A stretch of 64,000 nucleotides of DNA, taken from Malikia sp. (GTDB lineage Bacteria > Pseudomonadota > Gammaproteobacteria > Burkholderiales > Burkholderiaceae_C). The stretch lies in contig NZ_JAQTZS010000010.1 in assembly GCF_028687635.1 (NCBI RefSeq), positions 1 through 64,000 on the forward strand, in the 5' to 3' direction. Of the stretch, positions 1-64,000 are shown piece by piece (the stretch's first letter is position 1; each line of letters starts with the position of its first letter). The notes under the pieces were generated by a model that had not been told where the DNA came from, searched no databases, and worked only from the letters and a program-made list of their open reading frames with translations. The translations under genes were made by a program, and so were the position numbers.

Positions 1-2627
1 ACCGTGACCGCTGTCTCTTCCGTATCCAGCGTGCCATCGGTGGCCACGTAGCTGAAGCTGGCCTCGCCGTTGAAGCCGGCGTCCGGCGTGAAGGTGACCG
101 TGCCGTCCTCGTTGAGCACCACCGTGCCGCCCGTGCCGCTCGTGACCGACTTGATCGTCAGCGGGTTGCCATCGGCATCGGTGTCGTTGCCCAGCAGATC
201 CTCTGCGGTGTACGTCACTTCCGTATCTTCGGCCGCCTCCAGGCTGTCGGCCAGGCCCACCGGCGCATGATTGGCATCAGTGGGGTCGCCGTAGCTGGTG
301 CCTTTGACCGTGATCGAAAGCCTCTGGGTCGCCAAGGCGCCATCTGCGGTCTTGACGGTGTAGGTGAAATCGTCCAAGCCGATCTTGCCGGCTAGCACGT
401 TGTCGGCGTTGTCACCGCCCGGCACGTAGCTATAGTCGCCCGACTTCTGCACGATCAGCGTGCCGTACTTGCCCATCACGACCACGCTGCCATCGGCCGA
501 ATCAGACACCAGCGTGCCGTTGACCGAGTACAAGCTGGCGCCATCCGGCAATTCGCCGTCATTGTCCAGCAGGTTGCCCTTGATCGCTTCGGCCTGCTGC
601 TCGGTCACCGTCGCGGTGTCCTTGACCAGATTCAGGCCGACAAGCGAGTTGACGATGCCGTACCCGCTCTCCTCCGCCGCATTCTCCAGGTCACCGATAT
701 CGCCAAGAAGCGCGTTCAGGCTATCCAGACTGGTCGCGTTCTTCAGCAGCGTCTCAAGCTGGTCGTTGGTTTTTGCCAGCTGATCGGATTGTGTCGCGAT
801 CAGCGCGCTGAGATTGCTGGGCAGCGCGGCATTGACCGCGGCCGTGACCGCCGAGGCGCTCAGCGTCGCGCCGCCAGCGGTCGCCGTCTTGATGAGGTCG
901 AAGGCATTGAAATTGCTGTCGAGCGCCGAGGCCAGCGACAGGCTGGTCGCGATCTTCGTTATATCGGCGATCGGCGTGCCCGCTGGCAGTGCCTTCATCA
1001 CCGTCGCGGTGATCTTGAACGCCTGCGTCATCGCATCGCTGGCGCTGACGCCGGCCTGCTTGGCGTTGAGCGAGGCTTCGATCACGTTGCCGATCGAGAT
1101 CGCCGCGGCGGTCATCTTCTGCGCCGCCGCCAGCGTCGCGGCGTTGGCCGTCCCGCTCTTGATCGCTTCGACGAAGTTGAACGAGCCCAGGTCAAGGTTC
1201 GCTGGCAGCCCCAGCATCGCCTTGAGCTCAGTCTCCGTGATCGCGCCCGACGCCACCAGGGTCGACAGCGGCGATACCACCGGGTTACCCGCCCCGTCGT
1301 TGGCCGACAGGGTCAGCGAGAACTTCTTGCCCGTGAAGGTATCGGTCGTCTGCTCGTCCGAGACGATGATGAACTTGGCGCCCGCGACCGACTGGTACGA
1401 GACATTGAGCGCGCCGTTCGCGTCGGTGCGGCCGAGGTACTCGCTCTCGTCGGCGACACCGTCCTTGTTCGTGTCGTAGTAGACCTTGGCGTTGTTCAGC
1501 GGACCGTCGATGACAGTCAGCGGCTTTTCGTTGAGATCGGTGACCGAGACGATGACGTCACGCGCGCTGCTGAGGTTGTCCTGGTCGGTCGCGATGACCT
1601 TGAAGCTGTAGCTCGACTTGGTCTCGAAATCGGCGGACGCCTTCAGCGTCACCGCGCCCGTCTTCGGGTCGATGTTGAGCAGCGCGCTGTCGGCGCCGGC
1701 CAGGCTGTAGACGATGGCGCTGCCTTCGACGTCGGTCGCCGTCGCCTGGTAGATCACCGTCTCGACCTTGGCGTTTTCATTGACGCTGCCGGTGCCTCCG
1801 CCGCTGAAGACGGGGGCGTCGTTGACCGGCGTCAGGTCCAGCGTCGCGCTGCCGGGCACCGTCGCCTGGCCGTCGCTGACCTGGTAGCTGAAGCTGACCG
1901 ACGAGTCGTCGTTCAAAGCCGGTGTGTAGGTCCAGCTGCCGTCGCCGTTGTCGACCAGTTGGCCCTTGCCGCTGACGACCTTCAGATCGGTTACCTTTAG
2001 CAGGTTGCCATCGACATCCCTGGCATTGGACAGCAGGTCTTGCTGCGTGATCTTGCGACTATTGTCCTCGGGCAGCGGGGTAAGAGTGACACCGTCCGTT
2101 GTCGGCGCGTGGTTGACACTTCCACCACCGCCACCATCGCCCGATGCCAAGAGGGCGACAGGCGCCAGCGCGAGCAGGCCGAGGCCGAGTGGCGAGAAGG
2201 CAGCGATCGCCGCACCGGCACCCGCACTCGTACCGCCAGCCGTTGCGCCGGCTTCAGCCCCTGCCTCGGCACCGATCTTGCCGTCGGCGATGCTGCCCTC
2301 TGCCGGAGCCTCCGCCACCTCTTCCTGCGGGACGTCGGCCTTGTCCTTCGCCGGCTCGTCGGGCACGGGCGGCTCGGCCGGGTCGGCGGCGGCGACGGTA
2401 TCGGCCGGCACCGCATCTTGCAGCTCCTTCGGGAGCTCGCCATCGGAGCGCAGTCGCTCGGGATCGGCGGGCTTATAGGCCTCTTCAGGCAGCGCCCGCG
2501 CGCCAGCCCAGACGGTATCGAGCAGCAGCAGACCGATGGCCGTGATGGCCAGATCACGCGAAGGGAACAAGCGACTGACTTGGGTACGGTACAGACGCGC
2601 GACGATTGCAGCTAGGCGATTTTTCAT
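1..2627 (-). CDS. Giant repeat surface protein, second paralogue (3' end beyond window)
   Basis: An open frame runs from an ATG at 2627 to the window edge without a stop, so the ORF track misses it; at least 875 residues are visible. The first ~55 residues (MKNRLAAIVARLYRTQVSRL) almost match the start of the 3518-aa gene next door. An acidic Pro/Glu/Ala stretch follows, then a hydrophobic Ala/Leu segment, a short Gly run, a cadherin-like repeat (APVFSGGGTGSVNENAK), a long helical Ala-rich region and the start of VCBS-type repeats (SFSYVATDG). Family knowledge suggests a large secreted or surface adhesin. No secretion signal for a specific system is visible because the C-terminus is missing. 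It lies 179 bp downstream of its paralogue, same strand, with its own copy of an upstream conserved box, which suggests separate transcription. The role as adhesin is inferred. Confidence 0.85.
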   Translation of the reverse strand, partial: MKNRLAAIVARLYRTQVSRLFPSRDLAITAIGLLLLDTVWAGARALPEEAYKPADPERLRSDGELPKELQDAVPADTVAAADPAEPPVPDEPAKDKADVPQEEVAEAPAEGSIADGKIGAEAGAEAGATAGGTSAGAGAAIAAFSPLGLGLLALAPVALLASGDGGGGGSVNHAPTTDGVTLTPLPEDNSRKITQQDLLSNARDVDGNLLKVTDLKVVSGKGQLVDNGDGSWTYTPALNDDSSVSFSYQVSDGQATVPGSATLDLTPVNDAPVFSGGGTGSVNENAKVETVIYQATATDVEGSAIVYSLAGADSALLNIDPKTGAVTLKASADFETKSSYSFKVIATDQDNLSSARDVIVSVTDLNEKPLTVIDGPLNNAKVYYDTNKDGVADESEYLGRTDANGALNVSYQSVAGAKFIIVSDEQTTDTFTGKKFSLTLSANDGAGNPVVSPLSTLVASGAITETELKAMLGLPANLDLGSFNFVEAIKSGTANAATLAAAQKMTAAAISIGNVIEASLNAKQAGVSASDAMTQAFKITATVMKALPAGTPIADITKIATSLSLASALDSNFNAFDLIKTATAGGATLSASAVTAAVNAALPSNLSALIATQSDQLAKTNDQLETLLKNATSLDSLNALLGDIGDLENAAEESGYGIVNSLVGLNLVKDTATVTEQQAEAIKGNLLDNDGELPDGASLYSVNGTLVSDSADGSVVVMGKYGTLIVQKSGDYSYVPGGDNADNVLAGKIGLDDFTYTVKTADGALATQRLSITVKGTSYGDPTDANHAPVGLADSLEAAEDTEVTYTAEDLLGNDTDADGNPLTIKSVTSGTGGTVVLNEDGTVTFTPDAGFNGEASFSYVATDGTLDTEETAVT

Positions 2628-2703
2628 TTGAATTAGACCTTGAATAGTCTTTTCGAGGACGACAACTGGGAAGCGGCTATTTCGATCATTTCAGTGCCAA
2701 GAA

Positions 2704-2729
2704 AAAATCTAATAACGGCAAGTTAGTGG
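2704..2729 (-). promoter_or_regulatory. Conserved upstream box shared by the two giant genes
   Basis: A 26-bp block containing AATAACGGCAAGTTA lies about 80 bp upstream of the start at 2627. Nearly the same block occurs about 75 bp upstream of the paralogue at 13439-13464, while the sequence between box and gene has diverged more. Conservation limited to this block suggests a promoter or operator element. No standard regulator motif was recognised. Confidence 0.5.
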
Positions 2730-2806
2730 ATTTTATTCTACGTCATTTCAAAAACGAACCGCCAAAACCGGCCTGCAAAAGGGCCATCGGGGGGTATTGA
2801 TGTCAT

Positions 2807-5800
2807 TTAGGTGTTTGTTTTCGTCCAGTAGTGCTGGGTGTCGTCGAAGGTCCACAGCTCCGTCGCGTCCCCGATCACCGCGACGACCGTGCGGATGCCC
2901 AAGTCGTACAGCGGCTGCTTGACACCGGAAGACTCCATGTCGTTTAGCGCATTGCTTAGCGTTGCCTCGTCGGCGACGATGCCGACGTCGAGCTGCGCCA
3001 GGTGGTTAAACAGCGACTTGGTAGCGGTCGTTCCGTCTTCTTTGACAAAAGATTGGAGCAATGTGCTCAGTTCGCTCAGATCTGTCCCGGTCCCGAGCTC
3101 GACCACGACATCGCTGGTCGAAGTGACCTTGTCGACTCCGAGATCGGCCATCGCCTTCAGGCTGGTCTGCAGCTGCGCGGCGCTGGTGTCGAGCCAGACC
3201 TCCGCTTGCGGCAGCGCGGTCAGCAGACCGGCGTCGTGCAGCGCGGCGGCCAGACCGTCGTCGATCGTGACCGAGGCACTCGCTTGGAGGTCGATCGAGT
3301 GGATGCCGGAAGTCTTCAGCGTATCCACCAGGGTGACCAGGTTGGCGCCGGTCAGGTCATCGGGCACCAGATCGACGTCGTTCTTGACGATATCGACTGC
3401 CTGCTCGAAGCGGGCCTGGCTGGCGGCCACCGAGTCGTCGACGCGCACGTCGAAGTCCAGGCCGGCGCTGATCAGCGCGCTGAGCGCCGCGTCGCTGGCC
3501 AGGTCGTCGAGCGCCAACTGGTCAACCGCGAGATGATCGACGCCGGCGGCGACGAGCGCACTCGCGACGCTCTGCAGGTCCTGCAGATCGCTGTGGCTGG
3601 CAACGGCCAGCGTGACATCGAGCGCCTGGTCTTCGTTTGTCGAGAGCTGTCCGCTCTGATCGGTGTCGCCGAACAGCGGCAGACCGGTCGCGCTGAGCGC
3701 GGCGCCGGTGCCCAGGTCCACCGTCAGGCTGTGCCCTGCGCTGGCCGCCAGCAGCACGTCGTCCACGCCGAGCTTTTGCAGGTCCTTCAGGCTCGTGCCC
3801 AGGTGCATGCCCGCCGCCGAGTTGATGTCGACCGAGATATGGTCAGCCGCAGCGAATGCGAGGCCCGCGTCGATCAGCTGCTGCGCCTGTGCGTCGCTCA
3901 GTGCGACCTGATTCACCAGACCGGCGCCGCGCAGCGCGCCCAGATCCGTCATCACGCCCGTCAGGTAGGCGCTGTCGCTCAGACCCGAGGTCAGATCGAT
4001 GCTCACCGCGTCGATACCGGACGCCTGCAGATCACCGGCCAGCGCCGCCGCCTCGCCCAGCTGCGTCGCATCGGCGACCGCCAGCGTGACCTTGCCAGCG
4101 CCGATTTCGCTGCCCGTCAGCACGCCGTCGCTGTTGACGTCGATGCCGAAGGTCGGCAGGTCGGTTGCGACCAGCGCATCGACGTCGCCCAGGTCCACGG
4201 TCAGGCTGGCGCTCGCCTCGGCGCCCGCCAGCAGCACGTGGTCCACGCCCAGCTTCTGCAGGCTCTTCAGACTCGTGCCCAGGTGGGTGCCTGCCGCCGC
4301 GCCGAGCGCGATCGCATCGGCCGCCGCCGCGACTGCCAGACTCTCGCTGATCAGCAGCTGCGCGTCGCTCAGCACGATCTGGTTCACCAGACCGACACCG
4401 CTTAGCGCGTCCAGGCCATTCATCACACCCGTCAGATCGACGCTATTGGTGAGATCACTATGGGTCAGGTCGATCTTGACAGCATCGATACCGGCCGCAT
4501 GCAGACCGCCAGCCAGCGCCGCCGCCTCGCCCAGCTGCGTCGCATCGCCCAAGGCGAGCGTCACATGAGCTGCGGCAAGCTCGTCTTGGATGAGTTCGCC
4601 GTCGCCGTCGATATCGCCAAACAGCAGACCGACTTCGTTCAGCGCGGCACCGCTGCCCAGATCCACCGTCACGCCACCCGGCAGCAGCTGCACGTTGTCC
4701 ACGCCCAGCTTCTGCAGGTCTTTCAGGCTCTTGCCCAGGTGCATGTCTTGCGCCGTGTCGGCGTCGAGCCAAATGTTGTCAGCTGCCGCGAATTCGAGGC
4801 CCACGTCGATCAGCTGCCGCACCCGCGCATCGGTCAGCGTCACCTGGACGTCATTGTCCACGCCGCCCAGATCGATCCGAGTCGTCAGGCCCGCGTTGTG
4901 CAGCGCCGTCAGATCAGTCAGCCCCGTCTGCGACGCTTGCGTCAGCAGCGCCGACAGCGCTGCGTTGTAGTCGCCGTTCACGCTGGCCAGATTCACCATA
5001 TGCACCACATCGATGCCCGCCGCGCTCAGACCGCCGGCCAGCTTCGCCGCCTCGCCCAGCTGCGTCGGGTTGGCGACCGTCAGCGTCACGTTGCCGGTGC
5101 CGATTTCGGTGTCATCCAGCTTGCCATTGCCGTTGCCATCGATGCCGAACCGCGACAGGTTGTCGGCGACCAGCGGGCTGCTTTCGCTACCCAGCGACAG
5201 CGTCAGGCTGTCCGGGCGGCCGTCGACATGGGTGATCCCCACACGGTCGATATCGATGGCCCGCTGCTGCAGCGCCTTGAGGCTCTCGCCCAGCGTGGTG
5301 CCCGAGCTGAAGATCAGGACTTCATCCTCGCCGTTGATCGTGATCGTCGCCTGGTTCGGCGTCGTCACGGTTCCGTCGGAAACCTGATAGCTGACCGTGA
5401 TGACGGCCTGCTCGCCCTTGTCGTACTGCTGGTACGCGGCCGGATCGACCCGCAGCTGACCGCCCGACAGGCTCAGGCCCGCCGGCGCCGTGGCCGCGAC
5501 GCCATTGATCTGGTAGCTGACGCCGCTGACGCTGAGCGTATCGCCGTCGATGTCGCTGGCGCCGGCCAGTAGATTCAGCGTATAGAGCGCATCGCTCTGC
5601 GTCTTGCTGCTGGTGATCGGCGTCGCGGTCGGCGCGTCGTTGACCGGCGTGAGGTCCAGTGTCGCCGTGCCGCCCACCGACTTCGGATCGGCCGTGCCTG
5701 GCTCTCCGCTGGTGCCGTTATCGGTGATGGTGTAGCCAAAGCTCACCGCCGTGTCGTCGTTCAAGGCCGGCGTGTAGGTCCAGCTGCCGTCGCCGTTGTC

Positions 5801-8800
5801 CGCCAGCGTGCCGCTGCCGGCCGTGATGGCCAGGGCGCTGGCCACCCGGGTGTCGTTTTCCACATCGGCCGCGTTGGCCAGCAGCTCGGCCTGGGTGATG
5901 GTCCGGGCACCGCTGTCTTCGGCTACCGCCGTCAGCGTCACCACGCTCGTCGTCGGCGCGTCGTTGACCGGCGTGAGGTCCAGCGTCGCCGTGCCAGCCA
6001 CCGACTTCGGATCGGCCGTACCTGGCTCTCCGCTGGTGCCGTTGTCGGTAATGGTGTAGCCAAAGCTCACCGCCGTGTCGTCGTTCAAGGCCGGCGTGTA
6101 GGTCCAGCTGCCGTCGCCGTTGTCCACCAGCGTGCCCTTGCCGCCGGCCGTGATGGCCAGGTGGCTCACCGTCAGCTTGTGGTTCTCCAGATCAGCCGCG
6201 TTGGCCAGCAACTCCGTCTCCGTGATCGTGCGCGTGTCGTCTTCGGCCATCGCCGTCAGCGTCACCGCGCTGGTCGTGGGCGCGTCGTTGACCGGCGTGA
6301 GATCCAGCGTCGCCGTGCCAGCCACCGACTTCGGATCGGCCGTGCCTGGCTCTCCGCTGGTGCCGTTGTCGGTGATGGTGTAGCCAAAGCTCACCGCCGT
6401 GTCGTCGTTGGCCTCCGGCGTGTAGGTCCAGCTGCCGTCGCCGTTGTCCGCCAGCGTGCCCTTGCCGCCGGCCGTGATGACCAGGTTGCTCACCGTCAGC
6501 TTGTTGTTCTCCAGATCAGCCGCGTTGGCCAGCAGCTCGGCCTGGGTGATGGTCCGTGCAACGCCGTCTTCGGCAACCGCCACCAGCGTCACCGCGCTGG
6601 TCGTGGGCGCGTCGTTGACGGGCGTGACGTTGATCGTCAACGTCGCCGCCGCGCTGGTGTCGGCGCCACCGTTATCCGTGCCGCCGTTGTCGCGCGCCTT
6701 GAAGCCGATCGTCGCGTAGCCCGCGCCGTGGGCGTTGGCCGCCGGCGCGTAGACCAGCTGGCCCAGGTCGGCCGCCGCGATCGAGTCGCCGGCCTGGACG
6801 GCCGCGCCTTTGAACGTGAGCGTGCCCACTAGGGGCAACGCGGTGATGATGATGGCCTGCAGGCCGTTGGCCGGGCTGTCGCTGGCATCGGCAAAGCCAA
6901 AGTCCGCCGCCGCAAAAGTCTTGCTGCCGTCTTCGGGCACGGGCAGCGTTGTGCTCTGGCCGCTGGGCGCGTCGTTGACCGGCGTGAGGTCCAGCGTCGC
7001 CGTGCCGGCCACCGACTTCGGCGCGTCCTTCCCATCGGTCGTGCCGTTGTCGGTGATCGTGTAGCCAAAGCTCACCGACGTGTCGTCGTTGGCCTCCGGC
7101 GTGTAGGTCCAGCTGCCATTGCCGTTGTCGGCCAGCGCTCCCTTGCCCTTGGTGATGGCGAGGGCGCTGGCCACCAGCTTGTCGTTTTCCACATCGGTCG
7201 CTTTGCCCAGCAGCTCGGTCTGCGTGATCACGCGCGCGCCGCTGTCCTCGAGCACCGCCGTCAGCGTCACCACGCTCGTCGTCGGCGCGTCGTTGACCGA
7301 CGTCACGTTGATCGTCAGCGTGCTGAGATCGCCTTCCGGCGTGCTGGGATCGTCATCGTCAAGGCCGTCAGTCACCGTGTAGCTCACCACCGGGAAGCCG
7401 CCGTAGTAGTTGGCCACCGGCTTGAAGCTGTAGTCGCCATTGGCACTGACCGTGATCTGGCCCTTGTCCTTCACGTCGTAGGCTGTACCCAGCGTGAAGG
7501 TGCTGCCCGCAGGCTCGTCCTTGATGCTGAAGGCCTTGATCGTCACCGGACCGTCGACGCTGCTGGTGCCCGTCAGCAGGTTGCCGGCGGCGGGGAAGTC
7601 CTCGCTCACGATCCGGGTTTCGTTGGCATCGCTGAAGTTGTCGTTGACCGGCGTGAGGTCCAGCGTCGCCGTGCCGGCCACCGACTTCGGCGCGTCCTTC
7701 CCATCGGTCGTGCCGTTGTCGGTGATCGTGTAGCCAAAGCTCACCGACGTGTCGTCGTTGGCCTCCGGCGTGTAGGTCCAGCTGCCATTGCCGTTGTCGG
7801 CCAGCGCTCCCTTGCCCTTGGTGATGGCGAGGGCGCTGGCCACCAGCTTGTCGTTTTCCACATCGGTCGCTTTGCCCAGCAGCTCGGTCTGCGTGATCAC
7901 GCGCGCGCCGCTGTCCTCGAGCACCGCCGTCAGCGTCACCACGCTCGTCGTCGGCGCGTCGTTGACCGACGTCACGTTGATCGTCAGCGTGCTGAGATCG
8001 CCTTCCGGCGTGCTGGGATCGTCATCGTCAAGGCCGTCAGTCACCGTGTAGCTCACCACCGGGAAGCCGCCGTAGTAGTTGGCCACCGGCTTGAAGCTGT
8101 AGTCGCCATTGGCACTGACCGTGATCTGGCCCTTGTCCTTCACGTCGTAGGCTGTACCCAGCGTGAAGGTGCTGCCCGCAGGCTCGTCCTTGATGCTGAA
8201 GGCCTTGATCGTCACCGGACCGTCGACGCTGCTGGTGCCCGTCAGCAGGTTGCCGCTGGCGGTGCCGTCCTCAAGCACGCTCGGGAGGATTTCGTTGTCG
8301 TCGCTGAAGTCGTCATTGACCGGCGTGACATTGATCGTCAGCGTCGCTGCCGTGCTGGTGTCGATGCCGCCATTGGCCGTGCCGCCGCTGTCCTGCACCT
8401 TGAAGCCGATGCTGGCGTAGCCCGCGCCGTTGGCGTTGGCCACCGGCGTGAAGACCAGTTTGCCAATGTCAATGTCGGCCACCGCGATCGCCTGATTCAG
8501 CGTCACGGGGCTGCCGTTGAGCTTGAGCGTGCCCGCCGTCGGCAGCGTGGTGATGAGCACCGACTTCAGCGTGTCACTCTCGCCGCTGGCGTCGGCAAAG
8601 CCGAAGTCGCTGGCCGCGAAAGTCTTGCCGCCGTCTTCGAGCATGGTCAGCGTCGCCGTCGTGCCGCGCGGCGCGTCATTGACCGCCGTGACTCTGATCG
8701 ACAGCGTGCTGCTGACATCCGCGCCACTGCCGTCGGTGACGGTGTAGCTCACCACGGGGAAGCTGCCGTGGTGGTTGGTCGCCGGGGTGAAGCTGTAACT

Positions 8801-11800
8801 GCCGTCAGCATTGATGGTGATCGTGCCCTTGCCCACCACGGTGTGGGCCTGGCCCAGCGTGAAGGTACCCGTTTCGCCGGTGATGCTGAAGGCCTTGACC
8901 GTCACCGCGCCGTCGACGCTGCTGCTGTTGGTGAGCAGGTTGCCAGTGGTGATCGGGCTGTCCTCGAGCACGCTGAGCGTCTCGCTGTCATCCCTGACGT
9001 CGTCGTCGACAGCCGTGACGTTGATCGTCAGCGTCGCTGCCACGCTGGTGTCGATGCCGCCGTTGGCCGTGCCGCCGTTGTCCTGCACCTTGAAGCCGAT
9101 GCTGGCGTAGCCCGCGCCGTTGACGTTGGCCACCGGCGCGTAGACCAGCTGGCCCAGGTTGGCCACCGCGATCGCCTGGTTGACCGTCACGTCAACGCCA
9201 TTGAGCTTGAGCGTGCCCGCCGTCGGCAGCGTGGTGATGAGCACCGACTTCAGCGTGTCACTCTCGCCGCTGGCGTCGGCAAAGCCGAAGTCGCTGGCCG
9301 CGAAAGTCTTGCCGCCGTCTTCGAGCAGGGTCAGCGTCGCGCTCTGGCCACTGGGCGCTTCGTTGATTGCCGTGACGTTGATCGTCAGCGTCGCTGCCGC
9401 GCTGGTGTCGATGCCGCCATTGGCCGTGCCGCCGCTGTCCTGCACCTTGAAGCCGATGCTGGCGTAGCCCGCGCCGTTGGCGTTGGCCACCGGCGTGAAG
9501 ACCAGCTGGCCCAGGTCGGCCGCCGCGATCGCCTGGTTGACCGTCACGTCAACGCCATTGAGCTTGAGCGTGCCCGCCGTCGGCAGCGTGGTGATGAGCA
9601 CCGACTTCAGCGTGTCACTCTCGCCGCTGGCGTCGGCAAAGCCGAAGTCGCTGGCCGCGAAAGTCTTGCCGCCGTCTTCGAGCAGGGTCAGCGTCGCGCT
9701 CTGGCCACTGGGCGCTTCGTTGATTGCCGTGACGTTGATCGTCAGCGTCGCTGCCGCGCTGGTGTCGATGCCGCCATTGGCCGTGCCGCCGCTGTCCTGC
9801 ACCTTGAAGCCGATGCTGGCGTAGCCCGCGCCGTTGGCGTTGGCCACCGGCGTGAAGACCAGCTGGCCCAGGTCGGCCGCCGCGATCGCCTGGTTGACCG
9901 TCACGTCAACGCCATTGAGCTTGAGCGTGCCCGCCGTCGGCAGCGTGGTGATGAGCACCGACTTCAGCGTGTCACTCTCGCCGCTGGCGTCGGCAAAGCC
10001 GAAGTCGCTGGCCGCGAAAGTCTTGCCGCCATCTTCGAGCAGGGTCAGCGTCGCGCTCTGGCCGCTGGGCACGTCGTTGACCGGCGTGAGGTCCAGGGTC
10101 GCCGTACCGGCCACCGCCTTCGGATCAGCCGCACCATTGGTCGTGCCGTTGTCGGTGATCGTGTAACCAAAGCTCACCGCCGTGTCGTCGTTGGCTGCCG
10201 GCTCGTAGGTCCAACTGCCGTTGCCGTTGTCGACCAGCGTTCCCTTGCCCGTGGTGATGGCCAGGGCGCTGGCCACCAGCGTGTTGTTTTCCACATCGAT
10301 CGCGCTGCCCAACAGCTCGGCTTGCGTGATCACGCGCGCGCCGCTGTCCTCGGCGATCGCCGCCAGCATCACCGCGCCCGTCGTCGGCGAGTCGTTGACA
10401 AGCGCGACATTCACCGTCACCGTCGCCGGCACGCTGTCGAGCATGCCATCGGTGGCCACGTAGCTGAAGCTGGCCGCGCCGTTGAAGTTGGCGTTCGGCG
10501 TGAAGCTGACCGTGCCGTCCTGGTTCAGCACCACCGTGCCACCAATGCCGGCCGTCACGCTCTTGATGCTCAGCGGGTTGCCGTCGGCGTCGGTGTCGTT
10601 GCCCAGCAGCCGCGCTGCGGTGTAGGTCACCGTCTGGTCTTCGGTCGCCGCCAGGCTGTCGGCCACGCCCACCGGCGCGTCGTTGACCGCGCCCACGTTG
10701 ACCGTCACCGTCGTCGCCGCCGCATCCAGCGCGCCGTCGGTGGCCACATAGCTGAAGCTGGCCGCGCCGTTGAAGTTGGCGTTCGGCGTGAAGCTGACCG
10801 TGCCGTCCTGGTTCAGCACCACCGTGCCGCCCGTGCCGGCCGTCACGCTCTTGATGCTCAGCGGGTTGCCGTCGGCGTCGGTGTCGTTGCCCAGCAGCCG
10901 GGCGGCGGTGTAGGTCACCGCCTGATCTTCGGTCGCCGCCAGCGTGTCGGCCACGCCCACTGGCGCGTGGTTGGCATCAGCGGGGTCGCCGTAGCCCGTG
11001 CCCGTGACCTCGATCGAAAGCCTCTGGGTCGCCAGGACGCCGTCCGAGTTCTTTACGGCGTAGGTGAAATCGTCCTGGCCGATCTTGCCGGCCAGCACGT
11101 TGTCGACGTTATCACCACCCGGCATGTAGCTGTAGTCGCCCGACTTGTGCACGGTCAGCGTGCCGTACTTACCCATCACGACCACGCTGCCATCGGCAGA
11201 ATCAGGCACCAGCGTGCCGTTGATCGAGTACAGGCCGGTGCCCGCTGGCAGTTCGTCGTTGCTCAGCAGGTTGCCATGGATGGCTTCGGCCTGCTGCTCG
11301 ATCACCGTCGCGCTGTCCTTGAGCAGGTTCAGGCCGGCAAACGAGTTGACGATACCGTACCCGCTCTCCTCTGCCGCATTCTCCAGCTGGTCGATATCGG
11401 CGAGAAGCGCGTTCAGGCTCTCCAGATTTCCCGCACTGAGCAACAGTGTCTCGATCTGACTATTGGTAGCTGCCAGCTGGTCGGATTGTGTCGCGATCAG
11501 CTCGCTGAGCTCGCTGAAATAGCTGACATGGCTGAGCAGCGCGGCTTTGACCGCCTGCGTGACCGCCGCCGCGCTTAGCGTCGCGCCGCCCTCGGTCTCC
11601 TTGGCGATGAAGTCGAAGGCGACGAAGCTGCTGTCCAACGTCGAGGCCAGCGACAGACTCGTCACAATCTTCGTGACATCGGCGATCGACGTGCGCGCCG
11701 GCAGTGCCTTCATCACCGTCGCGGTGATCGCGAACGCCTGTGTCATCTGCGCGCTGGTTTCACTTGGACTGAGCGTGCCGCCGTTGAGCGCCTGCTTGGC

Positions 11801-13363
11801 ATTGAGCGCGGCCTCGATCACGTTGCCGATCGCGATCGCGGCGGCGGCCATCTTCTGCGCCGCGGCCAGCGTCGCGGCGTTGGCCGTCCCGCTCTGGATC
11901 GCTGCGACGAAGTTGAACGAGTCCAGAGTCTCACCCGCCGGCAGCACCAGACCCAATGCCTTCAGGAGTTCGGCTTCCGTGACCATGCCCGACGCGATCA
12001 GCGTCGACAGCGGCGACAGCACCTGGCCGGTAGTCGTCTGGTTATCGTTGGCCACCAGGGTCAGCGAGAACTTGTTGCCGGTGAACACGTCGACGGTGTC
12101 CTTATCCGACACGACGATGAACTTCGCGCCGGCCACCGGCTTGTACGAGATCTTGAGCGCGCCGTTCTCGTCGGTCTTGCCGAGTTTTTCGCTGTCGTCG
12201 GCGACACTGTCCTTGTTCGCGTCGTAGTAGACCCAGGCGTTCATCAGCGGGCCGTCGATGACGTTGATCGTCTTCTCGGTCAGATTGTTCACCGTGACGG
12301 TGATGTCGCGCGCGGGGTTGAGATTGCCATCGGTGGCGATGACCTGGAAGCTGTAGCTCGACTTGGTCTCGAAATCGGCGGACGCCTTCAGCGTGACCTT
12401 ACCTGTAGTCGGGTCGATGTTGAGCAGCGCGCTGTCGGCACCGGCCAGGCTGTAGACGATGGCGCTGCCTTCGACGTCGGTCGCCGTCGCCTGGTAGATC
12501 ACCGTCTCGACCTTGGCGTTCTCATCGACGCTGCCGGTGCCGCCGCCGCTGAAGACGGGGGCGTTGTTTTCGGTCAGATTGTTCACCGTGACGGTGATGT
12601 CGCGCACGGTGCCGAGGTCGCCATCGGCCGCGATGACCTGGAAGCTGTAGCTCGACTTGGTTTCGTAGTCGGCGGACGCCTTCAGCGTGACCTTACCGGT
12701 AGTCGGGTCGATGTTGAGCAGCGCGCTGTCGGCACCGGCCAGGCTGTAGACGATGGCGCTGCCTTCGACGTCGGTCGCCGTCGCCTGGTAGATCACCGTC
12801 TCGACCTTGGCGTTCTCATCGACGCTGCCGGTGCCGCCGCCGCTGAAGACGGGGGCGTTGTTTTTGGGAGTACCGCCACCGCCACCGCCACCGCCACCGC
12901 CACCGCCACCGCCACCGCCGAGCCCCAGGAGCGCGAGAGGCGCCAGCAAGACGGGATTGAATGGCAGGCCGACCGCTGCGGCGCCAGTCGCACCGGCTTG
13001 AGCCCCGATCTTGGCATCGGCGATGCTGCCCCCCGTCGCCTCTTCCTGCGGAACATCAGCCTGGTCCCCAGCCGGCCTGTCGATCTGCTCGACGAGCATG
13101 AGCAGTCCCAGCGGGTCGGCAGAGAGGGCTGCGGCCTCGGACGGCACCGCGTCTTGCGGCTCCTGCGGGAGCTCGTCATCGGAGCGCGACGGCTCGGGAT
13201 TGGCGGGCGGATAGGCCTCTTCGGGCAGCGCGCGCGCGTCAGCCCAGACGGTATCGAGCAGCAGCAGACCGATGGCCGTGATGGCCAGATCGCGTGACGG
13301 AAACAGACGACTGACTTGGGTACGGTACAGACGCGCGACGATTGCAGCTAGGCGGTTTTTCAT
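2807..13363 (-). CDS. Giant multidomain repeat protein (putative adhesin), 3518 aa
   Basis: Probably a very large cell-surface or secreted adhesin. In order: a leader with one hydrophobic segment (about 25-42); an acidic Pro/Glu-rich stretch; a hydrophobic run (NPVLLAPLALLGLG) ending in about 16 Gly (about 149-164); two cadherin-like repeats (NAPVFSGGG, to about 365); an Ala-rich helical region (about 370-700); many VCBS/Big-type 'tandem-95' beta domains (about 870-2600) with linkers such as TPVNDAPTT; and a C-terminal block (about 2680-3518) of a different repeat with LQKLGVD motifs and EF-hand-like loops. No RTX nonapeptides or autotransporter barrel are visible, so the export route is unclear; an N-terminal retention module of type I secreted adhesins is one possibility. 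No secretion genes lie alongside. Start chosen because it aligns with the paralogue's start. Length and repeats are seen; function is inferred. Confidence 0.85.
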   Translation of the reverse strand: MKNRLAAIVARLYRTQVSRLFPSRDLAITAIGLLLLDTVWADARALPEEAYPPANPEPSRSDDELPQEPQDAVPSEAAALSADPLGLLMLVEQIDRPAGDQADVPQEEATGGSIADAKIGAQAGATGAAAVGLPFNPVLLAPLALLGLGGGGGGGGGGGGGGGGTPKNNAPVFSGGGTGSVDENAKVETVIYQATATDVEGSAIVYSLAGADSALLNIDPTTGKVTLKASADYETKSSYSFQVIAADGDLGTVRDITVTVNNLTENNAPVFSGGGTGSVDENAKVETVIYQATATDVEGSAIVYSLAGADSALLNIDPTTGKVTLKASADFETKSSYSFQVIATDGNLNPARDITVTVNNLTEKTINVIDGPLMNAWVYYDANKDSVADDSEKLGKTDENGALKISYKPVAGAKFIVVSDKDTVDVFTGNKFSLTLVANDNQTTTGQVLSPLSTLIASGMVTEAELLKALGLVLPAGETLDSFNFVAAIQSGTANAATLAAAQKMAAAAIAIGNVIEAALNAKQALNGGTLSPSETSAQMTQAFAITATVMKALPARTSIADVTKIVTSLSLASTLDSSFVAFDFIAKETEGGATLSAAAVTQAVKAALLSHVSYFSELSELIATQSDQLAATNSQIETLLLSAGNLESLNALLADIDQLENAAEESGYGIVNSFAGLNLLKDSATVIEQQAEAIHGNLLSNDELPAGTGLYSINGTLVPDSADGSVVVMGKYGTLTVHKSGDYSYMPGGDNVDNVLAGKIGQDDFTYAVKNSDGVLATQRLSIEVTGTGYGDPADANHAPVGVADTLAATEDQAVTYTAARLLGNDTDADGNPLSIKSVTAGTGGTVVLNQDGTVSFTPNANFNGAASFSYVATDGALDAAATTVTVNVGAVNDAPVGVADSLAATEDQTVTYTAARLLGNDTDADGNPLSIKSVTAGIGGTVVLNQDGTVSFTPNANFNGAASFSYVATDGMLDSVPATVTVNVALVNDSPTTGAVMLAAIAEDSGARVITQAELLGSAIDVENNTLVASALAITTGKGTLVDNGNGSWTYEPAANDDTAVSFGYTITDNGTTNGAADPKAVAGTATLDLTPVNDVPSGQSATLTLLEDGGKTFAASDFGFADASGESDTLKSVLITTLPTAGTLKLNGVDVTVNQAIAAADLGQLVFTPVANANGAGYASIGFKVQDSGGTANGGIDTSAAATLTINVTAINEAPSGQSATLTLLEDGGKTFAASDFGFADASGESDTLKSVLITTLPTAGTLKLNGVDVTVNQAIAAADLGQLVFTPVANANGAGYASIGFKVQDSGGTANGGIDTSAAATLTINVTAINEAPSGQSATLTLLEDGGKTFAASDFGFADASGESDTLKSVLITTLPTAGTLKLNGVDVTVNQAIAVANLGQLVYAPVANVNGAGYASIGFKVQDNGGTANGGIDTSVAATLTINVTAVDDDVRDDSETLSVLEDSPITTGNLLTNSSSVDGAVTVKAFSITGETGTFTLGQAHTVVGKGTITINADGSYSFTPATNHHGSFPVVSYTVTDGSGADVSSTLSIRVTAVNDAPRGTTATLTMLEDGGKTFAASDFGFADASGESDTLKSVLITTLPTAGTLKLNGSPVTLNQAIAVADIDIGKLVFTPVANANGAGYASIGFKVQDSGGTANGGIDTSTAATLTINVTPVNDDFSDDNEILPSVLEDGTASGNLLTGTSSVDGPVTIKAFSIKDEPAGSTFTLGTAYDVKDKGQITVSANGDYSFKPVANYYGGFPVVSYTVTDGLDDDDPSTPEGDLSTLTINVTSVNDAPTTSVVTLTAVLEDSGARVITQTELLGKATDVENDKLVASALAITKGKGALADNGNGSWTYTPEANDDTSVSFGYTITDNGTTDGKDAPKSVAGTATLDLTPVNDNFSDANETRIVSEDFPAAGNLLTGTSSVDGPVTIKAFSIKDEPAGSTFTLGTAYDVKDKGQITVSANGDYSFKPVANYYGGFPVVSYTVTDGLDDDDPSTPEGDLSTLTINVTSVNDAPTTSVVTLTAVLEDSGARVITQTELLGKATDVENDKLVASALAITKGKGALADNGNGSWTYTPEANDDTSVSFGYTITDNGTTDGKDAPKSVAGTATLDLTPVNDAPSGQSTTLPVPEDGSKTFAAADFGFADASDSPANGLQAIIITALPLVGTLTFKGAAVQAGDSIAAADLGQLVYAPAANAHGAGYATIGFKARDNGGTDNGGADTSAAATLTINVTPVNDAPTTSAVTLVAVAEDGVARTITQAELLANAADLENNKLTVSNLVITAGGKGTLADNGDGSWTYTPEANDDTAVSFGYTITDNGTSGEPGTADPKSVAGTATLDLTPVNDAPTTSAVTLTAMAEDDTRTITETELLANAADLENHKLTVSHLAITAGGKGTLVDNGDGSWTYTPALNDDTAVSFGYTITDNGTSGEPGTADPKSVAGTATLDLTPVNDAPTTSVVTLTAVAEDSGARTITQAELLANAADVENDTRVASALAITAGSGTLADNGDGSWTYTPALNDDTAVSFGYTITDNGTSGEPGTADPKSVGGTATLDLTPVNDAPTATPITSSKTQSDALYTLNLLAGASDIDGDTLSVSGVSYQINGVAATAPAGLSLSGGQLRVDPAAYQQYDKGEQAVITVSYQVSDGTVTTPNQATITINGEDEVLIFSSGTTLGESLKALQQRAIDIDRVGITHVDGRPDSLTLSLGSESSPLVADNLSRFGIDGNGNGKLDDTEIGTGNVTLTVANPTQLGEAAKLAGGLSAAGIDVVHMVNLASVNGDYNAALSALLTQASQTGLTDLTALHNAGLTTRIDLGGVDNDVQVTLTDARVRQLIDVGLEFAAADNIWLDADTAQDMHLGKSLKDLQKLGVDNVQLLPGGVTVDLGSGAALNEVGLLFGDIDGDGELIQDELAAAHVTLALGDATQLGEAAALAGGLHAAGIDAVKIDLTHSDLTNSVDLTGVMNGLDALSGVGLVNQIVLSDAQLLISESLAVAAAADAIALGAAAGTHLGTSLKSLQKLGVDHVLLAGAEASASLTVDLGDVDALVATDLPTFGIDVNSDGVLTGSEIGAGKVTLAVADATQLGEAAALAGDLQASGIDAVSIDLTSGLSDSAYLTGVMTDLGALRGAGLVNQVALSDAQAQQLIDAGLAFAAADHISVDINSAAGMHLGTSLKDLQKLGVDDVLLAASAGHSLTVDLGTGAALSATGLPLFGDTDQSGQLSTNEDQALDVTLAVASHSDLQDLQSVASALVAAGVDHLAVDQLALDDLASDAALSALISAGLDFDVRVDDSVAASQARFEQAVDIVKNDVDLVPDDLTGANLVTLVDTLKTSGIHSIDLQASASVTIDDGLAAALHDAGLLTALPQAEVWLDTSAAQLQTSLKAMADLGVDKVTSTSDVVVELGTGTDLSELSTLLQSFVKEDGTTATKSLFNHLAQLDVGIVADEATLSNALNDMESSGVKQPLYDLGIRTVVAVIGDATELWTFDDTQHYWTKTNT
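3600..5320 (-). repeat. C-terminal repeat units with EF-hand-like loops
   Basis: This part of the giant gene encodes about four related units. Each pairs LGxSLKxLQKLGVDxV with LTVDLG and an acidic loop: DGNGNGKLDDTE, DIDGDGELIQDE, DVNSDGVLTGSE, DTDQSGQLSTNE. The loops have the D-x-[DNS]-x-[DS]-G spacing of EF-hand or dockerin calcium sites. Units recur roughly every 500 bp. I do not recognise the repeat as a named domain. Confidence 0.6.
6972..8255 (-). repeat. 669-bp-period tandem duplication inside the giant gene
   Basis: Bases 6972-7586 and 7641-8255 (615 bp each) appear identical by eye and are offset by exactly 669 bp (223 codons). Each copy encodes a TPVND linker plus two beta domains. 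The lack of visible divergence implies recent duplication or gene conversion. The reading frame is kept. Confidence 0.85.
9012..10082 (-). repeat. 357-bp-period triplicated domain inside the giant gene
   Basis: Three consecutive units start at 9012, 9369 and 9726, a period of 357 bp (119 codons). Each encodes a domain of the type SGQSATLTLLEDGGKTF...DSGGTANGG. The second and third units look essentially identical; the first differs at scattered positions. Confidence 0.8.
12872..12919 (-). repeat. (ACCGCC)8 hexanucleotide run coding a poly-Gly linker
   Basis: Eight perfect ACCGCC units (GGCGGT on the coding strand) encode about 16 glycines after the hydrophobic segment of the giant protein. 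Slippage in steps of six bases would lengthen or shorten the linker without breaking the frame. The paralogue has only a short, irregular Gly run at the matching place. Confidence 0.85.
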
Positions 13364-13438
13364 TTAAGCTAGAAAATAGATGGTGTTCTCTTGGATAACA
13401 ACTGAAAAGCCGATATCCTTATCATTTATATGTCGGGG

Positions 13439-13464
13439 AAAATCCAATAACGGCAAGTTAATGG
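13439..13464 (-). promoter_or_regulatory. Conserved upstream box of the 3518-aa gene
   Basis: Second copy of the block containing AATAACGGCAAGTTA, about 75 bp upstream of the ATG at 13363. It differs from the copy at 2704-2729 at only a few positions. The rest of 13364-13599 shows no gene on either strand. Confidence 0.5.
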
Positions 13465-13599
13465 GGTTCATTCAGTTACCGTAAACCCTGCTTAATTCTT
13501 CTCTTTCATGCTCATACCTGCTCACGCACTGTGACGGCGTGACGAGAAGAGGCGCAGCCCTGTTCAAGCCGTGTGGGTTCGTGCCAGAATTATGCCGCC

Positions 13600-14426
13600 A
13601 TGCTGATCGCGCACCAGATTGCCCTCGACCCGAACAACGCGCAGGCCACCTGTCTGGCCCGCGCGGCGGGCGTGGCGCGCTTTGCCTACAACTGGGCGCT
13701 GACCGAGTGGAAGCGCCAGTACGAGACCTGCAAACTGGATCCGACGCGGCCCAAGCCCTCGCAGGCGGCACTGCGCCGCCAGTTGAACGCCATCAAGAGC
13801 GAGCAGTTTTCCTGGATGCTCGAAGTCACCAAGAACGCCCCCCAGATGGCGATCATCCAGCTGGGCCAGACGTTCCAGAGCTTCTTCGCCGGCCGTGCCC
13901 GCTATCCGCAGTTCCGCGAGAAAAGCCGGCACGACCGCTTCAGTCTGAGCAACGACCAGTTCAGTCTCGACGCCTCGCTGGCAAAGTCCTGTCGGCTACC
14001 GTCTCGCGCGTGGCAGAGCGCTGGTTTGTCCAGGGCATGGTCAGGAACCGTCGCCTGGCCCGGTCGGTGGCCGACATGGGATTCTTCGAGTTCCGGCGGC
14101 AACTGGACTACAAGGCCTTGATGCGCGGCGGGCAAGTCATCGTCGCGGATCGCTGGTATCCCAGCAGCAAGACCTGCTCGGGCTGCGGGCACCAGCTCGA
14201 TCAACTGCCGCTGTCGGTGCGCGAGTGGACCTGCCCGCACTGTGGCGCTGTCCATGACCGCGACGTGAACGCGGCAGTGAATCTCAAGAACATGGCCGTG
14301 AGTTCCACCGTGTCAGCCTGTGGAGAGGAAGGCGCTGGCCTTCGTCGCAAGACGAAGACGAAACCGGCCTCGGCGAAGCAGGAAGTCAGCTCCGCTGATC
14401 GCGGGATCAGGCGCGCGGCAGCGTGA
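13600..14426 (+). pseudogene. tnpB: Decayed IS605-family tnpB (OrfB) fragment
   Basis: Frame 1 from the ATG at 13600 reads a normal TnpB N-terminus (MLIAHQIALDPNNAQATCLA, PQMAIIQLGQTFQSFFAG). Near 13975-13990 the similarity shifts by one base into another frame, which then gives SATVSRVAERWF joined directly to QGMVRNRRLARSVADMGFFE and the zinc finger (CSGCGHQL, CPHCGAVHDRDVNAA). Compared with usual ~400-aa TnpB proteins, the central region with the first RuvC aspartate and the glutamate is missing, so it cannot be an active nuclease. The 3' end overlaps the 3' end of convergent dcd by 20 bp. Frameshift and deletion are visible; the original family assignment is confident. Confidence 0.85.
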
Positions 14427-14979
14427 CGCCTTGCTGGCCCTGGTACTTGCCGCCACGGTCCTTGTAGCTGGTCTCGCAGACGTCGTCCTTGTCGCTCTCG
14501 AAGAACAGCACCTGGGCACAGCCCTCGCCGGCGTAGATCTTGGCCGGCAGCGGCGTGGTGTTGCTGAACTCCAGTGTCACATAGCCTTCCCACTCGGGCT
14601 CGAATGGCGTCACGTTGACGATGATGCCACAGCGCGCGTAAGTGCTTTTTCCCAGGCAGATGGTCAGCACGTTGCGCGGGATGCGGAAATACTCGATCGT
14701 GCGCGCCAGCGCGAAGCTGTTGGGCGGGATGATGCAGAAGTCGCCGTGGAAATCGACAAAGCTTTTCTCGTCGAAGTTCTTCGGGTCCACCACCGTGCTG
14801 TGGATGTTGGTGAAGACCTTGAACTCGGGCGCGCAGCGGATGTCGTAGCCATAGCTGCTGGTGCCATAGCTGATGACCTTCTTGCCGTCGACCTGACGCA
14901 CCTGGCCCGGCTCGAAAGGCTCGATCATGCCGTGCTGCTCGGCCATGCGCCGGATCCATTTGTCGCTCTTGATGCTCAT
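14407..14979 (-). CDS. dcd: dCTP deaminase
   Basis: Converts dCTP to dUTP plus ammonia, feeding dTMP synthesis in the cytoplasm. The 190-aa protein has the family motifs [30 protein letters not shown] and [10 protein letters not shown], with the catalytic glutamate region [12 protein letters not shown]. The track ORF begins at 15081, but the ATG at 14979 ([19 protein letters not shown]) matches the usual N-terminus and length (~188 aa), so that start is chosen. It lies 37 bp downstream of the ABC permease gene on the same strand. Its stop lies inside the convergent tnpB remnant. Confidence 0.95.
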
Positions 14980-15016
14980 GCTTGACTCCAGTTGCACCCG
15001 ATTGTAGGGGTCGCGC

Positions 15017-16230
<1,214 letters not shown>

Positions 16231-16231
<1 letters not shown>

Positions 16232-17064
16232 CAGCGCGCCTCCGTCACAGCCGCTAGCCGCGCCGGCGGCAGGCCGACCCGATCCGGGTTCGGACCATCG
16301 CTGGCGATCCGGCCATCGACGAAGCGCACGATGCGCCCGGCGTAGGCCGCGATGTCGACCTCGTGCGTGACCATCAGCACCGTGATGCCCTGCTCCAGGT
16401 TCAGGCGCTGGATCAGCTCCATGATCTCGTGGCCGCGCTGGCTGTCGAGGTTGCCGGTCGGCTCGTCGGCCAGCAGCACCTGCGGCTGGGTCACGATGGC
16501 GCGCGCGATCGCGACCCGCTGCTGCTGGCCGCCCGAGAGCTCGGAAGGCAGGTGGCCGGCCCAGGACAGCAGGCCGACCTGCTCCAGCGCCCGCTGCGCG
16601 GCGGCATGGCGGGCGACGGCCGGCTCGCCACGGTAGACCAGCGGCAGCTCGACGTTCTCCAGCGCGGAGGTGCGCGCCAGCAGGTTGAAGCCCTGGAACA
16701 CGAAGCCGAAGTAGCGCCGCCGCAAGCGGGCGCGCTCGTCGCGCGCCAGCGACTGCACCTCGACGCCACGGAACCAGTAGCGGCCGCTGCTGGGCTGGTC
16801 CAGCCCACCCAGGATGTTCATCGTGGTCGACTTGCCAGAGCCGCTGGGACCCATGATGGCGACAAACTCGCCGGCGGCGATGTCGAGGTCGACGCCCTTG
16901 AGCGCCTGGAACGCCGTCTCGCCCTGGCCGTAGGTCTTGCCGATGCCGCGCAGGCGGATCAGTGGCACGCCCGGCCCCGCCTCGGCGGTGTCGACCAGCG
17001 GGTTGACTTCCTCCCCGGCCTGAAGGCCGAGGATTCCTACCGGGTTGGTGCGCGCGCTAGACAC
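16231..17064 (-). CDS. MacB/LolD-type ABC transporter ATPase with IS-derived 5' end
   Basis: ATPase partner of the permease. Motifs: Walker A GPSGSGKST, signature LSGGQQQRVAIARAI, Walker B VLLADEPTGNLD, H-loop VTHE. The longest frame starts at a GTG (17064) that lies inside the IS605 element and overlaps the end of tnpB by eight bases. The first ~20 residues (MSSARTNPVGILGLQAGEE) are translated from the transposon right end, so the native 5' end was probably lost or replaced. A second GTG at 16968, just before PLIRLRGIGKTYG, would give a standard 245-aa ATPase with a weak purine-rich site upstream. ATPase identity is sure; the functional start is uncertain. Confidence 0.85.
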
Positions 17065-17180
17065 GCATCAACCCTTCGGTGGGTTCCTGCTTCTTCGCGG
17101 CTGCGCGCTTCGCCCTCGCGGGCTTGGCGCGGCTGACTTCCGCTCCACAGGCTGCGGTCCCACGGGACCAGACCGCCAGT
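17003..17180 (-). ncRNA. Predicted omegaRNA (reRNA) at the tnpB right end
   Basis: TnpB guide RNAs are known to span the 3' part of tnpB and the transposon right end, with the guide taken from the flanking DNA. Here the right end has the typical structured motif (coding-strand TCCTCGGCCTTCAGGCCGGGGA, one mismatch). The guide would then read into the ABC ATPase 5' region (CCGCTGGTCGACACC). The 5' boundary is a guess. Confidence 0.45.
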
Positions 17181-18304
17181 CCGGCGGCCAGAATGTTCTT
17201 CGCGGCGTTCGTGTCCGCGTTTTCAGTGTGACTGCAGGCCACGCAGGCAAAGACGCCTTGCGTCTGGCGGTTGTCGGCCGAGACATGGCCACAGTGGCTA
17301 CAGCGCTGGCTGGTGTAGGCCGGGTTCACAGGCACCACGGCACCACCTCGGGCTGCGCACTTGTATGCGAGCTGGCGGCGGAACTCGGCCCAGCCTTGAT
17401 CCAGGATCGCCCGGTTCAGTCCCGCCTTCTGTCGCACCTGCTTGCCCGGTGCCTCCACCGTGCCGGCGGCGCTGGCCGACATCGCCGCGACCTTCAGATC
17501 CTCGATGGCGATCACCGGGTGGCGATCTGCCAGTTCCGAGCTCAGCTTGTGCAGCCAGTCGCTGCGCTGCGCGGCGATGCGCGCATGGATACGGCTGAGC
17601 CGCCCCACGGCCTTGCGGCGGTTGCGCGAGCCCTTGACCTTGCGCGAGACGGCGCGCTGGTAGCGCTTGAGGCGGTGCTGCTGGCGCTCCAGCGCCTTGA
17701 GCGGCTCGATCTTCTGGTCGTCGCTGGTCGCCGCGAACAGGGCCACGCCCAGATCGATGCCCAGCGTCGGCGCCAGATCGGCGGCTGGCAACACGTCGGG
17801 CAGCTCGACCTGCAGCGACACGAACCAATGACCGCGCTCGCGGGTGACGGTGGCGTTGCGCGGTTCGCCGACCACGGGCTGCGACAGGCGCAGGCGCTGC
17901 CAACCCAGCTTGGGCAGCTTCACTCGGGCGTTGACAGGGTCCAGCGCGAACTGTTTCGGATCGGGGAAGCGCAAGCCCGGCTCCTGGCCGCGCCGCTTGA
18001 ACTTGGGGTAGCCGCCCTGGCCCGCGAAGAAGCGCTGGTAGGCGGCTTCGAGCCGGCGCAGCGTCTGCTGCAGCGGATGGACCGGGGTTTCAGCGAGCCA
18101 ACCGGTTTCGGGCGCGTGCCGCCATGCGGTGAGCCACTGACACATGGCTGCGTGCCCGGCGAACTTCTCGCCCGCCTCGCGCCGGCGCTGCTGCTCGGCG
18201 ATCGCGGCATTCCACACCCAGCGGCACGAGCCGGCAAACCGGCGCAGGGCGCGCTCGGTGCCGGGCTTTGTGCGAAGCTGAAAGCGGAAAGCCTTGATCG
18301 ACAT
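17057..18304 (-). CDS. tnpB: TnpB RNA-guided nuclease, IS605/IS1341 type (415 aa)
   Basis: Full-length TnpB. The N-terminal helix-turn-helix is MSIKAFRFQLRTKPGTERAL. RuvC motifs are present: GIDLGVALFA (first Asp), AIEDLKV (Glu), ADTNAAKNIL (last Asp). The zinc finger is CSHCGH...CVACSH. Length and all catalytic residues are normal, so it is probably active, unlike the remnant at 13.6 kb. Relatives cut DNA at the donor site guided by omegaRNA and help keep the transposon. The Lys/Ala-rich tail and stop overlap the GTG of the following ATPase frame (ATGCGTGTCTAG), which could couple their translation. Confidence 0.93.
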   Translation of the reverse strand: MSIKAFRFQLRTKPGTERALRRFAGSCRWVWNAAIAEQQRRREAGEKFAGHAAMCQWLTAWRHAPETGWLAETPVHPLQQTLRRLEAAYQRFFAGQGGYPKFKRRGQEPGLRFPDPKQFALDPVNARVKLPKLGWQRLRLSQPVVGEPRNATVTRERGHWFVSLQVELPDVLPAADLAPTLGIDLGVALFAATSDDQKIEPLKALERQQHRLKRYQRAVSRKVKGSRNRRKAVGRLSRIHARIAAQRSDWLHKLSSELADRHPVIAIEDLKVAAMSASAAGTVEAPGKQVRQKAGLNRAILDQGWAEFRRQLAYKCAARGGAVVPVNPAYTSQRCSHCGHVSADNRQTQGVFACVACSHTENADTNAAKNILAAGLAVWSRGTAACGAEVSRAKPARAKRAAAKKQEPTEGLMRV

Positions 18305-18379
18305 GGGCAGGCTATCGTAGCAGCAAAGGTGGTCTGTGCTGTGATGGATGTGGTCCGCTGCGCGGGCCGGCGCTCTTGA

Positions 18380-18399
18380 CCTCCCCCTGAAGGGGGAGG
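18380..18399. repeat. Left-end hairpin of the IS605-type element
   Basis: Perfect 8-bp inverted repeat CCTCCCCC/GGGGGAGG around the loop TGAA, between the adaptor stop (18416) and the tnpB start (18304). It resembles the subterminal hairpins of IS605-family ends, and its CC-TGAA-GG core is shared with the right-end hairpin near 17017-17028. Confidence 0.55.
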
Positions 18400-18415
18400 C
18401 TTGCCGCGCTCCTGG

Positions 18416-19714
18416 TCAAGGCTTGCTCCCGGCGCTGCGCTGGTCGGTGATGACCTGGTCACCTTCCTTGATGTCCCCCTCGACGACCTCGGTCATGCGC
18501 CCGTCGCTGATGCCGGTGCTGACGGCCACCGCGACCGGCTGGCTATCGCGCAACAGCCAGACCTTCTTGGCGCCGGCCTTGCTGTCGGCGCGCGCGGTCT
18601 TGCGCGCGCTGGCGGGCGGGCGCGGCATCATCATGGACAGCACGCTGCCGCCCTGCGCCTGGCCATTGACCGGCGTGAAGCGCAGCGCGGTGTTGGGCAT
18701 CAGCAACACGCCCCGGCGCTCGGTCGCGACGATGTTGGCGCTGGCGGTCATGCCTGGGCGCAGGCTCAGGTCCTGGTTGTCGACCTCCAGGTAGGTGGTG
18801 TAGGTCACGACGTTGTCGGTCTTGGTCGGGCCGAAAGCCACCCGGGTGACCTCGGCCGGGTACTGGCGCGCGGGGTAGGCGCCGACGCTGAAGCGCGCCT
18901 TCTGGCCGACCTGGACCGCGCCGACATCGGCCTCGTCCACGCTGACCTCGACCCGCATGCGGCGCAGGTCCTCGGCGATCGTCATCAGCGTGACCGCCTG
19001 CAGCGAGGCCGCCACCGCGTTGCCGGGCTCGACCGAGCGCGACAGCACGACGCCGTTGATCGGCGAGCGGATCGAGCCCTTCGAGAGGTTGGTCTCGTCG
19101 GTCGACAGGGTGGCGCGGGCCTGCACGATGCCGGCGCGCGCGCTGTCCTCGCTGGCGCGGGCGCGCTCCAGCGCGGCGCGGCCGGCATCGAGCTCGGCCA
19201 CCGACGGCACCTTGCCGCCCGACAGGCGCGCGACCTCCTCCAGCCGGGCCAGGCTGGCCTGCGATTCCTTGAGCGTGGCGGTGGCCAGCGCGAGCTGGGC
19301 CTGGGCCGCCGCCAGCGCGGCGCGCGAGCGGGCGACCTGGTCGGACAGCTTGGCGGTGTCGAGCTCGACCAGCAGCTGGCCTTGTCTCACCTTGTCGTTG
19401 ACATCGACCGAGACGCGCCGCACGGTGCCCGACAGCTCGCTGCCGATGTTGACCGAGCGCGTCGGCTGCACCGTGCCGTTGGCCGAAACCGTCAGCGTGA
19501 GGTCGCCGCGCCCGACTGGCTCGGTCACGTAAAGCGGCTGGGCCTGTTGCGCCTGGCGCCCCGACCAGTAATAAAGGCCGGCCGCCAGCGCGAGCAGGAC
19601 CAGCGCGAGCACCCACCAGAGCGGACGGCGCCAGCCGCGCGGCGGGCGATCGGCCCCCAGCAGTTGCGCGACGGCGTCGGATGCAGGTTGAACGGTAGCG
19701 TCGGTTTTGGTCAT
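18416..19714 (-). CDS. MacA-like periplasmic adaptor (membrane fusion protein)
   Basis: Links the inner-membrane ABC pump to the outer membrane channel. The 432-aa protein has one N-terminal membrane anchor (about 30-52, WWVLALVLLALAAGLYYW), a split lipoyl domain (GTVQPTRSVNIGSELSGTV ... SPINGVVLSRSVEPGNAV), an Ala-rich coiled-coil hairpin (about 130-225) and beta-barrel domains ending in LRPGMTASANIV. It follows the outer membrane factor by 6 bp. The IS605 element now separates it from the ATPase and permease genes, which in MacAB operons follow directly, so downstream expression depends on read-through of the insertion or a new promoter. Confidence 0.93.
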   Translation of the reverse strand: MTKTDATVQPASDAVAQLLGADRPPRGWRRPLWWVLALVLLALAAGLYYWSGRQAQQAQPLYVTEPVGRGDLTLTVSANGTVQPTRSVNIGSELSGTVRRVSVDVNDKVRQGQLLVELDTAKLSDQVARSRAALAAAQAQLALATATLKESQASLARLEEVARLSGGKVPSVAELDAGRAALERARASEDSARAGIVQARATLSTDETNLSKGSIRSPINGVVLSRSVEPGNAVAASLQAVTLMTIAEDLRRMRVEVSVDEADVGAVQVGQKARFSVGAYPARQYPAEVTRVAFGPTKTDNVVTYTTYLEVDNQDLSLRPGMTASANIVATERRGVLLMPNTALRFTPVNGQAQGGSVLSMMMPRPPASARKTARADSKAGAKKVWLLRDSQPVAVAVSTGISDGRMTEVVEGDIKEGDQVITDQRSAGSKP

Positions 19715-19720
19715 GAGGGG

Positions 19721-21238
19721 TCAGGGATTGGAGGCGGCGGCATCGGGCGTCCAGCCGCCGCCCAGCGCCAGGTACAGGCGCACATGGTCGGCGCTGAGCG
19801 CGGCGCGGGTGGCTTCGAGCTCGCTTTGCGCCGACAGCAGGGTGCGCTGGGTGTCGAGTACGGTGCGAAAGTCGATCAAGCCGCTGGCGTAGCGCTGGCG
19901 CGCCAGCAGTTCGGCGTTGGCCGCTGCCTCGGCGGCGGCCCGCAGGCGCGCCAGCCGCTCGCGGTCACCCGCCAGCGCGGCGAGCGCGTCCTCGACCTGC
20001 CGCAATGCGCCCAGCACGGCGGCCTCGTAGCCGATGCGCGACTGCTCCAGCGCCGCTTGCTGGGCGCGCACCTGCGCCCGCGCCGCGCCGCCATCGAACA
20101 GCGAGGCGCTCAGGCCCGCCAGCAGCGTGCGCGTGAGCGAGGTCAGCTCGAACAGGTCGGCCGGCCGGGTCGCGGCCAGCCCGAGCGAGCCGGCGAGCTG
20201 AAAGCTGGGCCAGCGCGCCGCGTCGGCCTGCCGCACCCGCGCCAGCGCCGCCAGCACGCGCTGCTCGGCCGCGCGCAGGTCGGCGCGCTGGCGCAGCGTC
20301 TCGGCCGGGAAAGACAGGACCAGATCCGCCGGGGGCAGCGGTATCGGCTGAACGGAATCGAGTAGCGACTGGGTGGCCGCTGGGGCCTGGCCGCCGAGCA
20401 GGGCCAGCGCGTGCGCGGTCTGGCTCAGGCTGGCCCGCAGCGCCGGGATCTGGGCCCTGGTCTGCTCGGCCGCCGCGCGTGCCTGCTCCAGATCGAGCGA
20501 GGACGCCAGCCCGGCCTGCACCCGCCAGTCGGTGATCTGGAGGGTGTCTTGCTGGGCCGCCAGGTTGGCGCGCGCGATCGCCAGCCGCGCCTGCAGCCCG
20601 CGCAAGTCGATATAGGCCAGCGCGACCTCGGCGGCCAGGTCCACGCGGGCCTGCTCCAGGCCATAGCGCGCCACCTGCAGCTCGGCCTCGCCAGCGGCGA
20701 CCCCGGCGCGCTGGCGGCCGGCCAGGTCGGGGTCCCAGCCGGCGTCGAGACCAGCGCGCCAGCCATTGGCCGCCGGGTTATCGCCGACGCGGCTACGCTG
20801 GACCGATGCGCTCGCGCCGAGTTCGGGCCAGCGCCCGGCCTGCGCCACATCGCGCAGGGCGCGCGCCTGCTCGACGGCGGCCAGCGCGCCGCGCACGCTG
20901 GTGCCAGCCTGCAGCGCCCGATCGACCCGCGCCATCAGCTCGTTGTCGCCGAAGCCGCGCCACCAGAGCGCCAGCTCGGTCGGGCCTGGCTCGGGCCTGG
21001 ACCGAGCGGCATCGACCGCCGGCATTTCCGTCGACATTTCCGCCGACGCTTGCGACCACTGCAGCGGCAGCAAGACCGCAGGCAAGGCTGCGGCATCGGC
21101 TTCGCTCCGCGCGACAAGGTCTGGCTGGGCCGGCTCGGCCGTGGCCCAGCCGGGTACCCATGCCAGTGCCAGCGCGACTCCGACCAGCGCCCGCCCGGCT
21201 TGGCCAGTAGGACGGGTCCGGCGGATCGGCGCCGTCAT
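19721..21238 (-). CDS. NodT/TolC-family outer membrane efflux protein
   Basis: Outer membrane channel of the exporter. The chosen ATG at 21238 overlaps the thpR stop as ATGA and gives a clean signal peptide (RALVGVALALAWVPGWATA, cleaved before EPAQ); the track start at 21265 adds nine residues. About 505 aa, with two OEP repeats of long Ala/Gln-rich helices (about 85-280 and 300-500) and the typical RQADAARWPSFQLAGSLG region. No lipobox cysteine follows the signal peptide, unlike many NodT proteins. Confidence 0.9.
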   Translation of the reverse strand: MTAPIRRTRPTGQAGRALVGVALALAWVPGWATAEPAQPDLVARSEADAAALPAVLLPLQWSQASAEMSTEMPAVDAARSRPEPGPTELALWWRGFGDNELMARVDRALQAGTSVRGALAAVEQARALRDVAQAGRWPELGASASVQRSRVGDNPAANGWRAGLDAGWDPDLAGRQRAGVAAGEAELQVARYGLEQARVDLAAEVALAYIDLRGLQARLAIARANLAAQQDTLQITDWRVQAGLASSLDLEQARAAAEQTRAQIPALRASLSQTAHALALLGGQAPAATQSLLDSVQPIPLPPADLVLSFPAETLRQRADLRAAEQRVLAALARVRQADAARWPSFQLAGSLGLAATRPADLFELTSLTRTLLAGLSASLFDGGAARAQVRAQQAALEQSRIGYEAAVLGALRQVEDALAALAGDRERLARLRAAAEAAANAELLARQRYASGLIDFRTVLDTQRTLLSAQSELEATRAALSADHVRLYLALGGGWTPDAAASNP

Positions 21239-21780
21239 CGGATCGAGGGGGGTTCGGGTTTGCATCGAGGGTCGGGGTATTGCTGCACTGCATCGTAACG
21301 CCAGCGCGCGTCGCCCGTGGAGCGGACCAGGGCGTAGCCCCGCACCGGCCAGGCAATTGCCGGCGGCTCGGGCGGCATCAAGGCGCCGATGGCCGAGCGG
21401 GCCAGCGTCAGGTGCGGTCGATAGGGTCTGGGATCAGGCGCCAGGCCCAGGCGCCGCAAGGCCTGCCCGAGCGCTGCGTGCAGCCGCAATAGCGGGGGTG
21501 GAATCTGCTCGCAGGTCAGCACCGCGATGCCGCGCCACAGCTCGGCCCGGTCCAGCATCAGCTCGAAGGGCTCGAAATCGACCGCCAGGCCGGCGCGCAG
21601 CCCGGCCAGCCGGTCGGATGGCAAGCGACCCAGGAAATGCAGGGTCAGATGCCAGTCGGCCTCCTCATAGCGGCGGGCCGCGTCGGGCCAGCCCCAGCAC
21701 AGGGCTTGCTCGCGCAAGGCGGCGCGCCCGGCGGCATCGGGCCAGAGGGCCAGAAACAGGCGCGGGCCAGGCTGCGTCAT
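21235..21780 (-). CDS. thpR: RNA 2',3'-cyclic phosphodiesterase (2'-5' RNA ligase family)
   Basis: A 181-aa member of the 2H phosphoesterase family. Two HxTx motifs are present: HLTLHFLG (about residue 45) and HLTLARS (about residue 125). The start matches the family (RLFLALWPDAAGRAAL). Relatives open 2',3'-cyclic phosphate ends on RNA and, in vitro, join tRNA half molecules. It is the first gene of the exporter operon here, overlapping the outer membrane factor by four bases; a functional link to efflux is not evident. Confidence 0.9.
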   Translation of the reverse strand: MTQPGPRLFLALWPDAAGRAALREQALCWGWPDAARRYEEADWHLTLHFLGRLPSDRLAGLRAGLAVDFEPFELMLDRAELWRGIAVLTCEQIPPPLLRLHAALGQALRRLGLAPDPRPYRPHLTLARSAIGALMPPEPPAIAWPVRGYALVRSTGDARWRYDAVQQYPDPRCKPEPPSIR

Positions 21781-21792
21781 CAGCCGGCCGCG

Positions 21793-22752
21793 TCAGTTCG
21801 CCGCCGCGCTGCCGGCCGGCAAGCGCGCGAGCTCGCGCCGCTTCATCGCCAGGTAGTCGTCACGGTCGAGCTCGTGCAGCTGGCGCGCATGGCGCTCGGT
21901 CGCGTCGAACCAGGCCTGCAGGCGTCGCTCGGGCCGCTGCGCCGCTGGCAAGGCCAGCGCGCCCAGGTAGGCCTCGACCGCCAGGTAGTAGCGCAGGGTG
22001 TTGCGCTCGACCGCGCCGCGCAGGCCTTCGATATAAATAGGGCTGCCGTCGGCGGCGCGGCCGACAATGCTGAAACCCACCTTGTCGCGGCCCAGCGTCG
22101 CCAGGTAGCCCTGCAGCGCCAGCCTGGCCGCCAGCCCGTAGCGGTAGGCATAGTTCAGGCGCAGGAAGCTGCCGCCCGAGGGCAGCGGCGTCAGCTCAAG
22201 CCCGATCCGGAAGTCGCGCGTGCCCAAGGGACCCTCGGCGGCTTCGAGCCGCAAGGCCAGATAGTCGGGCTGGCTGACCAGGATGCGATAGCCCAGACTC
22301 AAGGCGAAGGCGTCGGCCACCGGCTGGTCATGCTTGCGCCCGATGGCGATCTCCAGGCGGCGGTCCGCACCCGTGCCCAGCGCCAGGCAATGCTTGACAT
22401 TGAGGTGCAGCATCAGGATGTCGCACCAGGCCTGGTGTGATTGCAGCGCCGCCGCCGCGACCGCGAACGACTGTGCGATGACGGCATGGATCTCGCCGCT
22501 CAGGCGGTCGCCTTGCTGCACCGATTCGAGCACCAGGGGGCGCCCGAAGGCGCTGTCGGCCAAGGCTGCGCCGAGCTCGGACTGGCGCGCGCGCAGGGCG
22601 GCTGCATCCTGCGCCCAAGCCAACGGAGCCAGCGCCAAGCCAGCCAAGGCGAGCATCAGCCAGGCGGTCACGGACCAGATGGACCAGACCGACCGGAGTC
22701 GGCCCGCCTTCGCCTTGACAGCGGTGATGGCAGTGGTGGCGGCAATCGGCAT
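21793..22752 (-). CDS. Secreted protein of unknown function (319 aa)
   Basis: The track ORF is much longer, but its first ~230 codons are antisense to the CLC gene. The ATG at 22752 has a good ribosome site (GGGAGGG, 4 bp away) and starts MPIAATTAI, so it is chosen. A signal peptide follows (AWLMLALAGLALAPLAWA, cut before QDAAAL). The mature part has no cofactor motif and no known enzymatic motif that I can see. It starts 57 bp from the divergent CLC gene and ends 12 bp before thpR on the same strand. I do not recognise the family. Confidence 0.75.
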   Translation of the reverse strand: MPIAATTAITAVKAKAGRLRSVWSIWSVTAWLMLALAGLALAPLAWAQDAAALRARQSELGAALADSAFGRPLVLESVQQGDRLSGEIHAVIAQSFAVAAAALQSHQAWCDILMLHLNVKHCLALGTGADRRLEIAIGRKHDQPVADAFALSLGYRILVSQPDYLALRLEAAEGPLGTRDFRIGLELTPLPSGGSFLRLNYAYRYGLAARLALQGYLATLGRDKVGFSIVGRAADGSPIYIEGLRGAVERNTLRYYLAVEAYLGALALPAAQRPERRLQAWFDATERHARQLHELDRDDYLAMKRRELARLPAGSAAAN

Positions 22753-22809
22753 GGCGCCCTCCCTGAATGCAGCTCGACCCATTCTAGGCCGATAAGATGA
22801 CGCCTGCCC

Positions 22810-24066
22810 ATGAAGCCAGCCCCCGCCCAATCCCGCACCAACCAAATCGCCAGCCTGGCCACACTCGGACGCGGGCTGCTGCTGGCCGCCGGTGTCGCGC
22901 TGCTGGCCGGCAGCGCGTCGGCCTTGTTCCTGCACGCGCTCGACTGGGCCACGGCGACGCGCCTGGTCAACCCCTGGCTGCTCGCCGGCCTGCCGCTGGC
23001 GGGCTTCGCGGTCGGCTGGGTCTACCTCCAGCTCGGCGGCCGATCGGACGGCGGGAACAACCTGCTGATCGACGAGATCCACCAACCGCGCCAGGCCTTG
23101 CCGCTGCGCATGGCGCCACTGGTGCTGCTGGCGACCGTGATCTCGCACCTGTTCGGCGCCTCGGTCGGGCGCGAGGGCACGGCGGTGCAGATGGGTGGCG
23201 CGCTGGCCGACCAGCTCGCACGCGCCTTCAAGCTGGCGCGCGAGGAACGCCCGGTGCTGCTGATGTGCGGCATCGCGGCCGGTTTCGGCTCGGTCTTCGG
23301 CACCCCGCTGGCCGGCGCGGTGTTCGCGCTTGAGGTGCTCGCGGTCGGACGCCTGCGTCACGCCGTGCTGCTGCCCTGCCTGGTCGCGGCGCTGCTGGCC
23401 GACCGGATCGCGCTGTTCTGGGGCGTGACGCATTCGCACTACGCCGTCGCGCCCTTCGGATCGCTGTCGCTGCTTCAGCTCGCTGCGCTACTGCTGGCCG
23501 GCGTGCTGTTCGGCCTGACTGCCAGGCTGTTCGCTGGCGCCAGCCACGCGCTGGCCGCGCAGTTCAAGCACCGCATCGCCTGGTCGCCACTGCGCCCGCT
23601 GCTGGGCGGCTGCGTGATCGCCGCCGTCGCCTGGATCCTCGGCGCAGAGCGCTACCTCGGCCTGGGCCTGCCAGTGATCCAGCAAGCCTTCGAGCAGCCG
23701 CTGCCGGCCTGGGACTTCGCGGGCAAGCTGGTGTTCACGGCGGCCTCGATCGGCTCGGGCTTCAAGGGCGGCGAGGTCACGCCGCTGTTCTTCATCGGCG
23801 CGACGCTGGGCAACGCGCTCGCGCCGCTGCTGCGGTTGCCCCTGGACCTGCTGGCCGCGGTCGGTCTGGTCGCGGTGTTCGCCGGCGCGGCCAACACGCC
23901 GCTGGCCTGCACGCTGATGGCGGTCGAGCTGTTCGGTGCCGCGCTCGGCGTGCCGGCCGCGATCGCCTGCGCGGCCAGCTACCTCTGCTCCGGCCCGCTG
24001 GGCATCTACAAGTCGCAGCGAGCCGGTGAGGGCAAGGTCGCTCAGCCCCGGCCACCCACAGCCTGA
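22810..24066 (+). CDS. CLC-family chloride or fluoride/proton antiporter
   Basis: A 418-aa membrane protein with about ten hydrophobic segments. CLC hallmarks are GREGTAVQMGG (with the gating glutamate), GFGSVFGTPLAGAVFALE, and GSGFKGGEVTPLF in the second half. The first filter region reads GGNNLLIDEIHQP instead of the chloride-type GSGIP. From memory, this pattern and the Thr after GREG fit the fluoride-exporting CLC-F branch better than chloride exchangers, but that is an inference. There are no C-terminal CBS domains. No fluoride riboswitch could be made out in the short upstream gap. Confidence 0.9.
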   Translation: MKPAPAQSRTNQIASLATLGRGLLLAAGVALLAGSASALFLHALDWATATRLVNPWLLAGLPLAGFAVGWVYLQLGGRSDGGNNLLIDEIHQPRQALPLRMAPLVLLATVISHLFGASVGREGTAVQMGGALADQLARAFKLAREERPVLLMCGIAAGFGSVFGTPLAGAVFALEVLAVGRLRHAVLLPCLVAALLADRIALFWGVTHSHYAVAPFGSLSLLQLAALLLAGVLFGLTARLFAGASHALAAQFKHRIAWSPLRPLLGGCVIAAVAWILGAERYLGLGLPVIQQAFEQPLPAWDFAGKLVFTAASIGSGFKGGEVTPLFFIGATLGNALAPLLRLPLDLLAAVGLVAVFAGAANTPLACTLMAVELFGAALGVPAAIACAASYLCSGPLGIYKSQRAGEGKVAQPRPPTA

Positions 24067-24174
24067 CACGATTCCTTCACGCGCCCCGGGTAGATTTCCG
24101 GTCTGATCCGCGCGCAGGCCCGCCCTGCGACACCCAACCCTTTTGCCGACCGCCCCACAGGGAGCCCCGTGACC

Positions 24175-25068
24175 ATGCCTTGCGGCCACCTGCCCCGTTT
24201 TCTCTCGCTGGCCTTGCTGACGCTGTGCTGCGCGCTGGCCGCCTGCTCGCCACGCCAGCTCATCGTCCAGGGCATGGGCGATGCGCTCGCCAGCCAGGGC
24301 CAGGCGCAGGAGGAAGACCTGGAGCTCGCGCGCGAGGCCAGCGCCTTCTACCTGAAGCTGTCGGAATCGCTGCTGCGCGAATCGCCCGGCAACCTCAAGC
24401 TGGCCGAAGCGGTCACGGCCGGCTTCACGCAGTACGGCTACGCCTTCGTCGCCTTCGAGGCCGAACGACTGGCCGCCCAGGATGCCAGGAAGGCACACAA
24501 GCTCGACCAGCGGGCCAGACGACTCTACCTGCGCGCGCACCGCCACGCCATGGCCGCGCTGGAACAGGCCCAGCCCGGTTTCGCGCGGGCGCTGGCACAG
24601 CCTGATCCACAGCGCTGGCCCCGGATCAGCGAATCGCAAGTCGGCGTCGCCTACTGGGCCGCCACCTCCTGGGGCGCCTACATCTCCCTGTCCAAGGACG
24701 ACCCCGAGGTGGTGGCCGACCTGCCGCTGGCGGTGCGGCTGGCCGAGCTGGCTTGGCGGGTGGCGCCAGCCTTCGGCGACGGCGCGCTCGCCAGCCTGAT
24801 GGGCAGCTTCGAGGCGGCTCGGGCCGGTGGCTCGCGCCAGCAGGCCACCCGCTATTTCGATCAGGCCATCGCGGCCAGCGCGGGCCAGAACGCCGGCCCC
24901 TATGTGGCCAAGGCCGAAACCCTCGCGCTGCCCGTCGGCGACCGACCCGCCTTCGAGGCGCTGCTGCGGCAAGCGCTTGCCGCCAGCGCCACCCGCGGCG
25001 ACCTGTCCAACCAGGTGATGCAGCAGCGCGCCCTCTGGCTGCTGGAAACCGCCGACGACCTGTTCTGA
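24175..25068 (+). CDS. TRAP transporter TatT-like lipoprotein
   Basis: Outer-periplasmic partner protein of a TRAP transporter (TatT, 'T component'). It begins with a lipoprotein signal and lipobox (LTLCCALAAC, Cys about residue 24). A long all-helical region with TPR-like repeats follows, as in TatT trimers that dock with the substrate-binding protein. GGAG at 24161-24164 lies 10 bp before this ATG and 4 bp before the GTG at 24169 used in the track, so the ATG is preferred. It is followed at 15 bp by dctP and then by the fused permease. Confidence 0.85.
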   Translation: MPCGHLPRFLSLALLTLCCALAACSPRQLIVQGMGDALASQGQAQEEDLELAREASAFYLKLSESLLRESPGNLKLAEAVTAGFTQYGYAFVAFEAERLAAQDARKAHKLDQRARRLYLRAHRHAMAALEQAQPGFARALAQPDPQRWPRISESQVGVAYWAATSWGAYISLSKDDPEVVADLPLAVRLAELAWRVAPAFGDGALASLMGSFEAARAGGSRQQATRYFDQAIAASAGQNAGPYVAKAETLALPVGDRPAFEALLRQALAASATRGDLSNQVMQQRALWLLETADDLF

Positions 25069-25083
25069 CCCGACCCGCCCGCC

Positions 25084-26121
25084 ATGATCACCCTCCCGCG
25101 CCACCGCCCCTGGCAAAAAATCGCTTCCTCCGCCCTGCTCGCGGTCACCCTGCTCGGCAGCTCGCTGGCGACGGCGGCCGACAAGCCGCTGCGCATCGGC
25201 ACCCTGGTGCCGAAGAACTCGCTCTACCACCGGCAGCTGCTGGAGATCGGCGAAAGCTGGCGCGCGGCCCAGGGCGGCAACGCCAAATATCTGGTCTATC
25301 CCGACGGCAGCCAGGGCGGCGAGGCCGAGATGGCGCGCCGCATGCGCATCGGCCAGCTCCAGGGCGCCCTGCTGTCGGTGGTGGGCCTGCGCGAGATCGA
25401 ACCCTCGATCGCGGCGCTGCAGGTCATGCCGCTGCTGTTCAGGAACTGGGAGGAAGTGGACCATGTGCGCGAGAAGATGCGCCCGGCCATGGAGAAGAAG
25501 TTCCTGGACAAGGGCTTCGTCGTGCTGACCTGGGGCGACGCGGGCTGGGTCAGGTTCTTCTCGAAGGAAGCCGCCTTGCGCCCGGACGACTACCGCAAGA
25601 TGAAGTTCTTCGCCTGGGGCTCGGAGCCCGAACAGCAGTCCATCATGAAGAGCCTGGGCTACACCCCGGTGCCGCTAGAAACCACCGACATCCTGCCCGC
25701 GATCCAGACCGGCATGATCAGCGTGGTGCCTTCCACGCCCTACTTCGCGCTCGCCACCCAGATCTACACCAGCGCGCCGCACATGCTCGAAATCAACTGG
25801 GCGCCGATCGTCGGCGCGCTGGTGGTCACCCAGAAGGCCTGGGACGAGATGAACCCCGCCACCCAGCAAGCCCTGCGCGCCGCCAGCGAGAAGACCGGCG
25901 TCCAGATCCGCGCCAAGGCCAGGCAGGAAGTCGAGGAAGCGGTCGAGGCCATGAAGAAACGCGGCCTGACCGTGCACCGCCCCAACGCCGAGCAGATGAA
26001 GGAATGGACTGCGCTGGCCGAACAGCTCTACCCGCGCATTCGCGGCACCCTGGTGCCGGCCGAGACCTTCGATGAAGTCATGGTCCATCTGAAAGCCTAC
26101 CGCGCCGGCAAGGGCAAGTGA
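25084..26121 (+). CDS. TRAP transporter solute-binding protein, DctP family
   Basis: Periplasmic substrate receptor, 345 aa. The signal peptide SALLAVTLLGSSLATA is cut before ADKPLRIG. The body shows the DctP layout, with LRIGTLVPKNSLYHRQL at the start of lobe 1, YPDGSQGGEAEMARRMRIGQLQGAL in the core, and the region KMKFFAWGSEPEQQ, where the ligand-binding arginine of many family members appears replaced. Such a change may mean a ligand without the usual carboxylate salt bridge. The stop overlaps the GTG start of the permease gene. Confidence 0.9.
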   Translation: MITLPRHRPWQKIASSALLAVTLLGSSLATAADKPLRIGTLVPKNSLYHRQLLEIGESWRAAQGGNAKYLVYPDGSQGGEAEMARRMRIGQLQGALLSVVGLREIEPSIAALQVMPLLFRNWEEVDHVREKMRPAMEKKFLDKGFVVLTWGDAGWVRFFSKEAALRPDDYRKMKFFAWGSEPEQQSIMKSLGYTPVPLETTDILPAIQTGMISVVPSTPYFALATQIYTSAPHMLEINWAPIVGALVVTQKAWDEMNPATQQALRAASEKTGVQIRAKARQEVEEAVEAMKKRGLTVHRPNAEQMKEWTALAEQLYPRIRGTLVPAETFDEVMVHLKAYRAGKGK

Positions 26122-27971
26122 AAGTGAGCGCTGTGCTGACCGCTCACCTAAAGCGCCTCGAAAAGGCCGACGAGCTGCTGTCGTCGGTGGCGCTGGTGCT
26201 GATGGCGCTGATTCCGGCGATCGAGATCCTGCTGCGCCCGCTGATGGGACGCGGCATCGAGAACGCGCCAGTGCTGGTGCAGCACCTGGGCCTGGTGCTG
26301 GCCATGTTCGGCGCGCTGGCGGCCGAACGGCACGGACACCTGACGACGCTGGCCGGTGGCGCCCGCGCCGACGGCACGCGGCCGAACCCGCTGCTGCACG
26401 CCTTGGCCCACGCCGTGGCCGCGCTGGTCTGCGGCATGCTCGCGCTGGCCAGCTGGCGCCTGGTCGCCAGCGAGATGGAGGTCTCGCATGTCCTGGCCTA
26501 CGGCATGCCGCTGTGGTGGGTGCAAGCCAGCATGCCGCTGGGCTTTGCGCTGCTGGGCGTGAAGCTGGGCGCGCGCTGCCTGCCCATGCCCTGGGGCCGG
26601 CTGGCGGGCGGTCTGCTGTGCCCGCTGACCGGCCTGCTGCTGGCCTGGCAGTTCGACGGCGGCGCCCTGACGATCTGGCCGGGACTCCTGCTGCTGCTGG
26701 CCGCCTTGCTGGCCGGGGCCCCGATCTTCGCGGCCCTGGGCGGCCTGGCGCTGGCGCTGTTCTGGCAGGACGGCATGCCGCTGGCGTCGGTGGCGCTGTC
26801 GCATTACCAGATCACGGTCAACCCTTCGCTGCCCGCCCTGCCGCTGTTCACCCTGGCCGGCCTGGTGTTTGCCCGCACCGGCGCCGCGCAGCGCCTGGGC
26901 GACCTGTTCGTCGCCCTGTTCGGTCAGGGCGTGACCGGCACCGTGCTGGCGGCGGCCGTGCTGTGTTCCTGCTTCACGGCCTTCACCGGCGGCAGCGGCG
27001 TCACCATCCTGGCGCTCGGCGGCCTGCTGCTGCCGCTGCTCAAGCAGGCCGGCTACCCCGAGCGGCGTGGCATCGGCCTGGTGACCAGCGCCAGCGCCCT
27101 GGGCGTGCTGCTCGCGCCTTCGGTGCCGCTGATCATGTACGCGATCATCGCCCGGGTGCCGATCAACACCATGTTCCTGGCCGGCCTGCTGCCCGCCGCC
27201 GTGATGGTGAGCTTCCTGCTGATCTTCGGCGGCTACCTCAAGCGCGGCAAGGCCTCGGAGCCTGCCAGCCCGGCCAGCCGGATCAACCCCGCCGCAGCGC
27301 GCGACCGGCGCCTGATCCTGACGGCCGCCTGGAGCGCCAAGTGGGAAATCCTGGCGCCCTTCGTGGCGATCGGCTCGCTCGTCAGCGGCCTGGCCACGCC
27401 CACCGAAAGCGCCGCGCTGACCGCGCTCTACGCCGTGCTGACCCAGTCGCTGGCGCACCGGGAACTCTCCTGGCGCCTGCTGGGCCAGGCCTTGAGCGAA
27501 TCGGCCCAGATCATCGGCGGCGTGCTGCTGATCCTGGGCATGGCGCTCGGACTGACCAACTACCTGATCGATGCCGGCATCCCGGACGCCGCGATCGAGG
27601 CGGTGCAGGCGCTGATTCCGAACCAGTTCGTCTTCCTGCTGGCGCTGACGCTGTTCCTGCTACTGGCCGGCGCGCTGATGGAGATCTTCGCCGCCATCGT
27701 GGTGCTGGTGCCGCTGCTGCTGCCGGTGGCCTTGAGCTACGGCATCGATGCTGTGCACTTCGGCATCATCTTCCTGGCCGCGATGGAAATGGGCTTCCTC
27801 TGTCCGCCGGCGGGCATGAACATTTACTTCTCATCGGCCATGTTCGGCAAGCCGGTGCGCTATGTCGCGCTGGCCGTGCTGCCCGCCTTGCTGGCGATCT
27901 TCCTCGGCACCCTGGCGATTGCCTGGCTGCCCGTGCTGGCGACCGGCTTGCCCGGGCTGCTGCTGCCTTGA
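26118..27971 (+). CDS. Fused TRAP transporter permease (DctQ-DctM)
   Basis: Sodium- or proton-driven importer in one 617-aa chain. Residues about 1-165 form the small DctQ part (four membrane segments). The rest is a DctM domain with many membrane segments and family motifs such as GGSGVTILALGGLLLPLLKQAGYP, APSVPLIMYAI and TPTESAALTALYA. It starts with GTG overlapping the dctP stop by four bases, indicating translational coupling. Fused QM subunits are known in sialic acid TRAP systems, but nothing nearby points to a substrate. Confidence 0.93.
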   Translation: MKVSAVLTAHLKRLEKADELLSSVALVLMALIPAIEILLRPLMGRGIENAPVLVQHLGLVLAMFGALAAERHGHLTTLAGGARADGTRPNPLLHALAHAVAALVCGMLALASWRLVASEMEVSHVLAYGMPLWWVQASMPLGFALLGVKLGARCLPMPWGRLAGGLLCPLTGLLLAWQFDGGALTIWPGLLLLLAALLAGAPIFAALGGLALALFWQDGMPLASVALSHYQITVNPSLPALPLFTLAGLVFARTGAAQRLGDLFVALFGQGVTGTVLAAAVLCSCFTAFTGGSGVTILALGGLLLPLLKQAGYPERRGIGLVTSASALGVLLAPSVPLIMYAIIARVPINTMFLAGLLPAAVMVSFLLIFGGYLKRGKASEPASPASRINPAAARDRRLILTAAWSAKWEILAPFVAIGSLVSGLATPTESAALTALYAVLTQSLAHRELSWRLLGQALSESAQIIGGVLLILGMALGLTNYLIDAGIPDAAIEAVQALIPNQFVFLLALTLFLLLAGALMEIFAAIVVLVPLLLPVALSYGIDAVHFGIIFLAAMEMGFLCPPAGMNIYFSSAMFGKPVRYVALAVLPALLAIFLGTLAIAWLPVLATGLPGLLLP

Positions 27972-27982
27972 GGCTGGTCGCG

Positions 27983-28011
27983 CTTGCAAAACTGCGCTAT
28001 AACCCCCATCT
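27983..28011 (+). promoter_or_regulatory. Sigma-32-like heat-shock promoter of rpoH
   Basis: CTTGCAA (27983-27989), 14-bp spacer, CCCCATCT (28004-28011). This closely follows the RpoH promoter consensus (CTTGAAA, 13-15 bp, CCCCATNT). It lies about 90 bp before rpoH and 25 bp before the CIRCE operator, so rpoH would be transcribed by its own product. Confidence 0.7.
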
Positions 28012-28036
28012 GCCTTGCGGGATCGGAACTTTCCTC

Positions 28037-28063
28037 TTAGCACTCGATCCAACAGAGTGCTAA
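28037..28063 (+). promoter_or_regulatory. CIRCE operator (HrcA binding site)
   Basis: Perfect match to the CIRCE inverted repeat: TTAGCACTC, nine bases, GAGTGCTAA. HrcA represses heat-shock genes through this site. It lies between the sigma-32-like promoter and the rpoH start. Confidence 0.92.
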
Positions 28064-28102
28064 CATTCGAGCATCCCCACAAGGGAAGGAGGAAGCCAAG
28101 AC

Positions 28103-29047
28103 ATGACCGCCATCGCCACCACCCACGCCCTGGCCCAACCCGCAAGCAGCTGGGGCAAGAGTTCCCTGACCATGCCGCCGCTGGGCAATCTGGACGCGTA
28201 CATCAGCGCGGTCAACCGGCTTCCCTTGCTCTCGGCCGACGAGGAACGCGACTACGCCCGCCGTCTGCAAAAAGACAACGACCTCGAAGCCGCCGGCAAG
28301 CTGGTGATGTCGCACCTGCGCCTGGTGGTCTCTGTCTCGCGCCAATACCTGGGCTATGGCCTGCCACACGGTGACCTGATCCAGGAAGGCAACGTCGGCC
28401 TCATGAAGGCGGTCAAGCGCTACGACCCCGAGCAAGGCGTGCGCCTGGTCAGCTATGCGCTGCACTGGATCAAGGCCGAGATCCACGAATACATCCTGAA
28501 GAACTGGCGCATGGTCAAGGTCGCCACGACCAAGGCCCAGCGCAAGCTGTTCTTCAACCTGCGCTCGATGAAGCAGGGCTTCAAGGCCGATGCCGCCGAG
28601 GCCGACACCCACCGCGAACGCCTGAGCGAGCACGAGATCGACCTCGTCGCGCAGGAACTCAAGGTCAAGCGCGAGGAAGTCATCGAGATGGAGACCCGGA
28701 TGTCGGGCGGCGACGTGCTGCTCGACCCCAGCCCGGGCGATGACGGCGAGGATGCCTACGGCCCGATCGCCTGGCTGGCCGATGCCCGCCACGAGCCGAC
28801 CGCGGTGATCGAGGCGACCCAGCGCGACCTGCTGGCCAGCGAGGGCATCAGCGAGGCGCTGGAAGCGCTCGACCCGCGCTCGCGCCGCATCGTCGCCGAG
28901 CGCTGGCTCAAGGTCAACGACGACGGCTCGGGCGGCATGACGCTGCACGAACTGGCGGCCGAATACGGCGTCAGCGCCGAGCGCATCCGCCAGATCGAGG
29001 TCGCCGCGATGAAGAAGATGCGCAAGGCACTCGAAGCCTACGCCTGA
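28103..29047 (+). CDS. rpoH: Heat-shock sigma factor RpoH (sigma-32)
   Basis: Directs RNA polymerase to heat-shock promoters. The 314-aa protein has sigma region 1.2/2 (YISAVNRLPLLSADEER; HLRLVVSVSRQYLGYGLPHGDLIQEG), region 2.4 (LVSYALHWIKAEIHEYIL), the RpoH box QRKLFFNLR that separates RpoH from other sigmas, and region 4 (LHELAAEYGVSAERIRQIE). GGAAGGAGG lies 5' of the start. The upstream region holds a sigma-32-like promoter and a CIRCE element, implying positive self-control plus HrcA repression. Confidence 0.97.
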   Translation: MTAIATTHALAQPASSWGKSSLTMPPLGNLDAYISAVNRLPLLSADEERDYARRLQKDNDLEAAGKLVMSHLRLVVSVSRQYLGYGLPHGDLIQEGNVGLMKAVKRYDPEQGVRLVSYALHWIKAEIHEYILKNWRMVKVATTKAQRKLFFNLRSMKQGFKADAAEADTHRERLSEHEIDLVAQELKVKREEVIEMETRMSGGDVLLDPSPGDDGEDAYGPIAWLADARHEPTAVIEATQRDLLASEGISEALEALDPRSRRIVAERWLKVNDDGSGGMTLHELAAEYGVSAERIRQIEVAAMKKMRKALEAYA

Positions 29048-29076
29048 GCCCGGCCCACCAAGCTGGCCGGCCGGCT

Positions 29077-30636
29077 TCAGAGCTTGATGCCGCGAGCGCC
29101 CGACGGGTCGAGCTTGAAGACGCCGACGAGCTCCTCCAGATGCCCGGCCTGGTCCTGCAGCGACTGCGCCGCCGCGGAGGCCTGCTCCACCATGGCCGCG
29201 TTCTGGTGCGTCACGTTGTTCATGTCCGAAATGGCGCTGTTGACGCGCTCGATGCCCACGGTCTGCTCGGAGCTGGCGTTGGCGATGCGGCCCATGATAT
29301 CGGTCACATGACCGATGCTCGCGACGATCTCGTCCATGGTCTCGCCGCCCTGACGCACCAGGACGCGACCGGCGCCGACCTTCTCGACCGAATCGTCGAT
29401 CAGCTGCTTGATCTCCCTGGCCGCGGTCGCCGAACGCTGCGCCAGGCTGCGCACCTCGGACGCCACCACGGCAAAGCCGCGTCCCTGCTCGCCGGCACGC
29501 GCCGCCTCCACTGCCGCGTTGAGCGCCAGGATGTTGGTCTGGAAGGCGATCGCGTCGATCACGCCGATGATGTCGACGATCTTGCTCGAGGAAGCATTGA
29601 TGGACTCCATCGTGCTGACCGCCTGCGACACCACGGCCCCGCCCTTGACGGCCACCTCGGACGCCGCCAGCGCGAGCTGATTGGCCTGGCGCGCGCTGTC
29701 GGCGTTCTGATTGACGGCGGAGGTGAGCTCCCGCATCGAAAACGCGGTCTTGTCCAGGGTACTGGCTTGCAGTTCCGTGCGCGAGGACAAGTCCGCGTTG
29801 CCGCTGGCGATGTCGCTGGCGGCCTGGTAGATGGTGTCGGTGCCGGCTCGCACCTGACCGACGATCTTGACCAGGCCATCGTTCATGTCCTTGAGCGCTT
29901 GCTGCAGTTCGCCGATTTCATTGCGCGAGTCGACCGTGATCGACTGCGTCAGATCGCCGGCAGCGATGCTCCTGGCGACCTGGACGCCCTGCTCCAGCGG
30001 CTGCGTCACCACCCTGCGGATGAAGGGATAGATCAGCATCAGCACCGGAATGCCCGTGATGACCGCAGCCAGGATCGACTTGAAACGCTGATCGGCCAGC
30101 TGGGCGTTGACCTGCTCCAGCGACACCTTCATGCTGACGGCGCCCAGCACCGTGTTCTCCGGCACCTGATGACACTGCAGGCAGTTCTTGCCGAGATAAT
30201 CGGACTTGGCCAGCGCCGGACGCACGGCACGCAGGTACTCGCCCTTGGCGTCGGATTCGACTTGAATCAGCGATTGACCATTATTGAGCACCCATTGCTC
30301 GGCCACGTCAGGCTCGCGGTCGTCCTTGTCATTACCGGGACCGAAGGCCTTGGTCACGCTGTCGCCGCGCAGCACCCGCACATCACGTATCGTGCCCAGC
30401 TGCTTGATCTGGTCCAGGAACACGTCGCGCTGCCCGACCGTGCCGGTCACCATCATGCCCGTCAGGCCAGCCATGGTGGCGCTGTGCATGCTCAGCGAAT
30501 AATCCTCGGCCTGCTTGAGCGCCGCCTCGCGGTAGACATAGCTTTGCCAGACGATCACGCCCGACCAGACCACGCACAAAGCCGCGGCGATCGTGATCAA
30601 CAACTGAACCCAAATCCTATACTTGGCCACTCGCAC
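29077..30636 (-). CDS. Methyl-accepting chemotaxis protein with periplasmic CXXCH
   Basis: A 519-aa transducer. Chosen start is GTG at 30636, preceded by AGGAG at 7 bp; the track start at 30807 adds 57 unlikely residues. Membrane segment about 8-30, periplasmic domain about 31-190, second segment about 190-210, HAMP about 210-265, then the cytoplasmic signalling domain with the hairpin tip (IDAIAFQTNILALNAAVEAARAGEQGRGFAVVASEV). The periplasmic domain contains CLQCH at about 152-156, the covalent haem-c attachment motif, suggesting a redox or gas sensor. No CheW-binding tail pentapeptide is obvious. No other chemotaxis genes are nearby. Confidence 0.92.
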   Translation of the reverse strand: MRVAKYRIWVQLLITIAAALCVVWSGVIVWQSYVYREAALKQAEDYSLSMHSATMAGLTGMMVTGTVGQRDVFLDQIKQLGTIRDVRVLRGDSVTKAFGPGNDKDDREPDVAEQWVLNNGQSLIQVESDAKGEYLRAVRPALAKSDYLGKNCLQCHQVPENTVLGAVSMKVSLEQVNAQLADQRFKSILAAVITGIPVLMLIYPFIRRVVTQPLEQGVQVARSIAAGDLTQSITVDSRNEIGELQQALKDMNDGLVKIVGQVRAGTDTIYQAASDIASGNADLSSRTELQASTLDKTAFSMRELTSAVNQNADSARQANQLALAASEVAVKGGAVVSQAVSTMESINASSSKIVDIIGVIDAIAFQTNILALNAAVEAARAGEQGRGFAVVASEVRSLAQRSATAAREIKQLIDDSVEKVGAGRVLVRQGGETMDEIVASIGHVTDIMGRIANASSEQTVGIERVNSAISDMNNVTHQNAAMVEQASAAAQSLQDQAGHLEELVGVFKLDPSGARGIKL

Positions 30637-30842
30637 GGTTTGTCTCCTAGGCGGCGAAAGGGCTATTCTAAGGAGGGTTTTAAAAGTAACCCATATGACA
30701 ATGGATTCGATCCATGTCGAAAAGACCGATCGAAAAGAATCGACCGGACTTTCCGTCTCGCCCATGATGCCGCCCAGCGGGAAACCGCCCACGGCGCCAC
30801 GGGACAAACCCTAGGCGACTCCAGGCGGGTGCCAGACCCGTC

Positions 30843-32387
30843 TCAGCTCTCGCGGCGCAGCGCCGGGAACAGCACCACGTCGCGAATGCTCGGGCTGTCG
30901 GTCAGCAGCATGATCAGGCGGTCGATGCCGATGCCACAGCCACCAGCCGGCGGCATGCCGTGCTCGAGCGCGCGCACGAAGTCGTGGTCGAAGAACATCG
31001 CCTCGTCGTCGCCGGCATGCTTGTTCTCCACCTGCGAATGGAAGCGGGCGGCCTGGTCCTCGGCGTCGTTGAGCTCGGAGAAGCCGTTGCCGACCTCGCG
31101 CCCGGTGATGTAGAGCTCGAAGCGCTCGGTCACGCTCGGATCATTGTCGCTGGCGCGCGCCAGTGGCGAGATCTCGGTCGGGTGGTTGCAGATGAAGGTC
31201 GGGTTCCAGAGCTTGTCCTCGACCGTCTCCTCGAAGTACATCACCTGCAGGCCAGCCAGGCTGCGGCTGTCCAGCCGGTCCTTGACCGGGTCCATGCCGA
31301 GCTTGCGCAACTGCGCGATCAGCCAGTCACGGTCGTCCACGCTGTCGCCAGCCTCGGTGTGCTTGAGGATGGCCTCGCGGATCGTCAGGCGCTCGAACGG
31401 GGCCTCCAGATCCACATCCTGGCCCTGGTAGCTGAGCTTGCCGGTGCCACAGACGCGGTTCGCGGCATGGCGGATCAGCTGCTCGGTGAACACCATCAGG
31501 TCGAGGTAGTTCCAGTAACCCGCGTAGAACTCCATCATGGTGAACTCGGGGTTGTGGCGCACGCTGATGCCTTCGTTGCGGAAGTTGCGGTTGATCTCGA
31601 ACACCCGCTCGAAACCGCCGACCAGCAGCCGCTTGAGATACAGCTCGGGCGCGATGCGCAGGAACATGTCCTGCTCCAGCGCGTTGTGGTGGGTGGTGAA
31701 GGGCCGGGCATTGGCGCCACCGGCGATCGGGTGCAGCATCGGCGTCTCGACTTCCAGGAACTCGTGCTGCACCATGAACTCGCGGATGCTGGTGACGGCC
31801 AGGCTGCGCGCCATGAAGCGCTTGCGCGCCTGCTCATCCATCATCAGGTCGACGTAGCGCTGGCGATACTTTGTCTCCTGGTCCTGCATGCCGTGGAACT
31901 TGTCGGGCATCGGACGCAGGCTCTTGGTCAGCATGCGGATGCGGTCGGCCTTGATGGTGAGCTCGCCGGTGCGGGTCTTGAACAGCTCGCCCTCGATCGC
32001 GATGATGTCGCCCAGGTCCCAGTGCTTGAAGGCGGCGTGGATGGCCTCGCCAACCCCCTCGTTGTTGATGTAGGCCTGGATGCGGCCGCCGGTCGGGCCG
32101 AAGGACGAATCCTGCACGGTCGCGAAGCTGGCCTTGCCCATCACGCGCTTGAGCATCATGCGGCCGGCGACCGAGACGCGCACCTTCATCGGCTCCAGCA
32201 TCTCGTTGCTGATATGGCCGTACTCGGCCTGCAGCTGCTCGGCGCGGTGCTGCGGCTTGAAGTCGTTCGGGAAGGCCGGGCCCTGGCCGGCGGCTTGCGC
32301 CTCGCGCAGGCCTTTGAGCTTCTCGCGGCGCTCGGTGATCAGCTGGTTGTGTTCTTCGGCCGGGATGGCGTGGTGTTCTTGCGTCAT
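30843..32387 (-). CDS. lysS: Lysyl-tRNA synthetase (class II)
   Basis: Charges tRNA-Lys. The 514-aa protein has an N-terminal OB-fold anticodon-binding domain (about 70-190) and a class II catalytic domain with motif 2 ([20 protein letters not shown]) and motif 3 ([22 protein letters not shown]). The ATG at 32387 ([16 protein letters not shown]) is chosen over the track start 13 codons upstream. It is downstream of rarA on the same strand with a 43-bp gap. Confidence 0.97.
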
Positions 32388-32430
32388 GGGGCTAGGGGGG
32401 TTGCGGCGTGCGCGGCCTGCGCACAAACCC

Positions 32431-33729
32431 CTATTCTAATTTTTCGCGCGACTGGCGGTTCAGTTCCTCCAGCTCGCGCAGCTTGGCGGCGATCTTGATC
32501 TCCAGCCCGCGCTCGACCGGACGGTAGAAGCCGGGACTTGCCATGCCGTCTGGCAGGTAGTGCTCGCCCGCGGCGAAGCCGCCCGCCTCGTCATGCGCAT
32601 AGCGGTACTCGTGCCCGTAGCCCAGTTCCCTCATCAGCTTGGTCGGCGCATTGCGCAGGTGCAGCGGCACCGGCCGCGTGCCGTCCTGCTTCACGAAGGC
32701 CTTGGCCGCGTTGAACGCCTGATAGACCGCATTGCTCTTGGCCGCCACCGCGAGGTAGACCAGCGCCTCGGCCAGCGCGAGTTCGCCCTCGGGCGATCCG
32801 AGGCGCTGGTAGACCTCGGCCGCGTCGAGACAGAGGCGCAACGCGCGCGGGTCGGCCAGGCCGATGTCCTCGCTCGCCATTCGGACCATGCGCCGCGCCA
32901 GGTAGCGCGGATCGGCGCCGCCGTCGAGCATGCGCGCGAACCAGTACAGCGCCGCGTCGGGGTCCGAGCCGCGCACGCTCTTGTGCAGCGCCGACATCTG
33001 GTCATGGAACTGCTCGCCCCCCTTGTCGTAGCGGCGCATGCGCTCGCCCAGCACCTTGAGCAGCCAGTCGTCCGTGATTTCAGGCAGCTGCTGCGCCTGC
33101 GCGGTGACCGCCAGCGTCTCCAGCGTGTTGAGCAGGCGACGCGCGTCGCCATCGGCATAGGCCAGCAGCCGCTGCAACGCGGCTTGCTCCAGCGTCGGCA
33201 CCGCGCCGATCGCCTGCGCGCGCTGCACCAGCCGGGCTAGATCGTCCTCGGACAGTGGCTGCAGCACATAGACCGCCGCGCGTGACAGCAACGCCGAATT
33301 GACCTCGAAGCTCGGGTTCTCGGTCGTCGCGCCGACGAAGGTGAACAGGCCGCTTTCGACATGCGGCAGGAAGGCGTCCTGCTGGCTCTTGTTGAAGCGG
33401 TGCACCTCGTCGACGAAGACGATGGTCGCCCGCGGCTGCAGGCCGTCCCTGACATGCTCGGCTTTTTCCACCGCCTCGCGGATGTCCTTGACCCCGCCGA
33501 GCACCGCGCTGATCGCGATGAACTGCGCGTCGAAGGCCTGCGCCATCAGGCGCGCGATCGTGGTCTTGCCGACCCCGGGCGGCCCCCAGAGGATGCAGCT
33601 GTGCGGGCGGCCCGACTCGAAGGCGATGCGCAGCGGCATGCCAGGCCCGAGCAGGTGCTGCTGGCCGATGACTTCCGAGAGGCGGTGCGGGCGCAGCTGC
33701 TCGGCCAGCGGGACATGAGGCTTGTTCAC
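32431..33729 (-). CDS. rarA: Replication-associated recombination protein RarA (MgsA)
   Basis: AAA+ ATPase of the clamp-loader family that acts at stalled replication forks. Walker [12 protein letters not shown], Walker [21 protein letters not shown], sensor 1 [18 protein letters not shown], and the C-terminal tetramerisation domain ([26 protein letters not shown]). The family N-terminus ([22 protein letters not shown]) begins just after a GTG at 33729, giving 432 aa; the track start at 33795 adds 22 residues without similarity. Confidence 0.95.
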
Positions 33730-33916
33730 GGTCTCGATTATCCGGTGGTCGGGGTCCTGCGGGCGACGAACACCATGCCGTATCGCTCGACCCATTCAAC
33801 GATTGTCGAATTCATCCTATCCCATTAGGATGCTCCAAGGACATTTCATTTCCATCAAAACCCGAGTCGCGCTCCACCGGCCGGCCATCGGATCATCTGA
33901 ACAGGGAGCAACCAAG

Positions 33917-35050
33917 ATGAAGCTATCGCATGAACCCGCAGCGGCGAAAGACAGCGACCCAAAGGGGGGGCTGACCAAGATTCTCGCGGCGGTCGGCTTC
34001 TCGTTGCTGTACGCCGGCGCGCTGGCCCAGGCCCCCGCGCTGCAGGCCTACGGCGCCGACCCGACCCAGACCTCGGTCTCGGGTCTCTCATCCGGCGCCT
34101 ACATGGCGGTGCAGTTGCAGGTGGCCTACTCGAAGGACATCATCGGCGCCGGCGTGATCGCGGGTGGACCCTATTACTGCGCGGGCAATCTGTACAGTAC
34201 CTGGTCGCCAATCGAAAAACTGGAGCACTGCATGGGCAAAAGCCCTTCCTTGCAGGAGGACGCGGACAGGGCGAGCAAGGAGCTGCAAAACCTGGCCGCC
34301 AAGGGCCTGATAGACGACGTCGCCCATCTCGCGAACCGGCGCATCTACGTCTTCCATGGCAGCAAGGATGAGATCGTGCTGGAGCCGGCAACCAAGGCGA
34401 CGGTATCGTTTTTTCAGCAAGCCGGGGTCAAGCACCTCAAATACGACAACCAGCTTGGCGCAGGCCATGCGGTGATTTCCCCGGGCCAGGGCAACGACTG
34501 CCCGGACAACGCGAGCCCCTACATCAGCCACTGCCAGATCGACAAGACGGATCAGCCATACGACCAGGCCGGCGAACTGCTCAAGCATATCTATGAGTCG
34601 CCGGGCAAAGCCCCCCTGAATCCACCGGGCACCGCGTCTTCCGACCAGATCGTAGCCTTCGACCAGCGTCCCTACACTAGCGGCGCGACCAACATGGCTG
34701 ACACAGGCTACCTCTACGTGCCGCAGGTCTGCACAGAAGCGGGTTCGAACTGCAAAGTGCATGTCGCCTTGCACGGTTGCCTGCAGTCCGACCAATCCCT
34801 GCAGGAGACCCAGCAGCCCGAGCGCTTTCACCGCGACGCAGGCTACAACCGCTGGGCCGAGACCAACCGCCTGCTGGTGCTCTACCCACAGGTCAACCGG
34901 TCTTCCCTCTGGTGGAACACCAACCCCACGGGCTGCTGGGACTGGTGGGGCTACAGCGGCTACTGGTGGCGCAACGATTACGCCTACAAGTCCGCGCCCC
35001 AGATGAAGGCCATCATGGCGATGACGCGCCGACTCACTGAACGCCCCTGA
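33917..35050 (+). CDS. Type II poly(3-hydroxybutyrate) depolymerase-like esterase
   Basis: Likely hydrolyses PHB or its oligomers outside the cytoplasm. ATG at 33917 (RBS AGGGAG) gives 377 aa with a signal peptide (ILAAVGFSLLYAGALA, cut before QAPAL). The lipase box GLSSG (Ser near residue 56) comes early and the oxyanion-hole segment ALHGCLQS comes late, the reversed order that defines type II catalytic domains. It ends close after the catalytic domain (GYWWRNDYAYKSAPQM), with no fibronectin linker or substrate-binding domain, so it may act on soluble or amorphous polymer. The track start at 33722 lacks support. The gene stands alone. Confidence 0.88.
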   Translation: MKLSHEPAAAKDSDPKGGLTKILAAVGFSLLYAGALAQAPALQAYGADPTQTSVSGLSSGAYMAVQLQVAYSKDIIGAGVIAGGPYYCAGNLYSTWSPIEKLEHCMGKSPSLQEDADRASKELQNLAAKGLIDDVAHLANRRIYVFHGSKDEIVLEPATKATVSFFQQAGVKHLKYDNQLGAGHAVISPGQGNDCPDNASPYISHCQIDKTDQPYDQAGELLKHIYESPGKAPLNPPGTASSDQIVAFDQRPYTSGATNMADTGYLYVPQVCTEAGSNCKVHVALHGCLQSDQSLQETQQPERFHRDAGYNRWAETNRLLVLYPQVNRSSLWWNTNPTGCWDWWGYSGYWWRNDYAYKSAPQMKAIMAMTRRLTERP

Positions 35051-35192
35051 GCCAGCCATGCCAAGCCACCGACTGCGACCAGCCGCCGCACCCGGAACGC
35101 CATGAGCAGCCAACTGCCGCACGCAGCGGCGTGGCTGCGCCAGCGCTGCGGTGCGATCTCGCTGCTCATATCGAGGTGCGCCTGGGCGGGAT

Positions 35193-36050
35193 CTACGCGC
35201 TGGCGGCGAGCACCTCGGGCCGCTGGGGCACGACATCCCGCACCAAACGCTGCGGATGGGAAAAGCACAGGAAGCGCTCGTTGGTCGCGCGGCCGATCGC
35301 GCAGAGCCCGACCTGTTCGGCCACGGCCAGTCCCATCTGCGTCGTGCCGCTGCGCGAGACCACGACCGGAATCCCCATCTGGGCCGACTTGATCACCATC
35401 TCGCTGGTCAGCCGGCCCGTGGTGTAGAAGACCTTGTCCGCGCCCTGCATTGCTGCCGGGTCCTGCAGCCACATCCAGCCCGCGATGGTGTCGACCGCGT
35501 TGTGGCGGCCGACATCCTCGACGAACAGCAGCAGCTCGGAGCCGCGAAACAGCGCACAGCCATGCACCGAGCCGGAGCGCTTGTAGACGGAGTCCTGCTG
35601 CCGGATCTGGCGCACGATCGCGTACAGATCCGACTGACGCAGCTGGGCCTCGGACGGCAGCTCGATCAGGTCGACCTCGTCCATCAGGCCGCCGAAGACG
35701 CTGCCCTGGCCGCAGCCGGTCGTGACCACGCGGCGCGCGGTACGATCCTCGATCGCCGCGATGCCATGGCGGGTCCTGACCGCAGCGGCACCGACCTCCC
35801 AGTCGACCGTGATCGACTCGATCTCATCGACCGAGCCGATCAGCCGCTGGTTGCGCAGATAGCCCAGCACCAGCCACTCGGGATGGGCGCCCAGCGTCAT
35901 CAGCGTGACGAGCTCGCGCCTATCGACATAGATCGTCAGGTCGCGCTCGGCGGGAATGGCGATCTCGCGCGGCTGGCCAAACTCGTCATGCACCGTGACC
36001 TGACAGGTCTGCGGCGCGCGAGCCTGGGTCAGCTCAGGGCTTTTTGTCAC
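35193..36050 (-). CDS. fdhD: FdhD, sulfur carrier for formate dehydrogenase
   Basis: Delivers sulfur from IscS to the molybdenum cofactor of formate dehydrogenase. The track start at 36275 reads through a low-complexity Gln-Pro stretch antisense to nothing known; GTG at 36050 (VTKSPELTQARAPQ) gives a 285-aa protein of normal size, overlapping the upstream gene by 17 bp. Motifs include TTGCGQGSVFGGL, VEDVGRHNAVDTIAG and FYTTGRLTSEMVIKSAQMGIP. Only one cysteine is present where many FdhDs have CxxC. Last gene of the formate dehydrogenase operon. Confidence 0.92.
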   Translation of the reverse strand: MTKSPELTQARAPQTCQVTVHDEFGQPREIAIPAERDLTIYVDRRELVTLMTLGAHPEWLVLGYLRNQRLIGSVDEIESITVDWEVGAAAVRTRHGIAAIEDRTARRVVTTGCGQGSVFGGLMDEVDLIELPSEAQLRQSDLYAIVRQIRQQDSVYKRSGSVHGCALFRGSELLLFVEDVGRHNAVDTIAGWMWLQDPAAMQGADKVFYTTGRLTSEMVIKSAQMGIPVVVSRSGTTQMGLAVAEQVGLCAIGRATNERFLCFSHPQRLVRDVVPQRPEVLAASA

Positions 36051-36414
36051 TGTTCTTGGGCACGGGCGCTGCGGCGGTTGCGGTTGCGGTTGCGGTTGCG
36101 GTTGCGGTTGCGGTTGCGCCAGCATTGGCCGCAGGCGCAGCGGGTGCTGGCACGGCGGCGACGAATGGCCCGGGATCGGTACAGGCCGGAGCCACCGCCG
36201 GCCTGGCCGCCTGGGGATGGGTCTTGAAGTAATGCGCGGCCGCCTTCTCGGACGCCAGGCAGGTCTTGTAGCCATCGACCCGGGTCTGGTGCGCGGCTCG
36301 GGCCTTGGTCTCGGCCGCCTTGGCCTGGTCCTCGGGGCTGAGCTCCGACGTCGGCAGCTTGGCCAGCACGGCAGCGGGCAACAGGGCGAGCAGCGCTAGG
36401 GTTTTCAGTTTCAT
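36034..36414 (-). CDS. Small periplasmic protein with Ala-Thr repeat tail (126 aa)
   Basis: Signal peptide MKLKTLALLALLPAAVLA, cut before KLPTS. A short helical region with Lys/Ala-rich sequence and two cysteines (CLASEK, CTDP) follows, then a run of Ala-Thr dipeptides encoded by a hexanucleotide repeat, ending PKNSDKKP. AGGA lies before the ATG. It sits between the cytochrome b subunit and fdhD, all on one strand with tight spacing, so it is probably part of the formate dehydrogenase operon. I do not recognise the family; a role in the periplasm is the only safe inference. Confidence 0.7.
   Translation of the reverse strand: MKLKTLALLALLPAAVLAKLPTSELSPEDQAKAAETKARAAHQTRVDGYKTCLASEKAAAHYFKTHPQAARPAVAPACTDPGPFVAAVPAPAAPAANAGATATATATATATATAAAPVPKNSDKKP
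36076..36117 (-). repeat. (GGTTGC)7 hexanucleotide repeat
   Basis: Seven perfect GGTTGC units (GCAACC on the coding strand) encode the Ala-Thr run of the small periplasmic protein, ending 26 bp before the fdhD start codon. Copy-number changes would keep the frame but alter tail length and the spacing upstream of fdhD. Confidence 0.85.
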
Positions 36415-36435
36415 GTGGGTTCCTGGGCGCGGGAT

Positions 36436-37611
36436 TCAGGACTGGCGGCGGGCGATGCTGGCCACGGCACTGCGCCGGACCGGAATCTTGCCGGCCTGGA
36501 TGTCGTCATGCCAGAGCTGATGGTGCTCGCGCGCCCAGCCCGGCTCGACATAGCCGGTCTTCATCGCGCGGTAGGCGCCGCGCACGCCGACCGTGCCCAT
36601 GTAGACATGGCCGGCGATCATGGCACAGGAGAGCAGCGCCAGCGTGGCATGGACGACATGCGCGAGCTGCATGTCGGCGCGGAAATAGTCCAGCCCCGGC
36701 ACCAGCTTGTCGAGCATCAGGCCAGAGGCCACCAGCAACAGGCCGGGAATCGTCACCGCCCACCAGAAGATGCCCTTCTCGCCCGCGTTGAAACGGTGCG
36801 AGGGCAGCTGGCCCTGCCCCAGCATGCCGCCGGCGCGCGCCAGCCACTGGATGTCGGCCCGGTTCGCGATGTTGTCCTTGATGAAGGTCGCGATCATCAC
36901 CAGCAGCGAAACCGCGAACAGCGGCCCGACGAAGTTGTGCAGGTTCTTGAGCGCGTAGGCCAGCCAGCCGAACAGCGTGCCGCCCAGCACCGGCAGCAGG
37001 AAGAACTTGCCGAACGCCAGCACCAGCCCCGACAGCGCCAGCGTCAGGAAGGCGGCGGCGTTGCTCCAGTGCGCGGCGCGCTCGAACGGGGTGAAGCGCT
37101 CGATCGGCTCGCCCTGTCCCGGCGGATGCTCCTCGCCGAGCGGTCCCTTGGCGAAGTAGAACAGCCCGAGCGCGAGCGCGACGATCAGCAGCAAGGCGGC
37201 ACCGTAAGGCAGCAGCACGCGGTTGCGCAGCTGGCGCCAGGCCTCGCCGGCGCTGGCCGGGCGCACCAGCGGGTACTGCACGGTCGGCTGGATCAGGGTG
37301 CCATATTCGGCATAGGGCAGGTTGACCGTGCCGGTCACGCCCTGCCCGACCTGGCGCCAGACCGGCGTGTTGTTGCCGGGCTGGACCTGGGTCCGCTGGG
37401 CATTGCTTTGCTCGGCATAGCCGGGCTCGGCGCTGGCATCCTGCAGCGTCAGGATGTCGGCGCTGCGGATGGCCGGCGCTGCTGTCGGCAGGGTGACGGG
37501 CGCAGCAACTGGCCCGGACTCGGCGGCAAGCACCAGCCCGCCAGCCAGCAGCAGCGCGGCGAGCAGGCCAGCGCGCAGCGGCGAGGTGGCAGAGAAAAAG
37601 ATCCGGTTCAT
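36436..37611 (-). CDS. Formate dehydrogenase gamma subunit (cytochrome b556)
   Basis: Membrane subunit that passes electrons from the Fe-S subunit to quinone. ATG at 37611 gives 391 aa: signal-like segment (LRAGLLAALLLAGGLVLAA), a periplasmic stretch of about 120 residues, then about five membrane segments with candidate haem histidines (ERAAHWSNAAAFL, LKNLHNFVGP, AHVVHATLALL, AGHVYMG). The extra N-terminal periplasmic part is typical of long FdoI/FdnI homologues in betaproteobacteria. The track ORF runs further upstream into the small lipoprotein gene. Confidence 0.92.
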   Translation of the reverse strand: MNRIFFSATSPLRAGLLAALLLAGGLVLAAESGPVAAPVTLPTAAPAIRSADILTLQDASAEPGYAEQSNAQRTQVQPGNNTPVWRQVGQGVTGTVNLPYAEYGTLIQPTVQYPLVRPASAGEAWRQLRNRVLLPYGAALLLIVALALGLFYFAKGPLGEEHPPGQGEPIERFTPFERAAHWSNAAAFLTLALSGLVLAFGKFFLLPVLGGTLFGWLAYALKNLHNFVGPLFAVSLLVMIATFIKDNIANRADIQWLARAGGMLGQGQLPSHRFNAGEKGIFWWAVTIPGLLLVASGLMLDKLVPGLDYFRADMQLAHVVHATLALLSCAMIAGHVYMGTVGVRGAYRAMKTGYVEPGWAREHHQLWHDDIQAGKIPVRRSAVASIARRQS

Positions 37612-37624
37612 GGCTCGCTCCGGT

Positions 37625-37870
37625 TCAGGGCTGGGTCGAGCGGCTGTACTCGTTCTGGCCGTACTGGGCACGCGCGCGCAACTGCCGGCTCCAGGCATTG
37701 GCGTCGCCGGCCTGCCAGCCCGGCTGTGCGTAGGGGCTCTGGCCCACGCCCTGGTGGGCCGGCCGGTCGGACTTGATGCCGCCGCCGAGCTGCTGCGGCT
37801 GCTCGCCGCAGGCCGACAGCGCGAGCACGGCGCCAAGCAGCGCGCCCAGGGTCAGCAGGCGTGGCTTCAT
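37625..37870 (-). CDS. Small lipoprotein in the formate dehydrogenase operon (81 aa)
   Basis: Lipoprotein signal with lipobox (LLGAVLALSAC, Cys about residue 21) and a short polar mature part rich in Gln, Gly and Tyr. Its ATG overlaps the stop of the Fe-S subunit gene (ATGA), and its stop lies 13 bp before the cytochrome b gene, so it is cotranscribed. Function unknown. Confidence 0.75.
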   Translation of the reverse strand: MKPRLLTLGALLGAVLALSACGEQPQQLGGGIKSDRPAHQGVGQSPYAQPGWQAGDANAWSRQLRARAQYGQNEYSRSTQP

Positions 37871-38481
37871 GATGCGCCTCCCTGCGGCTTGGCCGGCTTG
37901 CTGCCGTAGGCGGTGCCCCAGCCCCAGACCTCGGCGCCCTTGCCGCGCTGCACGACCCGGGTGCGGAAGATGTCAGCCACCACGTCGCCATCACCCGCGA
38001 GCAGCGCCTTGGTCGAGCACATCTCGGCGCAGGCCGGCAGCTTGCCCTCGGCCAGGCGATTGCGCCCGTATTTCTCGAACTCGGCCTGGCTGCCGTTCTC
38101 CTCCGGGCCGCCGGAGCAGAAGGTGCACTTGTCCATCTTGCCGCGCACGCCGAAGGTGCCGTTGGACGGGAACTGCGGCGCGCCGAAGGGACAGGCGTAG
38201 CTGCAGTAGCCGCAGCCGATGCAGACATCCTTGTCGTGCAGCACCACGCCCTCGTCGGTGCGGTAGAAGCACTGCACCGGACAGACCGCCATGCAGGGCG
38301 CGTCGCTGCAGTGCATGCAGGCGACCGAGATCGACTTCTCGCCCGGCACGCCGTCGTTGAGCGTGACGACGCGGCGGCGGTTCACGCCCCAGGGCACCTC
38401 GTGCTCGTTCTTGCAGGCGGTGACGCAACCGTTGCACTCGATGCAGCGCTCGGCGTCACAAATGAATTTCATGCGTGCCAT
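37867..38481 (-). CDS. Formate dehydrogenase iron-sulfur (beta) subunit
   Basis: Transfers electrons between the catalytic and membrane subunits. The 204-aa protein has four ferredoxin-type clusters: CIECNGCVTACK, CMHCSDAPCMAVCP, CIGCGYCSYACP, and CTFC with the later CAEMC. No C-terminal membrane anchor as in E. coli FdnH. It begins one base after the stop of the alpha subunit gene. Confidence 0.95.
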   Translation of the reverse strand: MARMKFICDAERCIECNGCVTACKNEHEVPWGVNRRRVVTLNDGVPGEKSISVACMHCSDAPCMAVCPVQCFYRTDEGVVLHDKDVCIGCGYCSYACPFGAPQFPSNGTFGVRGKMDKCTFCSGGPEENGSQAEFEKYGRNRLAEGKLPACAEMCSTKALLAGDGDVVADIFRTRVVQRGKGAEVWGWGTAYGSKPAKPQGGAS

Positions 38482-38482
38482 C

Positions 38483-41452
38483 TCAAGCCCTTTCGACGTT
38501 GCAGATCTGCGTCTTGGTTTCCTGCATCATGGTCACGATGTCGTAGCCATAGCCGGTCGCGGTGTTGACCGCCTCGCCGCGCACGATCGGGTGCGCGCCC
38601 TCGGGGTAATGCTCGAGCAGGTCCTTGCCCTGCCAGCGGCCCGAGAAGTGGAAGGGCAGGAACACGGTATCGGGCGCGACGCGCTCGGTCACCAGCGCCT
38701 GCACGTTGAGCCGGGCGCCGGTCGGACTCGTGACCCAGGCCCGGCCGCCGTTTCGGATGCCGCGCGCGGCGGCCGTCGCCGGGTTGATCTCGACGAACAT
38801 CTCCTGCTGCAGCTCGGCCAGCCAGGGGTTGGAGCGGGTTTCCTCGCCGCCGCCCTCGTACTCGACCAGGCGGCCCGAGGTCATGATGAGCGGGAACTTC
38901 TCGTGCAGCTTCTCGTCGATGTTCTTCTGCTGCAGCGACTTGTAGAGAACGGGCAGGCGCCAGCGGTTCTTCTGGTCGTCGTGGGTCGGGTACTTGGCCA
39001 CCAGGTCGGGGCGGATGCCGAAGATCGGCTCGCGGTGCTGCGGAATCGCGTCGGGGAAGTTCCAGACCACGGCACGCGCCTTGGCGTTGCCAAACGGGTG
39101 GCAGCCATGGTTCTGCATGAAGACGCGCATCATGCCGCCGCTGGAGTCGGTCTTCCAGTTCTTGCCCTCGGCCTGGGCCTTCTCGGCCTCGGTGAGCTCG
39201 TCCCACCAGCCCAGCTTCTTGAGCAGCACATGGTCGAGCTCGGGGTAGCCGGTCGTGATGTCGGCGCCCTTGGAGTGCGAACCGTCCTCGGCCAGCAGGC
39301 TGACGCCGTCCTTCTCGACGCCGAAGTTGGCGCGGAAGTTGCCGCCACCGTCCATCACATGCACCGAGGTGTCGTACAGGTTGGGCGAGCCGGGGTGCTT
39401 GAGCTCGGGCGTGCCGTAGCAGGGCCAGGGCAGGCCGAAATAGTCGCCCGTCAGGTCGTAGCCGGTCTCGGCATCGACCACCTTGCCCTTGCACCTGAGC
39501 GTCTTGACGTCAAAGGCGTGCATGTTGCGCATGTGCGCCTTCAGCCGCTCGGGGCTGTGGCCGGTGTAGCCGATGGTCCAGACGCAGCGGTTGATCTCGC
39601 GCAGGATGTCCTCGATCACCGGCTCGTCCTGGCCCTTGACCTGCTGCAGCTTGACGTTCTTGACCAGTTCCTTGTCGAAGCCGAGCTTCTGCGCCAGCTG
39701 GTACATGATCATGTGGTCGCTGCGGCTCTCCCACAGCGGGTCGATGACCTTCTCGCGCCACTGGACCGAGCGGTTGGACGCGGTGCAGGAGCCGCTGGTC
39801 TCGAACTGGGTGGTCGCCGGCAGCAGATAGACCGCACGCTGCGGATTCAGGTCGGCGGCGTCACCCGGCATCGCCGCCATGGCGGCGGTGGCGGACGGAT
39901 AGGGATCGACGACGACGAGCAGGTCGAGCTTGTCCATCGCGCGCTTCATCTCCAGGCCGCGCATCTGCGAGTTGGGCGCGTGGCCCCAGTAGAAGACGCC
40001 GCGCAGGTTCGGGCCCTGGTCGATATGCTCGTTCTTCTCGAGCACGCCGTCGATCCAGCGCGAGACCGTGATGCCGGGCTTGGTCATCTGGCCTTCGGCG
40101 TACCGGGCCTTGATCCACTCGTAGTCGACGCCCCAGGCAGCCGCGAAATGCTTCCAGGAACCCTCGGCCAGACCGTAGTAGCCCGGCAGCGAATCGGGAT
40201 TCGGGCCGACATCGGTCGCGCCCTGCACGTTGTCATGGCCACGGAAGATGTTGGTGCCACCGCCGCTCTTGCCGATGTTGCCCAGCGCCAGCTGCAGCAG
40301 GCAGGAGGCCCGCACGATGGCGTTGCCAATCGTGTGCTGGGTCTGGCCCATGCACCAGACGACGGTGCCGGGACGGTGCTCGTGCAGCATGGTGGCGACA
40401 CGCAGCACCTGCTCCTCCTTGACGCCGCAGGCCTCCTCGACCTTGTCGGGCGTCCACTTGGCCAGCACTTCCTCGCGTACCTGGTTCATGCCCCAGACCC
40501 GGTCCTTGATATAGGCCTGGTCTTCCCAACCGTTCTTGAAGACATGGTGCAGGATGCCGAACAGGAAAGGGATGTCGGAGCCGGAACGGATGCGGACGAA
40601 CTCGTCGGCCTTGGCCGCGGTGCGGGTGAAGCGCGGATCGACCACGATCATCTTGCAGCCGTTTTCCTTGGCGTGCAGCATGTGCAGCATCGAGACCGGG
40701 TGCGCCTCGGCCGCGTTCGACCCGATGTACAGCGCGACCTTGCTGTTTTGCATGTCGTTGTACGAGTTGGTCATCGCGCCGTAACCCCAGGTGTTGGCCA
40801 CGCCAGCGACCGTGGTCGAGTGGCAGATGCGCGCCTGGTGGTCGCAGTTGTTGGTGCCCCAGAAGCTGACGAACTTGCGCAGCAGGTAGGCCTGCTCGTT
40901 GCTGTGCTTGGACGAGCCGATGAAGTAGACGCTGTCGGGACCGCTGGCGGCGCGCAAGGCCTTCATCCGGTCGGCAATCTCGCTCAGTGCCTGCTCCCAG
41001 GAGATGCGCTGGTACTTGCCGTTGACCAGCTTCATCGGATGGCGCAAGCGGTATTCGCCGTGTCCATGCTCGCGCAGCGAGGCACCCTTGGCGCAATGCG
41101 CGCCGAGGTTGATCGGCGAGTCGAACACCGGCTCCTGGCGCACCCAGACGCCGTTCTCCACCACGGCATCGACGGCGCAGCCGACCGAGCAGTGGCTGCA
41201 GACGGTGCGACGCAGCTCGATCTTGCGCTGGCCGTCGGCCTGTGTGCCCGCGGCGGCCTCGGCCTTGCGCACCAGGCTGAGCTGGCCGGCCGCCAGGCCG
41301 ACCCCCACGCCCAGGCCGGAGCGGCGCAGGAAACCGCGCCGGTCCATCGTCGGCAGGGCCTGCGTCAGGCCATGCTGCAGGCGCTGCACCAGGCCGCCGG
41401 TCGTGGAAGCAGCGCCGCCAGCGCCGCGAGTGGTTTTTTTGGTCAGGTTCAT
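38483..41452 (-). CDS. Formate dehydrogenase catalytic (alpha) subunit, Cys type
   Basis: Molybdopterin (bis-MGD) subunit that oxidises formate to CO2. The 989-aa chain starts with a twin-arginine signal (MDRRGFLRRSGLGVGVG), so it acts in the periplasm. One [4Fe-4S] cluster (CSHCSVGCAVD ... GAHCAKG). The active-site region reads ARICHSTTVAGVANTWGYGA, with Cys in place of selenocysteine and the conserved His beside it. The molydopterin-dinucleotide-binding C-terminus includes GRLVEYEGGGEETRSNPW. It is headed upstream by the TAT mini-protein, TorD-like chaperone and DUF3305/3306 genes. Confidence 0.96.
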   Translation of the reverse strand: MNLTKKTTRGAGGAASTTGGLVQRLQHGLTQALPTMDRRGFLRRSGLGVGVGLAAGQLSLVRKAEAAAGTQADGQRKIELRRTVCSHCSVGCAVDAVVENGVWVRQEPVFDSPINLGAHCAKGASLREHGHGEYRLRHPMKLVNGKYQRISWEQALSEIADRMKALRAASGPDSVYFIGSSKHSNEQAYLLRKFVSFWGTNNCDHQARICHSTTVAGVANTWGYGAMTNSYNDMQNSKVALYIGSNAAEAHPVSMLHMLHAKENGCKMIVVDPRFTRTAAKADEFVRIRSGSDIPFLFGILHHVFKNGWEDQAYIKDRVWGMNQVREEVLAKWTPDKVEEACGVKEEQVLRVATMLHEHRPGTVVWCMGQTQHTIGNAIVRASCLLQLALGNIGKSGGGTNIFRGHDNVQGATDVGPNPDSLPGYYGLAEGSWKHFAAAWGVDYEWIKARYAEGQMTKPGITVSRWIDGVLEKNEHIDQGPNLRGVFYWGHAPNSQMRGLEMKRAMDKLDLLVVVDPYPSATAAMAAMPGDAADLNPQRAVYLLPATTQFETSGSCTASNRSVQWREKVIDPLWESRSDHMIMYQLAQKLGFDKELVKNVKLQQVKGQDEPVIEDILREINRCVWTIGYTGHSPERLKAHMRNMHAFDVKTLRCKGKVVDAETGYDLTGDYFGLPWPCYGTPELKHPGSPNLYDTSVHVMDGGGNFRANFGVEKDGVSLLAEDGSHSKGADITTGYPELDHVLLKKLGWWDELTEAEKAQAEGKNWKTDSSGGMMRVFMQNHGCHPFGNAKARAVVWNFPDAIPQHREPIFGIRPDLVAKYPTHDDQKNRWRLPVLYKSLQQKNIDEKLHEKFPLIMTSGRLVEYEGGGEETRSNPWLAELQQEMFVEINPATAAARGIRNGGRAWVTSPTGARLNVQALVTERVAPDTVFLPFHFSGRWQGKDLLEHYPEGAHPIVRGEAVNTATGYGYDIVTMMQETKTQICNVERA

Positions 41453-41505
41453 GGCATTACCTCGCCCGATGGGACAGGCCGCAGGCGGCCCAAGTGCAGG
41501 GACCG

Positions 41506-41721
41506 TCAGATGCGGGTGGTCTGGTAGTAGCGGCGCACATGCTCGGTCAGCCGGTAGCCGCTGCCCTGCTCGGACGAGGCCGGCTCGGTGCTGGGCGCCC
41601 CCTTGGCGACCAGCCCGGTAGCGGGCAAGGCTGCGGCCACCGCCGCGACGGCACCGACCGTGCCGGCGCCGGCAAACCAGCGGCGGCGGCTCAGACCGGG
41701 TGGGGAGGAATCGTTCTTCAT
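41506..41721 (-). CDS. Formate dehydrogenase region TAT-target mini-protein (71 aa)
   Basis: ATG at 41721 gives a 71-residue protein with a twin-arginine signal (LSRRRWFAGAGTVGAVAAVAAALP) and a short tail ending LTEHVRRYYQTTRI, the hallmark of the 'formate dehydrogenase region TAT target' family (TIGR02811 from memory). It lies 53 bp before the catalytic subunit gene. The role is unknown; it may be a small subunit or help export the enzyme. The track ORF starts far upstream without support. Confidence 0.88.
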   Translation of the reverse strand: MKNDSSPPGLSRRRWFAGAGTVGAVAAVAAALPATGLVAKGAPSTEPASSEQGSGYRLTEHVRRYYQTTRI

Positions 41722-41846
41722 ATTGTTCTCCGACTGCATGACGCGGCTACAGCGACGACGGCCGCACCCATGCCCATGACTGTAACGCCTACCAGGACAT
41801 GACGGCAATCCTGCGCTGCAACAAGCAAGGCGGCAGCGCAGAGACT

Positions 41847-42461
41847 TCAGTCGAGCAGGTCGAAGCCCTGCGCCTCGACGGCCATGAAGGCGCGCGTGAA
41901 GCCCGCCAGCGCCGAGTAGAAACGTGCCCGAGGCTGGGCCGCGACCGCATCGCACAAGCGCTCGACCCAGGGCTGCAGGTGGCGCGCGAAGAAGGCCTGC
42001 TGCCGCGCCAGGTTGGCGACCTCGACATCGTCGCCCGCGATCAGGTAGCGCATCACCTCGCACAGGCAGGCGAGATGGTCCTCGGTCTCGGGCATGCCGG
42101 GGTCGCGTGCCAGGCCAAGCCGATCGAGGTCGGCGCGCAGCGCGGCGAGTGGTTTCTCGTTCAGGAAGCCGCTCAGGTACTCGGAACCGTAGACACTGAC
42201 CGCCGGCTTGCCGACACCGCCGAACAGCTGATCGAACTCGTCATGAATCGCGGCATCGTCCGTGGCACGGGCGGCGGCAACCAGCGCTTGCCAGGGCTGC
42301 TCCAGGTAGGCACCGGCGCTGGGCGCATCGGTCGGGGCGACGCGCAGTTGCGCCAGCAGCGCGGGAGTGGGCGGTGCGTAGAACAGCGCCGCCAGCAGAC
42401 CGTAGAGCTCGGCGCGGGCGGTTTCCTCGTCGAGCGCGGAGGAGAGGGGCAGATCGTTCAT
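41847..42461 (-). CDS. TorD/DmsD-family chaperone for formate dehydrogenase
   Basis: Cytoplasmic chaperone that binds the TAT signal of the molybdoenzyme until its cofactor is in place. ATG at 42461 gives a 204-aa all-helical protein with the family features RAELYGLLAALFYAPP, DEFDQLFGG and PETEDHLACLCEVMRYLI. Preceded by CAGGAG-like spacing and lies 8 bp after the Fe-S protein gene. The longer track ORF overlaps that gene in another frame. Confidence 0.9.
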   Translation of the reverse strand: MNDLPLSSALDEETARAELYGLLAALFYAPPTPALLAQLRVAPTDAPSAGAYLEQPWQALVAAARATDDAAIHDEFDQLFGGVGKPAVSVYGSEYLSGFLNEKPLAALRADLDRLGLARDPGMPETEDHLACLCEVMRYLIAGDDVEVANLARQQAFFARHLQPWVERLCDAVAAQPRARFYSALAGFTRAFMAVEAQGFDLLD

Positions 42462-42469
42462 CGCAGGAG

Positions 42470-44587
42470 TCACAGGTCGGTGATGCGGGTTTCGGCGCTG
42501 GTGTGCAGGTCGATGACGCGGCAGTCGCCGCACATCTTGAGCCGCTCGGCTGCGCCGCCCTGGAACATCGGGTGCGCGCCGAGCCGCGCGATCATGGCCG
42601 CGATGCCGCGCTCGGTGCCAAAGGGCATGCCGCAGCGGATGCAGTGGAAGGCCGCCTGCTCGGCGACCACGCGCGGCTCGCGCCGGCTGGCATCGAGCAG
42701 CAGGCGCGGCTCCAGCGTGATCGCCTGCTCGGGGCAGGTGCGCGCGCACAGGCCGCATTGCAGGCAGTTCTTCTCGATCAAGCGCAGCTGCGGCTGGCCG
42801 GGGTTGTCCTGCAGCGCGCCGGCCGGGCAGGCGCCAACGCAGCTCAGGCACAGCGTGCAGGCGTCGGCATCGACACGCACCGAGCCCAGCGGAGCCGCCG
42901 CCGGCAGCGCGATCGCGGTTGGCAGCGATGGCAGCGGCGCCTGCTGCCGCAGGTGTTCCAGCGCCAGTTCGAGCGTGGCGCGCTTGTCGGCCTGCAGCGC
43001 GAAGCGGGCTGGCTCGCGCACGCCCTGCGCTGGCGCGATTCGGGCCTCGGCGTCGAGCGCGGCGATATCGCGCGCGTCGCGCGCCTGCAGCAGGCGGAAA
43101 TGCTCGCCAGCGTAGCCCAGGCCGGACAGCAGCGACTGAGCGACTTCGATCTGTTCGCGCAGCGCGCGCCGGTAGTCCGGTGCCTCGGCATCAGTGGTCA
43201 GCAACCAGACCTGGCTGGCGCCCTGCGCGATGGTGGCCAGCCAGAACTCGATCCCGAGGCTGGCGACATGGCGCAACGGCCAGGGCAGCACGCGCGCCGG
43301 CACGCCGTTCAGGCTGCGGTCGAGCCGGGCGGCACGGCCCCAGTCGTCGATCAGCTGGCTGCCGACCTCGTCGCTGTGCAGCAGCAGGACGGCGTCGCGA
43401 CCGCCGGCCCGGGCATGGGTGGACAGCAGGCGGCGCAGCTTGTCGCCCTGATGCGCCAGGCTGGGGTAGGCATAGGACAGCGCGCCGCTCGGGCAGACCG
43501 TGCTGCAAGCGCCACAGCCGGCGCACAAATGCGGGTCGACATGGATCTGGGCCCGCGCCTTGTCGGCGCCGCCGCTGCGGCTGGAGACCGCCGAGGCCGA
43601 ACAGATGTCGATGCAGGCGCTGCAGCCGGTCTTGCCGTTGCGGCCATGCGCGCACAGGCGCGACTGGTACTGGACGAAGCGCGGCTGCTCGAACTCGCCG
43701 ACCTGATCGCGCAGGGTCAGCAGTGCGGTCAGCTGCGTTTGCGCGTCGGCCTTGGGCGGCAGGTGAAAATAGCCCTGCGGCTTCTGGTGCTGGCTGAAGG
43801 CCGGGGTCTCGCGCAGGTCCAGCACTAGGTCGAAGCGCTCGCCCTGAAGCTGCGGCGCGCGCTGGAAGTCGATCGCGCCGGCCGCCTCGCAAACGCGCAC
43901 GCAGTCGCGGTGGCCTTTGCAGGCCTGCAGGTCGATCTGGTAGTCGAGGCCGATCGCGCCCTCGGGGCAGGCCTCGACGCAGGCGTTGCAGCGGGTGCAG
44001 AGGTCTAGGTCGATGGGATTGTCGGCGCTCCACTTGAGCTCGAAGGCGCCGAGCCGCCCGCTCAAACGCCGCAGCTGGCCAGCCAGCACCGGGTGGCGCC
44101 GCTGCTGGCGGCCAGCGCCACCAGTGGCGAACAGGGTGATGTCGAGTGCATCGTCGAGCCGTTGCGCCAGCGCCTCGGCGTGTTCGAGCGGGCCGATGAC
44201 GAGCAGCCGCCCCTCGCTGCGAAAGCTCACGGTCGGCACCGGGTCGGGGTCGGGCAATTGCGCGAGCGCGAGCAGCGCCGCCATCTTGGGGGTGGCCTGC
44301 CTGCCCTCGCGACCCCAGCCGCCGGTCTCGCGCAGATTCACGAAGCGGATCGGCCGCGCTTCGGGCGATGGCGCGCCCTCGGTCTGCGCCGCCAACTCGG
44401 CGAACAGGCGGCGCTCCTGGGTGCAGGCGACCACCAGCGGGCCGCCGTGCTTGGCCACGCGCTGGAAGGCCGGCGCCTCCCGGCGGCACAGGGTGCTGTG
44501 CTCGACCAGGGTTTCGCCCAGGGCGCGACCCAGTGCCGGTACGTCGAGCGGGAGGGTGCGGTTGCAGTTGCAGATCAGGGTGGTCAT
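42470..44587 (-). CDS. Multi-cluster 4Fe-4S protein of the formate dehydrogenase operon
   Basis: A 705-aa cytoplasmic protein with at least five ferredoxin-like motifs: CTRCNACVEACP, CSACIDICSA, CAGCGACSTVCP, CTLCLSCVGACP and CLQCGLCARTCP, plus an extra CKGHRDCVRVC and a C-terminal MCGDCRVIDLH. No membrane segment is visible. Homologues sit in betaproteobacterial formate dehydrogenase operons between DUF3306 and the TorD-like gene; an electron-transfer or assembly role is likely but unproven. Its ATG overlaps the DUF3306 stop (ATGA). Confidence 0.88.
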   Translation of the reverse strand: MTTLICNCNRTLPLDVPALGRALGETLVEHSTLCRREAPAFQRVAKHGGPLVVACTQERRLFAELAAQTEGAPSPEARPIRFVNLRETGGWGREGRQATPKMAALLALAQLPDPDPVPTVSFRSEGRLLVIGPLEHAEALAQRLDDALDITLFATGGAGRQQRRHPVLAGQLRRLSGRLGAFELKWSADNPIDLDLCTRCNACVEACPEGAIGLDYQIDLQACKGHRDCVRVCEAAGAIDFQRAPQLQGERFDLVLDLRETPAFSQHQKPQGYFHLPPKADAQTQLTALLTLRDQVGEFEQPRFVQYQSRLCAHGRNGKTGCSACIDICSASAVSSRSGGADKARAQIHVDPHLCAGCGACSTVCPSGALSYAYPSLAHQGDKLRRLLSTHARAGGRDAVLLLHSDEVGSQLIDDWGRAARLDRSLNGVPARVLPWPLRHVASLGIEFWLATIAQGASQVWLLTTDAEAPDYRRALREQIEVAQSLLSGLGYAGEHFRLLQARDARDIAALDAEARIAPAQGVREPARFALQADKRATLELALEHLRQQAPLPSLPTAIALPAAAPLGSVRVDADACTLCLSCVGACPAGALQDNPGQPQLRLIEKNCLQCGLCARTCPEQAITLEPRLLLDASRREPRVVAEQAAFHCIRCGMPFGTERGIAAMIARLGAHPMFQGGAAERLKMCGDCRVIDLHTSAETRITDL

Positions 44588-45276
44588 GGTGCGGGATCGG
44601 AAGGCGGAAGATCGCGCCGTGCGTCGGCGACCAGCTCAGGCCTGGGGCGACCGGGTAGGCCTGGGCCGTTCTGTACTGCATCGGCACACGGCAGGGCAGC
44701 GGACGAATCAGGCGACGCTGTGTCGGCAACATGGGCCGCAGGGGCTTGAGCCTCGCTGCTGGGTGTCGTTGCGGCCTGCTGCGTCTCGCACGCTCGCGCC
44801 ATTGGGAAATGCGCCGCGAGCAGCTCGCGCGCTACCGCCAGCGGCAGCGGGTCGGGCTTGGAGTAGTCGTCGATATAGATGTCGAGCCCGTCCATCACAT
44901 TGAAGTGCGGATCGGTGAACAGCTGCTTGAAGGCGACGTTGCGCACCTCGGGCGCGACCGCGCGCGCAACGAAGGGCCGGAAGTCGGAGGCTGGCGTGAG
45001 CCGCTGCGCGTCCTGCAGCGTGGGCGGAGGCGAAGCTGGCGGGGCCGGTTCGACCTGCCCGACCGGTCCGGGCGGCGCTGCAGGGTCCACGGCAGCGCCG
45101 GTTGGGGCCGAGGACGCAAGGCCCTGCACCGAGTGCTGGCTGGGTGGGGGCCGGACAGCAGGCGCAGGCGAAGTGTGAGGCGCGGACTCCGGCTCGGGCG
45201 GCAGGGTCGCGCCGGAGCGTGCTTGTGCCTTGCGCCTGGCCCAGCGGCCCAGGAAACCGTCGGAATCGGCCGTCAT
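44584..45276 (-). CDS. DUF3306 family protein
   Basis: ATG at 45276 gives 230 aa. The N-terminus FLGRWARRKAQAR and the centre RPFVARAVAPEVRNVAFKQLFTDPHFNVMDGLDIYIDDYS are typical of DUF3306. Both the linker between them and the tail are low-complexity Pro/Ala/Ser. Overlaps DUF3305 and the Fe-S protein gene by four bases each, indicating translational coupling. Function unknown; the family tracks with formate dehydrogenase and DUF3305. Confidence 0.88.
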   Translation of the reverse strand: MTADSDGFLGRWARRKAQARSGATLPPEPESAPHTSPAPAVRPPPSQHSVQGLASSAPTGAAVDPAAPPGPVGQVEPAPPASPPPTLQDAQRLTPASDFRPFVARAVAPEVRNVAFKQLFTDPHFNVMDGLDIYIDDYSKPDPLPLAVARELLAAHFPMARACETQQAATTPSSEAQAPAAHVADTASPDSSAALPCADAVQNGPGLPGRPRPELVADARRDLPPSDPAP

Positions 45277-45899
45277 GACGCCTCGCCGCCGCCACGGCCA
45301 CCACGGCCTCGGCGCTCCCCGGTGCTGATGCTGACCGGATTGCCGAAGCGGTCGGCCAGCGACTGGAAGCTGGCGGGCCGCTGACGGCGCTTGGGCTCGG
45401 GCCGGTAGCGGGACTCGACATAGGCCGCCAGCCAGGCGATGACCGCCGCCGACGCTGGCACCTGATCGACCCGCTCCTGCGCGTCGAGCCAGCGGCCAGC
45501 GTCGTGGTAGCTCAGGGTCGCGATCTGCGGCAGCGGCGCGGGCGAGCCGTCGGGCAGGACGGCCTCGTCGGGGCGCCACATGACCCAGCAGCAGGGCTGG
45601 GGCGAGCTCAGGTTGAGGTAGTAGCCTTCGAGATCGTCGGGATGAAGCTCCAGTGCCAGGCCAGGGTAGAGCCAGTGGCTGGCCTGATCCGGTCCATCCG
45701 CTTCGTCCGGCTCGCCCGCAGCGGGTTCGAGCGGCAGCGGTCCGACCGGCGCGGGCAGGTCCAGCTGCTCAAGCGCCTCGCCCGTCAGCACATCGGCCAG
45801 CACCCAGCGCCAGCGCTGCCAACGGCTCATCGGGCCGCTGACGGGCTCGCGCCGCATCACCACGGCCAGCTCGACCCGGTTCGGCGCGTCAGCCTGCAT
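45273..45899 (-). CDS. DUF3305 family protein
   Basis: A 208-aa protein. RVELAVVMRREPVSGPMSRWQRWRW and LELHPDDLEGYYLNLSSPQPCCWVMWR are typical of DUF3305, ending in a Gly/Arg-rich tail. First of the formate dehydrogenase genes, starting only 3 bp after the apbC stop. Family members occur with formate dehydrogenase maturation genes; biochemical role not known. Confidence 0.88.
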   Translation of the reverse strand: MQADAPNRVELAVVMRREPVSGPMSRWQRWRWVLADVLTGEALEQLDLPAPVGPLPLEPAAGEPDEADGPDQASHWLYPGLALELHPDDLEGYYLNLSSPQPCCWVMWRPDEAVLPDGSPAPLPQIATLSYHDAGRWLDAQERVDQVPASAAVIAWLAAYVESRYRPEPKRRQRPASFQSLADRFGNPVSISTGERRGRGGRGGGEAS

Positions 45900-45902
45900 G
45901 GT

Positions 45903-46994
45903 TCAGCTGTCCTTGGAGATGGTGATGGTCGGGAACTTGGACGAGAAGTCCTTGGCCCGCTGTGCGACCTTGATCGCCACCTGGCGCGCGACCGACTTGT
46001 AGAGGCCGGCGACCTCGCCGTCCGGGTCGGCGACCACGGTCGGACGGCCGCTGTCGGCCTGCTCGCGGATCTGCAGCTTGAGCGGCAGCGCGCCCAGGTA
46101 GTCGAGGCCGAACTCGGCCGCCATGCGCTGGCCGCCGTCGGCACCGAACAGATGCTCGACATGGCCGCAGTGGGAACAGACATGGACCGCCATGTTCTCG
46201 ACCACGCCCAGGATCGGCACGCCGACCTTCTCGAACATCCTGACGCCCTTGCGCGCGTCGAGCAGCGCGATGTCCTGCGGCGTGGTGACGATCACGGCGC
46301 CGGTGATCGGCACCCGCTGGCTCAGGGACAGCTGGATGTCGCCGGTGCCGGGCGGCATGTCGACGATCAGATAGTCGAGGTCGTTCCAATTCGTCTGGCG
46401 CAGCAGCTGATCCAGTGCCTGGGTCGCCATCGGACCACGCCAGATCATGGCCTCGTCCTTGTCGACCAGGAAGCCGATCGAGTTGACCTGCACGCCGTAG
46501 TTCTGCAGCGGCTCCATCAGCTTGCCGTCCAGGCTCTCGGGGCGACCTTCGATGCCCATCATGGTGGGCTGGCTCGGGCCGTAGATGTCGGCGTCGAGGA
46601 TGCCGACGCGCGCGCCCTCGGCGGCCAGCGCCAGCGCCAGGTTGACGGTGGTGGTGCTCTTGCCCACGCCGCCCTTGCCGGAAGCCACCACGATGATGTT
46701 CTTGACGCCCGGCAGCAGCGCCACGCCGCGCTGGACCTGGTGCGCGGTGACCAAGGTACGGATCGCGACCGAGACATTGCCGACGCCGGCGACGCCGCGC
46801 GCGGCCTGGATCAGCGCCTCGCGCAGGGCCGGGATCTGGCTCTGGGCCGGATAGCCGAGCTCGACCTCGAAGGAGACGCTGTCGCCCTGGATCTTCAGGT
46901 GCTTGAGCGCCTTGGTGGACACGAAGTCCAGGCCGGTGTTGGGGTCGATGACGGTTTGCAGCGCCTGCAGCAGCGCCTGTTGGTCGATGGCCAA
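45903..46994 (-). CDS. apbC: Iron-sulfur cluster carrier ATPase ApbC (Mrp)
   Basis: P-loop protein that carries [4Fe-4S] clusters to target enzymes. N-terminal DUF59/MIP18 domain (QALQTVIDPNTGLDFVSTKALKHL) and ParA-like ATPase with deviant Walker A SGKGGVGKST, switch DIYGPSQPTMMG, DMPPGTGDIQLSL, and the cluster-binding CSHCGH. The track start is 47135; ATG at 47015 lacks a ribosome site, while TTG at 46994 has GGAG 7 bp upstream and gives the usual 363 aa, so TTG is preferred. Adjacent to the formate dehydrogenase operon, whose Fe-S proteins it could serve, and divergent from metG. Confidence 0.92.
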   Translation of the reverse strand: MAIDQQALLQALQTVIDPNTGLDFVSTKALKHLKIQGDSVSFEVELGYPAQSQIPALREALIQAARGVAGVGNVSVAIRTLVTAHQVQRGVALLPGVKNIIVVASGKGGVGKSTTTVNLALALAAEGARVGILDADIYGPSQPTMMGIEGRPESLDGKLMEPLQNYGVQVNSIGFLVDKDEAMIWRGPMATQALDQLLRQTNWNDLDYLIVDMPPGTGDIQLSLSQRVPITGAVIVTTPQDIALLDARKGVRMFEKVGVPILGVVENMAVHVCSHCGHVEHLFGADGGQRMAAEFGLDYLGALPLKLQIREQADSGRPTVVADPDGEVAGLYKSVARQVAIKVAQRAKDFSSKFPTITISKDS

Positions 46995-47140
46995 GTTTTT
47001 TCTCCAGCTGAACATGGAGCTGATTGTGCCCGCATCCTGGATACGGCCCGATACCCATGCCCCCAGCGGGGGCCAGGGCAATGGCAATGCGCGCACCGAT
47101 AAAATCATCGGATTAGTCAACGCCGCCAGGTCCAAACCGC

Positions 47141-49228
47141 ATGCCCAGTCCGAACCGCCGCTTCTTCGTCACCACCGCCCTGCCCTACGCCAACGGCAAC
47201 TTCCACATCGGCCACATCATGGAATACATCCAGGCCGATATCTGGGTCCGCCTGCGCCGCCTGCAGGGCCACGAGGTGCATTTCGTCGGCGCCGACGACG
47301 CGCATGGCGCGCCGATCATGATCGCGGCCGAGAAGGCCGGCATCACGCCGCAAGCTTTCGTCGCCAACATCGCGGCCGGCCGCGCCCAGTACCTCGACGG
47401 CTTCAACGTCAGGTTCGACCACTGGAGCTCGACCGACAGCCCCGAGAACCACGAACTGGCGCAGCAGATCTACCGCGACCTGAAGGCCAATGGCCTGATC
47501 TCGACCAAGACCATCGAGCAGTTCTTCGACCCCGAGAAGGGCATGTTCCTGCCGGATCGCTTCATCAAGGGCGAATGCCCCAAGTGCGGCGCCAAGGACC
47601 AGTACGGCGACAGCTGCGAGAGCTGCGGCGCCGTCTACGCGCCGACCGAGCTCAAGAGCCCCTACTCGGCGCTGTCGGGCGCCACGCCGGTGCTGCGCAG
47701 CTCGGAGCATTACTTCTTCAAGCTGAGCGACCCGCGCTGCATCGATTTCCTGGAGAACTGGACCGCCGAGGCCGGCCACCTGCAGCCCGAGGTGCTCAAC
47801 AAGATCAAGGAATGGTTCCGCAAGGAAGAGGACGAGCACGGCAACCTGGTCGGCGGCCTGGGTGACTGGGACATCAGCCGCGACGCGCCCTACTTCGGCA
47901 TCGAGATTCCCGACCTGCCCGAGGGTTCGCCGCGCAAGTATTTCTACGTCTGGCTCGACGCGCCAATCGGCTACCTGGCCTCGCTCAAGAACTATCTGGG
48001 CCGGATCGGCGTCGATTACGACCGCTACATCGCCGACCCGGCGGTCGAACAGGTGCACTTCATCGGCAAGGACATCACCTACTTCCACACCCTGTTCTGG
48101 CCCGCGATGCTGCATTTCAGCGGCCGCAAGACGCCGAGCCAGATCAACGTGCACGGCTTCATCACCGTCAACGGCGGCGAGAAGATGAGCAAGAGCCGTG
48201 GCACCGGCATCGACCCGCTCAAATACCTCAAGCTGGGCATGAACCCCGAGTGGCTGCGCTACTACCTGGCCGCCAAGCTCAACAGCCGCAACGAGGACGT
48301 CGACTTCAACCCGGACGACTTCGCGGCCCGCGTCAACTCGGACCTGGTCGGCAAGTACATCAACATCGCCAGTCGCGCGGCCGGCTTCCTGTCCAAGCGC
48401 TTCGGCGGCCAGCTGGCTGCCGTCTCGCCCGATGGCGAGGCGCTGCTGGACCACCTGCAGACCGCCATTCCCGGCATCGTCGAGCTCTACGCCGAGCGCG
48501 AATACGGCAAGGCGATCCGCGAAGTGATGGCGCTGGCCGACCGCGTCAACGAGTTCGTCGACGCCAACAAGCCCTGGGAGCTCGCCAAGCAGCCAGGCAT
48601 GGAAGCCCGCCTGCAGGATGTCTGCACCACCTGCGTCGAGGCCTTCCGCGTGCTGACCGCGCTGCTGAAACCAGTGCTGCCGGCGCTGGCCGCCAACGTC
48701 GAGGCCTTCCTGCAATGCGCGCCGCTGGACTTCGACAACGCCGCGAGCCCGCTGGGCGCCGGCCATGTGATCGGCGTCTACCAGCACCTGATGCAGCGCG
48801 TCGACGTCAAGCTGCTCGAAGCGCTGTTCGAGCCGCCGGCCGCCCCCGAACCGGAACAGGTCATCCCCGGTGGCGAGGAGATCGCGCCGACCATCGGCAT
48901 CGACGACTTCGCCAAGGTCGACCTGCGCATCGCGCGGATCGAGAACTGCGAGCCGGTCGAGGGCTCGACCAAGCTGCTGCGCCTGACGCTCGACGTCGGC
49001 GAGGGCCGGATGCGTAACGTCTTCTCCGGCATTGCGAGCATGTACAGGCCCGAGGACCTGATCGGCAAGCTGACCGTGATGGTCGCCAACCTGGCGCCGC
49101 GCAAGATGAAGTTCGGCATCAGCGAGGGCATGGTGCTGGCCGCCAGCCACGCCGACGAGAAGGCGCAGCCCGGCATCCATGTGCTGCACCCCTGGCCGGG
49201 CGCGCAGCCGGGCATGCGGATACACTGA
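47141..49228 (+). CDS. metG: Methionyl-tRNA synthetase
   Basis: Charges tRNA-Met and initiator tRNA. The 695-aa protein has the class I signature NFHIGHIME, a zinc knuckle ([18 protein letters not shown]), KMSKS ([13 protein letters not shown]), an anticodon-binding helical domain, and a C-terminal EMAP/Trbp111 tRNA-binding dimerisation domain ([22 protein letters not shown]). The 146-bp gap to apbC holds the divergent promoters. Confidence 0.97.
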
Positions 49229-49278
49229 GTAAAACCCCCGAGTGACCCCGGAAGCTGCAGGGTTTACAGTAAAGGGGT

Positions 49279-50916
49279 ATGCACCTGCCGCCGCTTGCCC
49301 GCTTCCGCCCCCGACTGCTCGCTGACCTGCGCGGCTATGACCGCGCCCGACTGGCGCAAGACGCTGGCGCCGGCCTGACGGTCGCCATAGTCGCCTTGCC
49401 GCTGGCGATGGCGTTCGCGATTGCCTCCGGCCTCAAGCCCGAGGCCGGGCTCTGGACCGCGATCATCGGCGGCCTGCTGGTGTCGCTGCTGGGCGGCAGC
49501 TCGGTGCAGATCGGCGGCCCGGCCGGCGCCTTCATCGTCATCGTCTACGGCATCGTCGAGCGCCATGGCCTGGGCAGCCTGCTGATCTCCACCGCGGCCG
49601 CCGGAGTGCTGCTGTTCCTGATGGGCCTGCTCAAGCTGGGCAATCTGGTGCGCTATGTGCCGGTCAGCCTGGTGATCGGCTTCACCAACGGCATCGCGGT
49701 GCTGATCGCGCTGTCGCAGCTGCGCGACCTGCTCGGCCTCAAGATCGACAAGATGCCAGCCGACTTCTTCAGCCAGATCGGCACCCTCTGGCGCCATCTT
49801 GACAGCCTCAACCCCTATGCCTTGGGACTCGGGGTGCTCTGCGTGCTGGGACTGTTCGTCTGGCCACGGATCTGGGCCGGCGACTCGGCCTTTCGCCAGC
49901 AGCTTGACCGGCTGCAGGGCGCCAGCGCGCTGCGCGCGACCTCGCGCCTGCCGGCCCCGATCGTGGCGCTGGTCACGCTCACGCTGCTGGCCTGGCTGCT
50001 CAAGCTGCCGGTCGAGACCATAGGCTCGCGCTTCGGTGGCATCCCGCAGGGCCTGCCTGCGCTGGCCCTGCCCGACTTCAGCTGGACCAGCGTCAAGCAG
50101 CTGGTCACGCCAACGCTGACGATTGCCGCCCTGGGCGCGATCGAGTCGCTGCTGTGCGCGCGCGTCGCCGACCAGATGCGCCCGGGCGCCAAGCATGACC
50201 CGAACCAGGAGCTGATGGCGCAGGGCGTGGCCAACTTCGCGGTGCCCTTCTTCGGCGGCATGCCGGTGACCGGCACCATCGCGCGCACCGTCACCAACAT
50301 CCGCGCCGGCGCCGCCTCGCCGGTGGCCGGCATGGTGCATGCGCTCTCGCTGGCGCTGGTCGTGCTGCTGGCCGCGCCGCTGGCCAGCCATGTGCCGCTG
50401 GCGGTGCTGGCCGGCGTGCTGCTGTTCGTGGCCTGGAACATGGGCGAGTGGCGCGAGTTCGCGCGCCTCAGGCAGTTCAGCCGGCATTACCGGCTGCTGC
50501 TGGTCTCGACCTTCCTGGTCACCGTGGTGTTCGACCTCACGCTGGCGGTCGAGCTCGGCCTGGTGCTGGCCTGCCTGCTGTTCGTGCGGCGCCAGGGCAG
50601 CCTGTTCAGCGCCGAGCTGGTCTCGCGCACCGAGCGGCTGCTGAGCTACCAGCTCTACGGCTCGCTGTTCTTTGGCGCCGTGACCAAGATCGACCCGATC
50701 CTGGCCGCAGTCGAAGCGGGCCCGGACCAGCTTGATGTGAGCCTGGACGCCACAAGGCTGGTCGCGCTCGACACCACCGGCATCGACGCGCTGGAGCAGC
50801 TGGTCGAGGCGCTGGAGCGGCGCGGCGGCCGGCTCGACATCCGGCACCTCAACGAGCAGCCGCGCGATCTGCTGCTCAGATCCGGCCTGGCGGCCAGGCT
50901 GCGCACCTGCAGCTGA
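49279..50916 (+). CDS. SulP-family anion transporter with STAS domain
   Basis: Inner-membrane anion transporter of the SLC26/SulP family, 545 aa. The N-terminal half shows the family pattern AGLTVAIVALPLAMAFAIASGLKPEAGL, GGSSVQIGGPAGAF and FTNGIAVLIALSQL; about 10-12 hydrophobic segments run to about residue 420. A C-terminal STAS domain follows (VALDTTGIDALEQLVEAL). Substrate could be sulfate, bicarbonate or another anion; nothing nearby decides. Confidence 0.9.
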   Translation: MHLPPLARFRPRLLADLRGYDRARLAQDAGAGLTVAIVALPLAMAFAIASGLKPEAGLWTAIIGGLLVSLLGGSSVQIGGPAGAFIVIVYGIVERHGLGSLLISTAAAGVLLFLMGLLKLGNLVRYVPVSLVIGFTNGIAVLIALSQLRDLLGLKIDKMPADFFSQIGTLWRHLDSLNPYALGLGVLCVLGLFVWPRIWAGDSAFRQQLDRLQGASALRATSRLPAPIVALVTLTLLAWLLKLPVETIGSRFGGIPQGLPALALPDFSWTSVKQLVTPTLTIAALGAIESLLCARVADQMRPGAKHDPNQELMAQGVANFAVPFFGGMPVTGTIARTVTNIRAGAASPVAGMVHALSLALVVLLAAPLASHVPLAVLAGVLLFVAWNMGEWREFARLRQFSRHYRLLLVSTFLVTVVFDLTLAVELGLVLACLLFVRRQGSLFSAELVSRTERLLSYQLYGSLFFGAVTKIDPILAAVEAGPDQLDVSLDATRLVALDTTGIDALEQLVEALERRGGRLDIRHLNEQPRDLLLRSGLAARLRTCS

Positions 50917-50985
50917 AATACGGGCTGGCCTGTTGAGCGGGCTGCTGGGTAAAATCAGCAGCTTTAACCGTGGTGCCATACTGAC

Positions 50986-51198
50986 ATGAGCCTCTTCGCA
51001 CGCCCCCACTACACTTCCGACGCCACGCAGTTCATCGAATCGCTCAAGGCCAAGCGGCCCGAGCTCGACGCGCAACAGCGCGAAGGCCGCGCCCTGCTGT
51101 GGGAGCAGAGCGTGGACCGCGACTGGAACGCCGACGCCAACGAAGGCCGCGTCCAGCAGCAACCCTACGTCTACCAGACCGAACCCACGCTGCGCTGA
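50986..51198 (+). CDS. DUF3460 family protein (70 aa)
   Basis: A short protein of the betaproteobacterial DUF3460 family: MSLFARPHYTSDATQFIESLK at the start and ALLWEQSVDRDWNADANEG in the middle. It sits 18 bp before scpA, as is common in Burkholderiales. No transmembrane segment or cofactor motif; function unknown. Confidence 0.88.
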   Translation: MSLFARPHYTSDATQFIESLKAKRPELDAQQREGRALLWEQSVDRDWNADANEGRVQQQPYVYQTEPTLR

Positions 51199-51216
51199 AC
51201 TCCGGCGCGGGCCTGA

Positions 51217-52065
51217 ATGAACCACACGCCCACCCTGGACGACGCACTGCCCGCTAGCCTGGCCGGCCTGCCCGAGCCAATCGACCCGGTGGCGTTCGCA
51301 CGCCTGTACGGCGAGCCGCTGTTCGCGCTGCCGACCGACCTCTACATCCCGCCCGATGCGCTCGAGGTCTTCCTGGACGCCTTCGAAGGCCCGCTCGATC
51401 TGCTGCTGTACCTGATCCGCAGGCAGAACTTCAACATCCTCGACATCCCGATGGCCGAGCTCACGCGCCAGTACCTCGGCTACGTCGAGCAGGTGCGCGC
51501 GCGCAACCTCGAGCTGGCCGGCGAGTACCTGCTGATGGCCGCCATGCTGATCGAGATCAAGTCGCGCATGCTGCTGCCCCAGCGCCAGGCGGCCGAGGGC
51601 GAGGAAGCCGGGGACCCGCGCGCCGAACTGGTGCGCCGCCTGCTCGAATACGAGCAGATCAAGCTGGCCTCGCGCCAGCTGGCCGAGGCACCACAACTCG
51701 GGCGCGACTTCCTGGCGGCCTGCGTCCACGTCGAGCAGGCGCTCGACCTCCAGCTGCCCGATGTGGATGGCGCCGAGCTGCAGCAGGCCTGGCGCGACAT
51801 CCTGCGCCGCGCCAAGCTGGTGCAGCACCACAAGATCAGCCGCGAGGCGCTTTCGGTGCGCGAGCACATGAGCCTGGTGCTGCGCCGACTGCAGGGCCGG
51901 CGCTTCGTCGAGTTCGCCGAGCTGTTCGAGCTGGCCAAGGGCGTGCCGGTGCTGGTCGTGACCTTCATCGCGATGCTCGAGCTGGCCAAGGAAACCCTGA
52001 TCGAGATCACCCAGGCCGAGGCCTTCGCTCCCATCTATGTCCGGCTGGCCTATACGCCAGCCTGA
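51217..52065 (+). CDS. scpA: Segregation and condensation protein A
   Basis: Kleisin subunit of the SMC-ScpAB condensin, bridging SMC heads in chromosome folding. A 282-aa protein with the family core DAFEGPLDLLLYLIRRQNFNILDIPMAELTRQYL, MLIEIKSRMLLP, and a C-terminal winged helix (FIAMLELAKETLIEITQAEAFAPIYV). Upstream neighbour DUF3460; downstream nadB at 11 bp. Confidence 0.95.
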   Translation: MNHTPTLDDALPASLAGLPEPIDPVAFARLYGEPLFALPTDLYIPPDALEVFLDAFEGPLDLLLYLIRRQNFNILDIPMAELTRQYLGYVEQVRARNLELAGEYLLMAAMLIEIKSRMLLPQRQAAEGEEAGDPRAELVRRLLEYEQIKLASRQLAEAPQLGRDFLAACVHVEQALDLQLPDVDGAELQQAWRDILRRAKLVQHHKISREALSVREHMSLVLRRLQGRRFVEFAELFELAKGVPVLVVTFIAMLELAKETLIEITQAEAFAPIYVRLAYTPA

Positions 52066-52076
52066 AGCTTTGCACC

Positions 52077-53693
52077 ATGAACACCACCCAATCCCAGTCC
52101 TGCGCCACCACTCGCCGCTTCGACGTCGTCATCGTCGGCAGCGGCCTGGCCGGCCTGAGCACCGCGCTGCTGCTGCCCAGCCATCTGCAGGTGGCCATCC
52201 TGACCAAGCGCACCATCGCGGACGGCTCCAGCGGCTGGGCCCAGGGCGGCATCGCCGCCGTGCTGGCCGAGGACGACAGCTTCGAGGCCCATGTGCAGGA
52301 CACCTTCGTCGCTGGCGCCGGCCTGTGCGACGAGGCCGCGACCCGCTTCACGGTCGAACACGCGCCCGAGGCGATCGCCTGGCTGCGCGAGATGGGCACC
52401 CAGTTCACCCAGCATGACGGCGAACTGCACCTGACGCGCGAGGGCGGCCACAGCCACCGCCGCATCGTGCACGCGGCCGACGCCACCGGCGCCGCCGTCC
52501 AGCACACGCTGATCGACCGCGTGCGGCTGGCGCCCAATGTGCAGGTGTTCGAGAGCCATGTGCTGGCCGACCTGATCCTGAGCGACAAGCATGCCGAGGG
52601 CGGTACGGAGGACGAACGCCGCTGCCTGGGTGCCTACGCCTTCAACGAGGACACCGACGAGGTCGAGGCCTTCGTGGCGCCGCACACCGTGCTGTGCACC
52701 GGCGGCGCGGGCAAGGTCTACCTCTACACCTCCAACCCCGACACCGCGACCGGCGACGGCATCGCGGCGGCCTGGCGCGCTGGCTGCCGGGTCGGCAACA
52801 TGGAATTCATCCAGTTCCACCCGACCTGCCTGTATCACCCCGATGCCAAGAGCTTCCTGATCAGCGAGGCGGTACGCGGCGAGGGCGGCCTGCTCAAGCT
52901 GCCGGAATCGCTCGGGGGCACCCGCTTCATGCCGGCGCACGACGAACGCGCCGAGCTCGCGCCGCGCGACGTGGTGGCGCGCGCGATCGACTTCGAGATG
53001 AAGAAGCACGGCCTGGACTGCGTCTACCTCGACATCTCGCACCAGAGCCCGGAATTCCTGCGCGAGCATTTCCCCAACATCCTGGCGCGCTGCGCCGAGC
53101 TCGGCATCGACATCACGAAGGAGCCGATTCCGGTCGTGCCGGCCGCGCACTACACCTGCGGCGGCGTGATCACCGACCTGAAGGCACGCACCGACCTGGC
53201 CGGCCTGTACGTGGTGGGCGAGGCCAGCTGCACCGGCCTGCACGGCGCCAACCGGCTGGCCAGCAACTCGCTGCTCGAGTGCATGGTGTTCGCGCGCGCG
53301 GCGGTGGCCGACATGGCGGCGCAGGCCGTGGCCGACATCCCGGCCATCAAGCCCTGGGACGACAGCCGCGTGATCGACGCCGACGAGCAGGTCGTGCTGT
53401 CGCACAACTGGGACGAGCTGCGCCGCTTCATGTGGGACTATGTCGGCATCGTGCGCACCGACAAACGGCTGGAGCGCGCGGCGCACCGGATCGCGCTGCT
53501 GCAATCCGAGATCCGCGAGTTCTACACCCACTACCATGTCACGCGCGACCTGTTGGAGCTGCGCAACCTGCTGCAGGTGGCCGACCTGATTGTGCGCTCG
53601 GCGCAGGGCCGCAAGGAAAGCCGCGGCCTGCACTTCAGCCGCGACTACCCCGGGCTGCTGGCCGAGGCGGGGCCGACGGTGCTGGTGCCCTGA
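52077..53693 (+). CDS. nadB: L-aspartate oxidase
   Basis: FAD enzyme that oxidises aspartate to iminoaspartate, the first step of de novo NAD synthesis. A 538-aa protein with FAD site VIVGSGLAGLSTALLL, active-site region GREGGHSHRRIVHAADATG-like (EGGHSHRRIVHAADATG), GEASCTGLHGANRLASNSLLEC, and a helical C-terminal domain. nadA and nadC are not in the window. Confidence 0.96.
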   Translation: MNTTQSQSCATTRRFDVVIVGSGLAGLSTALLLPSHLQVAILTKRTIADGSSGWAQGGIAAVLAEDDSFEAHVQDTFVAGAGLCDEAATRFTVEHAPEAIAWLREMGTQFTQHDGELHLTREGGHSHRRIVHAADATGAAVQHTLIDRVRLAPNVQVFESHVLADLILSDKHAEGGTEDERRCLGAYAFNEDTDEVEAFVAPHTVLCTGGAGKVYLYTSNPDTATGDGIAAAWRAGCRVGNMEFIQFHPTCLYHPDAKSFLISEAVRGEGGLLKLPESLGGTRFMPAHDERAELAPRDVVARAIDFEMKKHGLDCVYLDISHQSPEFLREHFPNILARCAELGIDITKEPIPVVPAAHYTCGGVITDLKARTDLAGLYVVGEASCTGLHGANRLASNSLLECMVFARAAVADMAAQAVADIPAIKPWDDSRVIDADEQVVLSHNWDELRRFMWDYVGIVRTDKRLERAAHRIALLQSEIREFYTHYHVTRDLLELRNLLQVADLIVRSAQGRKESRGLHFSRDYPGLLAEAGPTVLVP

Positions 53694-53713
53694 GCGGGCA
53701 ACCAAGGCGCCGA

Positions 53714-54031
53714 ATGAGGGATCTGGCCGCGAGCACCGGCTTGCCGGCAGATGCCGTGCAGGCGATACAGCAGGTGCTGGCCGCCTGCCCGGCGATCGGG
53801 CAGGCGGTGCTGTACGGCTCGCGCGCCAGGGGCAACTACAAACGGGGCTCCGACATCGACCTGACCCTCAAGGGCGATGCGCTGACCTATCGGGACCTGC
53901 TGCGGCTGATGGACGAACTCGACGACCTGCTGCTGCCCTACATGATCGACTTGTCGCTCTACGCCCAGATCGACAATCACGCATTGCGCGAGCACATCGA
54001 TCGGGTCGAGGTGGTGTTCTACGCGCGCTGA
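53714..54031 (+). CDS. MNT-type nucleotidyltransferase domain protein (105 aa)
   Basis: Minimal nucleotidyltransferase with GSRARGNYKRGSDIDLTLKG, the GSx(8)SDID metal-binding signature, and an acidic strand (LPYMIDLSLY). Family members usually act as antitoxins that modify a HEPN toxin partner; the HEPN gene normally lies directly adjacent, but here nadB is upstream and an AT-richer non-coding stretch is downstream. ATG at 53714 is 20 bp after the nadB stop; the track ORF is an overlong frame through nadB. An orphan or a remnant of a toxin-antitoxin pair. Confidence 0.85.
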   Translation: MRDLAASTGLPADAVQAIQQVLAACPAIGQAVLYGSRARGNYKRGSDIDLTLKGDALTYRDLLRLMDELDDLLLPYMIDLSLYAQIDNHALREHIDRVEVVFYAR

Positions 54032-54058
54032 AGATCTCCCACGATAAAATTTTATTTC

Positions 54059-54080
54059 GGAGATAATTTTAATAATCTCC
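54059..54080 (+). terminator. Inverted repeat after the nucleotidyltransferase gene
   Basis: GGAGAT / ATCTCC arms around an AT-rich loop, 28 bp past the stop. Could form a hairpin at the end of the nadB-MNT transcript; there is no clear T-run, so termination is uncertain. Confidence 0.35.
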
Positions 54081-54466
54081 ACGAGCCAGCTGGAACGCCT
54101 CTACCGGATCGTTAGCTCGACACAAAGCCGCTGGGAAATTGTTTGGCGACATCACCATCAAAGCCCGAGCCTGACCCCATCATCGGCGTGGTGAGCTACG
54201 GCTGGGTGCCGGTCCGATGAAATGGCGGCTGGTGACACGACTGCTTGCGCTACCCCAGGTGAAAGTTCATAACACGCTCTAGCTGACAGGGCACATTCAA
54301 CGTTTGAATTCAGCAGCCGCGAGAAGCGGCTCGCTGAAATCATCGCCTTATACACATCTCCGTAACATGTTGATTTTTATGATAACGCAGAAAATCCACA
54401 CATCAATAAAATCAATGACTTACAGAGTTGCGTATAACGAAATGCGCTGAAATGTGATGCTAGAGT
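54081..54466. other. Non-coding AT-richer stretch
   Basis: No gene with credible codon use on either strand. Base composition drops well below the surroundings from about 54280 on. It contains the first copy of a 35-bp direct repeat (54223-54257). Confidence 0.6.
54223..54257 (+). repeat. 35-bp direct repeat, copy 1
   Basis: Starts TGGCGGCTGGTGACACGACT and ends GCGCTACCCCA; identical to 54928-54962. The two copies bracket the AT-richer segment with the 91-aa ORF. Confidence 0.85.
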
Positions 54467-54742
54467 TTAGCGCGACCATTTCTGGCATGTACTTTGCTGC
54501 CCAAACATGTCAGGGCTTTTGCTATCGCTCCCTTTGAAACCAAGACCTTCACACACTACTTTTATTCTTTGCCCTAAAGATGAGTGAAGTTGAAGAAACG
54601 GAGTTTCAGTATTTTTTGCGGCCAAGGCATCAACATACCGGCGTTGATTCCGATGAGCCAGTTCTCTAATCACCAAGTGGGAATCAAATGGCTGACTCAG
54701 CGAGTTCACTACTTCCGTTATCGCGGCATCCCAATTTTTCAT
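54467..54742 (-). CDS. Hypothetical protein (91 aa)
   Basis: A small, well-behaved reading frame in the AT-richer segment: MKNWDAAITEVVNSLSQPFD, then ELAHRNQRRYVDALAAKN and SSLGQRIKVVCEGLGFKG. It looks like a compact helical, possibly winged-helix, protein with two cysteines near the end. AAGG lies about 9 bp before the ATG. It is flanked by two identical 35-bp repeats and differs in composition from its neighbours, suggesting transfer. No family recognised. Confidence 0.55.
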   Translation of the reverse strand: MKNWDAAITEVVNSLSQPFDSHLVIRELAHRNQRRYVDALAAKNTETPFLQLHSSLGQRIKVVCEGLGFKGSDSKSPDMFGQQSTCQKWSR

Positions 54743-54927
54743 TTGCTATTTACCTTGTTGGAAAAGTCTAACTTTGTTTTAGGGCGACTGCCCCTAGCCG
54801 AAACCTGCCTTACTGACAGCAGTCTATCCCTCACCCTAAGCATCTCGGCAGTGCGCACGCACGTCAAACCGTGTCGGATTGCCTCGATAGACGGAAATCC
54901 AGCACTGGACGTTTTCCGACAGCAAAG

Positions 54928-54962
54928 TGGCGGCTGGTGACACGACTGCTTGCGCTACCCCA
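54928..54962 (+). repeat. 35-bp direct repeat, copy 2
   Basis: Second identical copy of the repeat at 54223-54257, 705 bp downstream in the same orientation. Confidence 0.85.
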
Positions 54963-55016
54963 AGTTCAACGAACGGACCGACCTCCCCCAAAACCAGGAC
55001 GGTTCAAGAGGGCAAC

Positions 55017-55352
55017 TCAAGCGGCCGATGGATCGATGGGCTCGAAACGCGCCACACGCTTGAAAACCGAGCCTTTGACGGTCTGTTTTCTTTCCGAGGG
55101 CTTGTAGCCGTGATACCTGGCGAAGGCAGCCACTTGAGCCCCGGTGCGGCGCAGAAAAGGGTCAGACTCCTTCTTCGTCGCCGGACACAGCGCGCGGAGC
55201 TTGTCGGTCGGCAGGGTGGCTGCCGCGCCTTGGCCTGCTCGGATACTGACCAGCAACTCGTCTTCGTACTCCCCTATCAGCTCCCAGACGGCCTGGGACT
55301 GCGGAGTATTCGGATAACGCGAATTCTGGAACGGAAAAGGAGATTTCTTCAT
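55017..55352 (-). CDS. Hypothetical protein (111 aa)
   Basis: Frame MKKSPFPFQNSRYPNTPQSQ ... TLPTDKLRALCPATKKESDPFLRRTG ... ERKQTVKGSVFKRVARFEPI with GC-rich third positions, so probably coding. The track start (GTG at 55403) adds 17 residues; neither start has a strong ribosome site. It lies 187 bp downstream of the broken macrodomain-like gene on the same strand. No domain recognised. Confidence 0.55.
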   Translation of the reverse strand: MKKSPFPFQNSRYPNTPQSQAVWELIGEYEDELLVSIRAGQGAAATLPTDKLRALCPATKKESDPFLRRTGAQVAAFARYHGYKPSERKQTVKGSVFKRVARFEPIDPSAA

Positions 55353-56590
55353 GATTGACAAGGTTATTTCTTTCGACTGGTATGAGCGCATGAGGGACTG
55401 CACGGACTATCTGGACATCCGGAGGAAGCAGGCGGGCATGTCTCGTCTGCAAGAGCGCCGGAAGCGAGGCACCGACAGCGCCGGGCCGAACTTGCCGGTT
55501 CACGCCTTCCTCAGGAAATAAGGTGGGTCGATACGTTGCTCATGCCTCGCTAGCGGACGGGGTTTCGGGCTTGCGTTGGTAGCCCTTCTGGTCTTGTTCG
55601 TAGCGAGCGGCGAGTGCCTGCAGATCTTTCGGCACCTGCTGGTAACTGACCAGGTACACATCCAGCGCCTGGCCTCGTACCAGGTCGAGCGCCCGCTGCA
55701 TCGCGTCCATAATCCATTCGTACTCGTTGCCAAAGGCGCCGCCGCCCAGCCGCGTCAGGTAGACGCTGCGGTTGCCGCCCGGTCTGGCTGCATTAATCAC
55801 CCCGGCTAGCAGCGTGGCTTCATAAGCAGCTTCGAGCACCAGGCGCGCGAAGGGCTCCCACAACCAGGGCTTGCTGTCGCGGTTGTAGCTGATCGGCAAT
55901 GCCGAGCAGTAGGCCTGGCTCACCGTCTGGTCCTTCGGCGTGCCCCTCGCCGTCACTTCCACATCCCAATGAAGGCCGATGCGCAGACGCGCGCGCAACG
56001 CGTCAAGTTCAGCGGGGCTGGCGGCCCTGAGTGCTGTCTTGATGGTTTGCAGCGTGGCGGTGTCGGCCAAGGCGTAGCCGTTGCGCATCTTGATGCGGTC
56101 GCCACCCTTCAGGGTTGATCGCAGGTCGGCCAGGGTGTCGATCTGCCGCTCGCTGGTCTGGCCCAGCTGATTGCCGACCGGCGCGAAGTAGTTGCGGTAG
56201 ATGGTCCCGGCCCCCGCAGCGCGCGCACAGGCCGGCCCCTGGGTCGGGTCGTATTCGTAATCGGTCACGCCGTCTTCGGGTGTGAACTCGAAGTGCGTCA
56301 TCTCCAGCAGATTGAATTGCGAGGCGACCTGTACCAGCGCACCCGCCAGTTCGGGCCTGGTATGCAGCTGGTGGGCGTCGGCCGCGAGGTTGTGCACCCG
56401 CAGCCGGCCACGCGAGGTGGCCAGCACCGGGGCGGCGCGCTCGCGCAGTTCGGCTAGGCTGGGCGTCTCCAGCTGGCCGATCCGCCAGCTGCGGCCGTTG
56501 GCCAGCGAGCGCAGGCGATCGTCCTCGACGCAGAGCTGGGCACGGGTGGATTTGTAGTCGGTTTCTGCAAAGCCGGTCAGGTCTTTAAAC

Positions 56591-58023
56591 CCATCCCTTT
56601 CAAGGTGTTGCCGATTCTCCTGTAGCCTTGTGGGGTAGAAGGGAGAACGAGGATGTGTGCAGAGGTACTGGAGCGGTTTGAGCAGCATGCGCCGGTGGGC
56701 GTGATGGCACGCGTGGCGCTGGAGCAGGCGTTGCCGGCGGGCTGGATCGACGAGGTGTTCGAGGCCAACCGCCAGAGGCAATACCCGCGCGAGCTGATGA
56801 TGTCGACCGTGGTGGAGCTGATGATGCTGGTCTCGCTGGGGCTGCGCCCGTCGCTGCATGCGGCCGCGCGCAAGATGGAGCGGCTGCCCGTGTCGTTGGC
56901 GGCGCTCTACGACAAGGTCAATCGCACGGAGCCGGCGGTGCTGCGCGCGCTGGTGCAGGGCAGCGCCGCCCGTCTGGCGCCGGTGATGGCGCAACTCGAC
57001 GGCGAGGCAAGCCTGGCGGGATGGCGCTTGCGCATCCTCGACGGCAATCACCTGCCGGCGAGCCAGAAGCGGCTGTCACCGCTGCGCGATCAGCGTGGCG
57101 CGGCCCTGCCGGGGCACACCCTGGTGGTCTACGATCCCGACCAAGCCCTGGTCACGGACATCGTGGCGTGCGAGGATGCGCACGAGAGCGAGCGTACCGT
57201 GGCGCGGACCCTGGTGGCCTCGGCACGGGCGGGCGAGCTGTGGCTGGCTGACAGCCATTTCTGCACCCGCACCCTGTTGCAGGGCTGGCAACAGACGGGA
57301 GCCGCCTTCATTGTGCGCGAGCATGGTCGCCATCCGAGTCTGGTGCAGCAAGGCAGCTGGCACGAAGCGGGCCGCTGCGAAACGGGCGTGCTGGCGGAGC
57401 AGTCCATCGGTATCGAGGGTGACGGCGTGCCGTGGCGTCGTATCCAGTTGGTGCTCGATGAGCCCACTCGGGACGGCCTGACCCAGCTGAACTTGTGGAG
57501 CAACCTGCCGCACGAGGTCACGGCTCAACAGATTGCCAACCTGTACCGCCGCCGCTGGCGCATCGAAGGGCTGTTCGGACGACTCGAATCGGTTCTCAAC
57601 AGCGAAATCCGCACGCTGGGCCACCCGCGTGCCGCGCTGCTGGGCTTTGCCACGGCGGTGCTGGCGTACAACGTGCTGTCCCTGCTCAAGCGCTGCATCG
57701 AACAGGCTCACCGCGAGCAGGCTCCCGAGCTGGAGGTCTCGACCTATCACCTGGCAGTCGATGTCGTGAGCGACTACAAAGGCATGCTCATTGCGCTACC
57801 GCCTTCGGCGTGGTCTTCGTGGTCCGAAGCCAGCCCGGAGCACATGGCTGATTATTTGCTGCATCTGGCCCGGTTCGTCTCGCCGCGCAGCGTCGCCACC
57901 TCCAAGCGAGGCCCCAAGAAACCCAAGCCCAAGGGATATGTCGAGGCCGCCGCTGTTCGCAAGCACGTCTCGACCGCCCGCGTCCTGCGCAGCGCCAAGG
58001 GTGCAACACCTTGAAAGGGATGG
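56591..58023 (+). mobile_element. IS4-family insertion sequence, 1433 bp, intact ends
   Basis: Terminal inverted repeats begin CCATCCCTTTCAAGGTGTTG at the left; the right end mirrors them (CAACACCTTGAAAGGGATGG). Both sides carry the 9-bp direct repeat TCTTTAAAC (56582-56590 and 58024-58032), a target duplication. One transposase gene. Ends and duplication are perfect, which points to a recent insertion. Confidence 0.93.
56653..58014 (+). CDS. IS4-family DDE transposase (453 aa)
   Basis: Catalyses movement of the surrounding IS. DDE residues fit the family: ILDGNHLPAS (first Asp), GELWLADSHFCTR (second Asp), and NLYRRRWRIEGLF (Glu within the Y-x2-R-x3-E motif; the Lys usually six residues on is not at its standard place). 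N-terminal region with PAGWIDEVFEANRQRQYPRE. Full length between the inverted repeats, with no frameshift, so probably active. Confidence 0.93.
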   Translation: MCAEVLERFEQHAPVGVMARVALEQALPAGWIDEVFEANRQRQYPRELMMSTVVELMMLVSLGLRPSLHAAARKMERLPVSLAALYDKVNRTEPAVLRALVQGSAARLAPVMAQLDGEASLAGWRLRILDGNHLPASQKRLSPLRDQRGAALPGHTLVVYDPDQALVTDIVACEDAHESERTVARTLVASARAGELWLADSHFCTRTLLQGWQQTGAAFIVREHGRHPSLVQQGSWHEAGRCETGVLAEQSIGIEGDGVPWRRIQLVLDEPTRDGLTQLNLWSNLPHEVTAQQIANLYRRRWRIEGLFGRLESVLNSEIRTLGHPRAALLGFATAVLAYNVLSLLKRCIEQAHREQAPELEVSTYHLAVDVVSDYKGMLIALPPSAWSSWSEASPEHMADYLLHLARFVSPRSVATSKRGPKKPKPKGYVEAAAVRKHVSTARVLRSAKGATP

Positions 58024-58137
58024 TCTTTAAACCATGTCATTGGGTCTCCATCGGGTCAAACAGGTGCTGGGGTCTTAGGCGCAGTGGAACACTGAACCAC
58101 GCATGACGGAAATTTCGGCGGTTCCGACTTAGAACCC

Positions 58138-59085
58138 CTAGTTCGGATTTGATGAACTGACGAAATTTCGCACGTCAAGGAGTTCCTCTCCGTCCCACCG
58201 ATAAGCCACCAAGGGGCCTCCCTTACCTGCGCTGTAATCCACGCACGCCATTCGGTCAGCTTGCAAGGTTGGCTCGCCCTGCATCCAATAGTGGCCAAAA
58301 AACACGGGTTTGCGGTGGTCATAACTGGGCAGCATGCCAGTCTCCGTCACAGCGATGTCCGGCAACTTGTTCCTCTCTTCCTCGGACATCAACGCAAGGT
58401 CACGGTAGCCATGGGCTTGCTCATCCCACCAGCGGATACGCACATTGCGCCTCTCATGGCCGTCTTTGTCCAAGAACGAATGGCCGGCGGGCAACGACAC
58501 TTCCAGTCCTTTTGTCAGCCCCTCTACCGCTCTGAAGACGGGGTCATGTGCGCGACTGGCGCGAACCATGAGTTCTGGCGTCAGAGTTCGGCCATTGCCC
58601 AGCAGCGGCTCCAACTCCGCCATGAAGCCGTCGTGCCAACAGGCGTGCACAACACGCAGCGCTGGCAGGTCAAGCCACAACGGCAATGTCAGAAACCAGT
58701 CGATGATTTCCGCATGGAGCGGCGTCCCCTCGACCTCGCCCAGAAACGCATGGTGCTGATGGCGGTTCTGGGCACCGAGCTCGCCGTGTCGTGGGCGAAG
58801 GAAATGGCCGGCGTCGGCGCCATCTGGGTCGGGCAGATGCCAGGCAATGGCATTGAACTCATGATTTCCCAGAATGGCCAAGGCACTGTCTGCATCCACC
58901 ATGCGTCGCGCCAGTCGGTAGGTTTCAACTTGCCGAGGGCCTCGGTCGATGAAGTCACCGACAAAGATGGCCTTGCGGCTTGGGTGCCGATATGCTCCGG
59001 CTTGTTTGCGGTACCCCATCGTCTGCAGCAAGGCTTCGAGCTTGTCGGCTTGGCCGTGAACGTCTCCAATGATGTCGTATCCCAT
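58138..59085 (-). CDS. Calcineurin-like metallophosphatase
   Basis: A 315-aa phosphoesterase with the binuclear-metal motifs YDIIGDVHG, FVGDFIDRGPRQ, ILGNHEFNAI and later VVHACWH and FFGHYW. The order and spacing resemble ApaH/PrpA-type phosphatases that act on dinucleotide polyphosphates or phosphoproteins. It is divergent from the NrtR-type regulator, separated by 60 bp, and followed by the broken macrodomain-like gene, which suggests a nucleotide or ADP-ribose substrate. That link is inferred. Confidence 0.9.
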   Translation of the reverse strand: MGYDIIGDVHGQADKLEALLQTMGYRKQAGAYRHPSRKAIFVGDFIDRGPRQVETYRLARRMVDADSALAILGNHEFNAIAWHLPDPDGADAGHFLRPRHGELGAQNRHQHHAFLGEVEGTPLHAEIIDWFLTLPLWLDLPALRVVHACWHDGFMAELEPLLGNGRTLTPELMVRASRAHDPVFRAVEGLTKGLEVSLPAGHSFLDKDGHERRNVRIRWWDEQAHGYRDLALMSEEERNKLPDIAVTETGMLPSYDHRKPVFFGHYWMQGEPTLQADRMACVDYSAGKGGPLVAYRWDGEELLDVRNFVSSSNPN

Positions 59086-59096
59086 ACTTCCCTCCT

Positions 59097-59146
59097 TAGT
59101 TGTACGATGCTACTATCTTAACCCACTTAGTGGTAAAATGCAACTA
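59097..59146. promoter_or_regulatory. Divergent promoter/operator region with inverted repeats
   Basis: The gap between the metallophosphatase and NrtR-type genes holds TAGTTGTA (59097-59104) facing TGCAACTA (59139-59146), and between them a shorter palindrome CCAC-TTA-GTGG (59123-59133). NrtR regulators bind palindromes in such divergent gaps; which repeat is the operator cannot be told here. Confidence 0.4.
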
Positions 59147-59799
59147 TGTTGGAAATAATTTACCCTCTGGTCAGCGTTGACGTCGCGCTTTTCTGTGTCG
59201 ATGCAGAGCGCCTGCAAGTACTGGTGGTCAAACGGGCGCATGAGCCGGCAGCCAGACAATGGGCTTTGCCTGGTGGCATATTGAAACCACACCTCGACAA
59301 GTCTCTGGAAGCGGCTGCCCGACGGGTACTGGCACACAAGGTCAGCGTTGAACTACCGCTGGTGGATGAGGTCTGCACGTTTAGCGGACCAGACCGCGAC
59401 CCTCGCGGGTGGTCCGTATCCGTGCTGTTCTATGCACTACTGCCCAGAGACAAGATCAATGCGCTGGTACGAAACAAGGTTGAAGCCCTGGAGTGGTCGA
59501 ACGCATCCGCTCCAGGTCACCGACTTGCTTTCGACCACGATCATCAGCTAGCGGCGGCTGTCAAGAAGCTGCGAACAAAGGTAGAGGCAGGCAAACTCCC
59601 ATTGCATCTGTTGTCTGAGAAATTCACCTTGACACAGCTTCAACGGACCGTCGAGACAATCCTGGGGCGGTCTCTTGACAAAAGCTCCTTCCGTCGGCAG
59701 CTCAAGAGTTCCTCAGACCTTGTCGAGCTTGACGAGTATGAACGCGGGACACAGCGCCCTGCCCAGCTGTTCAGAGCCAGCGAGGGATTCTCCTTTTGA
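59146..59799 (+). CDS. NrtR-type Nudix-related transcriptional regulator
   Basis: Nudix fold (about 5-140) joined to a C-terminal winged helix (LLSEKFTLTQLQRTVETILGRSLDKSSFRRQL), the NrtR architecture. The Nudix box GGILKPHLDKSLEAAARRVL lacks the REUxEE glutamates, so it should bind rather than hydrolyse ligand; known NrtR proteins sense ADP-ribose or related NAD metabolites. Divergently placed to the metallophosphatase, so likely its regulator. Known NrtR targets are NAD synthesis or ADP-ribose genes; none of the standard ones are adjacent. Confidence 0.9.
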   Translation: MLEIIYPLVSVDVALFCVDAERLQVLVVKRAHEPAARQWALPGGILKPHLDKSLEAAARRVLAHKVSVELPLVDEVCTFSGPDRDPRGWSVSVLFYALLPRDKINALVRNKVEALEWSNASAPGHRLAFDHDHQLAAAVKKLRTKVEAGKLPLHLLSEKFTLTQLQRTVETILGRSLDKSSFRRQLKSSSDLVELDEYERGTQRPAQLFRASEGFSF

Positions 59800-59875
59800 G
59801 TAAGTCGTGCTTGCATCGGGCGGTGCCGCTGAATGGCACCGCGGTCCAGTTAGACGAGAAGGAACTTGGGGCGGT

Positions 59876-60256
59876 TCACACCATCACCGCGTTCACATGC
59901 AGCGCGACCACGCACCCCATGCCCACCGTCCAGACCAGTGAGCGCAAGGTGGCCTTGTCGGCCACGTAGCACGCGATATAGCCCAGGCGGGCCAGCACGA
60001 AGGCCACGGCAAGTGCATCCACCCGCGCCGAATCAACGCCGGCATGCAGCGCCAGCAGCACGCCCGAGACAAAGAACGGAAAAGCCTCGAAGCTGTTGGC
60101 CTGGGCCGCGTTGGCACGCGCCCGGAAGCCCGTGACCTTGGCCAGCCAAGCACGGGGATCGTGGTTGTCGTAGTCTTTGAGACCGGCTTTGGCGATGCCG
60201 GCGCACACCACCGGCAGCAAGCCCGCGATCAGCAGGCAGAGGTAGGACCATTTCAT
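59876..60256 (-). CDS. MAPEG family membrane protein
   Basis: ATG at 60256 (AGGAG about 9 bp upstream) gives a 126-aa protein with four hydrophobic segments: LCLLIAGLLPVVCAGIA, a middle pair (FPFFVSGVLLALHAGV, LAVAFVLARLGYIACYV) and a last (WTVGMGCVVALHVNAVM). The loop DYDNHDPRAWLAKVTGFRARANAAQANSFE is characteristic of MAPEG proteins. Eukaryotic relatives use glutathione; the role of bacterial ones is unclear. The track start adds 67 unsupported residues. Confidence 0.88.
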   Translation of the reverse strand: MKWSYLCLLIAGLLPVVCAGIAKAGLKDYDNHDPRAWLAKVTGFRARANAAQANSFEAFPFFVSGVLLALHAGVDSARVDALAVAFVLARLGYIACYVADKATLRSLVWTVGMGCVVALHVNAVMV

Positions 60257-60388
60257 CGCGGGAGTACTCCTGTTGCAACGTTCACCGGCCATTGTCAGGG
60301 CATTTTGCACAGCATTCCCCCACCTGCCCGACAGCCGGCCAAGCACCGACCACCCGCAATGGCGGGCCAATGCATACAATGGTCGCTT

Positions 60389-60475
60389 GCTCCGGGGTGT
60401 CCGCATGTTGCGGGCTGAGATGGCTTGAGCCAAACCCGCGAACTTGATCCGGTTCATACCGGCGGAAGAAGAGCT
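60389..60475 (+). promoter_or_regulatory. TPP riboswitch (THI element) of thiC
   Basis: Conserved blocks in order: CGGGGTGTCC, GGGCTGAGATGG, ACCCGCGAACTTGATC, and CGGTTCATACCGGCGGAAGAAGAG (shown in parts). This is the thiamine pyrophosphate aptamer. It ends about 100 bp before thiC and would lower thiC expression when TPP is plentiful. Confidence 0.95.
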
Positions 60476-60503
60476 GTCTTACCCTGTGGTGGTGTGTCCC
60501 TGA

Positions 60504-62498
<1,995 letters not shown>

Positions 62499-62518
62499 TC
62501 CGCGTCAGGCTTTTGCAA

Positions 62519-62548
62519 GGAAACGGACCGTCAAGGCGGTCCGTTTCC
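62519..62548 (+). terminator. Hairpin after thiC
   Basis: Perfect 12-bp inverted repeat GGAAACGGACCG / CGGTCCGTTTCC with a 6-base loop, 20 bp past the thiC stop. Strong stem but no T-run, so likely a terminator or an RNA-stabilising hairpin. Confidence 0.6.
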
Positions 62549-62591
62549 GCGCTTCTGTCAAAATAGCGCACTATTTTTGCCCGAGATCACC

Positions 62592-62972
62592 ATGTTCCGT
62601 ACCCTGCTCAAATCCAAGATCCACCGCGTCAAGACCACGCATGCCGAGCTGCACTACGAAGGCTCCTGCGCGATTGACGAGGACCTGCTCGATGCCTCCG
62701 GCATCTGCGAAAACGAACAGATCCATATCTGGAACATCGACAACGGCGAGCGCTTCGTGACCTACGCGATCAAGGGCCAGCGCGGCACCGGCATGATCTC
62801 GGTCAACGGCTCGGCGGCCCGCCGCGTCGCGGTCGGCGACCTGCTGATCATCGCGGCCTTCGCCCAGGTGCACGAGGACCAGGTCAGCGGCCACAAGCCG
62901 AAGCTGGTGTTCGTCAACGACCAGAACCAGCAGGTCGAGCTGCGCGACAAGGTCGCGACCCAGATGATGTAA
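62592..62972 (+). CDS. panD: Aspartate 1-decarboxylase proenzyme
   Basis: Makes beta-alanine for pantothenate and CoA. ATG at 62592 ([20 protein letters not shown]) gives 126 aa. The self-cleavage site lies in YEGSCAID (Gly24-Ser25), which generates the pyruvoyl group. Full-length and standard, including [16 protein letters not shown]. It faces the pabB-pabC gene on the opposite strand. Confidence 0.97.
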
Positions 62973-62991
62973 GCCTTGGCCGGCCAGACCT

Positions 62992-64000
62992 TCAGGCCGC
63001 GCTCGGTGGCTGCAGCCGCGCCGGTATCCAGCCGCGCAGGCTGTTGACAAAGGCCAGCCCGGTCGCGCGCCGCAGGTCATCGACCCGCAACACGGCTTCC
63101 CGCAGCCGCCCCTCGCGCAGCGCGACCTCTCGCCCGACGCCATCGAGCAGGCCGCAGGACAGTGCCGGCGTCAGCCATTCGCCGTCGATCTGCAGCGCCA
63201 GGTTGCCGCGCGTGCACTCGGTCAGCTCGCCCTGCTCGTTCCACAGGATGGCGTCGAACACGCCGGGCTGGGTCGGCGCGGCCGCGTCGTAATGCGCGCG
63301 GCGCGTGGTCTTGTAGCGCACGAACTCGCCGTGCGCGGCCTCGAAAGGCTGAGGCGCCAGCGCCAGCGTGACCTGGGCCGGACTGGCCTCCATCGCGAAG
63401 GCCTGCGCCTGGGTCATGCCCTGCGCGTCGAGCAGCAGGCGCACCCGCCACAGGCCCTGCGGATGGCTGGCGACCAGCTGATCCAGGCTGGCGCGCAAGG
63501 CGGACTGATCCAGCGCATAGCCGAAATGGTCCGCCGCGCGCTCCAGCCGCGCCAGGTGCTCGGCCTGGTGGCGCAGTACGCCGTCGGCCAGCGCCAGCGT
63601 CTCAAGCAACTCGAACGGCTCGCTGGCCCGGTCCAGGAAGGCGCGCTTGTGGCGCCATTCCTGCCATTCGCCCTTGGCGGTCGCGCCCGAGGTGATGCCA
63701 CTGCCGATGCCGCAGCTCAATTTATTTCCCTGGGCCGTCACGGTGCGGATCGCGACGTTGAAGGTCGCGTGGCCGCCCGGTCGCACGACGCCGATCGCGC
63801 CGCAGTAGGCGCCGCGCGGTCCCGGCTCAAGCTCATGGATCAGCCGCATGGCCTGGACCTTGGGCGCGCCCGTGATCGAGCCACAGGGGAACAGCGCCGT
63901 GAAGACATCAGCCAGCGTGGTGCCGGGCCGGCTGTCGGCCGTCACATCCGAGGTCATCTGCCAGACGGTCGGCAAGGCTTCCAGGTGAAACAGGCGCGGC
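62992..64000 (-). CDS. PabB-PabC fusion for p-aminobenzoate synthesis (5' end beyond window)
   Basis: The frame is open to the right edge, so the N-terminus is outside the window; the track's ATG at 63975 is internal. The visible start is the end of the chorismate-binding domain (TALFPCGSITGAPKVQAM, GAYCGAIGVVRPGG, GIGSGITSGATAKGEW). Then comes a pyridoxal-phosphate aminodeoxychorismate lyase domain (LLETLALADGVLRHQ, NEQGELTECTRGNLAL, LSCGLLDGVGREVALREG). Together these turn chorismate plus glutamine-derived ammonia into p-aminobenzoate for folate. Convergent with panD, 19 bp apart. Confidence 0.93.
   Translation of the reverse strand, partial: PRLFHLEALPTVWQMTSDVTADSRPGTTLADVFTALFPCGSITGAPKVQAMRLIHELEPGPRGAYCGAIGVVRPGGHATFNVAIRTVTAQGNKLSCGIGSGITSGATAKGEWQEWRHKRAFLDRASEPFELLETLALADGVLRHQAEHLARLERAADHFGYALDQSALRASLDQLVASHPQGLWRVRLLLDAQGMTQAQAFAMEASPAQVTLALAPQPFEAAHGEFVRYKTTRRAHYDAAAPTQPGVFDAILWNEQGELTECTRGNLALQIDGEWLTPALSCGLLDGVGREVALREGRLREAVLRVDDLRRATGLAFVNSLRGWIPARLQPPSAA

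Follow-up and report, generated by a model that had tools for sequence, protein, structure and literature searches.

Which signals and which promoters control the gene for the heat-shock sigma factor RpoH in bacteria that keep the repressor HrcA? RpoH is a master regulator, and the textbook account of its control was drawn from E. coli, which to our knowledge has neither HrcA nor a CIRCE. The question was raised by the rpoH locus of a Malikia sp. genome (3.2 Mb in 50 contigs), lying in a window of 64,000 nucleotides, by which we mean the whole stretch of contig NZ_JAQTZS010000010.1 that was analyzed. A sequence-only reading of this window had placed rpoH behind a sigma-32 promoter recognized by its own product and a perfect CIRCE, and had read the arrangement as positive feedback by RpoH with HrcA as the brake. 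We investigated these elements in the genome itself and in the rpoH upstream regions of its relatives.

The rpoH gene and its predicted HrcA operator

The rpoH gene was found on the forward strand at 28103–29047 and encodes a protein of 314 aa (NCBIfam TIGR02392, 390 bits against a cut-off of 323; PRK06596, 403 bits). A Shine-Dalgarno sequence, AAGGAGG (28086–28092, forward strand), was read from the sequence, with the ATG 10 bases further on. Named relatives of the encoded RpoH came from Hydrogenophaga, Diaphorobacter, Curvibacter, Comamonas, Variovorax, and other Comamonadaceae and near kin. The same genome contained hrcA (TIGR00331, 307 bits) and rpoE (TIGR02939, 246 bits), both above the curated cut-offs. 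Upstream of rpoH, positions 26118–27971 encode a TRAP transporter protein of 617 aa, of which the C-terminal two thirds match the large permease DctM and the N-terminal 200 residues resemble a fused small permease.

The CIRCE, a predicted HrcA operator, occupies 28037–28063 (forward strand) and is an exact 9-9-9 inverted repeat, TTAGCACTC-N9-GAGTGCTAA, for which the expected number of chance matches is 0 even when 3 mismatches are allowed. The sequence-only reading had described it as perfect and as lying 25 bp after a sigma-32-like site; both the exact match and the distance were confirmed, and the elements ahead of rpoH are real and correctly placed. The genome contained exactly two CIRCEs, one before rpoH and one before groES. 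The hrcA gene (L032, contig C22) carries no CIRCE, and HrcA therefore does not seem to regulate itself. CIRCEs were present in 59 of 61 close and order-level genomes, mostly as two per genome. Allowing up to 3 mismatches, a CIRCE preceded rpoH at 71 of 72 loci in the same family, 78 of 80 loci from named Comamonadaceae and related bacteria, 87 of 100 loci in the order, and 59 of 69 other loci in the class, where sampling favored genomes whose RpoH was closest. In two cases without a match (L115 and L332), the available upstream DNA was simply too short. The rpoH CIRCE is near-universal in Burkholderiales and common among the other Gammaproteobacteria sampled; its frequency at rpoH in family, order, and class means that it is no peculiarity of the window genome.

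The presence of hrcA was compared with the presence of the rpoH CIRCE, genome by genome. In the order, 89 genomes contained both, three contained hrcA only, one contained the CIRCE only, and 10 contained neither (Fisher p about 1e-10); the corresponding counts in the rest of the class were 55, two, four, and eight (p about 2e-6), with both p values ignoring relatedness. Genome G233, which carries a broken 29-bit hrcA remnant, was scored as lacking hrcA. Four of the five cases of a CIRCE without hrcA were assemblies of 62–84% completeness, and the fifth (G135) had a degraded site. Losses in the order were spread over six families, and families f4 and f147 have other members that retain both hrcA and the CIRCE. 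Three genomes of the order (G045, G175, and G221) had hrcA yet a degraded CIRCE. That the CIRCE vanishes along with hrcA is the pattern expected of an HrcA operator, and it strongly supports the prediction that the rpoH CIRCE is one. The brake by HrcA that the sequence-only reading had proposed is likewise strongly supported, by conservation together with this co-loss. In two genomes of genus g173 (loci L182 and L186), hrcA was kept, the right arm of the rpoH CIRCE was degraded (TCTGCTAA), and the sigma-E elements described below were intact.

Predicted promoters overlapping the operator

Aligning the rpoH upstream regions on the CIRCE identified the motif GGAACTT, which corresponds to the −35 element of a sigma-E (RpoE, ECF02) type promoter and is located at 28025–28031 (forward strand) in the window. 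Its start peaked 12 bases before the CIRCE (−12) in the window's family, where about half of the sequences match the motif weakly, and lay 16 or 17 bases before it (−16/−17) in other Burkholderiales and other Gammaproteobacteria. A −10 element of the form TCNNA follows 16 bases past the −35. In the window this is TCCAA (28048–28052, forward strand), within the 9-bp spacer of the CIRCE. In the family as a whole TCCAA occupies CIRCE positions 11–15 (0-based), and elsewhere the element is TCTCA or TCTAA at positions 7–11 (0-based), on the border between left arm and spacer. Outside the family both elements were about 4 bp further upstream with their separation unchanged, so that the register of the −10 moves with that of the −35. 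Among 131 sequences that had a good −35 match at −12 or −16, TCNNA was in the matching register in 119, compared with 78 in the best of 10,000 permutations, a test that overstates independence because the registers largely follow clades. Exceptions within clades were few: three loci in or near the family (L242, L296, and L360) had the other register in both elements. The exact pattern GGAACTT-N15-17-TCNAA occurred three times in the genome. GGAACTT is the most widely conserved putative promoter element in the control region of the window's rpoH, and the gene appears to have a conserved sigma-E type promoter that is interlocked with the predicted HrcA operator.

The arms of the CIRCE also contain hexamers that resemble a sigma-70 promoter. 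TTAGCA in the left arm (28037–28042, forward strand) is a candidate −35, and TAACAT (28061–28066, forward strand), which overlaps the right arm, is a candidate −10; they are separated by 18 bp, set against a criterion of 17 ± 1 bp between hexamers. TAANAT covered CIRCE positions 24–29 at 231 of 285 rpoH sites vs. 1 of 34 groES sites. At position 2 of the left arm, A was replaced by G in 46 of 146 order and class sites, giving TTGGCA, which is nearer to the sigma-70 −35 TTGACA. Its palindromic partner, T24, hardly varied at rpoH, and this asymmetry was absent at groES. By composition alone, these patterns suggest a sigma-70 promoter with an 18-bp spacer whose hexamers come from the arms of the CIRCE, a claim that is weaker than that for the sigma-E promoter.

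Genomes that have lost hrcA were also informative. In G183, G062, and G137 the palindrome had decayed, and GGAACTT or GAACTT was kept together with TCNNA at the right distance. TAAAAT was kept in G183 and G137, in the latter now at 17 bases from a TTGGCA. Several other genomes lacking hrcA had no recognizable sigma-E site in the region searched upstream of rpoH, so retention of the sigma-E elements is not universal. In the three genomes named, the overlapping functions predicted for operator and promoter separate after the loss of hrcA.

The sigma-32-like site and alternative readings

The promoter that the sequence-only reading had singled out is located further upstream, at 27983–28011 (forward strand). 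Its sequence, CTTGCAA-N14-CCCCATCT, agrees with the sigma-32 consensus CTTGAAA-N11-14-CCCCATNT with one departure in the −35. Such sites are rare by chance: 0.02 occurrences of CTTGNAA-N11-15-CCCCAT are expected per 64 kb, and a stricter sigma-32 pattern occurred only twice in the 3.2 Mb genome and not at all in a reversed control. The −35, CTTGCAA, was invariant across five congeners, of which G000 and G002 had the exact −10 CCCCATCT; the other three had CCCAATCT or CCCAACCT in the same frame (one or two changes). Because G000 and G002 have diverged in the DNA separating the two elements, the conservation of the elements themselves is meaningful. Outside the genus, a site within one mismatch was found in only 4 of 280 rpoH upstream regions (0.3 expected from shuffles), and the site was dropped as a conserved promoter on this count. 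It is plausibly a locally evolved, genus-level addition, neither the ancestral nor the main promoter. Sporadic sigma-32-like sites before rpoH at three loci of other genomes (L259, L279, and L294) may represent independent gains of self-activation.

The rarity of this site and the invariance of its −35 despite the diverged spacer in G002 would fit an account in which it is the main promoter, RpoH activates its own gene, and HrcA at the CIRCE acts as a roadblock downstream. The groES gene of this genome has a similar layout, with CTTGAAA-N13-CCCTTAT directly before its CIRCE. We nevertheless judge this account unlikely, given that the −10 is altered in three of the five congeners, that the site is missing from nearly all other rpoH upstream regions while the CIRCE is near-universal, and that the conserved sigma-E promoter sits between the site and rpoH. 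The sequence-only reading was therefore half right. Its HrcA brake stands; the main conserved promoter appears to be a different one that overlaps the operator and whose GGAACTT it left unmentioned. Positive feedback by RpoH is possible only at the level of the genus, where CTTGCAA is shared but the −10 is eroded in three of five members; elsewhere such sites are sporadic. The comparison across Burkholderiales that it had called for bore out the CIRCE, and the promoter conserved with it is of the sigma-E type, not the sigma-32 type.

Two further alternatives concern the CIRCE and its neighboring motifs. GGAACTT and the spacer motif hold a fixed position relative to the CIRCE, as would be expected if they extended the recognition site of HrcA or served another protein instead of forming a sigma-E promoter. 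Against this, the elements are absent from the groES CIRCEs of the same genomes, where 34 sites showed no GGAACTT peak and differed in spacer composition, and an extended CIRCE was dropped as a candidate for lack of the motif at groES. In addition, both elements shift jointly by 4 bp while staying 16 bp apart, they persist in some genomes without hrcA, and they fit the sigma-E type consensus that Bordetella SigE uses at rpoH (PMC3490749). We consider a protein-recognition role improbable. The CIRCE could also work mainly in RNA, either as a hairpin in the 5′ leader that sets rpoH stability or through translation, by pairing of UUUCCUC with the Shine-Dalgarno sequence. In the predicted leader fold the CIRCE hairpin does form, and the upstream UUUCCUC (28029–28037) pairs with the Shine-Dalgarno region (28086–28095). 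However, the fold was no better than that of shuffled sequence (z −0.95) and no Rfam family matched the leader, and an RNA thermometer or leader structure was dropped on both grounds. Beyond the genus the pairing partner UUUCCUC is not kept, RNA begun at the sigma-E or sigma-70 start would lack an intact CIRCE hairpin, and the joint loss of CIRCE and hrcA points to a protein operator, not an RNA element, all of which leaves a role in RNA with very little probability. UUUCCUC would be available to the Shine-Dalgarno sequence only in long transcripts from the sigma-32 start, and would be missing from those made from the overlapping promoters.

Proposed control of rpoH and comparison with known systems

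The reading that we favor, and hold to be likely, is that HrcA occludes the conserved sigma-E promoter of rpoH, along with the probable sigma-70 promoter, and that the sigma-32 promoter is a genus-level addition. The elements, their conservation and register, the co-loss of CIRCE and hrcA, and the occurrence of both hrcA and rpoE in this genome are shown here, whereas we infer that HrcA binds, that the promoters are used, and how large the effects are and in which direction they run. HrcA is a repressor that needs GroEL to stay active. When bound to the CIRCE, it would keep RNA polymerase off the sigma-E promoter and the probable sigma-70 promoter that overlap the operator. Under heat, unfolded cytoplasmic protein would titrate GroEL, HrcA would leave the CIRCE, and transcription of rpoH would follow. 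It would increase further when envelope stress frees sigma-E. In this genus the upstream sigma-32-like promoter may add self-activation, and the CIRCE, located in the early transcribed region of that promoter, could act as a roadblock.

A broader reading, toward which we lean with less assurance, is that the HrcA operator and the rpoH sigma-E promoter share bases across Burkholderiales and many other Gammaproteobacteria, with the −10 placed in the supposedly free spacer of the operator. In the Comamonadaceae lineage the whole promoter would have shifted by 4 bp with its internal spacing kept. The rpoH gene would then integrate cytoplasmic (HrcA/GroEL) and envelope (sigma-E) stress at one conserved gate, and control of the E. 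coli type would be what remained after the loss of HrcA. Both in this Comamonadaceae bacterium and in the majority of the sampled beta- and related gammaproteobacteria, the two stress signals probably meet at rpoH in a single short segment of DNA. If the layout works as read, a large share of beta- and gammaproteobacteria would combine the sensing of GroEL by a repressor with envelope stress in one overlapping site. Such a layout would also explain why the CIRCE spacer is non-random at rpoH, and the hrcA losses would provide a natural series for studying the origin of the E. coli mode.

The sequence-only reading had contrasted this locus with that of E. coli. The contrast holds for the HrcA input, and it does not extend to the sigma-E input, which is shared, as E. 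coli rpoH carries the sigma-E promoter P3. In Bordetella bronchiseptica, SigE transcribes fam, the homologue of rpoH, in vitro from a sigma-E-like promoter that directly precedes it (PMC3490749). E. coli rpoHP3 and fam resemble the window in having a GGAACTT-type −35 and a TCNNA-type −10 before rpoH and an RpoE-type sigma factor; excerpts of the Bordetella study make no mention of a CIRCE (PMC3490749). A review describes a heat-inducible promoter of rpoH in B. pseudomallei that is under RpoE regulation (PMC5994319). For Geobacter sulfurreducens, Rodionov et al. (2004, PMC545781) predicted HrcA/CIRCE control of rpoH. The CIRCE there is exact, as in the window genome, and lies 51 bases before rpoH, with another before groESL; Geobacter also has a CIRCE at hrcA-grpE-dnaK-dnaJ, which the window genome does not, and sections of that paper do not describe an overlap with a sigma-E type promoter (PMC545781).

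A literature search for rpoH with a CIRCE and sigma-E together found no relevant paper. Permina and Gelfand in 2003 reportedly covered the HrcA and sigma-32 regulons of beta-, gamma-, and epsilon-proteobacteria and may already list the rpoH CIRCE; novelty is therefore claimed only for the overlap and the register shift. The groES gene of this genome resembles rpoH in having an exact CIRCE close to a heat-shock promoter, and differs in that the CIRCE follows a sigma-32 promoter and is without GGAACTT, the spacer TCNNA, or TAANAT. At the groES locus (L001, contig C11, 1472–1527), the exact CIRCE follows the sigma-32 elements at once, a layout unlike that of rpoH.
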